Positions 1 through 34,818 of a stretch of 34,818 nucleotides of DNA are shown here, piece after piece. The notes under the pieces are model-generated. The model was not told the DNA's origin and searched no databases. It saw nothing but the letters and a program-made list of their open reading frames with translations. The first letter of the stretch is position 1. Each line of letters starts with the position of its first letter. The DNA is from Verrucomicrobiaceae bacterium. GTDB lineage: Bacteria > Verrucomicrobiota > Verrucomicrobiia > Verrucomicrobiales > Verrucomicrobiaceae. The position numbers were made by a program, and so were the translations under genes. The stretch lies in the NCBI GenBank assembly GCA_027490195.1, contig JAIXYN010000038.1, forward strand, positions 1 to 34,818. The letters run 5' to 3'.

Positions 1-141
1 AGATTCCGGCTAAAGCCGGGACTACAATACGTGCGTTGGCTGGATGGTGGAACGGAGGGTAAGCATGGATTTGGGAGCTGCGCGCGTGAAGCAAGCTCCC
101 AGATTCCGGCTAAAGCCGGGACTACAATACGTGCGTTGGCT
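1..141. repeat. 41-bp direct repeat with small hairpin, two copies
   Basis: Bases 1-41 and 101-141 are identical and exactly 100 bp apart. Each copy holds a short hairpin with arms CCGGC/GCCGG and loop TAAA (6-19 and 106-119), followed by ACTAC. A further inverted pair GGGAGCT/AGCTCCC lies at 73-79 and 94-100. Open frames across the segment only translate the repeat and are not credible genes. A related hairpin plus ACTAC occurs before gltX at 6640. Confidence 0.8.
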
Positions 142-403
142 TGCTTCAAATCTGGGGTGTTGCGGGGCTTCCGGAACGGGCTGCTGCGAAGCCGCGAAGC
201 ACCTCAACTACGTACTAAGAATAGCCGTGAGTTAGTCGGGAGGTTGGAGCGCTTGGGTTGGCTTTTGGTTCTTCACGCGCTATGGAGGACTTTTAGCTAG
301 GGTCGCGCACAGCGCATCCCTACCATCCGGAGAGGGCTGTGGCCTTGGCGTTCTATCCCTTTTCAAAGGGCTCTGGATTCTCTTGGGGGGTGAGAAATGC
401 GGG
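142..403. other. Intergenic, no gene; includes relic of the 211-bp repeat
   Basis: I see no credible gene here. The part 301-385 matches fragments of the 211-bp family: the arm sequence with GCGCACAGCG and TCCCTACCA, and the spacer containing CCTTGGCGTT and CCTTTTCAAA. It appears to be a decayed unit in + orientation, lying downstream of the minus-strand EEP gene. Confidence 0.5.
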
Positions 404-1387
404 CTAGGGCGTGGTGCGTGTGATCTCTACGGTGACGGAGCGGTGGTCGGAGCCGGTTTCGGGGCCGAGGGTGCGTTTTTGGATGGTGAGGCCGCGCTTT
501 GTGAGGACGTGGTCGATGGGGATCATCATGGGCAAGTGGAGTCCCCAGGTGGGGGGCCAGACGGGCGCGACGGAGTGGAAGTCGAGGCCGCCTTTTTCGC
601 GCAGGAGGCGCATGCCTTCGCACCAGGGGGTGGCATTGAAGTCGCCAGCGACAATGACTTCGCCGCTGAGACCCGCGACGAGGGCACCGATGTCTGAGAG
701 CTGCTTCCGCCATTCGTGGGCGCGGACTCCTCCGAGCGGGGGTTCGGGATGGGTGGCGATGAAGGTGAGGGGGCGGCCGAGGTGATCGAGATTGAGCACG
801 AGGGTGGGAAGCTGCCAGATGGTGAAGCGGCGGACTTCAGAACTCTTCAAGGGGAGGCGGGTGTAGCAGGCGATGCCGAAATTGCCATGGAAGAGCTCTT
901 CAACACGATGCGGATACTTCACGCGGAGTGGCTCCAAATTCGGGTGCCATGTTTCATCGACTTCCAGCAGGCAGACGATGTCGGCGTCTGCCTTGAGCAC
1001 ATGGTCAATGGCCGCGACATGGTTTTTGTTTTCGGTCAGGACATTGAAGGTCATGACGCGCAGGGCTTTTTCACCTGGCGCATTGACGGCTTCAGCGGTT
1101 TGATGGAAGGCGTGGATGATCTGTGCATTCCAGAGGACGGAGATCAGGGAGATGAGAACGAGCCAGGTGCGGCGACGGAGCAAGGCGTAGAGTACCACGA
1201 CGGCGCAGGCGATCAGGTGCTGGAGCCGGAAGTGGGACATGAGATCGAAGACCCAGCCATAGCGGCCGAGGCTGCCGAGCCAGGTGGAGGCGAGGGCCAG
1301 AAAGACGATGACATCGCAAAGCCCGCCCAGTGTGACGGTCTTTTTGACAGGGATAGGTTTGTCGGCTGGCGGCGTGTCGTCACTCAT
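404..1387 (-). CDS. Membrane-anchored endonuclease/exonuclease/phosphatase family protein
   Basis: This is a 327-residue protein of the EEP (DNase I-like, metal-dependent phosphodiesterase) fold. The N-terminus has about three hydrophobic segments (roughly residues 20-40, 55-70 and 73-92), so the catalytic domain is probably held at the inner membrane facing outward. Family motifs appear in order: TFNVLTEN (metal/substrate Asn), LLEVDE (metal Glu), THPEPP, AGDFNATPW (Asp-x-Asn) and GSDHRS (catalytic Asp-His). The start is ATG at 1387; a TTG two codons upstream is less likely. It is transcribed divergently from fabG across about 80 bp. The substrate (nucleic acid, phospholipid or another phosphoester) cannot be read from sequence. 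A second, secreted EEP protein lies at 26307-27230. Confidence 0.88.
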   Translation of the reverse strand: MSDDTPPADKPIPVKKTVTLGGLCDVIVFLALASTWLGSLGRYGWVFDLMSHFRLQHLIACAVVVLYALLRRRTWLVLISLISVLWNAQIIHAFHQTAEAVNAPGEKALRVMTFNVLTENKNHVAAIDHVLKADADIVCLLEVDETWHPNLEPLRVKYPHRVEELFHGNFGIACYTRLPLKSSEVRRFTIWQLPTLVLNLDHLGRPLTFIATHPEPPLGGVRAHEWRKQLSDIGALVAGLSGEVIVAGDFNATPWCEGMRLLREKGGLDFHSVAPVWPPTWGLHLPMMIPIDHVLTKRGLTIQKRTLGPETGSDHRSVTVEITRTTP

Positions 1388-1469
1388 CGGCAATGGGGGA
1401 CACTACGCATGCGCGGTGTGGATGCACCTTCTTCTTGCACGGCGATGCATGCCGTTCATGGATGAAGGC

Positions 1470-2216
1470 ATGGGTAAACTTCAAGATAAGATCGCAGTCG
1501 TCACCGGTGCCGGACGTGGCATTGGCAAAGCCATCGCCGAAACCTTCGCTGCTGAGGGGGCGAAAGTGGCCGTCGTCAGCCGCACGCTGGCCAATGCGCA
1601 AAGCGCTGCGGATGGCATCAACGCCACCTATCCTGATGCTGCGAAGGCCTATGCGCTGGATGTGGCCGATGGGGCGGCGTGTGCCGAAGTGGGCAAGCAG
1701 ATCCTGGCGGACTATGATCATGTGGACATTCTGGTGAACAACGCGGGTGTCACCAAGGACGGTCTGCTGCTGCGCATGAGCGAGGAAGACTGGGACGTGG
1801 TGCTGGACACGAATCTGAAGGGTGCTTTCAACATGGTGAAGGCGTTTCAGCGCAGCATCCTGAAGCAAAAGGGCGCGCGAATCATCAACATCAGTTCTGT
1901 GATTGGCCTCATTGGCAATGCGGGGCAGGCGAACTACGCGGCGAGCAAGGCGGGCCTGATTGGGTTCACGAAGTCTCTGGCGCGCGAGTTTGCGGGTCGT
2001 GGTGTGACGGCGAACTGCATCTGCCCTGGGTTCATTGCCACGGACATGACGCATGTGCTGAATGATGCGGTGAAGGGTGAGATTTTGAAGAAGATCCCGC
2101 TGGGTGATCTGGGCGCCGGTGAAGACATTGCTGAGGCGGCTCTCTTCCTTGCGAGCCCGGCGGCGCGTTATATCACGGGGCAGGTGCTGGCGGTGGATGG
2201 TGGGATGGTGATGTGA
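1470..2216 (+). CDS. fabG: 3-oxoacyl-ACP reductase FabG
   Basis: This 248-residue classical short-chain dehydrogenase probably carries out the NADPH-dependent reduction of 3-oxoacyl-ACP in fatty acid elongation. The Rossmann motif TGAGRGIG is at 12-19, NNAG at 90-93, the active-site Asn at 115, and the Ser143-Tyr156-x3-Lys160 catalytic set fits. An Arg after strand 2 (SRT, about residue 38) favours NADP(H). Length and the C-terminal TGQVLAVDGGM match FabG closely. The start at 1470 places the protein as in homologues. Upstream in-frame ATGs at 1449 and 1458 are possible, and GAAGG lies too close to the chosen start to decide it. No other fab genes adjoin it. A more distant SDR paralogue is at 33807. 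Confidence 0.92.
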   Translation: MGKLQDKIAVVTGAGRGIGKAIAETFAAEGAKVAVVSRTLANAQSAADGINATYPDAAKAYALDVADGAACAEVGKQILADYDHVDILVNNAGVTKDGLLLRMSEEDWDVVLDTNLKGAFNMVKAFQRSILKQKGARIINISSVIGLIGNAGQANYAASKAGLIGFTKSLAREFAGRGVTANCICPGFIATDMTHVLNDAVKGEILKKIPLGDLGAGEDIAEAALFLASPAARYITGQVLAVDGGMVM

Positions 2217-2494
2217 GGTGGGTGCTGGATGCTGGATGCTGGATGCTGGATTACGGAATTCGGCATCTGGCGGAATGCTGTTTTAACAGCGGCTGTTTTT
2301 GGCTAAGGAATGGCCGGAGACGGATCTGAGCTGAGATTTTGAATTCAATGCTGACCGTGAGTGGAAGTGACTCTGGACAGAATTGAGGTAGAATGATTGG
2401 GGGTAGAATCATTTCAGAGGCTGAAATCCGGTGAGGAGAACTCTGCGGGGTTTCCTTCTCTGGGATCGAGCATCTAAGATGGAGCTTCGAGGCT
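2217..2494. other. Intergenic between convergent genes, with heptamer tandem repeat
   Basis: No gene is seen. The heptamer TGCTGGA is repeated four times in tandem at 2223-2250, directly after fabG. Overlapping weak hairpins GCTGTT/AACAGC and AACAG/CTGTT followed by T5 lie at 2277-2300 and could be a modest fabG terminator. The rest is AT-richer than its surroundings and shows no recognisable element. Confidence 0.6.
2277..2300 (+). terminator. Possible weak terminator after fabG
   Basis: The 5-bp stem AACAG-CGG-CTGTT is followed by a T-run, and an alternative 6-bp hairpin overlaps it. The stem is short, so confidence is low. Confidence 0.3.
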
Positions 2495-3322
2495 CTAGCT
2501 TCCTTCTCCAAACATCATGGCCAGGATGCTGACGGCATTGAAGGTGGCGTGGAGGAGCATGGGGACGAGGAGGCAGCCGGTGATTTCGTAGGCGAGGCAG
2601 AAGAGGACGGCGAGCATCCACAGGGGCAGCAGGCTGCCGACGTGCATGTGGATGATGGCGAACATGAGGGAGGAGCTCAGCGCTGCGAAGGGGGCATCGG
2701 TGTAGCGTTTGAGCACGCCGTAAACAAAGCCGCGAAACAGGGTCTCCTCGGCCAGGGGGGCGATGACTACGGCGAGGAAGATCACGAGGAACTTGAGGGC
2801 GATGCTGTCCGATTTTTGGAAGGCTTTCACGGTCTCCTGGACGTCGAGGTCTGGCCAGAATTTTTGCAACCAAGTCACCGTGATGGCCGAAACGGCATTC
2901 ACGGAGATTAAGATGATGACCGTGAAGAGGCCGAGCGTGACCGCCAGGGAGCGCCAGTGAAGATTTTGCAGGCCGAAGAGTTCAGCGGGATTCAGGCCCC
3001 GGACCTGAAAGAGGTAGAGCAGGAGCCCTGCGCAGACGGTGAGATGGAACACCATGCCGATGACTAGGCTGGTGTCGTTGACCGTATCACCGCCACCTGC
3101 TGCTTGAGGCTGCATGGAGAGGATGAAAAGGAGCCCTATGCCGGCCAATACCAGCAGATCCGGCGCGCCATAGGAGCGGGAGAGGACGGCCCCTTCGTTG
3201 TTCCAGGAGACTTCGGGCCGGACCTGCCGCAGCAGCCAGTAAGCAAGCAGCGCCATTGCGGTGGCGATGCTGACAAAGACGGACAGATCGTGCAGGACCC
3301 CGAATGAATTCACATCGAGCAT
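2495..3322 (-). CDS. CPBP family intramembrane glutamic protease (CAAX/Abi type)
   Basis: This is a 275-residue polytopic membrane protein with about seven or eight hydrophobic segments. It carries the CPBP/Abi signature: motif 1 EETLFRGF (Glu192, Glu193, Arg197), motif 2 FAIIHMH (His225) and motif 3 LLHATFNA (His258, Asn262). Bacterial members are related to Rce1-type prenyl-protein proteases; some confer bacteriocin self-immunity or process peptides, but the substrate here is unknown. The start codon lies 2 nt after the sppA stop, so the two membrane proteases are almost certainly cotranscribed and perhaps translationally coupled. This suggests a shared role in membrane-protein or signal-peptide turnover, which is inference. 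Confidence 0.9.
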   Translation of the reverse strand: MLDVNSFGVLHDLSVFVSIATAMALLAYWLLRQVRPEVSWNNEGAVLSRSYGAPDLLVLAGIGLLFILSMQPQAAGGGDTVNDTSLVIGMVFHLTVCAGLLLYLFQVRGLNPAELFGLQNLHWRSLAVTLGLFTVIILISVNAVSAITVTWLQKFWPDLDVQETVKAFQKSDSIALKFLVIFLAVVIAPLAEETLFRGFVYGVLKRYTDAPFAALSSSLMFAIIHMHVGSLLPLWMLAVLFCLAYEITGCLLVPMLLHATFNAVSILAMMFGEGS

Positions 3323-3324
3323 GA

Positions 3325-4359
3325 TCAGTGGGCGAAGCTCGGGGGAAGATAATACGGGACGCCCGGCAGAAGCTTTGGCAGCAGGCCGCTGCTCAGATCG
3401 AGCTGAACCTTGGCCGGTTGTGCTCCCGCTTTGGCTGAGGCCATGCCGAGTGCATCAAACAGACTCACTTCGTGGCGATATTTGACCACGCCTGCATCTG
3501 CGGCTTTGCCGAGGGTGCGTGCGAGAGCATAGGCATCTTCCACGTAGCCGATTTGATCGACGAGTTTTGCGGCGAGGGCTTCGCGACCGGTCACCACGCG
3601 GCCGTCGGCCACGGTGCTCTTGAGCAGTTCTTTCGGGACGCCGCGTGCCTCGGAGACGATGCCGAGGAAGCGGTCGTACATCTGCATCACGAGATTTTGC
3701 ACGTAGGCCTTTTCATCTTCGCGCATGGGGCGTGCGCCGCTGAGCGAGTCCTTGAAAGCGCCGCTGGTGAAGGCGGTCATGGACAGGCCGACTTTGCCGA
3801 AGAGTTCGCTGTAGTTCATGGTCTCGATGATCACGCCGATGCTGGCGGTCAGGGTGGTTTCGCTGGCAACGATCTTGGTGGCGCCGCAGGCCACGTAGTA
3901 GCCGCCGGAGGCCGCCATGGAATCCATGTAAACGACGACAGGCTTTACCTTGGCGGCTTTTTTGACCGCATTGTAGATGATGTCTGAGGCGGTGACCTCG
4001 CCGCCGGGGGAGTTTACCCGCAGGACGATGGCTTTGACTTTGGTGTCAGCGACGGCTTGCTCCAGGGAGTTTTTGAGCGACTCCACACTGGGCATGGCCT
4101 CGGCAAAAAGTCCGCTCATGGATGCGGATGAAATGACGCCTTCGAGGTCGATGTGGACGATCTTGTCTTGGGAGGACTGCTTGGGGGACTCGACGGTGGT
4201 TTCGTGCAGATGGCGCTTGGGCCGTGCGGTGGAAAAGCTGGCGTCAGCGCCGACATCGAGGTCCAGCTTGCTGAGGAACATGCCCAGATTGAGGCCGAGA
4301 CTGACAAGGAGGCCGAGCAGTAGCAGGGCGATCAGGCATCCATAAGATTTATTGCTCAT
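3325..4359 (-). CDS. sppA: Signal peptide peptidase SppA (S49 family)
   Basis: This 344-residue single-domain SppA is of the Bacillus/archaeal size rather than the double-length E. coli form. It has one N-terminal membrane anchor (about residues 8-30) and then the ClpP/crotonase-like S49 fold. Motifs seen are VNSPGGEVTAS (about 115-125), the nucleophile Ser151 in MAASGGYY, and the general base Lys203 in SGAFKD, matching the Ser-Lys dyad spacing of B. subtilis SppA. The enzyme degrades cleaved signal peptides and other membrane-embedded fragments. It is first in a two-gene unit with the CPBP protease downstream. No Shine-Dalgarno sequence precedes the ATG. Confidence 0.93.
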   Translation of the reverse strand: MSNKSYGCLIALLLLGLLVSLGLNLGMFLSKLDLDVGADASFSTARPKRHLHETTVESPKQSSQDKIVHIDLEGVISSASMSGLFAEAMPSVESLKNSLEQAVADTKVKAIVLRVNSPGGEVTASDIIYNAVKKAAKVKPVVVYMDSMAASGGYYVACGATKIVASETTLTASIGVIIETMNYSELFGKVGLSMTAFTSGAFKDSLSGARPMREDEKAYVQNLVMQMYDRFLGIVSEARGVPKELLKSTVADGRVVTGREALAAKLVDQIGYVEDAYALARTLGKAADAGVVKYRHEVSLFDALGMASAKAGAQPAKVQLDLSSGLLPKLLPGVPYYLPPSFAH

Positions 4360-4489
4360 AAGGGGAGATGCTAAGCGGCATGGGTGAATTTGCCAAGTAT
4401 GAATGGCGCTGAGTTAAGGGCGTTGTTCGTGGGTTTGGAAGTTGGACACACAGGCAGCGACGATGCGGCGTTGAAAGACGCTGCTGGTG

Positions 4490-4640
4490 GGCGCGGCGTT
4501 GGAAGAATGCGGTGGGTTTGCTTCCCGAGAAGGTGGGCATGTACCCAGGGCGGCCTCGCTTAGGCTCGGCATGCCCTGGGCTGCGATAGGTCGCACCTTT
4601 GGTGCTGATTTCATAGGTAGATGAAAACGAGTCTGGAAAG
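4490..4640 (+). repeat. Repeat family B, divergent copy
   Basis: It shares with 18722-18932 and 22826-23031 the order TGGGTTTGCTTCCC, a CCCAGGG stem, the segment around CTCGCTTAGGCTCGGC, a CCTGGG closing arm, then a second small hairpin. Here the first stem is CCCAGGGC (4544-4551) with GCCCTGGG (4573-4580), a compensatory G-C swap relative to the copy at 18844-18880. The second hairpin is GCACC/GGTGC instead of GAAGGCC/GGCCTTC. Confidence 0.6.
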
Positions 4641-4786
4641 GGCCACCTGCAGAGAGAGCTTTGCGCTGAAAAAGCATGATGGGTTGTGTGCAATGAAGTT
4701 CATTTGTCTGGACGTCGTTGGGTGGGGGTGGCGGAAGCCCGCCCGTATTTGAACGTCATGCAACGCACTTTGGCATGCGAACGCGC

Positions 4787-4856
4787 TGGTGGTCGGGCGG
4801 TTTGGCGGAGGAAGTGATGGAGCGAAGCACTCTTTCGACGCCAAACACGACCAACC
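4787..4856. repeat. Imperfect inverted repeat in intergenic DNA
   Basis: Arms at 4787-4807 and 4839-4856 pair with small bulges (core GGTTTGGCG with CGCCAAACAC). The loop contains a further weak AGTG/CACT stem. Function is unknown. Confidence 0.45.
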
Positions 4857-5083
4857 TACGGCCGGAGCGGCTCGCTGCGCGTCTGTTCCAGAAGAAATCT
4901 GCTGCCAGTGGAGAACAGACCTGTTTTCTACGAATCGTGGTATGAGAGTCGGCAGCTACAGAGTGAAAAAAACTGCCTCAAGTTAGTAGTGCTCGTGACC
5001 AGCATTGATGCTGCATCTCACTTGTCTTACGGAATAGTGGAATATTGGTGGAATCAAACAACTGGCGGGCTGTCGCGGCCGAG

Positions 5084-6544
5084 TTATTTAAACAGGCCTT
5101 TGAGGCCCTTGAAGGTATTGATCAGGTCCTTGGCCTTGTCTTCGATGTCATTTCCGAGGAGGTTTTCGAGCTTTACCTGGAGGTCGGGTTTGACCTCGGG
5201 ATGGGAGAGAGAGCCGGTGATGGTGAGGTCGAAGGTGAGGCGGCCACGGCTGTCGGAGAGGCCCTCCACGATCAGCTTTGAGATGGTGCGGTTGATGCCG
5301 CGACTGGCGATTCCCTGCATGAGGCTTTGTTTCATCGCTTCACCACAGGACAGGCGGCTTAGCATGCCCTGCTGGTCTTTGGCGAAGTCCATCCAGGAGT
5401 CACGCTTGATGGTGTACTCATAGTCCGGCAGCGCAAACTGGGTGTCATCCAGGAAGCGCATGGATTGCTCGCGGTAGAGGATGTGGGCGTGGACGTCCTG
5501 CGCGAGCATGCCGCCGATGCGGACGGCGCTGAGGTCGATGCCGTATTTCATGAGCTTGTCCAGATGCTGGCCGGCGGTCTCGCCGATGGTCATGTTGCCG
5601 CCGATGGAGGAGCCGCGATCAATGATGAGGTTCAGATCCGCCGCAGGGGACCACATGCGTGTGGCGGGGTCCACGGGATTGACGTCGCCTTCGCCATGGA
5701 GGGTCATGTCGGCAAAACGCACCTGGCGGGTCTGACCGCCGATCTTGGCCACGCCATCCACCAAGACCTTGGCGGCGAGGCGGACGTGAAGGCGGTTGTG
5801 CGCGGTGAGGTCTTCGGGGTCGATGTCGAGGTCAGTGAGAGCGAGGCTGAAGTCGCTGATGTCGGCTCTGAACTGTGAATCCACGCCTTGATTGGTGATG
5901 CGGAAATGCGCTTGCTCGATGCTGATCTCCTGGAGGGAAAGACGAGTGGCCGTGGGCTGTGGCTCCGCTGGGGCAGCGGGTGCGACAGGTGGCGTGGTCA
6001 AGGCGGGAGCAGGCTCTCCGGGCGAAGGGACGGCGGCTACGGGCGGTGGGGACTGCACCGGGATGGCGCGGGGGACTTCTTCTTGCTGCATCTGCGCCAG
6101 TTTCTCCGGCGGTGGCTGGAAGAGCTTTTGCAGAGAGCTGCCATCTTGAGGGCTGACGGTTTCGGTCACGTCCAGGCCGATGATGCGCAGCACGCGCGGA
6201 TAAAAATGCCGGTGCCACAGGCCTTCGGGCACGAGTTCAAGGTAGGCCATTTCGGCCTTCACCGGCGCGTGCTGCATGGGCGGACGCGCTGCGATGGGGG
6301 TGCCGGCGTATTGATCACGCGGGCCGATCTTGATGCCCGTCAGGCGCAGGCTGGGCGGCCAGGAGAGGATGGCAAGATTCACATCGTCCAGATGAATGCG
6401 TGCATTGATGTTCTTTTCGGTCTCCAGCGTGATGCGCTCTTTGTTCACATACTGGCGCAGCCACCAGACGCCGGCCAGTGGTGCGGCCACAGCGAGAAGC
6501 AGCCCGAGGCCAAGCAGGATGAGGATGATGCGGGTGATCTTCAT
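5084..6544 (-). CDS. AsmA/DUF748-like envelope protein
   Basis: This 486-residue protein has one N-terminal hydrophobic anchor (about residues 5-28) followed by a large, probably periplasmic region. The opening after the anchor (INARIHLDDVNLAIL, then SLRLTGIKIG) resembles the repeating beta-groove of AsmA/TamB/DUF748 proteins, which are involved in phospholipid transport or outer-membrane homeostasis. Residues about 150-200 form a Pro/Ala-rich linker. A second beta-rich part contains FRITNQGVDS and DISDFSLALTDLDIDP, typical of DUF748/AsmA C-terminal units. The C-terminus has LTGSLSHPEVKPDLQ, then an amphipathic NTFKGLKGLFK tail. It stands alone on the minus strand. The exact subfamily is uncertain and the envelope role is inference. 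Confidence 0.7.
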   Translation of the reverse strand: MKITRIILILLGLGLLLAVAAPLAGVWWLRQYVNKERITLETEKNINARIHLDDVNLAILSWPPSLRLTGIKIGPRDQYAGTPIAARPPMQHAPVKAEMAYLELVPEGLWHRHFYPRVLRIIGLDVTETVSPQDGSSLQKLFQPPPEKLAQMQQEEVPRAIPVQSPPPVAAVPSPGEPAPALTTPPVAPAAPAEPQPTATRLSLQEISIEQAHFRITNQGVDSQFRADISDFSLALTDLDIDPEDLTAHNRLHVRLAAKVLVDGVAKIGGQTRQVRFADMTLHGEGDVNPVDPATRMWSPAADLNLIIDRGSSIGGNMTIGETAGQHLDKLMKYGIDLSAVRIGGMLAQDVHAHILYREQSMRFLDDTQFALPDYEYTIKRDSWMDFAKDQQGMLSRLSCGEAMKQSLMQGIASRGINRTISKLIVEGLSDSRGRLTFDLTITGSLSHPEVKPDLQVKLENLLGNDIEDKAKDLINTFKGLKGLFK

Positions 6545-6570
6545 GGGGTGAGCATAAACAGTCTTACGCG

Positions 6571-6591
6571 ATTTGAAATTTGAAATTTGAA
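6571..6591. repeat. Heptamer tandem repeat (ATTTGAA x3)
   Basis: Three perfect tandem copies of ATTTGAA lie between the divergent AsmA-like and gltX genes. The AT-rich tract may help promoter opening, but no clear -35/-10 pair can be assigned. Confidence 0.7.
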
Positions 6592-6639
6592 TTGGCGAAT
6601 CCCGGCTATTGTCATGCCCCCTGTTTTAGCTCGTTCTGA

Positions 6640-6657
6640 GCGGGCAGGATTGCCCGC
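6640..6657 (+). other. Hairpin in gltX leader (repeat family C)
   Basis: The perfect stem GCGGGCA/TGCCCGC has loop GGAT and is followed by ACTACTTCC, ending 17 nt before the gltX ATG. A related pattern of GC stem plus CTAC or YTRCTTC is seen at 6-25, 106-125 and 18609-18676. It could be a dispersed repeat or a leader structure. Confidence 0.55.
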
Positions 6658-6674
6658 ACTACTTCCTTCCACCC

Positions 6675-8003
6675 ATGTCCATTCGCGTTCGTTTTGCTCC
6701 TTCCCCCACCGGTGATCTTCATGTCGGAGGCGCCCGCACGGCGCTGTTCAACTGGCTTATGGCCCGCAAGAGTGGCGGCACCTTCATCCTGCGCGTGGAA
6801 GACACCGACGGCGCACGCAACACGGCGGAAGCGGCTGCGGGCATCATCAAAGGGATGCGCTGGCTCGGGCTGGACTGGGATGAAGGCCCGGAAGTGGGCG
6901 GTGACTGCGGCCCGTATTTCCAAAGCCAGCGGAAGAATATCTATGACGCGTATTTCAAAAAGCTGGAAGACGCCGGGCGCGTGTATGCGGAGGCCGATGG
7001 CGCGATGCGTTTCAAATTCAGCCGCACGGCGATCACGGTGCATGACTTGGTGTGTGGAGATGTGACCTTCGCCCCAACGGAGGAGCCGGACATGACGATT
7101 CGCCGCCCGGATGGCAGCTACATCTTCCACTTTGTGAACGTGGTGGATGACATCGAGATGCGCATGACGCACGTGCTGCGTGGTGAGGATCATCTTTCGA
7201 ATACCTGGAAGCACATTGATCTATTCAATGCCTTTGGTGCCACGCCGCCAACTTATGCGCACATTCCGCTGATCCTGAATCCGGATGGCAGCAAGATGAG
7301 CAAGCGGGATGAGGGCAGCGCCATCGAGCACAGCTACATGAACGCGGGTTTCCTGCCTGCGGCGGTGTTTAACTACCTTTGCATGCTGGGCTGGACGCCG
7401 AAGGCGGAGAGCGAGAAGCTTTCGCGTGAGGAGCTGACTGCGCTGTTTGATGCGGATGCGATTCACAGCAGCAATGCAAAGTTTGACCTCAAGAAGGCGC
7501 TTTGGTTCAACGCGCAGTATTTGCGTGAGCTGAGCCCGGAGGAGTTGTTGAAGCATGGCCGGACTTTCCTCGCGGCCAAGGGGCTGACTTGGACCGATGA
7601 CGCCATGGCTGCAGCGGCTGTGCACAGCGTGCGCGAGAAGGTGAGCCTGCTCACTGAACTGCCGGAGTGGGTGCATTACTTCTTCCGCGAGGACTATCCC
7701 TTCGAGGCGGATGTGGTGACGAAGCTCAAGGCCAAGCCTGAGAATGCGGGGCTGCTGAAGGCTGCTGCTGAGCAACTGGCCCAGACTGCGGAGTGGACTG
7801 AGCAGAGCGTGCATGATGCTGTTGAAGCGGCAGCTAAGGCGCTGAGCGTGAAGCCGGGTGCGATGATGCCGCTGCTGCGTTTCGCGCTGAGTGGTCAGTC
7901 ACGTGGGCCTGGGGTGACGACGATTGCGCATTTGATCGGGAAGGAGAAGACGCTGGCGCGGATTGAGAGGGCGCTGGGGGAGGTGGTGGAAAATGCAGTC
8001 TGA
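6675..8003 (+). CDS. gltX: Glutamyl-tRNA synthetase
   Basis: This 442-residue class I aminoacyl-tRNA synthetase charges tRNA-Glu (and possibly tRNA-Gln for later amidation). The N-terminus reads RFAPSPTGDLHVGGART, with the HIGH-type signature as HVGG at 16-19. VEDTD is at 41-45, and the KMSKR loop is intact at 207-211 (SKMSKRDEG). FHFVNVVDDIEMRMTHVLRGEDHLSNT is the canonical glutamate-binding stretch. The C-terminal anticodon-binding region is alpha-helical and the whole is slightly shorter than the about 470 residues common in proteobacteria. No Shine-Dalgarno is visible. A hypothetical gene follows after 18 nt and may be cotranscribed. Confidence 0.96.
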   Translation: MSIRVRFAPSPTGDLHVGGARTALFNWLMARKSGGTFILRVEDTDGARNTAEAAAGIIKGMRWLGLDWDEGPEVGGDCGPYFQSQRKNIYDAYFKKLEDAGRVYAEADGAMRFKFSRTAITVHDLVCGDVTFAPTEEPDMTIRRPDGSYIFHFVNVVDDIEMRMTHVLRGEDHLSNTWKHIDLFNAFGATPPTYAHIPLILNPDGSKMSKRDEGSAIEHSYMNAGFLPAAVFNYLCMLGWTPKAESEKLSREELTALFDADAIHSSNAKFDLKKALWFNAQYLRELSPEELLKHGRTFLAAKGLTWTDDAMAAAAVHSVREKVSLLTELPEWVHYFFREDYPFEADVVTKLKAKPENAGLLKAAAEQLAQTAEWTEQSVHDAVEAAAKALSVKPGAMMPLLRFALSGQSRGPGVTTIAHLIGKEKTLARIERALGEVVENAV

Positions 8004-8021
8004 AAGACTTGTCTGAAATCT

Positions 8022-8327
8022 ATGAGATCGCCTATACAACTTTTCGTTGGAGGTTTAGTGGCGATGGGGTTCGACGCGACTGGGAAGTATTTGCTGACGA
8101 TTTCACATTCTGGACGTGGTGTGTTTTCGACTGACTCATGGGAGCGAGTTGCTCGGGATGTTGTATTAGCTTATCCGAGCGATGGAAAAGCTCTCGGTTT
8201 TGGCCCGATTGAAGGGGTGATCGTCGAAGTCGCTGAACGGGACGAAAGGCGCAGTCGGATTGAGATGCAGTCTCCCGACGGTAGATATCACCTAGCTGGA
8301 GAGTCTGATGGGATTACGATTACATGA
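8022..8327 (+). CDS. Hypothetical protein, 101 aa
   Basis: I do not recognise this protein with certainty. It starts MRSPIQLFVGG and contains DATGKYLLTISHSGRGVF, a WERVARD segment, a central AYPSDGKALGFGPIEG and a beta-rich C-terminus with SPDGRYHLAGESDG. The repeated pattern of short strand, turn and Gly-Lys-Tyr/Gly-Arg-Tyr suggests a small beta-sheet protein, perhaps resembling one or two beta-propeller blades. No signal peptide or membrane segment is seen. It sits 18 nt after gltX and 12 nt before a truncated PIN gene, at the left edge of the accessory island. A role as an immunity or antitoxin-like partner is possible but only suggested by position. Confidence 0.6.
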   Translation: MRSPIQLFVGGLVAMGFDATGKYLLTISHSGRGVFSTDSWERVARDVVLAYPSDGKALGFGPIEGVIVEVAERDERRSRIEMQSPDGRYHLAGESDGITIT

Positions 8328-8339
8328 TGAAGGTTAATC

Positions 8340-8600
8340 ATGCGCAACACTCTCAAGCCGGAGCTTGAGCCTTTGGCTGGTGATCTGGTTCGGTTGCTGA
8401 AACTGCCAGCGAAGGCCGTCATGGACGCTTCGCATCTGGCCATGTGCATTCTGCATCAAATGGATTATCTTTTGACTTGGAACTGCACTCACCTGGCCAA
8501 CCCGGTGCTGCAGAAAGAACTGGTGGAATATTGCCGCTACCATGACCTTTACATCCCGATCATTTGCACGCCTGCATCCCTCTTAACATCGCCGCCATGA
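8340..8600 (+). pseudogene. PIN-domain (VapC-type) toxin, N-terminally truncated
   Basis: The 86 residues match the C-terminal half of a type II toxin of the PIN ribonuclease family. The signature DASHLAMCILHQMDYLLTWN, then HLAN, corresponds to the second part of the PIN active site (Asp about 29 here), and the ending resembles full-length VapC-like proteins (YIPIICTPASLL). The first half, with the initial catalytic Asp and the fold's first strand, is absent, and the sequence directly upstream is a different gene. I infer a 5' deletion leaving an inactive remnant, though its ATG still opens a frame. The stop overlaps the next start as ATGA, the arrangement expected from the original toxin operon. 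Confidence 0.7.
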
Positions 8601-8797
8601 ACAACCCGATCATCCAGGAAGTCCGTGCTGTCAGGGAGACACTGGCGGCAAAGTTTGATTTTGATCTGCATCGCATCATTGCAGATGCCATTCAAAGGCA
8701 GGGCGATGAACACACCGTCAACCGCCAGTCGGAACTGAGCATTAAGCATCAGCGTGCAGAAGGGGCGGTTGTGCGCGAGGAGCCGCCAAACCATTGA
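8597..8797 (+). CDS. Small PIN-toxin-associated protein, 66 aa
   Basis: The protein opens MNNPIIQEVRAVRETLAAKFDFD, a pattern I associate with a small helical protein often encoded next to VapC-like PIN toxins (MNNPII-E-VR-x-R). It overlaps the truncated PIN reading frame by 4 nt (ATGA), so it was probably translationally coupled to it. It is mostly charged helix with no membrane segment. The C-terminus (HQRAEGAVVREEPPNH) looks proline- and charge-rich and disordered. If the PIN gene is dead, this is an orphan antitoxin or accessory factor. The start is decided by the overlap; an upstream ATG at 8564 is less likely. Confidence 0.6.
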   Translation: MNNPIIQEVRAVRETLAAKFDFDLHRIIADAIQRQGDEHTVNRQSELSIKHQRAEGAVVREEPPNH

Positions 8798-8824
8798 AGG
8801 GGTGACATTGTTCTCGTAGCGGCG

Positions 8825-8911
8825 TCACCGCACACTCTCCCCCACCCACTGCGCATACCCCTCGCTCACCTGTTCCGGCCTCAGCGCCACGATCTCCGGC
8901 ACATCGTAGGG
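8825..8911 (-). pseudogene. cutA 3'-end remnant
   Basis: Read on the minus strand this encodes PYDVPEIVALRPEQVSEGY then AQWVGESVR and a stop, clearly the C-terminus of a CutA protein. It parallels the intact cutA at 11700-12029 (PYDVPEIVALKPEQVAKAY, then AQWVG). At DNA level 17 bases are identical (8842-8858 and 11729-11745), while the rest has many synonymous and some non-synonymous differences, so the copy is diverged rather than recent. Upstream the similarity stops abruptly at about 8911. Confidence 0.8.
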
Positions 8912-9002
8912 GGCAGTTTCCGCAGGCGTGATTCGAAGCAGGTTCAGACAGCCTGCCAACACGAGAGTTGCGGTTCGGCGCTCAAACGAGTAGTCTTCCA
9001 CC

Positions 9003-9224
9003 ATGAACGAATGGCAAACCTGTCCGGCGATGGAACGCGACCCTGAACGGGTGAGCGGCGCGTGGATTTTCCGAGGAACACGAGTTCCTGTGCGTGCCTT
9101 GTTTGAGAACTTGGAGGATGGGGCGACGGTGGCTGACTTCCTCGAATGGTTTCCCGGCGTGCAGCGTGCGCAGGTGGAAGCCGTGCTGAAACACGCGGAG
9201 CGCAGCCTTCTGGTGGCGGCCTGA
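9003..9224 (+). CDS. DUF433 family protein (antitoxin-like)
   Basis: This is a 73-residue DUF433 protein. The hallmark WIFRGTRVPVRALFENLEDG is at about 21-40, and a helix-turn-helix-like part ATVADFLEWFPGVQRAQVEAVL follows. Members are usually encoded just upstream of a PIN-like DUF5615 toxin gene and are thought to act as DNA-binding antitoxins. Here the following frame starts 2 nt after the stop with MRILF, the usual opening of such toxins, but ends after 17 codons. The length is normal for the family. The gene runs opposite to the adjacent cutA remnant and zeta-like gene. Confidence 0.82.
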   Translation: MNEWQTCPAMERDPERVSGAWIFRGTRVPVRALFENLEDGATVADFLEWFPGVQRAQVEAVLKHAERSLLVAA

Positions 9225-9226
9225 GC

Positions 9227-9280
9227 ATGCGAATTTTGTTCGGAGGGCGCTGTGCCGAGCCACATCGAGTGCTAAAATGA
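9227..9280 (+). pseudogene. Collapsed DUF5615-type toxin reading frame, 17 codons
   Basis: An ATG two bases after the DUF433 stop gives MRILFGGRCAEPHRVLK and then a stop. MRILF followed by Asp/Asn and basic residues is how DUF5615 PIN-like toxins begin, and they normally run about 110-120 residues. Only the first five or so residues fit, so I infer an internal deletion that removed almost the entire toxin. Confidence 0.5.
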
Positions 9281-9297
9281 GCAAATGGACTTCTAGC

Positions 9298-9495
9298 CTA
9301 TTTGCTGACTTCCGTCGCCGAACTTAATTTGGGTATCGCTTTAAGAGGCGACCCCGCAAGTGCGCTGGCGATCTCCAGATTGGCCTTTTCAGCCCATCCC
9401 TGCGCCGGCGGCGTCGAGGACGGCTTGCGGCCAGACCTTTTGACGGCTGGCTTCCTGCCAGACGTTGCGGGCTTTTTCTTCGAGATCTTCAACAT
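9298..9495 (-). CDS. Possible small basic protein overlapping the zeta-like gene
   Basis: A 65-residue frame opens MLKISKKKPATSGRKPAVKR and continues with a Pro/Ser-rich stretch and a helical AEKANLEIASALAGSPLKAIPK tail. It overlaps the 3' end of the zeta-like gene by 107 bp in another frame. The lysine-rich disordered N-terminus and short helix would suit a small antitoxin or nucleic-acid-binding peptide, but no family is recognised and no clear ribosome site is visible. It may be only an overlapping open frame. Confidence 0.3.
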   Translation of the reverse strand: MLKISKKKPATSGRKPAVKRSGRKPSSTPPAQGWAEKANLEIASALAGSPLKAIPKLSSATEVSK

Positions 9496-10216
9496 CACGA
9501 GGAGAGTAATGCAACCTGCCTCCAGGCGCAATATCGGCAATTTCGATTTTCAAAGGAATTTGCGGGGCAGCCGGGCTGCCTGAATTGTAGAGCAACAGAA
9601 TTTCAGAAGTCTGTTGGAACTCTTTAGAGAGTTGCAGAACAGATGCTTGCACTCGGGCATGAAGAGATGGCAATGCCAAAAGCGGAACCATCCTCCCCTC
9701 ATCAACTCCACGCTGCAAAGCTCCCCAGCAGGCCAATTCAATGGGGCGCTGGACGTAGGCCAGATGAACCCTCCATCCATGGGATAACGCCAGCGTGATC
9801 ACGCGTCTGGCCCATTCGGTGTCCGCCAAAGTTCCATCCCAGCTCAAGTCTGCTGTTGCGGCGCGCTGCAAGGCATGTGTTTTGCCCGCAGCCCAGCCTC
9901 CGGCCATGAGTCGCAAGAGTTTGCGTCCGTGCCGTCGGCGAATCTCTCTTTCCAGCCTGTCCTGTGCATACCGCGAGGCATCCTCCCAGGAAGGGGTAAT
10001 GTCCCGCAAAGTGCCCGGCACGTGCACCCGATAGCCGTCATCCAGAAACCTTGCAAAGTCTGTGCTGATGATCCGCCCTTCGCGTGTTTCTGGCAAAGTG
10101 TCGTATTGAGCATCAGCCGCGCTGATGTCCGCTATCAATGCCTGGAAACGCAGACGCCGGATCTGCTGTTCCAAAGTCAGAGTGGGTTCTGGAGTTGCTT
10201 TTTGTGGCGACGACAT
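9389..10216 (-). CDS. Zeta-toxin-like P-loop kinase protein
   Basis: This 275-residue protein has a central P-loop GGWAAGKTHAL (about 106-116), WDGTLADTEWA at 126-136 in the place of the zeta substrate-binding Asp region, and GWRVHLAYVQRPIELACW, like the zeta strand-plus-arginine segment. GRMVPLLALPSLHARVQ follows, resembling the zeta GR-x-VP motif. Zeta/PezT toxins phosphorylate UDP-N-acetylglucosamine or related targets; the activity here is unproven. The N-terminal 90 residues, with charged helices and DTLPETREGRIISTDFARFL, may be an additional domain that presents or restrains the kinase. Its usual epsilon antitoxin is absent. The gene lies 63 nt downstream of the unrecognised 463-residue gene on the same strand. 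Confidence 0.68.
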   Translation of the reverse strand: MSSPQKATPEPTLTLEQQIRRLRFQALIADISAADAQYDTLPETREGRIISTDFARFLDDGYRVHVPGTLRDITPSWEDASRYAQDRLEREIRRRHGRKLLRLMAGGWAAGKTHALQRAATADLSWDGTLADTEWARRVITLALSHGWRVHLAYVQRPIELACWGALQRGVDEGRMVPLLALPSLHARVQASVLQLSKEFQQTSEILLLYNSGSPAAPQIPLKIEIADIAPGGRLHYSPRDVEDLEEKARNVWQEASRQKVWPQAVLDAAGAGMG

Positions 10217-10279
10217 GCTCTCAAGAATGTCGAAACGACAGGTTTTGGCGAAGGATATTCAGACCCCTTGAGATAGGCA

Positions 10280-11671
10280 TCAGAGGGTCTTCGTTCTTCG
10301 AGCTTTGATTGCCTGAATGAATTTTTCCTTGGCTTTGCGTGGGCGCGATTGCTTTTTCCAAGGTGAATCGGGCTTAGCGGTCATAGCTGCAGCGTAAGTC
10401 TCCCATAGAATTCCCTCATCAAAATGAGTATCACTTTGTTGTTGATCGGCGAAATCAATCGCCTTCCTCAACCAATTTGGAAAGCGTTCGTCGAACATTT
10501 TGCAACGTTCGCCATTAGGCATTGGCGGCATGGAAATAAAAGGGCTTCGCATCAGGTAGTTTAGAGCGCTAATGGTTCTGGATGCGGCCTGTTGGTGTGG
10601 ACTGTCAGGCTGAACTTTCAGACTGACCGGCGGTAGTTTCGGTATTTGCAGTCGCTTCGTCTTGGCCTTGATCCGCTTGATCGTTCCTGGACTGTCATTC
10701 CAGTGAATTGGAACATAATTCCAAGTTGCGGATAGGCGACACGCAAGATCGGGCTGTGCTTCAATGACCAACCAGAACTTCTGGGTCAAAAACATGGATA
10801 AGTGATAGAGCCATGCCATCGCCTCCTCGGATCCTCTCTCGGCACGCTGAACAATGCCCTCTAGCATGAATTTGGCTTGCTCAACTGCCGCAGCAATTTC
10901 GCCACCACCTGCATTTTCGCACCAAGATCTGGATTTGATGATTCTACCCTCGGCATCCTTGGTTTCTTCTTTGTGTATTTGCTGAGGTCTAGCACGTAGA
11001 TTGAATTGATCAAAATTGCGGAGATGCCAGTTCTCGGCAGGTGAGTTTGCTGGCGGCTTCTTATTGCTTAACTCATTCAGCCTGCCTCCGGAAACTATGT
11101 AGCGTTGAGCTTCATTGAGCAACCAATCGATCATTGACTTGATTGCAGCATCTGATGCCTTTCTTTTTGCATTTTCTTGTTGTGCAGTCGCCACCCTCAA
11201 ATCCCATTCCTCTTTGTCTTTGAAGTATTGTTTTCGCCCATCTTTTACCGTGCGGCAGATGAGTTGAGTCAGCGAAGCAAACGAGTGGCGGCTCGCCTTG
11301 TTCTCTACGTGAAATCTTACCCCAACGTGTTGAATCCAATCCCTTGCCGCTCGCTCAGCTTGGGTGGCAAGTTGTTTGTCATCAAAGACGCACCATGAGT
11401 CGCGGATCCATAGAATTGATGTTTCCTTTTTTTTCGATGTTCTGCTCAATGTAAGCAAATCACGGCTCTTTCCTGAGAATTGCGGAATCTCTCCTGCTTC
11501 GATGCGTTTTTTTGCCTCGTTGCGGAGGTGTTGAATGATGCTCTCTTGGTGGTTTTCTTGAACTCGGGCACTGAGATTGGCGAGTCCAAGGCAGGTGGCT
11601 ACGACAATCCCAGGTTCTGGATATGAGAACTGATATGAGAGTAGGTCCAAGAGTGCGTTCTCTGAGGGCAT
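10280..11671 (-). CDS. Hypothetical protein, 463 aa, island gene
   Basis: I do not recognise a family. The protein is charged and mostly alpha-helical, soluble, without signal peptide or membrane spans. Visible landmarks are an N-terminal helical part (LDLLSYQFSYPEPGIVVATC), a basic middle (about 135-200, including VKDGRKQYFKDKEEW), a segment SWCENAGGGEIAAAVEQAKF, a hydrophobic-aromatic stretch AMAWLYHLSMFLTQKFWLVI, ATWNYVPIHWND, and a very basic C-terminal tail KKQSRPRKAKEKFIQAIKAR that could bind nucleic acid. Codon use and base composition look less GC-rich than neighbours, consistent with transfer. It precedes the zeta-like gene on the same strand and may be its regulator, antitoxin or partner. 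The role is unknown. Confidence 0.72.
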   Translation of the reverse strand: MPSENALLDLLSYQFSYPEPGIVVATCLGLANLSARVQENHQESIIQHLRNEAKKRIEAGEIPQFSGKSRDLLTLSRTSKKKETSILWIRDSWCVFDDKQLATQAERAARDWIQHVGVRFHVENKASRHSFASLTQLICRTVKDGRKQYFKDKEEWDLRVATAQQENAKRKASDAAIKSMIDWLLNEAQRYIVSGGRLNELSNKKPPANSPAENWHLRNFDQFNLRARPQQIHKEETKDAEGRIIKSRSWCENAGGGEIAAAVEQAKFMLEGIVQRAERGSEEAMAWLYHLSMFLTQKFWLVIEAQPDLACRLSATWNYVPIHWNDSPGTIKRIKAKTKRLQIPKLPPVSLKVQPDSPHQQAASRTISALNYLMRSPFISMPPMPNGERCKMFDERFPNWLRKAIDFADQQQSDTHFDEGILWETYAAAMTAKPDSPWKKQSRPRKAKEKFIQAIKARRTKTL

Positions 11672-11699
11672 TTTTAGTTATCTCGGGTGGGATTATAGC

Positions 11700-12029
11700 T
11701 CAGTTACGGTGGAGAAAGACAGCACCACCCACCCACTGCGCATACGCTTTCGCCACCTGCTCCGGCTTTAGTGCCACGATCTCTGGGACGTCGTAGGGGT
11801 GGAGTTCTTTGAGGCGGGATTCGAAGAGGGGATAGGCGGTGGGGGTGGTTTTGAAGATGGCGAGGACTTCGGCGGCGGTTTCCACTTTGCCCTGCCAGCG
11901 GTAGATGGATTCGATGGCGGGGATGAGATTGACGCAGGCGGCGAGTTGCGATTCCACCAGTGCCGTGCCAGTCTCGCGGGCTTTCCCGATGTCGGGGAAG
12001 GTGCAAAAGACGATCAGGAGGTCGTTCAT
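11700..12029 (-). CDS. cutA: Divalent-cation tolerance protein CutA
   Basis: This 109-residue CutA protein is a PII-like trimeric ferredoxin-fold protein linked in E. coli to copper tolerance. Conserved elements are the N-terminal strand IVFCTFPD, the stretch LVESQLAACVNLIPAIESIYRW with the CVN signature, a WQGKVETAAEVLAIFKTT segment and the HPYDVPEIVAL motif near the C-terminus. The length is typical. The start codon lies only 12 nt from the start of the divergent histidine kinase, so the two share a minimal control region. Its 3' end has a diverged duplicate at 8825-8911, on the far side of the accessory island. Confidence 0.95.
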   Translation of the reverse strand: MNDLLIVFCTFPDIGKARETGTALVESQLAACVNLIPAIESIYRWQGKVETAAEVLAIFKTTPTAYPLFESRLKELHPYDVPEIVALKPEQVAKAYAQWVGGAVFLHRN

Positions 12030-12041
12030 AATCGCCAGCCT

Positions 12042-13205
12042 ATGAGATCTGCCTTCATTGACAAGCTTATCAAACGCATGGACCGCCTCGAACCGGAGGA
12101 GGTTCAGGGCATCGTGCTGGAGCTGGTGCGGGAGAAGAAGTTTCAGGAGAAGGTGTTCGAGGCGCTGCAGGAGGGGGTGATCCTGCTGGATACTGAGGGG
12201 AAGGTCAGCTACGTGAACCGGGCGGCCTGCACCTTTTTTGGTCTGGAGCAGGATCAGGTGATCGGCCAGCGGCTGGCGCAAGGGGTGCGGGGGCTGGACT
12301 GGAATGAACTGCTGAAGCCTGGGACGGTGGTGAGCCGGGATCTGGAGGTGTTTTACCCGGAGAACCGTTACCTGAATTTCTACATCACCAGCATTGATGA
12401 TGATTCGGCGCTGGGGTTTGTGATGCTGATCCGTGATGTGACTGAGACGCGCAAGCGCACGGAGGAACAGTTGGAAAGCGAGCGGCTGAATGCCTTCACG
12501 TTGCTGGCGGCCGGGGTGGCGCATGAGCTGGGGAATCCGCTCAATTCTTTGACGATCCACCTGCAACTGCTGGAGCGCCGGCTGAAGAAGATGGGGGCGA
12601 AGGGGGCGAGTCTGCAAGAGCACCTGGATGTGGCCACGGGCGAGATCAAGCGGCTGGATTTCATCATCGGGCAGTTCCTTGCGGCGATCCGGCCGACGAA
12701 GCCGCAACTGCAGCGGGTGCAGTTGCGCGAGCTGCTGGATGAGTGCGTGCGTTTCCTCCAGCCGGAGATCGAGGCCTGCAAGGTGAAGCTGAAGCTGGAC
12801 CTGCGGTCTGATTTGCCGGCGATGCCGCTGGACGCGGGGCAGATGAAGCAGGCGGTGTACAATCTCATCCGCAATGCCTGCCAGGCGATGCCGAAGGGCG
12901 GCACGCTGACGATCAACGGTACTTTTACCGATTTTGAGGTGCGCCTGAGTTTTGAGGACACGGGGAAGGGGATCAATGCGGAGCAGATGGGGAAGCTGTT
13001 CCAACCCTTTGCGACCACGCGGACCACCGGGACGGGCTTGGGGCTGCTGATTGTACGCCGCATTATCCGAGAGCACGGGGGGGAGATCGACATCGAAAGC
13101 CGCGAGGGGCTGGGCACGCGGGTGAGTCTGTGGCTGCCGCTGGTGGCGAAAAACGTGCGGATGCTGGAGGTGGGGCGGGATATGGAGGCAAAAACTGACC
13201 CGTAG
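12042..13205 (+). CDS. PAS-domain sensor histidine kinase
   Basis: This is a 387-residue soluble kinase with no membrane segment. A short helical N-terminus is followed by a PAS domain (about 38-135: EGVILLDTEGKVSYVNRAAC, GFVMLIRDVTE), then the HisKA helix with phospho-acceptor His161 in AHELGNPLNSL. The HATPase domain has the N box NLIRNACQAMPKGG (about 274-287), G1 FEDTGKGI and G2 TTGTGLGLLIVRRII with HGGEI. All catalytic boxes look intact. No response regulator adjoins it, so the partner is elsewhere. ATG 12042 is chosen because upstream sequence is antisense to cutA; ATG 12078 is an alternative. The cue is unknown, possibly a cytosolic ligand or redox state. Confidence 0.92.
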   Translation: MRSAFIDKLIKRMDRLEPEEVQGIVLELVREKKFQEKVFEALQEGVILLDTEGKVSYVNRAACTFFGLEQDQVIGQRLAQGVRGLDWNELLKPGTVVSRDLEVFYPENRYLNFYITSIDDDSALGFVMLIRDVTETRKRTEEQLESERLNAFTLLAAGVAHELGNPLNSLTIHLQLLERRLKKMGAKGASLQEHLDVATGEIKRLDFIIGQFLAAIRPTKPQLQRVQLRELLDECVRFLQPEIEACKVKLKLDLRSDLPAMPLDAGQMKQAVYNLIRNACQAMPKGGTLTINGTFTDFEVRLSFEDTGKGINAEQMGKLFQPFATTRTTGTGLGLLIVRRIIREHGGEIDIESREGLGTRVSLWLPLVAKNVRMLEVGRDMEAKTDP

Positions 13206-13278
13206 CCGTTTGGCTGCCATACTGCCGAGCATCACCAACTTTGAGAAGAAACCCGTCTTGATGTTGGTGAGTGGGTGT

Positions 13279-13950
13279 GGTGTTCCCGTTTTATCGGTGA
13301 GGACAAGGACGGCGGACCTTTTTGAGTGCCTGAGATGGGATAGACCCGAAATCACGGACCCGCGCAGCGGTTCCCTACCTGCGCTGGGGTACGCGGTGCT
13401 CTGGGGGTAGGGATGCGCGGTGAGGGGCCGTGGAATCCTTCGTCCCGGCGCGGGTTGCGGACTCGGCGTTCGCCCCCTTTTCAAAGGCCTCTGACTTCTG
13501 GTGTTGAAGGTCTCAAGGACGGCGGACCTTTTTGAGCGCCTGCGATGGGATAGACCCGAAATGACGGACCCGCACAGCGGTTCCCTACCAGCGCTGCGGC
13601 ACGCGATGCTCTGGGTGGTGGGGATGCGCTGTGAGGGGCCGTGGAATCCTTCGTTCCAGCGTGGGTTGCGGACTCGGCGTTATCCCCCCTTTTCAAAGGC
13701 CTCTGACTTCTGGTGTTGAAGACCTCAAGGACGGCGGACCTTTTTGAGCGCCTGCGATGGGATAGACCCGAAATTACGGACCCGCACAGCGGTTCCCTAC
13801 CAGCGCTGGGGTGCGCTCTGCTCTGGGTGGTAGGGATGTGCTGTGAGGGGCCGTGGAATCCTTCGTTCCAGCGCTGGGGCACGCGCTGCTATGGGTGGTG
13901 GGGATGCGCTGTGAGGGGCCGTGGAATCCTTCGTCCCAGCGTGGGATGCG
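13279..13950 (+). repeat. 211-bp tandem repeat family A, array 1 (three units)
   Basis: Units begin with CAAGGACGGCGGACC at 13304, 13514 and 13726 (spacings 210 and 212 bp). A 5' leader with TCCCGT and TATCGGT at 13279-13303 is shared with the single unit at 26080. Each unit has a GCACAGCGGTTCCC arm and a partly complementary GGTAGGGATGCGCTG arm. The third unit contains an internal duplication of about 68 bp (13801-13868 and 13870-13937). The unit length is not constantly a multiple of three, so frames shift between units and the open frames read through here are not proteins. The array lies between the kinase and SWIB genes. Confidence 0.92.
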
Positions 13951-14055
13951 GTATAACTATCACCGTTACACTAAAGATTGTATTTATTGAGCCGGATCAA
14001 TCCGATGCATCACCGAGGTTGACCATGGGGCAAAATTCGGCCAGCATTTACCCCC
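13951..14055 (+). promoter_or_regulatory. Putative upstream region of the SWIB gene
   Basis: This AT-richer segment between the repeat array and the SWIB ATG presumably carries its promoter. I cannot assign a convincing -35/-10 pair: TTGACC at about 14021 would leave almost no leader. No Shine-Dalgarno is seen before the ATG. Confidence 0.3.
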
Positions 14056-14337
14056 ATGTCTGACTCAACCAATCCGAAACCCGCCCGCAAACTGAACCCA
14101 GCCCTGAGCAAGCCCGTCCAACCGGATGAGATTCTCGCCAAGGTGATCGGCTCCACTCCTCTCTCCCGCGGAGAAATGACCAAGAAGCTGTGGGAATACA
14201 TCAAGAAGAACGGTCTGCAGGACCAGGCCAAGAAGACCAACATCAATGCTGATGAGGCGCTGAAGGCTGTCTTCGGTGGCAAGAGCCAGGTGACCATGTT
14301 TGAGATGACGAAGCTCGTCTCGGCTCACGTCAAGTAA
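14056..14337 (+). CDS. SWIB/MDM2 domain protein
   Basis: This 93-residue protein consists of a Lys/Pro-rich N-terminal tail (about 1-20) and one SWIB domain (about 20-93). The domain begins with PDEILAKVIGSTPLSRGEMT, continues with KKLWEYIKKNGLQDQAKKTN and ends KAVFGGKSQVTMFEMTKLV. SWIB domains occur in eukaryotic chromatin remodellers; in bacteria free-standing copies are typical of Chlamydiae and Verrucomicrobia, where they are proposed to act in chromosome organisation, in chlamydiae together with topoisomerase I. It is monocistronic: a strong terminator follows within about 60 nt. Together with that terminator this suggests an abundantly expressed DNA-associated protein, which is inference. 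Confidence 0.93.
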   Translation: MSDSTNPKPARKLNPALSKPVQPDEILAKVIGSTPLSRGEMTKKLWEYIKKNGLQDQAKKTNINADEALKAVFGGKSQVTMFEMTKLVSAHVK

Positions 14338-14396
14338 GCCCGGCATTCGCTGGCTCCCTGACTTTCGGGAAAACCGCAGCGAAATGCACCCTTTTC

Positions 14397-14431
14397 AAAA
14401 ACCCGCAGACCTTGGTGGTCTGCGGGTTTTT
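14397..14431 (+). terminator. Strong intrinsic terminator after the SWIB gene
   Basis: The arms at 14397-14411 and 14417-14431 form a perfect 15-bp stem with loop TTGGT. The core is ACCCGCAGACC/GGTCTGCGGGT, flanked by A5 and T5, so it could work in both directions. Confidence 0.93.
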
Positions 14432-14494
14432 CATGTTAGGAAGATGGGTGCCTGTTTGATGATGACAGGCCAGCGTCCGATGGCTTGCGCATGA

Positions 14495-16977
<2,483 letters not shown>

Positions 16978-17112
16978 ATTGAGGGGGGCTGAGATCGGCT
17001 CCGGTTTCGGAGTGCTTCGTGGGTGACCCAATCTCTTGAATTGCGTCAAAGAGGACGATTGACCAACCCAAGGGGCATCCTGTAGCTTGGTGTTGAATTC
17101 CACTCAACAATC

Positions 17113-17859
17113 ATGCGCTCCTCCAATCCCACCCTCAACGATCAAGTCTTTGAACGTTCACGCTCCGGCAATCAGGCTGATGGCGTGATGACGCTGAACG
17201 GAACCGTTCTCAAAACGGCCATTCTCACGCTGCTGCTGGTCACATCGGCCAGCTGGAGCTGGAAGATTGCCATGGGGGGCAGTGCTCCGACATGGTTCGG
17301 CTCAGTGCTTACTTTTGGCTGGATTGTTCCTCTGGGCCTTGCGCTGATCATTTCCTTCAAGCCCACGACGGCACCTGCGCTCGCGCCGGTTTATGCGCTG
17401 TGCAATGGCGTCATCGTCGGCATCATCTCAGCCATGTATGAGAGGGCCTTCGGCGGCATCGTCCTCACGGCGGTCATGCTGACCTGCGGCATTTTGTTTG
17501 CCCTGCTCGCCGCTTACTCGACAGGGATGATCAAGCCGACGGAGAATTTCAAGCTGGGCATCTTTGCCGCTACGGGTGGGATCGCCATCTTTTACCTCGC
17601 CACGATGGTGCTTGGCATGTTTGGCATCCAGATTCCTGGCCTGTTTGGCAACGGCTGGGTGGGCATCGCCTTCTCCGGCTTTGTGGTCGTTCTCGCCGCG
17701 CTGAACCTTGTGCTGGATTTCGACTTCATCGAAAATGGGTGTGCGGCCGGTGCGCCGAAGCACATGGAATGGTATGCCGCCTTCGGTTTGCTCGTCACCC
17801 TGGTCTGGCTGTATCTCGAAATTTTGCGCCTGCTGAGCAAACTGCGCAGCCGCGATTGA
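17113..17859 (+). CDS. Bax inhibitor-1/YccA-like membrane protein
   Basis: This 248-residue protein has a hydrophilic N-terminus (about 1-28) and seven hydrophobic helices. The start MRSSNPTLNDQVFE and the stretch LALIISFKPTTAPALAPVYA fit the bacterial Bax inhibitor-1/YccA family. GVIVGIISAMYE, the conserved central helix, and FDFIENGCAAGAPKHMEWYAAFGL near the C-terminus, with the di-aspartate-type acidic residues of the last helix, also fit. Family members act as pH-sensitive Ca2+ leak channels or FtsH modulators; the role here is not known. It lies 135 nt after pyrG and 39 nt before a secreted hypothetical, with which it may be cotranscribed. Confidence 0.9.
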   Translation: MRSSNPTLNDQVFERSRSGNQADGVMTLNGTVLKTAILTLLLVTSASWSWKIAMGGSAPTWFGSVLTFGWIVPLGLALIISFKPTTAPALAPVYALCNGVIVGIISAMYERAFGGIVLTAVMLTCGILFALLAAYSTGMIKPTENFKLGIFAATGGIAIFYLATMVLGMFGIQIPGLFGNGWVGIAFSGFVVVLAALNLVLDFDFIENGCAAGAPKHMEWYAAFGLLVTLVWLYLEILRLLSKLRSRD

Positions 17860-17898
17860 ACAAGCGTTGGTCTCGCGAACTCCAACTTGGTGCAATCC

Positions 17899-18597
17899 AT
17901 GAAAACCTCCCTCTTCTTTAGCCTCCTGCTGGCCAGCGCTACGCTGAGCCACGCCAATCCCGAAATCGCCACGGTCATTGATCAGGAATACGGGGCCGCG
18001 ACTGCCGAGGGAATCCTGCTGCTGCAATCCGCCCCCAGCGCCGCAGAACCGCCGCAATGGTCCGTGATTGCACGTGATCCTTTCCGCCCTGGAGATCTCG
18101 TGCGGGCTTCGCTCACCTTGGTCAATGGTGCCTGGGCCCCCAAGGCCACGGGTGCCGGCCCCAAGCTGCTGGGCCGTGTGCCGCCGCAGCCGATCGCCTT
18201 CAACCGCATCAGGCTTCGCTCGTCGGACGTGCTTAAAATCGCGCAGCGGAATGCGATGCTGGCCAAGACCAACTTCGTCACCGCTGCGTACCAACTAGCT
18301 GCCGATGCCGCCACAGGAGCACCGCAATGGGGGCTCGCGCTCAATGGGACGGATGGCAATGAAGTCGGTTTCATTGTGATCTCCGCCGAAACCGGCGCGG
18401 TCATTCACCAGCAGTGGAACAACGGTCTGGCCAGCTATGAGTCCGGCGCACCTGTTTCTTCTCCTGAGCCCGGTTCCAAAGGTGAACGTGCCGCTGACAA
18501 TGTGAGACGTGCTGCCCGCGACGCCTGGGAATGGACTGGGGACACGGGGCTTGAGGTCGGGCACTTTTTCAAGCGGTTGTTTAAGAGTGGGAATTGA
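17899..18597 (+). CDS. Secreted hypothetical protein, 232 aa
   Basis: ATG 17899 gives a clear signal peptide MKTSLFFSLLLASATLSHA, so the protein is exported. The mature part is mixed alpha/beta, with PFRPGDLVRASL in the middle and LKIAQRNAMLAKTNFVTAAYQLAADAATGAPQW before a strand pair GLALNGTDGNEVGFIVISAETGAVI. The last pattern (protein strand, then DAETGxVL-like turn) resembles a PepSY domain, but the match is not firm. The C-terminal 40 residues are charged and helical, ending WEWTGDTGLEVGHFFKRLF. No family is named with confidence. The gene follows the Bax inhibitor-like gene by 39 nt. Confidence 0.72.
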   Translation: MKTSLFFSLLLASATLSHANPEIATVIDQEYGAATAEGILLLQSAPSAAEPPQWSVIARDPFRPGDLVRASLTLVNGAWAPKATGAGPKLLGRVPPQPIAFNRIRLRSSDVLKIAQRNAMLAKTNFVTAAYQLAADAATGAPQWGLALNGTDGNEVGFIVISAETGAVIHQQWNNGLASYESGAPVSSPEPGSKGERAADNVRRAARDAWEWTGDTGLEVGHFFKRLFKSGN

Positions 18598-18608
18598 TGC
18601 TGAAGGTG

Positions 18609-18670
18609 ATGCGGGCACTGCTGCCGCAGTCCAATGTTATCATGAGTCGTGAGGGTAAGAGTGCCCGCAT
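18609..18670. repeat. 11-bp inverted repeat (family C relative)
   Basis: ATGCGGGCACT (18609-18619) and AGTGCCCGCAT (18660-18670) are perfect inverted copies with a 40-nt loop, followed by TGCTTC. This recalls the GCGGGCA/TGCCCGC hairpin before gltX. It could serve as a terminator-like or RNA-stabilising structure after the secreted hypothetical gene. Confidence 0.6.
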
Positions 18671-18721
18671 TGCTTCATGAACCCTTGAGCCTTGCGCAAT
18701 GGGCTGACAAGATGAGCGCCC

Positions 18722-18932
18722 ATGGTGGAGGTGGATGCGTTGCCTCAATGCGGCAAACTCGCGGCGGGGCTCATTGCTGACGCTGCTGGCATGCTTGAAG
18801 TGTGGCGGAATGCTGGGTTTGCTTCCCAGATTGTGTGCCGGAACCCAGGGGAGCGCTCGCTAAAGCTCGGCACCCCTGGGCTGTATGACGGAAGGCCGTT
18901 GGCCTTCAAGACATGGTTGTCAGTCTATCGAG
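18722..18932 (+). repeat. Repeat family B, copy 2
   Basis: About 205 bp closely matching 22826-23031, including 47 identical bases (18793-18839 and 22880-22926). It contains the perfect stem CCCAGGGG (18844-18851)/CCCCTGGG (18873-18880) and the hairpin GAAGGCC-GTT-GGCCTTC (18891-18907). It lies between convergent genes. Confidence 0.88.
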
Positions 18933-18936
18933 CAAG

Positions 18937-20337
18937 TTACAGTTCCACCGCCTGATTCATCACGGCGATCTTCACGCTGCTTTCTCCGTGTTTCGCATCC
19001 AGCGCGGCTTTGAGGGCGTTGGAGCGGTCGGGTTCGCCGTGGACGAGGAAGACGTTTTTCTTTGGACCCTGTACGCGGTCAAACCAGCCGAGCAGTTCGT
19101 CGTGGTCGGCGTGACCGGAGAAGGAGTCGAGGATTTCAATGCCGGCGTGGACTTCGAATTCGTCGCCGAGGATGTTCACGTGCTGGTGGCCTTCGCGCAG
19201 CTTCCAGCCGAGGGTGTTTTGTGCGCAGTAGCCGACGAAGAGGATGATGTTGTGATCGTTGCCGACGTTGTTGCGAAGATGGTGCAGAATGCGACCTGAC
19301 TCGGCCATGCCGGAGGCGGAGATGATGATCGCCGCGCCTTTGAGCTTGTTGAGGTTTTTCGACTCATTGACATCACGCACGAGCTGCAGCCCCTCAAAGC
19401 CGAAAGGATCATTGCGCATGAAGGCCGCCTCATGAACCGTGGGTTTGAGTTCATCGACATGGAGGCGGAAGATCTCGGTGGCCTTCACTGCCAGCGGGCT
19501 GTCCACAAAGGTGGGGATGAGAGGGAAGCAGCCCTCGTGGCGCAGTTGATCCAGCGTGAAGAGGAGCTGCTGCGTGCGCTCGACCGCGAAGGCGGGGATG
19601 ATGAGCTTGCCCTTTTGCTGCAGGATGCGGCGGATGATCCGGCAGATGTGCTCATTGGAATCCGTGGCCAGCTCGTGGTGCCGTCCGCCATAGGTGCTCT
19701 CCATGATGATGTGGTCCACCTTCTCGCAGGCTTCGGGATCTGCCAGCAGGTCATTGTTGGGACGGCCGATATCCCCGGAGAACAGCAGGCGAGATTTTTT
19801 GCTGGTCTGGCGGTCGTCGATGTCGAGGATGACCTGAGCAGAACCGAGGACGTGGCCGGCATCGATGAAGGTCATGGTGACACCGTCGGCGATGATCATG
19901 GGGCGGTGATAGCCCACGGAGACGAACTGGCGCATGCACTTCTCCGCATCAATCAGGGTGTAGCTGGCTTCCAGCAGCGGGAGGTTGTCCTCCTTGCGGT
20001 GACGGTTGAGCCAGTTGATGTCGCTCTCATGAATGTGGGCCGCGTCCGGCAGCATGATGCTGCACAGATCCCGCGTGGCAGGCGTGGCAAAGATGTTGCC
20101 GCTGAAGCCGCGTTTGCACAGGTGCGGCAGATTGCCGCTGTGGTCGATGTGTGCATGCGAGAGCACCACGACATCGATTTCCTTGGGATCAAAAGGGAAG
20201 TCGCGATTGCGCTCAAAGGCCTCGCTGCGTCTGCCTTGATAGAGACCGCAGTCCAGGAGGATACGCTGACCGTTGACCGAGATGAGATGCTTGGAGCCGG
20301 TGGTGGTGCCAGCGGCACCGCAGAAGGTCAGTTTCAT
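18937..20337 (-). CDS. Metallo-beta-lactamase/beta-CASP ribonuclease
   Basis: This 466-residue protein is of the CPSF73/Ysh1-like bacterial group. The metallo-beta-lactamase part has the first strand MKLTFCGAAGTTTGSKH and the zinc motif HAHIDHSG (His61, His63, Asp65, His66). Later it has DAGHVLGSAQVIL and FSGDIGRPNNDLLADPE. The beta-CASP insert carries IIPAFAVERTQQLLF and ISASGMAESGRILHHL, and the C-terminal part has FSGHADHDELLGWF and FLVHGEPDRSNAL. These are the expected motifs of RNA endo/5'-exonucleases acting in RNA processing or decay. The length is typical. It is monocistronic on the minus strand, with repeat B directly beyond its stop. Confidence 0.93.
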   Translation of the reverse strand: MKLTFCGAAGTTTGSKHLISVNGQRILLDCGLYQGRRSEAFERNRDFPFDPKEIDVVVLSHAHIDHSGNLPHLCKRGFSGNIFATPATRDLCSIMLPDAAHIHESDINWLNRHRKEDNLPLLEASYTLIDAEKCMRQFVSVGYHRPMIIADGVTMTFIDAGHVLGSAQVILDIDDRQTSKKSRLLFSGDIGRPNNDLLADPEACEKVDHIIMESTYGGRHHELATDSNEHICRIIRRILQQKGKLIIPAFAVERTQQLLFTLDQLRHEGCFPLIPTFVDSPLAVKATEIFRLHVDELKPTVHEAAFMRNDPFGFEGLQLVRDVNESKNLNKLKGAAIIISASGMAESGRILHHLRNNVGNDHNIILFVGYCAQNTLGWKLREGHQHVNILGDEFEVHAGIEILDSFSGHADHDELLGWFDRVQGPKKNVFLVHGEPDRSNALKAALDAKHGESSVKIAVMNQAVEL

Positions 20338-20782
20338 GGTTGGTTGGAATTTTTTTGTGGTGGCCGAAGCGATGTTGCATCAACGAAAGTCACCGACGTG
20401 AGGACAACACAGCAACGTTACTCTGACCTGCCATTGCAAAGCCATCTTTTTATTGTCCGGATTCGGCCTCTATGAATGAAGGGACGGGCGGCTGAGGCGG
20501 TGGAAGACTTTGCACATTGCGAGAGCGGTGCTTCCGAGGGTAGGTTTGCGGAACCGGTTGCGGCGCAACCGGTCAACTTTCCTGCATCCTATACGCCGCC
20601 ACTTTCGTGGGGGCAAAAGAGTGAGGCAGGCGAAGAGAATGCCATCAGCAGTTGAATAGGAGTCTGGATGCAGCCTCAAGCGTATTGGTAGAGAGGCAGA
20701 GCTGTTTACCTCCGATGGTGGCATTGCATCACAGCTGTCAATCATCTCGGCGACGACCCGCAGATGCGGCCTTTCCACATGC
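20338..20782. other. Intergenic region without recognised gene
   Basis: No gene is supported. A perfect hairpin ACCGGTTGC-GGC-GCAACCGGT lies at 20553-20573 without a T-run. Open frames here are short and match nothing I recognise. The promoter of the minus-strand ribonuclease should lie in the left part, but no clear boxes are visible. Confidence 0.5.
20553..20573. repeat. Perfect 9-bp palindromic hairpin
   Basis: The arms ACCGGTTGC and GCAACCGGT are separated by GGC. Without an adjacent T-run a terminator role is unlikely. It could be a protein-binding palindrome. Confidence 0.5.
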
Positions 20783-21560
20783 CAAGGACGGCGGACCTTT
20801 TTGAGCGCCTGCGATGGGACAGACCCGAAATTGCGGACCCGCACAGCGGTTCCCTACCAGCGCTGGGGTGCGCGCTGCTCTGGATGGTAGGGATGCGCTG
20901 TGCGCGTCCCTAGAATTCTTCGGCCCAGCGTGGGCTGTTGCCTTGGCGTTCGCCCCCTTTTTAAAGGCCTCCGACTTCTGGTGTTGAAGGTCTTAAGGAC
21001 GGCGGACCTTTTTGAGCGCCTGTGATGGGATAGACCCGAAATTACGGACCCGCACAGCGGTTCTCTACCAGCGCTGGGGTACGCGCTGCTCCGGGTGGTA
21101 GGGATGCGCTGTGCGCGTCCGTAGAATCCTTCGTCCCAGCGTGGGTTGCGGACTCGGCGTTCGCCCCCTTTTTAAAGGCCTCAGACTTCTGGTGTCGAAG
21201 GTCTTAAGGACGGCGGACCTTTTTGAGCGCCTGTGATGGGATAGACCCGTAATTACGGACCCGCACAGCGGTTCCCTACCAGCGCTGGGGTGCTGCGTTA
21301 CTTTGGATGGTAGGGATGCGCTGTGCGCGTCCCTAGAATTCTTCGGCCCAGCGTGGGCTGTTGCCTTGGCGTTCGCCCCCTTTTTAAAGGCCTCCGACTT
21401 CTGGTGTTGAAGACCTCAAGGACGGCGGACCTTTCTGAGTGCCTGAGGTGGGATAGACCCGAAATTACGGACCCGCACAGCGGTTCCCTACCAGCGCTGG
21501 GGTGCGCGGTGCTCTGGGGGGTAGGGATGCGCTGTGCGCAGCCGTGGGGGCCTTCGGCCC
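20783..21560 (+). repeat. 211-bp tandem repeat family A, array 2 (four units)
   Basis: Units start at 20783, about 20994, about 21205 and 21417 (spacing 211-212 bp). In the first unit the arms 20835-20859 and 20885-20909 are inverted copies matching at 22 of 25 positions around a 25-nt loop. The array lies between the divergent ribonuclease and NHL genes, so their promoters must lie outside or inside it. Open frames across it change phase with each unit and are not proteins. Confidence 0.93.
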
Positions 21561-21747
21561 TGCCACATCGCACTCCGCCTTTTCGCCATCTGGATCACAG
21601 CGGATGGTGACATAGGCAACGGCTTCATGGCGGTACGTGGATTCTGGCAGGCGTGTGGATTTGCGCTGCATTAACGGAGGAATGGTGCCGTATTCATTTC
21701 CTGCTTGGCTTTCATCAGCTAGTCATTCATCGTTCCCCTTTCCAATC

Positions 21748-22821
21748 ATGCGCTTTCTTCTCACTCTTGCTTTGCTCGTTCAAACTGCCACTGCTGCCGA
21801 GTGGACCATCTCCACCTTTGCTGGAAACGGCACCCAGGGGGGCAGCGGTGATGGTGGTCCTGCCAATGCGGCGCAGATCGACAATCCCTTCGGTGTCACA
21901 CGTGGGCCGGATGGGGCGATCTGGTTCTGTGAATACACGGGGCAGCGCATCCGCCGCGTGGCCCCCGACGGCACGATCAGCACCATCGCGGGCACGGGAA
22001 AGAAAGGCTACAGCGGTGATGGCGGGCATGCTTTGGAGGCGACCTTCAATCTGCCGCATGAGCTGCGTTTTGATGCGCAGGGGGATCTGTATGTCGTCGA
22101 TATGACGAACCACGTCGTGCGCAAGATCGACATGAAAACGAAGATGATCACCACCTTCGCAGGCACCGGCGTGGCGGGTTACAGCGGCGATGGCGGCCTG
22201 GCGGTAAAGGCCCAGTTCAAACAACCCCACAGCATTCAGTTCGGCCCCGATGGCAGCCTCTATGTGTGTGACATCGGCAACAATGTCATTCGCAAGATCG
22301 ACATGAAGACTGGGGTGATCAGCACCTTTGCTGGAACCGGGAAGCCGGGCGCGACGCCGGATGGTGCGCCTATCGCTGGCACGCCGCTCAAAGGCCCCCG
22401 CTCACTGGATTTCGACAAGGCGGGAAATCTCTGGCTGGTCACGCGCGAGGGGAATCAGGTCATTAAATTTGATCTCAAGGCTGGCACTATTCATCACATG
22501 GCAGGCACGGGGGCCAAAGGCTTCAGCGGCAACGGTGGTCCGGCCAAACTGGCGACGCTCAGCGGGCCGAAGGGGGTGGCGATCGATGCTGCAGGCAATG
22601 CCTGGCTGGCCGACACGGAAAGCCACAGTGTGCGCATGATCGATGCGAAAACCGGCAACCTCGAACTCATCGCCGGCACCGGTGAAAAAGGCGACGGTCC
22701 TGACGGCAATCCGCTGCAATGCAAGATGGCGCGTCTGCATGGCATCTTTTGCGATGCAGATGGCACGGTCTATATCGGCGACAGCGAGGCGCACCGCGTG
22801 CGACTGCTGAAGCAGAGGTAA
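21748..22821 (+). CDS. Secreted NHL-repeat protein
   Basis: The start at ATG 21748 gives a signal peptide MRFLLTLALLVQTATAAEW, so the 357-residue protein is exported. The mature part is a beta-propeller of about six NHL repeats, each with a variation of STFAGTGxxGYSGDGGxA, then a strand such as LYVVDMTNHVVRKID, LYVCDIGNNVIRKID, AWLADTESHSVRMID and VYIGDSEAHRVRLLK. No enzymatic domain accompanies it, so a binding or scaffold role is most likely. A related protein lies at 24976-26028 on the far side of the glutaminase gene. Upstream in-frame starts (from 21637) would precede the signal peptide and are unlikely. Confidence 0.9.
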   Translation: MRFLLTLALLVQTATAAEWTISTFAGNGTQGGSGDGGPANAAQIDNPFGVTRGPDGAIWFCEYTGQRIRRVAPDGTISTIAGTGKKGYSGDGGHALEATFNLPHELRFDAQGDLYVVDMTNHVVRKIDMKTKMITTFAGTGVAGYSGDGGLAVKAQFKQPHSIQFGPDGSLYVCDIGNNVIRKIDMKTGVISTFAGTGKPGATPDGAPIAGTPLKGPRSLDFDKAGNLWLVTREGNQVIKFDLKAGTIHHMAGTGAKGFSGNGGPAKLATLSGPKGVAIDAAGNAWLADTESHSVRMIDAKTGNLELIAGTGEKGDGPDGNPLQCKMARLHGIFCDADGTVYIGDSEAHRVRLLKQR

Positions 22822-22825
22822 ATTC

Positions 22826-23031
22826 GGTGCCTGAATGCGGCAAATTTGCTGCGGGGCTCATTGCAGACGCTGCTGGCAGGCTTGAAGTGTGGCGGAATGC
22901 TGGGTTTGCTTCCCAGATTGTGTGCCAAGACCCAGGGGAGCACTCGCTAAGGCTCGGCACCGCCTGGGCTGTATGACGGAAGGCCGTTGGCCTTCAAGAG
23001 ACGGATGTAAGTCTATCGCGCAAGTCTCAAG
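22826..23031 (+). repeat. Repeat family B, copy 3
   Basis: It starts directly after the NHL stop codon and ends just before the stop of the convergent glutaminase gene. Stem arms CCCAGGGG (22931-22938) and CGCCTGGG (22961-22968) pair with one mismatch; the hairpin GAAGGCC-GTT-GGCCTTC is at 22979-22995. Like copy 2 it separates convergent genes. Confidence 0.88.
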
Positions 23032-23039
23032 AAGTACGG

Positions 23040-24860
23040 CTACGAGCGGTGGAAGGCGGAAATGGACAGATTTGCCTGACGTAGGCGGGTGGCGATTTCC
23101 TGGGTCATTTCCTGCAGCAGCGTGATCTTCAGTGAAGGGTGGCGCTGGTTCAGGGAATCAAACCACTCTTTGGTGATGACCACGCATTCCACCGGCTCCA
23201 GGGCCACGATGTCGGCCGAGCGTGCTGAGCCGTCCAGAAAGGCCATCTCGCCCACGGTCATGCCGGCGGTGAGGACGTCGATGCGCTTGCGCGTCTGCGG
23301 ATCAGTATGGATCTGCACCTCCACGGTGCCGCCGACCAACACAAACATCTCCGCTGCCAGCTCTCCGGTGCGGATGATCGTCTGATCGCCGGCATAGTGA
23401 CGGCGCTGCAGTTCTTTTTCGAGAAAGGCGATGTCTTCGCTGGTACACTGGCGGAAAAGGGAGCAGGATTTGAGTGACAGCGGCGAATGCGGCCGCCAGG
23501 AGACGCCTGAGACTTCGAGCAGCAGGGAGTCCTCACAGTGTTCCAAGGCGGCATCCATGGTGGGGAAGATGTCCGTTTCAGCGATGCCTACCGTGCGCAG
23601 GGAGGTCATGAGCTTGGAGGGCTGGCAGAAGATCACGCGCACTCCGTGCGGGGCCAGGCGCGCGCCGAGGTTGGCCAGCAGGATCAGGCTCACGGAGTTG
23701 GCGTTCACAACTGCACGGAGGTCAAAGATGATGTGCTTGCACTCTGTGGCGAGCGAGGTGGCATGGCGAATGACCGGCTCGATGGTGGTGAAGGTGAGGC
23801 CGCCCTGCAGTTCCATGACCTGGATCATGGTGCCGTTCACGCGCAGCAAGTCGCGCGCCTGAGGTGTCAGCCGACGGCGTGAGACCACCTCACCGCCATG
23901 GTAGGCCAGGCGGATGGCTGAGAGAGGAGTCGCAGTCGGGTTCAGCATGTGCAGCGCCAGTTCGCGAGACAGATCCATGCACACTTTGATGCCGCGATCA
24001 CTGTTGCCTTGTTTGTCCAAAGGAGGGGAGAAGATGCCGATGCCGAGTTGTCCAGGCAGCACGGCCAAGATGCCGCCGCCGACACCGCTTTTGGCTGGCA
24101 GGCCCACCCGGTAGATCCATTCGCCGGACCAGTCGTACATGCCGCAGGTGGCCATGACGCCCAGCACGTTGTCCACGTACTCGGAGGGGATGACACGTTT
24201 GCGAGTCAAGGGCTGGATGCCTTGGTTGGCCAGTGTGGCTCCCATCAGAGCCAGATCCCGGCAGGTGACCTCCACCGAGCATTGCTGGAAGTAGGTTTCC
24301 AAGGTCTCATCCGGGTCTTCATCAAGGATGCCGAAATTGCGCAGAAGCCACCCGATGGCGCGGTTGCGGTGTCCGGTTTCGCTTTCGCTGCGATAGACCG
24401 ACTGGTTGATCTCCAGGGGTCTTCCGGCAAAGCCGCTCAGGTAGTCCACCACGCGGTCGATGCGGCTCTTGCCGTCCTTCTTCAAGATCTGTCCTGCCGT
24501 GGCAATGGCCCCGGCGTTGATCATGGGGTTGAATGGCGCGCCGGTGCCCTCCTTGAGGCTGATGGCATTGAAAGCTTCACCCGAGGGCTCCACGCCGATT
24601 CGAGACAGGACATGGTTTTCGCCCCGGTCTTCCAGCGCGAGGCCATAGACCAGAGCTTTGGAGATGGACTGGATGGTGAAGGCATGGCGGGAGTCGCCAA
24701 CTTCATAGACATGTCCGTCGCGCGTGGCGATGCAGATGCCAAACAAGCGTGGATCGGCCTTGGACAGTTCGGGGATATAGTCTGCCACATGACCGTCCAT
24801 GCTGGACGCGTAGCGTGAATACAATTGTTCGACGTACTCTTGGATGGGAGAGAGCATCAT
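23040..24860 (-). CDS. glsA: Glutaminase A fused to STAS and cyclic-nucleotide-binding domains
   Basis: This is a 606-residue three-domain protein. Residues about 1-310 are a serine-dependent glutaminase (glutamine to glutamate and ammonia): FTIQSISK with nucleophile Ser65 and Lys68, MINAGAIA, SETGHRNRAI, and GEWIYRVGLPAKSGVGGGI. Residues about 335-440 form a STAS domain (IIFDLRAVVNANSVSLILLANL, like anti-anti-sigma factors). Residues about 470-590 form a cNMP-binding beta-roll with GELAAEMFVLVGGTVEV and GMTVGEMAFLDGSARSADIVA. The last two could give nucleotide or partner control of glutaminase activity; this is inference. The start is MM at 24860/24857. It is convergent with one NHL gene and divergent from another. 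Confidence 0.93.
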   Translation of the reverse strand: MMLSPIQEYVEQLYSRYASSMDGHVADYIPELSKADPRLFGICIATRDGHVYEVGDSRHAFTIQSISKALVYGLALEDRGENHVLSRIGVEPSGEAFNAISLKEGTGAPFNPMINAGAIATAGQILKKDGKSRIDRVVDYLSGFAGRPLEINQSVYRSESETGHRNRAIGWLLRNFGILDEDPDETLETYFQQCSVEVTCRDLALMGATLANQGIQPLTRKRVIPSEYVDNVLGVMATCGMYDWSGEWIYRVGLPAKSGVGGGILAVLPGQLGIGIFSPPLDKQGNSDRGIKVCMDLSRELALHMLNPTATPLSAIRLAYHGGEVVSRRRLTPQARDLLRVNGTMIQVMELQGGLTFTTIEPVIRHATSLATECKHIIFDLRAVVNANSVSLILLANLGARLAPHGVRVIFCQPSKLMTSLRTVGIAETDIFPTMDAALEHCEDSLLLEVSGVSWRPHSPLSLKSCSLFRQCTSEDIAFLEKELQRRHYAGDQTIIRTGELAAEMFVLVGGTVEVQIHTDPQTRKRIDVLTAGMTVGEMAFLDGSARSADIVALEPVECVVITKEWFDSLNQRHPSLKITLLQEMTQEIATRLRQANLSISAFHRS

Positions 24861-24975
24861 TATATGAAAGCATTTGCCATGCCGTAATCGTGAAAATCTG
24901 AAAAATGGATGTGCTGGCGAAGTGAATATCGGCTGGAAAAAATCGATGCTTCAGCAAGTATCCCTCTTCACCACC

Positions 24976-26028
24976 ATGATTTCACTCCGCACCTGCCTCT
25001 TTGCCCTCAGTCTGCCCTTCATCGCACATGCGGATCAAATCGTGCTTGTTGCCGGCGGCGGCGCGCAGGATGCCGTGGACATCGCAGCGACGGATGCTGT
25101 GCTGAAGGAGCCCTTTGGCACTGCTTTCGACTCCGGCGGTCATTTGTGGATCGTTGAGATGGTCTCGGGCAACCGACTGCTGAGGGTGGATGGCGGAGGC
25201 ACCATGCAGCATGTGGCTGGACAACTGAAGGCTGGAGACAGTGGCGATGGTGGCCAGGCCGTTCGTGCGCAGTTCAATGGTCCGCACAATCTGGCCATCT
25301 TGCCGGATGACAATGTATTGATCGCGGATACCTGGAACGGCCGTGTGAGGGTGGTGGATGTGAAGGCACGAATCGTTTCCACTCTCGAAGGGTGGCGCGC
25401 CCCCGCTGGCAAAGAAAAGGGAAATGGCCCTTACTGCATCACGCTGAATTTTGAGGGCACGAAGCTCTACATTGCGGATCTGCTGCAGGTGCATGAACTC
25501 GATCTTGCCACCCACAAGAGCAAGGTGATCGCTGGGAATGGCAAGCGGGGCAAGCCTGAGGACGGGGCTTTGGCTGTGGACGCGCCGCTGTCAGATCCAC
25601 GTGCTGTGGCGCCTGATCGGCAGGGTAATGTTTACATCCTTGAGCGTGGTGGCAATGCGCTGCGCGTGGTGGATAAAACCGGCCACATCCGCACGGTGGT
25701 CAACGCCAGCGGGAAGAAGGGTGGGGAAGGGGATGGCGGTCCAGCCCTCGAAGCCACGATGAACGGCCCCAAGCACCTCTGCGTGGACAAGGACGACAGT
25801 GTCATCATCGCGGATGCCGAGGCGCATCTGGTGCGCCGGTATGTTCCAGCCACGGGTAAGATTGAGCGTATTGCCGGGACAGGCAAGCATGGCAGCGCGG
25901 GAGTGGGTGGGGACCCACGTCAGTGTCAGCTTGCACGCCCGCATGGGGTTACCATCAAGCCGGACACGGGAGAGCTTTACATCACGGACAGCTACAACAA
26001 CCGCGTGCTGAAGGTGGTGAAGCAGTAG
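24976..26028 (+). CDS. Secreted NHL-repeat protein
   Basis: ATG 24976 gives a signal peptide MISLRTCLFALSLPFIAHA, so this 350-residue protein is exported. It carries about five NHL blades, e.g. GGHLWIVEMVSGNRLLRVDG, NVLIADTWNGRVRVVD, KLYIADLLQVHELDL, NVYILERGGNALRVVD, SVIIADAEAHLVRRY and LYITDSYNNRVLKVV. GDSGDGGQA and GEGDGGPA loops match the first NHL protein at 21748. The gene begins about 115 bp from the divergent glutaminase gene. The longer upstream in-frame starts (24874, 24946) would bury the signal peptide. A joint function with the neighbouring NHL protein is plausible but not shown. Confidence 0.88.
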   Translation: MISLRTCLFALSLPFIAHADQIVLVAGGGAQDAVDIAATDAVLKEPFGTAFDSGGHLWIVEMVSGNRLLRVDGGGTMQHVAGQLKAGDSGDGGQAVRAQFNGPHNLAILPDDNVLIADTWNGRVRVVDVKARIVSTLEGWRAPAGKEKGNGPYCITLNFEGTKLYIADLLQVHELDLATHKSKVIAGNGKRGKPEDGALAVDAPLSDPRAVAPDRQGNVYILERGGNALRVVDKTGHIRTVVNASGKKGGEGDGGPALEATMNGPKHLCVDKDDSVIIADAEAHLVRRYVPATGKIERIAGTGKHGSAGVGGDPRQCQLARPHGVTIKPDTGELYITDSYNNRVLKVVKQ

Positions 26029-26079
26029 GGGGGGCTTGAGTTTAAAGTTTCAGATTTGAAGTTTGGCGAGCGTGGGGAC

Positions 26080-26265
26080 GGTGCTCCCGTCTATCGGTCA
26101 CGACAAGGACGGCGGACCTTTTTGAGCGCCTGCGTCGTCGCAGACCCGAAATCACGGACCCGCACGGCGGTTCCCTACCAGCGCTGGGGCACGCGCTGCT
26201 TTGGGTGGGGTAGGGATGCGCTGTGCGCGTCCCTAGAATCCTTCGTCCCAGTGCGGGCTGCTGAG
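26080..26265 (+). repeat. 211-bp repeat family A, single unit
   Basis: It has the same 5' leader as array 1 (TCCCGT, TATCGGT; 26080-26103), then a unit starting at 26104 with the CAAGGACGGCGGACC head and both palindrome arms. It lies between convergent genes (NHL and EEP). The position of the shared leader suggests that insertions begin with it and later units arise by tandem duplication. Confidence 0.9.
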
Positions 26266-26306
26266 TCACACATTCCGCACCTTTCCAGCGTGGCAGTCTA
26301 TTTGGG

Positions 26307-27230
26307 TCATTTCAAAATCGGCGTTGGGCTGATTTTGAGGACCAGCGGGCGGTGATCGCTGGCTTTGTAAAAATCGCGGTCGGCGTGGATGGTGGAGCTG
26401 CGGGTGTCGATGTGGGGGCGCAGCAGGCGGCTGGTGAAGCAGTAGTCGAGGCGTGAGTAGATGTCCGCTGCGTCCCAGAAATGTGTCCAGAGCTGGCCGT
26501 TTTCATCGCGGAGAAGGATGTCCTGCATGGCGGTGTCACTGCTGCGCGGACTGCCCACGATTTCCGCCACGGAGGGGTCATTGCGTTGCGCGTTGAAGTC
26601 GCCGTAGGCGAGGATGCGGGCACTGGGTTCCTGGGCGAAGATTGAGTCGATGTGCAGGCGCAGCAGCCGTGCCTCGTTGCGGCGCATCTCGGCCTGGTCG
26701 GCTTCTGCAACTGTGCGCATGGACTTCAGATGCACCCCGAGCAGATGCAGATCAAAACTGGGTGTGATGGCTATCGTCACATCGAGAATGCCACGCTGAA
26801 ATGGCAGTGTCTGTGCGCCGATTTGATAGGTGAGCGTGGTCTGTGGATTGCGTGCCTTGATCGGCAGTCGGGAGAGCAGGGCGAGGCGGCGTGCCGGATC
26901 GCCTCCATGCGCCAGCTCGGTGTAGGGCAGGTCCACGCCTTCCATTTGCAGGCGCTGCTGCAACTCGGCCAGATCGTCCGCGGTGCCGATCTCGCAAACA
27001 CCGAGGATGTCGGGGTGGATGGCGGCCAGGGTTTTTACCACCTGGGCGCGCTCACTTTCGGGTTTTGGTGTGCCGGGTTTGCCGATGGATCGCTCCATCA
27101 CCAGCCAGTTTTTCAGATTGTAGGAGCAGAAGGTGAGGCGCTCCGGCTCGGCGGCAGACAGCAGCGCCGCCAGGGCAAAAAAAACGGCGGGTCCCAAGAC
27201 CCGCCGCGTGAGCTGTAAATGTGGCAGCAT
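26307..27230 (-). CDS. Secreted endonuclease/exonuclease/phosphatase family protein
   Basis: This is a 307-residue EEP-fold protein with an N-terminal signal peptide (RRVLGPAVFFALAALLSAAE), so probably periplasmic or secreted. Catalytic motifs in order are CSYNLKNW, GVCEIGTADD (metal Glu), LGVHLKS, YGDFNAQRNDP (Asp-x-Asn) and KASDHRPLVLKI (Asp-His). It could be a nuclease or phosphodiesterase. The ATG is 18 nt downstream of the tatA stop. An intrinsic terminator for the minus strand (27177-27206) lies inside the first 20 codons, so expression by read-through from tatA should be low. The signal peptide spans the terminator, so a start beyond it would lose the export signal. Confidence 0.88.
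   Translation of the reverse strand: MLPHLQLTRRVLGPAVFFALAALLSAAEPERLTFCSYNLKNWLVMERSIGKPGTPKPESERAQVVKTLAAIHPDILGVCEIGTADDLAELQQRLQMEGVDLPYTELAHGGDPARRLALLSRLPIKARNPQTTLTYQIGAQTLPFQRGILDVTIAITPSFDLHLLGVHLKSMRTVAEADQAEMRRNEARLLRLHIDSIFAQEPSARILAYGDFNAQRNDPSVAEIVGSPRSSDTAMQDILLRDENGQLWTHFWDAADIYSRLDYCFTSRLLRPHIDTRSSTIHADRDFYKASDHRPLVLKISPTPILK
27177..27206 (-). terminator. Intrinsic terminator inside the EEP coding sequence
   Basis: On the minus strand a perfect 9-bp stem CGGCGGGTC-TTGG-GACCCGCCG is followed by eight T (complement of A at 27177-27184). It lies 43 nt after the tatA stop and within the signal-peptide codons of the downstream gene; the T-run encodes part of Val-Phe-Phe. Confidence 0.85.
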
Positions 27231-27248
27231 GCCAGCGGATGGAACCGA

Positions 27249-27509
27249 CTAGATGTCTTCGACGTTGGCGACGGGCTGACGCTTTTCCTGGGGAGGCGTG
27301 ATCTTCGGGCGCTCGACTTCTTCCTGGGCGTTGTGGAGTTCGTTTTCGAATTCCGTGCGGGCCTTTTTGAACTCGCCCATGCTCTTGCCCAAGCTGCGGG
27401 CAAAGGTGGGGAGCTTTTTCGCGCCAAAAAGCACGAGAATGAGGATGCCGATGATGATCATCTCAGGCGTGCCGAGAGGTCCGATAGCGAGGATGGATGT
27501 GGGGTTCAT
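27249..27509 (-). CDS. tatA: Twin-arginine translocase subunit TatA/E
   Basis: This 86-residue protein forms part of the Tat pore that exports folded proteins. It has a short N-terminus, one membrane helix (about residues 16-32: MIIIGILILVLFGAKKL), the conserved FG-x-KKLP hinge and an amphipathic helix (FARSLGKSMGEFKKART). A charged, disordered C-terminal tail with PPQEKRQP follows. The length fits TatA/TatE. tatB and tatC are not in the window, so they are elsewhere. A terminator lies just after the stop. Confidence 0.94.
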   Translation of the reverse strand: MNPTSILAIGPLGTPEMIIIGILILVLFGAKKLPTFARSLGKSMGEFKKARTEFENELHNAQEEVERPKITPPQEKRQPVANVEDI

Positions 27510-27780
27510 ATGGGTACTAGGTTTGCATTGTTCGTGGTGACGTGCAACGCGGACTTTATGTCGTTCCCAGTGGGGCCATGGTCCTTTGCGCGGAGTGAAA
27601 ACGACCCGGCAGTAACGCCGTGGTGATGTCTTCCATGATATTTAACGCTGCATCTGTCTTTTGGTTAGCAAAAAATTCCTGATTTTGGGTGTTTTTGTTC
27701 GGTTCTGCCGCCTGGTCCTGCATGGGAACCAGAGTTTGGCGATTGCACAGGCTGTCTGTGCGCGTACCAATGCGCTGACT

Positions 27781-28089
27781 ATGATTCACAACGTTTATTT
27801 CTGGCTCAAGCCTGACCTTTCTGCGGAACAACTCACCACTTTCGAGACGGAGCTGATGCACCTGCTTGAGATCGACTACCTCGTGCATGCCTTTGTGGGC
27901 AAGCCGGCGGACACGGAGAAGCGGCCGGTCTGCGATCACTCCTTCAGCTACTCGCTGACGCTGCATTTCAAAAACATGGAGGATCATGTGTTTTACCAGA
28001 AGGAGTGCCCGAAGCACCTGCGCTTTGTGGCGGCGTGCAAGACGTTCTGGGAGCGTGTGGTGATCTACGACAGCTCACCCCTGCACTGA
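27781..28089 (+). CDS. Dabb family protein (stress-responsive alpha/beta barrel)
   Basis: This is a 102-residue dimeric alpha+beta barrel (Dabb) domain. The start MIHNVYFWLKPDLSAEQ, with the conserved His in the first strand (HNVYFWL), and the later block CDHSFSYSLTLHFKNMEDHVFYQ with PKHLRFV are typical. Dabb proteins include plant stress proteins and small enzymes; the bacterial role is usually unknown. ATG 27781 is chosen over the upstream 27661 because homologous domains start there. It precedes an aminotransferase gene by 19 nt and is probably first in an operon of four genes. Confidence 0.88.
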   Translation: MIHNVYFWLKPDLSAEQLTTFETELMHLLEIDYLVHAFVGKPADTEKRPVCDHSFSYSLTLHFKNMEDHVFYQKECPKHLRFVAACKTFWERVVIYDSSPLH

Positions 28090-28108
28090 GTTCTCTCCCT
28101 CCACGGCC

Positions 28109-29452
28109 ATGTCCTACACCTTCCCGAAATCTGCGGAGCTCTTCGCCCGCGCCCAGCTTAGCATTGCTGGTGGCGTCAACAGCGGCATCCGCAAAATGGA
28201 GGTCCCCGTGCCTCTGTATTTCGGCCACGGCAAGGGCTCGCGCCTGTTCGATGTCGATGGCAATGAGTACATCGACTTCCAAATAGGGCAGGGGGCCATC
28301 CTCTACGGTCACGCATCGGAAGGCATGGCAGATGCCATCGGCATTCAGGCGCACAAAGGCACCCACTGGGCCGCGCAGAGCGAACTGGAGATCGACGTGG
28401 CCGAGCGGCTGCAAAAAATGATCCCCGGCGCGGAACGCGTGCGCTTCAACAACAGCGCCACGGAGGTGGTGCTCTCCGCGCTGCGACTGGCCCGTGCGCA
28501 CACCGGCAGGTCGATGATTTTGAAGTTTGAAGGCCACTACCACGGCTGGGGAGATGAAGGCCTCGTCGGCTACGCGCCACCTCCGGGCCAGTGGGGCACC
28601 GAGGATGATCCGACACGCCTGCACCCGAGCAAAGGCGTGATCCCCGAAGTGCTGAACACCTTTGTCGTCGCTCGCTGGAATGATCCTGCGCATCTGCGTC
28701 AGCGCGTGGCAGAGCATCACGATCAGATCGCTGCCATCATCTTTGAGCCGGTGCTGTGCAACACTGGCTGCATGCCTGCGGTTGCTGGCATGCTCGAAAC
28801 GATTCGTGAGTTGTGTGATGAAAACGGCATCGTCATGATCGCTGATGAGACCATCACCGGCTTCCGCTTTGGTGCGGGCTGTGCGCAGTCCTACTACGGC
28901 TTCACACCCGACCTGACGATTCTCGGCAAGGCCATCGGCGGTGGCGTCCCCTTTGCGGCTCTCGTCGGCAAAGAAAAGTTTTTTGCCAAGATCATGAGTG
29001 GCGAAGTCGTGCATGCGGGTACTTTGAATGCCAACCCACTGTGCCTTTCCGCTGCCAAGTGGTGCCTGGACGAAGTCATCGCCCTCGGCGACAAACACCC
29101 TGCTGGCATGATCGACCTCGGCGAGCAGTTGATGGCCGGCTTGAGCAAACTGGCGGCGCAGTACAACATCCCGCTGCAGCCCCAGGGGCCCGGCCTCGTC
29201 TTCCACGCCACCATGCTCAAGCCCGGTGCGCCGGAGGGACCCATCACGAACTACCGCGACTACGCCATGCGCCAGGACGCGCCGCGCTGGGCCCACCTGC
29301 GCCGCTGCCTCCTCGAAGAAGGTGTGCGTGCCATTGAGCGCGGCCTCTGGTTCATCAGCCTCGCGCACACCCAGGCGGACATCGATGAAGCGCTGCAGCG
29401 TGCCGAGCCTGCCTTTGCCCGCCATGCGGCGGAGTGGAAAGCCCCATGCTGA
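28109..29452 (+). CDS. Class III aminotransferase, glutamate-1-semialdehyde aminomutase-like
   Basis: This 447-residue PLP enzyme is of the class III aminotransferase family. Landmarks are NNSATEVVLSALRLARAHTGR (phosphate-binding Ser/Thr region), FEGHYHGWGD, the cofactor Asp246 in MIADETITGFR, the Schiff-base Lys274 in LGKAIGGGVPFAAL and HAGTLNANPL. The overall sequence resembles HemL, but details (NSATEV instead of NSGTEA; no YTRF/LPVG-type core) suggest a related aminotransferase rather than the heme enzyme. The substrate is unknown. It overlaps the following queE start by 7 nt and follows the Dabb gene by 19 nt. Confidence 0.88.
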   Translation: MSYTFPKSAELFARAQLSIAGGVNSGIRKMEVPVPLYFGHGKGSRLFDVDGNEYIDFQIGQGAILYGHASEGMADAIGIQAHKGTHWAAQSELEIDVAERLQKMIPGAERVRFNNSATEVVLSALRLARAHTGRSMILKFEGHYHGWGDEGLVGYAPPPGQWGTEDDPTRLHPSKGVIPEVLNTFVVARWNDPAHLRQRVAEHHDQIAAIIFEPVLCNTGCMPAVAGMLETIRELCDENGIVMIADETITGFRFGAGCAQSYYGFTPDLTILGKAIGGGVPFAALVGKEKFFAKIMSGEVVHAGTLNANPLCLSAAKWCLDEVIALGDKHPAGMIDLGEQLMAGLSKLAAQYNIPLQPQGPGLVFHATMLKPGAPEGPITNYRDYAMRQDAPRWAHLRRCLLEEGVRAIERGLWFISLAHTQADIDEALQRAEPAFARHAAEWKAPC

Positions 29453-30141
29453 TCTCCGAGACCTTCTATTCCGTGCAGGGCGAGGGCTCGCTCGTGGGCG
29501 TTCCTTCTGTGTTTGTGCGGACTTCCGGCTGCAATCTGCGGTGCACGTGGTGTGACACGCCGTATGCCTCTTGGAAGCCCGAAGGCGCGGAGATGAGCCT
29601 GGAGGAAATCGTTGCCGTAGTGCAGCGTGAGCCGACGCGCTTTGTCGTCGTCACTGGCGGTGAGCCGATGGTGGCGAAAGGGATGCCGGAGCTGCTGGCG
29701 CAACTGCGTGCTGCGGGCAAGCACATCACGATTGAAACGGCGGGAACGATTGCGCCGGACGGCGTGGCCTGTGATCTGGCCTCCATCAGTCCGAAGCTCG
29801 CGCATTCGACGCCGAGCGAAGCGAAGGCTGGCAAGGCATGGGCGGAGAAGCATGAGCGGCTGCGGCTGCAGCCAGAGGTACTGCGTGCTTGGTGTGAGAG
29901 CTACGACTTCCAGCTCAAGTTTGTCGTCGCGACAGAGGCGGATGTCGAAGAAGTGCGTGCGGTGGTGGACTCCATCGGGGTGCCGGTGCCGCCGGAGAAG
30001 ATTTTGCTGATGCCCGAAGGCATCACGCAGGAGGCCTTGCGCTCACGCCAGGCATGGCTGGTGGAAGTGTGCAAGCGCACCGGCTGGCGCTACTCGCCTC
30101 GGCTGCACATTGATCTGTTTGGCAACAAGCGCGGCACATGA
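29446..30141 (+). CDS. queE: 7-carboxy-7-deazaguanine synthase QueE
   Basis: This 231-residue radical-SAM enzyme makes the deazaguanine core of queuosine. The N-terminus is MLISETFYSVQGEGSLVGVPSVF, the shape of QueE, followed by the cluster motif CNLRCTWC (Cys29, Cys33, Cys36) and DTPYASW. GGEPM is the SAM-binding GGE-type motif. SPKLAHSTPSE and LKFVV follow. ATG 29446 overlaps the aminotransferase stop by 7 nt, so the genes are coupled. No other queuosine genes (queC, queD, queF) are adjacent. The next gene starts with an ATGA overlap. Confidence 0.93.
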   Translation: MLISETFYSVQGEGSLVGVPSVFVRTSGCNLRCTWCDTPYASWKPEGAEMSLEEIVAVVQREPTRFVVVTGGEPMVAKGMPELLAQLRAAGKHITIETAGTIAPDGVACDLASISPKLAHSTPSEAKAGKAWAEKHERLRLQPEVLRAWCESYDFQLKFVVATEADVEEVRAVVDSIGVPVPPEKILLMPEGITQEALRSRQAWLVEVCKRTGWRYSPRLHIDLFGNKRGT

Positions 30142-30767
30142 AACGGCGGTCGAGAGGATCGAGGAAACTGTGGACGCTGCTGTGGCTGGTCGTTGCGCTG
30201 CTGCAGGCCTGGAATCATTACCGTGACAAGCCGCCACAGGCCAGGCCGGAGAGGGACAGTCGATTCGTGACGCTGGCGGATGCCCAACTGGTCGAGGATG
30301 CAGGCAATGATGGCGACAGCTTTAAGATCGCGCATGAAGGTGGCGAGCACGTGCTGCGGTTGTACTTTGTCGATTGCCCGGAAAAGCGGTTGTATCCGCT
30401 GGTGAAAAACCGGCTAAAGGATCAGGCCGCTTATTTCGGTGGCTTGAGCATTCCGCAAACGGAGAGCTTGGGGCTGGAGGCGAAGGCCTACACGGAGAAG
30501 CTGCTCATTGAGCGGCGCTTCACGATCCAGACACGCTGGGAGAGCGTCTATGGCAGCGCCCGTTCGTATGCGCTGGTGTTCTTTGATGATGGCGAGGAAC
30601 TCTCCGAAAAACTGGTGAAGGCGGGACTGTGCCGAATCCACACCAAAGGCACGTGGATGCCCGACGGCCGCCGCGAATACGACTTCGAAAATCATCTGCG
30701 CGCCCTGGAGCACGAAGCCAAAGCCGCGCAGCGCGGTGCGTGGGGTAAACCCACGCCCGCCGAGTAA
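30138..30767 (+). CDS. Membrane-anchored thermonuclease (SNase-like) family protein
   Basis: This 209-residue protein has a basic N-terminus and one hydrophobic segment (about residues 11-25), a probable signal anchor. The SNase-like OB-fold follows: DGDSFKIAHEGGEHVLRLYFVDCPE (Asp and Arg of the metal/phosphate site), TEKLLIERRFTIQTR with its basic residues, and a C-terminal helix region ENHLRALEHEAKAAQRGAWGKP typical of the family. The ATGA overlap with queE couples the two genes. The enzyme probably acts outside the cytoplasm on nucleic acids. A hairpin terminator lies about 40 nt downstream, closing the four-gene run. Confidence 0.9.
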   Translation: MKRRSRGSRKLWTLLWLVVALLQAWNHYRDKPPQARPERDSRFVTLADAQLVEDAGNDGDSFKIAHEGGEHVLRLYFVDCPEKRLYPLVKNRLKDQAAYFGGLSIPQTESLGLEAKAYTEKLLIERRFTIQTRWESVYGSARSYALVFFDDGEELSEKLVKAGLCRIHTKGTWMPDGRREYDFENHLRALEHEAKAAQRGAWGKPTPAE

Positions 30768-30804
30768 GCGCAAGCCTGCACAAAACGCGCCAGCGTCCTG
30801 GAGT

Positions 30805-30826
30805 GCGCCGGTCCTCCGGCGCTTTT
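30805..30826 (+). terminator. Hairpin terminator closing the Dabb-queE-SNase operon
   Basis: The perfect 7-bp GC stem GCGCCGG-TCCT-CCGGCGC is followed by TTTT, about 40 nt after the SNase stop. An outer TGGAGTGC/GCACTCCA inverted pair surrounds it (about 30799-30806 and 30867-30874). Confidence 0.72.
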
Positions 30827-30923
30827 CGCATGCCCATGGCCTCTCGCAAAGCTCCAGAGGACTGGAGCACTCCAAAACGCAAAGCGCACGCGTCTGCCAG
30901 TACCCATGACGAATGCCTCCTCC

Positions 30924-31319
30924 CTACATCAGCCCCGCCACCAGTGGCACATCCGCCGGCGCCAGCTCATACTCCTTCAACTCCCCACGCTCTACCCACG
31001 CCAGCGCGGTATGCTCATGCGCATGCGGCTCGGGGCTTCCCTCCGCGAGTTCACACACAAACGGAATCAGCTCAATGCGCCCCCAGTCATACGCATGCAC
31101 AAACGGCGCGAGCGTCTGCGTGATGCGCACCGTGCAGCCCAGTTCCTCCTGCAGCTCCCGATGCAGCGCTGCCTCCTCAGATTCCCCAGCCTCCACCTTG
31201 CCGCCAGGAAACTCCCACAATCCACCGAGCTTCTTGTCCGGCGGCCGCTGCGCCAGCAGGATGCGATCACCACGCACAAGGATGGCGCAGACGACAGGCA
31301 CGGGTGGTTTCGGTTCCAT
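30924..31319 (-). CDS. NUDIX hydrolase, MutT-like
   Basis: This 131-residue protein carries a canonical Nudix box at about 40-62 (Gx5Ex7REUxEExGU: GKVEAGE, then RELQEELG). The N-terminal VVCAILVRGDRILLAQRPPDKKLGGLWEFPGG is the classic MutT opening, pointing to an 8-oxo-dGTP pyrophosphatase that sanitises the nucleotide pool. WVERGELKEYELAPADVPLV at the C-terminus also fits that subfamily. Substrate assignment is inference. It lies 9 nt downstream of the glycosyltransferase gene on the same strand. Confidence 0.9.
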   Translation of the reverse strand: MEPKPPVPVVCAILVRGDRILLAQRPPDKKLGGLWEFPGGKVEAGESEEAALHRELQEELGCTVRITQTLAPFVHAYDWGRIELIPFVCELAEGSPEPHAHEHTALAWVERGELKEYELAPADVPLVAGLM

Positions 31320-31328
31320 GGGCTTCTC

Positions 31329-32426
31329 TCAGGCCTTCGCCACCGTCAGCGCCGCCTTGGCCGTGCGCACTGCCGCATCCGGCATGCTGATCTTGGCCAT
31401 GCTGGTACGCATGCGGCGGCCCACGGCGCTGTTGTTGGTCAGGATGCTCTCCACCGCTGCAGCCGTCTCCTTCGCGGTCTTCGTGACGATGCCGCCATCA
31501 TGCTTGGTCACCATCTCTGCATTGCCCTCCTCCTGGCCAGGCACCACGTAATCAATCACCGCAGGGATCTTTGCCGCCAGCACCTCATGCAGGATCGCCC
31601 CACCCGCCTTGCAGATCACCACATCGTGCGTGCGCAAAAATTCCGGAATGCGCTTCGTCCAGCCAATGATTTCAATCGTGTCCGGCGGCATCGAGTCCAT
31701 GAAGCGCCGCAGCACATGATACAGGCGCTTGTCATGCTTGCCCACCGGCAGCGTCATTTTCACCCCACTGCGAAACAGCGGCTTCAGCGCCTCAAGCGTC
31801 GCCGCCACACGCCGCCCCGTCGTGGAGGGCAGGTAAAGAATGCGCGCATGAGAAACGGGCGGCAACTCCGGCAGCGGTTCCGTGAAGGCAAGATCCACCG
31901 GAAAGCCGGTCACGCGGATCTTGCTCTCCGGCACCCCAAAGCCCACCACCACTTTCTTCGTCTCATCATCCGCCACGCAAAACAGCTCGCTGCCAGACAT
32001 GACCCACACGCGGTTCACGCTGATGGAATCCGTGATCACCGTGCAAAGCGGCGGCACGGCCTGCTTCTTGGACAAGGTCTCCAGCAGGATGGCATAGAGC
32101 GGATAAGTGCTGATGATCAGGCGTGGCTGCTCCTTCTTGATGCGCTCTTTCAGGGCGTTCACCATCGCCGTCTGCCACATCGCATCCGGCCCCGTCAGGG
32201 ACTCCCTGCCCATCAGGTCATACGTCATGCGCCAGCCCGCCGGCCAGTGCGTGATGGCAAACTGATACAGGCTTTTGCACACATCAGAGATGAGCGGCAG
32301 CGCCTCGCTGATGAGATCGGTGGTCTCTATTTTCTCTTCGGGGCACAGGCGTGTCAAAGCCTCCGCCACAGAGCGTGCGGCGGTGTTATGCCCATCGCCA
32401 AAACCTGCGGTAAGGATCAAAATCAC
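31329..32426 (-). CDS. MGDG-synthase-like glycosyltransferase (GT28 family)
   Basis: This 365-residue protein is of the MGDG synthase/1,2-diacylglycerol glycosyltransferase type. It opens with VILILTAGFGDGHNTAARSVAEAL, the characteristic N-terminal strand plus G-x-GH-x-AA. The C-terminal half has KHDKRLYH, IEIIGWTKRIPEFLRTHDVVICKAGGAILHEVLAAKIPAVIDY and VPGQEEGNAEMV, the GT-B nucleotide-sugar-binding signature. A role in glycolipid synthesis at the membrane is inferred. The start is GTG at 32426, which begins exactly at the conserved strand; a TTG at 32477 would add 17 unconserved residues. The NUDIX gene follows. Confidence 0.88.
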   Translation of the reverse strand: MILILTAGFGDGHNTAARSVAEALTRLCPEEKIETTDLISEALPLISDVCKSLYQFAITHWPAGWRMTYDLMGRESLTGPDAMWQTAMVNALKERIKKEQPRLIISTYPLYAILLETLSKKQAVPPLCTVITDSISVNRVWVMSGSELFCVADDETKKVVVGFGVPESKIRVTGFPVDLAFTEPLPELPPVSHARILYLPSTTGRRVAATLEALKPLFRSGVKMTLPVGKHDKRLYHVLRRFMDSMPPDTIEIIGWTKRIPEFLRTHDVVICKAGGAILHEVLAAKIPAVIDYVVPGQEEGNAEMVTKHDGGIVTKTAKETAAAVESILTNNSAVGRRMRTSMAKISMPDAAVRTAKAALTVAKA

Positions 32427-32486
32427 CGCGCATCGCTGGCTGAGAAACGAATGAAAACAAGCGAAAAGGGCAGGCAAACTCGTGAG

Positions 32487-32514
32487 TTGACATTATTTCG
32501 TAAATGTTAATAAT
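32487..32514 (+). promoter_or_regulatory. Sigma-70-like promoter for the 32527-33074 pair
   Basis: A perfect -35 TTGACA (32487-32492), a 16-nt spacer and -10 AATAAT (32509-32514, five of six consensus positions) predict transcription starting about 32521. That is only a few bases before the ATG at 32527, so the mRNA would be nearly leaderless. Confidence 0.55.
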
Positions 32515-32526
32515 CGGGAATAATTC

Positions 32527-32784
32527 ATGACCCGGCAGCGCGCCAGATCCACGAGCCAGATGCTCGCCGCCACCGTGACACTCGCGGTGGTGCTAATCAT
32601 GCTCACGCCTTTGCGTCGTGGCCCGGCGGAGAATCATTCGCGTCAGGCGGGCTGGTTGCCCCTGCTCAATCAGGGCGGCATGGCAGACACCCCCGCGTTT
32701 CGCCGTTTGCACACGTCTCCCGCTCACTTTGCCGCGAGCGATCAGCCTCTCTCCCGCCAACCGTCATCCATTCCGCTGCCATGA
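32527..32784 (+). CDS. Small hypothetical protein with membrane segment, 85 aa
   Basis: I do not recognise a family. It has a basic N-terminus (MTRQRARS), one hydrophobic helix (about 12-27: MLAATVTLAVVLIMLTPL) and then a polar, Ser/Pro-rich tail. The 3' end overlaps the next gene as ATGA, and a good promoter lies just upstream. This context supports a real small gene, although composition alone would not. The tail might face the periplasm. Confidence 0.5.
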   Translation: MTRQRARSTSQMLAATVTLAVVLIMLTPLRRGPAENHSRQAGWLPLLNQGGMADTPAFRRLHTSPAHFAASDQPLSRQPSSIPLP

Positions 32785-33074
32785 GCAGCCGGTTCAAGCC
32801 CCCCGGCCAGTGTCCCGTGTGTGGTGAATGGGTCCCCCGTGGAGCCGCCGCCTGCGATGACTGCGGCGCCTGCGCCAAATCCGGTTGGAGTGGTGACACC
32901 CATACCGACGGCCTCGACCTCCCCGATGAAGACTTCGACTACGACGACTTCATCGCCCGCGAATTCGGCGGCAAGCCCTCCAAGCAATCCCTCATCACCA
33001 ATCTCTGGTGGTGGGTTGCGCTGGTGCTGCTGCTCATCCTCGTCGTGGGCGCGTTGATGCCCTTATTTCGCTGA
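32781..33074 (+). CDS. Zinc-ribbon membrane protein, 97 aa
   Basis: The 97-residue protein starts with a double-zinc-ribbon-like part: CPVCGEWVPRGAAACDDCGAC (two CxxC pairs, residues about 11-31). An acidic linker (about 40-60: DLPDEDFDYDDF) and one C-terminal membrane helix (about 74-95: WWWVALVLLLILVVGALMPL) follow. The topology, with a cytosolic zinc finger, resembles small membrane-tethered regulators. The start overlaps the previous stop by 4 nt. The specific role is unknown. Confidence 0.78.
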   Translation: MSSRFKPPGQCPVCGEWVPRGAAACDDCGACAKSGWSGDTHTDGLDLPDEDFDYDDFIAREFGGKPSKQSLITNLWWWVALVLLLILVVGALMPLFR

Positions 33075-33311
33075 GCTGTAACCAGGCAGTAGGGAGCCAA
33101 CGAGCATGGCAGGAAGCTCCAGCGCCAACGCGAGCGCACAAGCGTCTTGGGCTGCGGTGACAGAGATGCAAGGCGCAAGACTGCATCGGCAGCACCGCTT
33201 TCGCGGGGGCCAACGTGCTGTCCGTCCACAGCACTCAATCCGGCCTGCGACAGCGGCGTCGAGCCAAGGCTTGCCACACCCGCAAGCGAATGCCTCCCAA
33301 TCCATGGCTTG

Positions 33312-33417
33312 TAAAAGATGAGGGGTAAAAGATTTTTCCAGAGCAGGACTGTGCCCAGAAGTGCCGCCGGCCTTGTGAGTAGGACTCCGTTCTTCATCTT
33401 TTACCGGCAATCTTTTA
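33312..33417. repeat. Nested inverted TAAAAGAT repeats
   Basis: Two copies of TAAAAGAT in + orientation and two in - orientation, about 85 bp apart, separated by TGCCGCCGGCC-like GC-rich sequence. TAAAAGATGA and TCATCTTTTA are perfect inverted partners. Confidence 0.75.
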
Positions 33418-33687
33418 CCAGCCCAAATCAAAACTCCCGCCAGATCTGCTCTGCCACGCGTCCCTGACTTGATTGAGAGAGGGGCACTTGGTCAGAGGGG
33501 GGGATGCGCAGCGGTATCCATGACCGAGGAAGAGGACTCGTCTCGCTCAAGGCGTTGCCTACTTCATCTCCCGCCCATTCGTGCCTAGCATCAATCTGGC
33601 TCCACCGCAACGCGGTGGATGGCTCGTGCGTTCATTTTCCTTCTTTAATCTTGTTAATTCAAACTCAGGAAGATTAGAAGAGCCGCC

Positions 33688-33716
33688 AAAAAGGAGAGGC
33701 TCTGCCTCTCCTTTTT
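33688..33716. terminator. Perfect palindrome terminator, no gene upstream
   Basis: The 13-bp arms at 33688-33700 and 33704-33716 (core GGAGAGGC/GCCTCTCC) carry A5/T5 tails and loop TCT. It can act in both directions. No coding gene ends near it on the + strand. Confidence 0.85.
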
Positions 33717-33765
33717 GTATTTGTTCGGAGAGGCAAACCTCACGAAAGAACTCGAAAACTTTTCG

Positions 33766-33800
33766 CGTTTTGTCACTGGTATGACCTCCTACCAGCTCTT
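33766..33800 (+). promoter_or_regulatory. Possible leader hairpin before the SDR gene
   Basis: CTGGTA and TACCAG (6-bp stem, loop TGACCTCC) are followed by CTCTTTTATTT just before ATG 33807. The loop contains CCTCC, and no Shine-Dalgarno is visible. It may attenuate translation, but this is speculative. Confidence 0.3.
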
Positions 33801-33806
33801 TTATTT

Positions 33807-34559
33807 ATGAATCAAATTGATCTCCAAAACCGCATCGCCATTGTCACGGGCGGCGCTCGTGGCATTGGCCGCGCCATTGCCGAACGTCTGCTTGTCTCCG
33901 AGGCACGTGTCTCGCTTTGGGATGTGGATACAGCGGCGCTCGCGCAGGCTGCGTCCGATATGGGCACACCGAATGCCGTCCATACTGCGACTGTCGATCT
34001 CGCAGACCTCGCCTCCGTCCAGGCCGCTACCGCAGCCACCGTGGCCGCGTTTGGAAAGATCGACATCCTTGTGAACAATGCCGGCATCACCGGTGGCAAC
34101 GCGAAGACGTGGGAACTCGAGCCAGCCGACTGGCAGCGCGTGATGGAGATCAATCTCAACGGACCCTTCTACTGCTGTCACAGCGTGGTGCCGCATCTCA
34201 TCACTAACGGCTACGGCCGCATCGTGAACATCGCCTCCATCGCAGGAAAGGAAGGCAATCCCAATGCCGCCCACTACAGCGCTTCCAAGGCTGCTGTCAT
34301 CGCCTTGACCAAGTCTCTCGGCAAGGAACTCGCCACGGCGAACATCACCGTCAATGCCGTCACGCCTGCCGTCATCGCCACTGACATTCTCCAGCAGATG
34401 CAGCAATCGCACATCGACTACATGCTCTCAAAAATCCCGATGGGACGCTTTGGCAAGAAGGAAGAGGCCGCCGCGCTCGTGGCCTGGCTTTGCTCAGAAG
34501 ACTGCTCCTTCACTACCGGCGCCGTCTTCGATCTCTCCGGCGGCCGCGCGACGTATTGA
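33807..34559 (+). CDS. SDR family oxidoreductase (FabG-like)
   Basis: This 250-residue classical short-chain dehydrogenase has TGGARGIG at 14-21, NNAG at 90-93 and the catalytic Ser144-Tyr157-x3-Lys161. The Asp in LWDVD after strand 2 (Asp39) favours NAD(H) over NADP(H), unlike fabG at 1470. It ends TTGAVFDLSGGRATY. The substrate is unknown; sugar or hydroxy-acid oxidation are options. No enzymes of a pathway adjoin it. Confidence 0.9.
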   Translation: MNQIDLQNRIAIVTGGARGIGRAIAERLLVSEARVSLWDVDTAALAQAASDMGTPNAVHTATVDLADLASVQAATAATVAAFGKIDILVNNAGITGGNAKTWELEPADWQRVMEINLNGPFYCCHSVVPHLITNGYGRIVNIASIAGKEGNPNAAHYSASKAAVIALTKSLGKELATANITVNAVTPAVIATDILQQMQQSHIDYMLSKIPMGRFGKKEEAAALVAWLCSEDCSFTTGAVFDLSGGRATY

Positions 34560-34592
34560 TGGAGGGACGGAGTAATGGAGTGATGATTCGAT
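34560..34592 (+). repeat. Low-complexity GGAGTGATG-like spacer
   Basis: A short run of GGAGGGACGG, GGAGT and GATGATT words separates the SDR gene from the four-helix-bundle gene. Such low-complexity words are, from general knowledge, common next to S23-type genes in these phyla. Confidence 0.4.
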
Positions 34593-34818
34593 ATGAACAC
34601 TGAACGACGAAATAAGAAGCGCGGATACCAGCAGTTGCTGGTTTGGCAGGATGCTATTGAGTTGTATGGACTCGTTTTTCAGTCGTTTCGCGGTTGGCCG
34701 TTTGAGCAAAAGAAGCTGGCCTCACAATCCATTGCCTCCGCTGACTCAGTGCATCGCAACATCGCTGAAGGTTACTGTCGGAGAACGGTTCGTGAGTATC
34801 TCCAGCATCTCAATATCG
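34593..34818 (+). CDS. Four-helix bundle protein (S23-type), truncated by the window end
   Basis: The frame opens at ATG 34593 and stays open to the last base (75 codons visible). It matches the family core: KKRGYQQLLVWQDAIELYGL in the first helix, then KKLASQSIASADSVHRNIAEGY with the conserved NIAEGY, then RRTVREYLQHLNI. The first members were found in 23S rRNA intervening sequences, but most copies, as here, are free-standing; their function is poorly known. The 3' end lies outside the window. Confidence 0.88.
   Translation, partial: MNTERRNKKRGYQQLLVWQDAIELYGLVFQSFRGWPFEQKKLASQSIASADSVHRNIAEGYCRRTVREYLQHLNI

Follow-up and report, generated by a model that had tools for sequence, protein, structure and literature searches.

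The 34,818-nucleotide stretch of DNA from a Verrucomicrobiaceae bacterium analysed here (the window) carries a family of 211-bp repeat units at three gene boundaries. Array 1 lies at a histidine kinase/SWIB boundary, where the genes run in tandem; array 2 separates a minus-strand beta-CASP hydrolase gene from a divergent plus-strand NHL gene, and a single unit sits at a convergent NHL/Exo_endo_phos boundary. Tandem-repeat detection placed the arrays at 13304-13878 (period 212) and 20784-21539 (period 211). Units follow one another at a spacing of 210-212 bp, with one further copy 4687 bp on. An earlier reading, made from the sequence alone, had described two arrays, a single unit and a relic in all three types of gene boundary; all four were recovered (Table 1), and each boundary type is occupied once by an array or the single unit. 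Its claim of a single direction holds for the units of the window but not genome-wide, where 36 of 63 units are on the plus and 27 on the minus strand.

Table 1 Repeat units, arms and shells in the window.
Feature	Position	Strand	Details	Source
Relic	297..381	.	arm 2 inverted relative to tail	BLAST
Array 1 insert, approximate	13219..13953	+	shell A, right end damaged; flanks 13218 and 13954 are 28 bp apart in G009	
Left terminal inverted repeat, shell A (TACTGCCGAGCATCACCAACTTTGA)	13220..13244	+	2-3 mismatches	pattern matches
Array 1	13305..13948	+	units start at 13305, 13515 and 13727; partial copy 13868-13948	tandem-repeat detection and BLAST
Left part of shell B (CATCAGCAGTTGAATAGGAGTCTGGATGCAGCC...)	20643..20783	+	below end-score threshold	by eye
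Array 2	20784..21563	+	units start at 20784, 20995, 21206 and 21418	tandem-repeat detection and BLAST
REP arm 1, first unit of array 2	20834..20858	-	GTAG on minus strand	
Linker between REPs, GTAG inside (TT dimer)	20859..20885	.	predicted RAYT gene at this place on contig C58	
REP arm 2 (GGTAGGGATGCGCTGTGCGCGTCCCTAG)	20886..20913	+		
REPIN-like dimer, GTAG outside	20886..21069	+	arm 2, tail/head spacer, arm 1 of next unit	
Single unit	26105..26263	+	flanked on either side by inner shell A sequence (by eye), right end damaged	

The two inverted arms reported earlier are real, and match at 21 of 25 positions (22 of 25 in the sequence-only reading). Their mismatches fall exactly where each arm pairs internally. 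Pair 5-15 within arm 1 is formed in 62 of 66 aligned arms and pair 9-19 within arm 2 in 77 of 83, whereas the corresponding cross pairs between the arms are formed in only 11/66 and 13/66, respectively; the arm patterns behind these counts admit only near-consensus arms, which biases them towards conserved pairs. A long arm 1-arm 2 hairpin as the selected structure was rejected on these pairs, at which the two models differ; the overall share of paired cells (0.84-0.92 for self-pairing, 0.86 for arm 1-arm 2 pairing) does not separate them. Thus, the inverted arms of the proposed palindromic unit stand, but each arm pairs with itself and there is no single long stem. Covariation, suggested earlier as a check, is weak among close copies, with both sides changed in 9/66 at one arm 1 pair and none in arm 2. 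Pair 4-16 of arm 1 is mismatched in 61/66. Aligned copies combine GGTAG with a self-pairing arm, as in GTAG REPs, where a palindrome of 20-50 nt follows GTAG or a variant of it.

The strong hairpins, together with the intergenic position of the window copies, would also fit selection for some function at these gene boundaries, be it as a structured non-coding RNA or as a regulatory element. We give this very little credence: the REPs account for the structure, the window gave no Rfam match at gathering score, and orthologous sites of close relatives are empty (see below). A known RNA family was rejected on the same Rfam result.

The sequence-only reading had suggested mobilisation in trans, and a fitting predicted RAYT gene was found in the same genome, on contig C58. 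The ORF takes up precisely the space between the two arms, in the order arm 1-ORF-arm 2, and the palindromes flanking it have nearly the same sequence as the arms of the 211-bp unit; such inverted REP copies around the gene characterise the cognate RAYT of GTAG REPs. The predicted protein matches NF047646 with an E-value of 1.3e-18 and 67.3 bits, short of the 80-bit NCBIfam cut-off, and Pfam Y1_Tnp with an E-value of only 0.16. It matches 4er8 by sequence (E 1e-6) and as its best fold match (E 6e-9). The catalytic HxH and tyrosine of Y1/HUH enzymes are kept in 72 aligned proteins, the tyrosine aligning with residue 115 of 4er8 by manual count. All eight RAYT loci inspected, including related RAYTs of other species, adjoin REP-like palindromes recognised by eye. 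Because the arms self-pair and near-identical arms flank the predicted RAYT gene, each arm is a GTAG-tagged REP palindrome, and the array is REPIN/BIME-like: REP dimers in alternating inverted order instead of a single long hairpin. Like the E. coli enzyme, the predicted RAYT may nick REPs in single-stranded form. A second GTAG palindrome, at 1-141 of the window, lies next to none of 16 Y1_Tnp loci.

Searching the genome with the unit gave at least 76 matches, a count that is pulled both ways: 40 of 87 candidates were scored and several arrays hit contig ends (for example L031, L042, L046 and L063), so that copy numbers are lower bounds, while some matches cover only a piece of the unit or represent the palindrome read from the opposite strand. 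The best match beyond the window has an E-value of 1.3e-68. Of 48 genomes from the genus, 11 have the unit; outside the genus, the full unit was not found among the matches listed for 68 genomes of the family. In four further genomes (G056, G059, G060 and G061), the listed matches are confined to query positions 98-139, which cover arm 2 with its edges. Viral carriage was rejected, the exact head pattern having no match in viral contigs.

Both window arrays show presence and absence between relatives. Array 1 is absent from the orthologous site at 10 of the 11 loci fetched, the eleventh being without one flank, and the array 2 insert is absent at three of 11 (G015, G009 and G030), the other eight being uninformative. 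Few or no other copies would have made the family a local duplication, according to the sequence-only reading. Units of one array are indeed more alike than those of different arrays (similarity 0.88 against 0.82); the dispersal of copies in the genome and over 11 genomes of the genus, together with the empty orthologous sites, leaves local duplication without mobility almost no weight, and duplication as the sole process was rejected on the dispersed copies. The closest match of an array unit lies in the same array for 14 of 40 units (0.6 expected) and in another array for 26 of 40. Arrays would expand largely through local duplication.

The same REP core of ~185 bp was found inside three unrelated types of end, here called shells: A (IS630-like), D (IS5-family) and B. 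The core limits recur across all three, and linker types are mixed between shells; core segments may be exchanged between shells through recombination or RAYT action. At least one recognised shell end accompanies 29 of 46 stretches in this genome (G000) and 45 of 80 elsewhere, and none was recognised for 52 of the 126, shares that are biased because the 126 stretches contain strand duplicates of the palindrome and six loci (L113, L117, L122, L257, L260 and L261) were chosen for their shell ends. A shuffle control, run for left ends only, gave no shell end in 378 shuffled left flanks. Two-ended copies (17 for A, nine for D, six for B) are mostly whole shells of constant length, and have the features of MITEs: short, non-coding, dispersed and bounded by terminal inverted repeats (TIRs). 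As candidate target-site duplications, TA stands outside both ends in five of the 17 two-ended shell A copies, and C before and G after TA...TA in two of the nine of shell D. The earlier proposal of a mobile 211-bp unit stands as far as a non-autonomous, structured, dispersed element is concerned, but the unit often lies inside a longer TIR element and is itself often not what moves.

Matching ends adjoin transposase genes in relatives, suggesting that shell A is moved by an IS630-family and shell D by an IS5-family transposase. D ends enclose an IS5-family gene in G008. For A ends, the transposase is represented only by broken, one-ended IS630-like pieces with weak matches, and the 40 pattern matches listed for the bacterium's own genome include no pair of A ends that face each other at a distance of 0.8-3 kb. 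The search for an autonomous partner with the same ends gave none for shell B.

We conclude, with a probability of roughly 0.7, that the unit is an inverted pair of GTAG REPs that likely travels as cargo of MITEs mobilised by DDE transposases, the REP hairpins being the predicted substrate of a RAYT. Travel as MITE cargo is likely because shell ends accompany so many of the stretches in this genome (29/46). Several results speak against this conclusion: the stretches with no recognised shell end, the RAYT score below the family cut-off, the fragmentary A-end transposase, the weak separation of the two pairing models overall, and the array units whose best match lies in another array. In a plain REPIN/BIME population, by contrast, RAYT alone would spread the REP dimers, and the shells would be old MITEs that chance REPs had hit and that then carried them along. 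The RAYT does adjoin the arms, and the REPIN-like dimer, an inverted REP pair as a dispersed unit, also occurs alone: at L200 (6348-6535), where it is present in four of 10 orthologous loci compared, its own included, and at L203. Such an account is nevertheless unlikely given the identical core limits in three shells and the mostly whole shells of constant length; moreover, a RAYT of at least 64% identity is missing from eight of the 11 unit-bearing genomes, which also counts against our own conclusion. Ordinary MITEs might instead contain an internal minisatellite, with the palindromes as passive filler and the RAYT association coincidental. BrickBuilt, a MITE with internal tandem repeats (PMC4596501), is a precedent, the shells have TIRs, and local duplication is seen among array units. 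We consider this distinctly improbable, as the RAYT sits exactly between the arms, RAYTs of other species adjoin their own REP-like palindromes, and A-type shells also hold the REPs of a second RAYT.

More tentatively, and with slightly less than even odds, the cargo reading may extend to the genus: DDE-transposase MITEs would be interchangeable vehicles, one core riding in three shells with unrelated ends and one shell type serving two or more RAYT systems by carrying their REPs. In this way REPs would persist longer and spread further than the RAYT they belong to, as selfish palindromes that switched vehicles.

Earlier work has already described REPs, REPINs, RAYTs and REP clusters in tandem, also in Verrucomicrobia: GTAG REP families and REPtrons are on record, with GTAG repeats reported in the verrucomicrobium O. 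terrae (Nunvar 2010 PMC2817692; Di Nocera 2013 PMC3733652). As in those systems, a GTAG tag precedes a palindrome, inverted REPs flank the RAYT, dimers have GTAG inside or outside, and dimer clusters occur in tandem; in the present case the dimer also lies inside TIR elements of DDE-type IS, one core in three shells. TIRtrons likewise bring together RAYT-like genes, palindromes and TIRs, but their TIRs lie on either side of the RAYT-like gene (PMC3733652), whereas here TIRs of DDE elements enclose gene-less REP dimers. Pseudomonas fluorescens SBW25 REPINs (Bertels and Rainey 2011 PMC3116915) share the inverted REP pair as unit, ordered clusters that form tandem repeats including flanks, and clusters adjoining RAYT genes. 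Here the spacer is long (~135 nt) and most copies examined are shelled or unassigned; excision has been demonstrated for the SBW25 elements, while ours are known from sequence. TnpA-REP biochemistry, covering E. coli, S. maltophilia and Marinomonas (PMC8266576), offers the parallel of a single-stranded REP with a GTAG guide, where the RAYT described here is a prediction from sequence, and the conserved stem mismatches of E. coli REPs resemble the mismatched pair 4-16 of arm 1. BrickBuilt of Porphyromonas gingivalis (PMC4596501) is an intergenic MITE that comprises a leader, an internal tandem repeat and a tail; unlike the 211-bp units its repeat is 23 bp, and its abstract mentions no REP or RAYT. 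Searches of the open PMC library, which lacks most subscription papers and all preprints, listed no paper in which DDE-type MITEs carry REP dimers; within the literature searched, a single REP core common to three MITE shells is an undescribed variant.

Few bacterial repeats are as common as REPs, and the manner of their spread is still debated. If they ride DDE-type MITEs, this would give them a second route of spread and would explain REP-rich genomes that have no cognate RAYT. The vehicle reading can be checked across this genus by comparing genomes with and without the RAYT. More generally, one "211-bp palindromic repeat" can comprise several nested mobile layers.

The relic near the start of the window joins two pieces in BLAST: a minus-strand piece at 297-332, made up of arm 2 and the end of the linker, and a plus-strand piece at 334-381, which is the tail. 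Its limits are 297-381 here, compared with 301-385 in the sequence-only reading.

Each 211-bp unit runs head, arm 1 (CGGACCCGCACAGCGGTTCCCTACC), linker (mostly 27–30 nt), arm 2 (GGTAGGGATGCGCTGTGCGCGTCC) and tail, and in the outward direction from the linker both arms consist of GGTAG followed by a palindrome. Pairing was compared in 83 distinct arm pairs out of 119 found, with search patterns that bias towards conserved arms. Arm 1 pair 5-15 formed in 62/66 (25-nt form), with nine both-side changes; in arm 2, 77/83 showed pair 9-19, whereas arm1–arm2 cross pairs at those discriminating positions formed in only 11/66 and 13/66, which favours each arm pairing with itself as a REP (a GTAG-tagged palindrome). 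Against this stand the pattern bias, the similar overall paired-cell shares (arm 1, 0.85 and 0.84; arm 2, 0.92; arm1–arm2, 0.86), the mismatch at arm 1 pair 4-16 in 61/66 and the lack of both-side changes in arm 2 among the 83 pairs; conserved stem mismatches are likewise described for E. coli REPs (PMC8266576). The covariation sought by the sequence-only reading is weak, confined to one pair of arm 1 and missing from arm 2, and its long hairpin is a consequence of two inverted copies of one REP. We consider the REP reading of the arms a strong one.

The 6.98-Mb genome (101 contigs) holds 76 matches to the unit, including a few part-units or palindromes read on the opposite strand; in the window these form two tandem arrays, a single copy and a relic. 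Relative to its tail, the relic's arm-2 palindrome has the opposite orientation, as though the hairpin had flipped. The window together with 34 further stretches yielded a set of 63 units in 40 arrays (36 plus, 27 minus), and the 62 alignable units comprise 22 single units, 12 pairs, four triples and one quadruple. Among the 40 units in arrays of at least two, 14 had their closest relative within their own array (0.6 expected; 1000 label shuffles gave no more than 5) and 26 outside it, with mean identities of 0.88 within and 0.82 between arrays. Local duplication, judged from these sequence relationships, appears to be part of array growth.

Locations of features discussed in the text
Feature	Location	Strand	Remarks
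Array 1	window 13305-13948		
Array 2	window 20784-21563		
Single unit	window 26105-26263		
Relic	window 297-381		
Predicted RAYT ORF	L046:419-901	-	160 aa (155 aa from inner ATG), contig C58
Second RAYT of the same genome	L094:1435-2016		86.2 bits, above cut-off
Solitary HH copy	L200:6348-6535		
Multi-copy element with B-like ends	L132:1600-1739, L052, L056, L058		often ends contigs
41-bp copies, identical	window 1-41, 101-141		
Second dispersed repeat, ~210 bp	window 18728-18937, 22815-23025		90-92% identity

The trans-acting transposase that the sequence-only reading had called for has a candidate in the same genome. On contig C58 the order is arm 1, ORF, arm 2, the ORF taking the linker's place, with further units on both sides. 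The ORF matches NCBIfam REP_Tyr_transpos at E 1.3e-18 (67.3 bits against a curated cut-off of 80), Pfam Y1_Tnp at E 0.16 only, and the E. coli REP-associated tyrosine transposase (RAYT) 4er8 at E 1e-6 by sequence; 4er8 is also the best fold match of its confident structural model (mean pLDDT 89.6; E 6e-9, TM 0.68). Across 72 aligned proteins H69 is invariant and H71 and Y127 occur in at least 90%; by hand count on the alignment, Y127 corresponds to 4er8 residue 115, the tyrosine mutated in PMC8266576. The ORF between the arms is thus a predicted RAYT. RAYT matches at E 1e-8 occur in 17 of 48 genus genomes, six with at least 64% identity; one RAYT with 78% identity carries the name Prosthecobacter sp. 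At each of eight RAYT loci inspected by eye, REP-like palindromes adjoin the gene, on both sides in our genome (G000), G036, G012, G006, G038 and G014; in G022 and G017 the nearest ones lie only 3′ of it. Between species the stems diverge strongly and a GTAG- or GAGG-tagged palindrome is retained.

The unit itself occurs in 11 of the 48 genus genomes (G019 by one weak match); among the matches listed for the wider family (68 genomes), a further four genomes match at arm 2 only, and the exact head pattern recurs in a Verrucomicrobia MAG. Only three of the 11 (G000, G022, G036) have a close RAYT. Its absence from the other eight is compatible with spread by DDE transposases, and also with draft assemblies or RAYT loss after spread. 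Empty sites, also proposed as a check, were found for both arrays. Ten of the 11 orthologous loci compared lack array 1, the eleventh (L269) covering the right flank only; the site measures 28–304 bp in relatives versus about 735–872 in the window. Array 2 is absent in G015, G009 and G030, which carry the unit elsewhere, with flanks 20–88 bp apart; its other 8/11 loci are uninformative, the right-hand gene lying outside the stretch or ~1 kb off with other sequence in between (L283).

Many cores are enclosed by one of three MITE end types, here called shells A, B and D. When 126 stretches were scored, at least one shell end was found in 29/46 from G000 and 45/80 elsewhere, 52/126 had none, and shuffled left flanks gave 0/378. 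Both ends were present in 17 A elements (G000 10, G036 6, G035 1; L117 in G000 has lost its REPs), nine D elements (G022 4, G009 4, G035 1) and six B elements. One-unit elements with REPs span 343–360 bp (A) or 293–352 bp (D), and TA lies outside both ends in 5/17 A elements. In the aligned shell consensus sequences the core is common, from CAAGGACGGCG to about CCTTTCCA (~185 bp), but the ends are not. By eye, the flanks of L175 (G009) and L209 (G015) resemble each other and none of the three shells, perhaps representing a fourth.

D ends (TAGGCGGTGTCTTTGCAAATC) lie 884 bp apart in G008 and enclose a gene for an IS5-family transposase (E 1.2e-36 to NF033580, above cut-off). A ends (TACTGCCGCGCATCACAAACTTTCA), one end only being seen, adjoin ORF fragments of G013 and G014 whose IS630-like appearance comes from weak matches (NF033545, E 0.003; HTH_33, 27.4 bits against a cut-off of 25). 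B ends resemble those of a multi-copy element with 36 matches in the genome, copies of which also disrupt A elements at contig ends (L052, L132).

Shell and cargo vary independently of a fixed pairing. With linkers assigned to the nearest of three types, b being typical of B, the 37 linkers of A-ended stretches in G000 comprised 26 type b, ten type a and one type d, and 4/6 in D-ended stretches of G022 were type b. Seven two-ended A elements lack the 211-bp core (L249, L250, L251, L252, L254, L255, L259); three of them (L249, L250, L259) match the palindrome GGGAGCGCCGGTTTTTAACCGGCTCTGG at 27/28 positions (best of 1000 L249 shuffles, 19). The same palindrome occurs seven times around the second RAYT, so that REPs of two RAYT systems are carried by shell A.

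From three shells sharing one core, together with the empty sites, we infer as the simplest account that MITE transposases carry the core, which could have entered the shells via RAYT action or recombination. In the literature, REPs, REPINs, REPtrons, tandem REP clusters and Verrucomicrobia GTAG repeats (including PMC3733652, PMC8266576, PMC2817692, PMC3116915) and a MITE with internal tandem repeats (PMC4596501) are already described. No paper on REP dimers common to several DDE-type MITE families was found in the open PMC literature, which includes few subscription papers and no preprints.

Di Nocera et al. (PMC3733652) distinguish TT dimers (GTAG inside, variable spacer) from HH dimers (GTAG outside, conserved spacer). 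In these terms our linker dimer is TT and the dimer spanning the tail–head spacer is HH, so that the array alternates the two. The HH form is solitary in L200 and doubled in L203. In G000, G009 and G022 (L288-L290) the L200 copy has the same location, and it gave no alignment in the six other orthologous loci compared: the flanks are 11 bp apart in G023, and other sequence of 104–386 bp occupies the site in G047, G015, G036, G030 and G026.

Several RAYT/REP systems seem to coexist within this genome, which has 16 Y1_Tnp matches (L088-L103), with GTAG- or GGAG-tagged palindromes near L089, L094, L095, L097 and L098. The 41-bp copies in the window contain another palindrome with a GTAG tag (GTAGTCCCGGCTTTAGCCGG on the minus strand), absent near all 16 Y1_Tnp loci and perhaps a further REP family. 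The second dispersed repeat has its own palindrome, GAAGGCCGTTGGCCTTC, and pieces like it lie inside or adjoin the A-ended L252 and L259.
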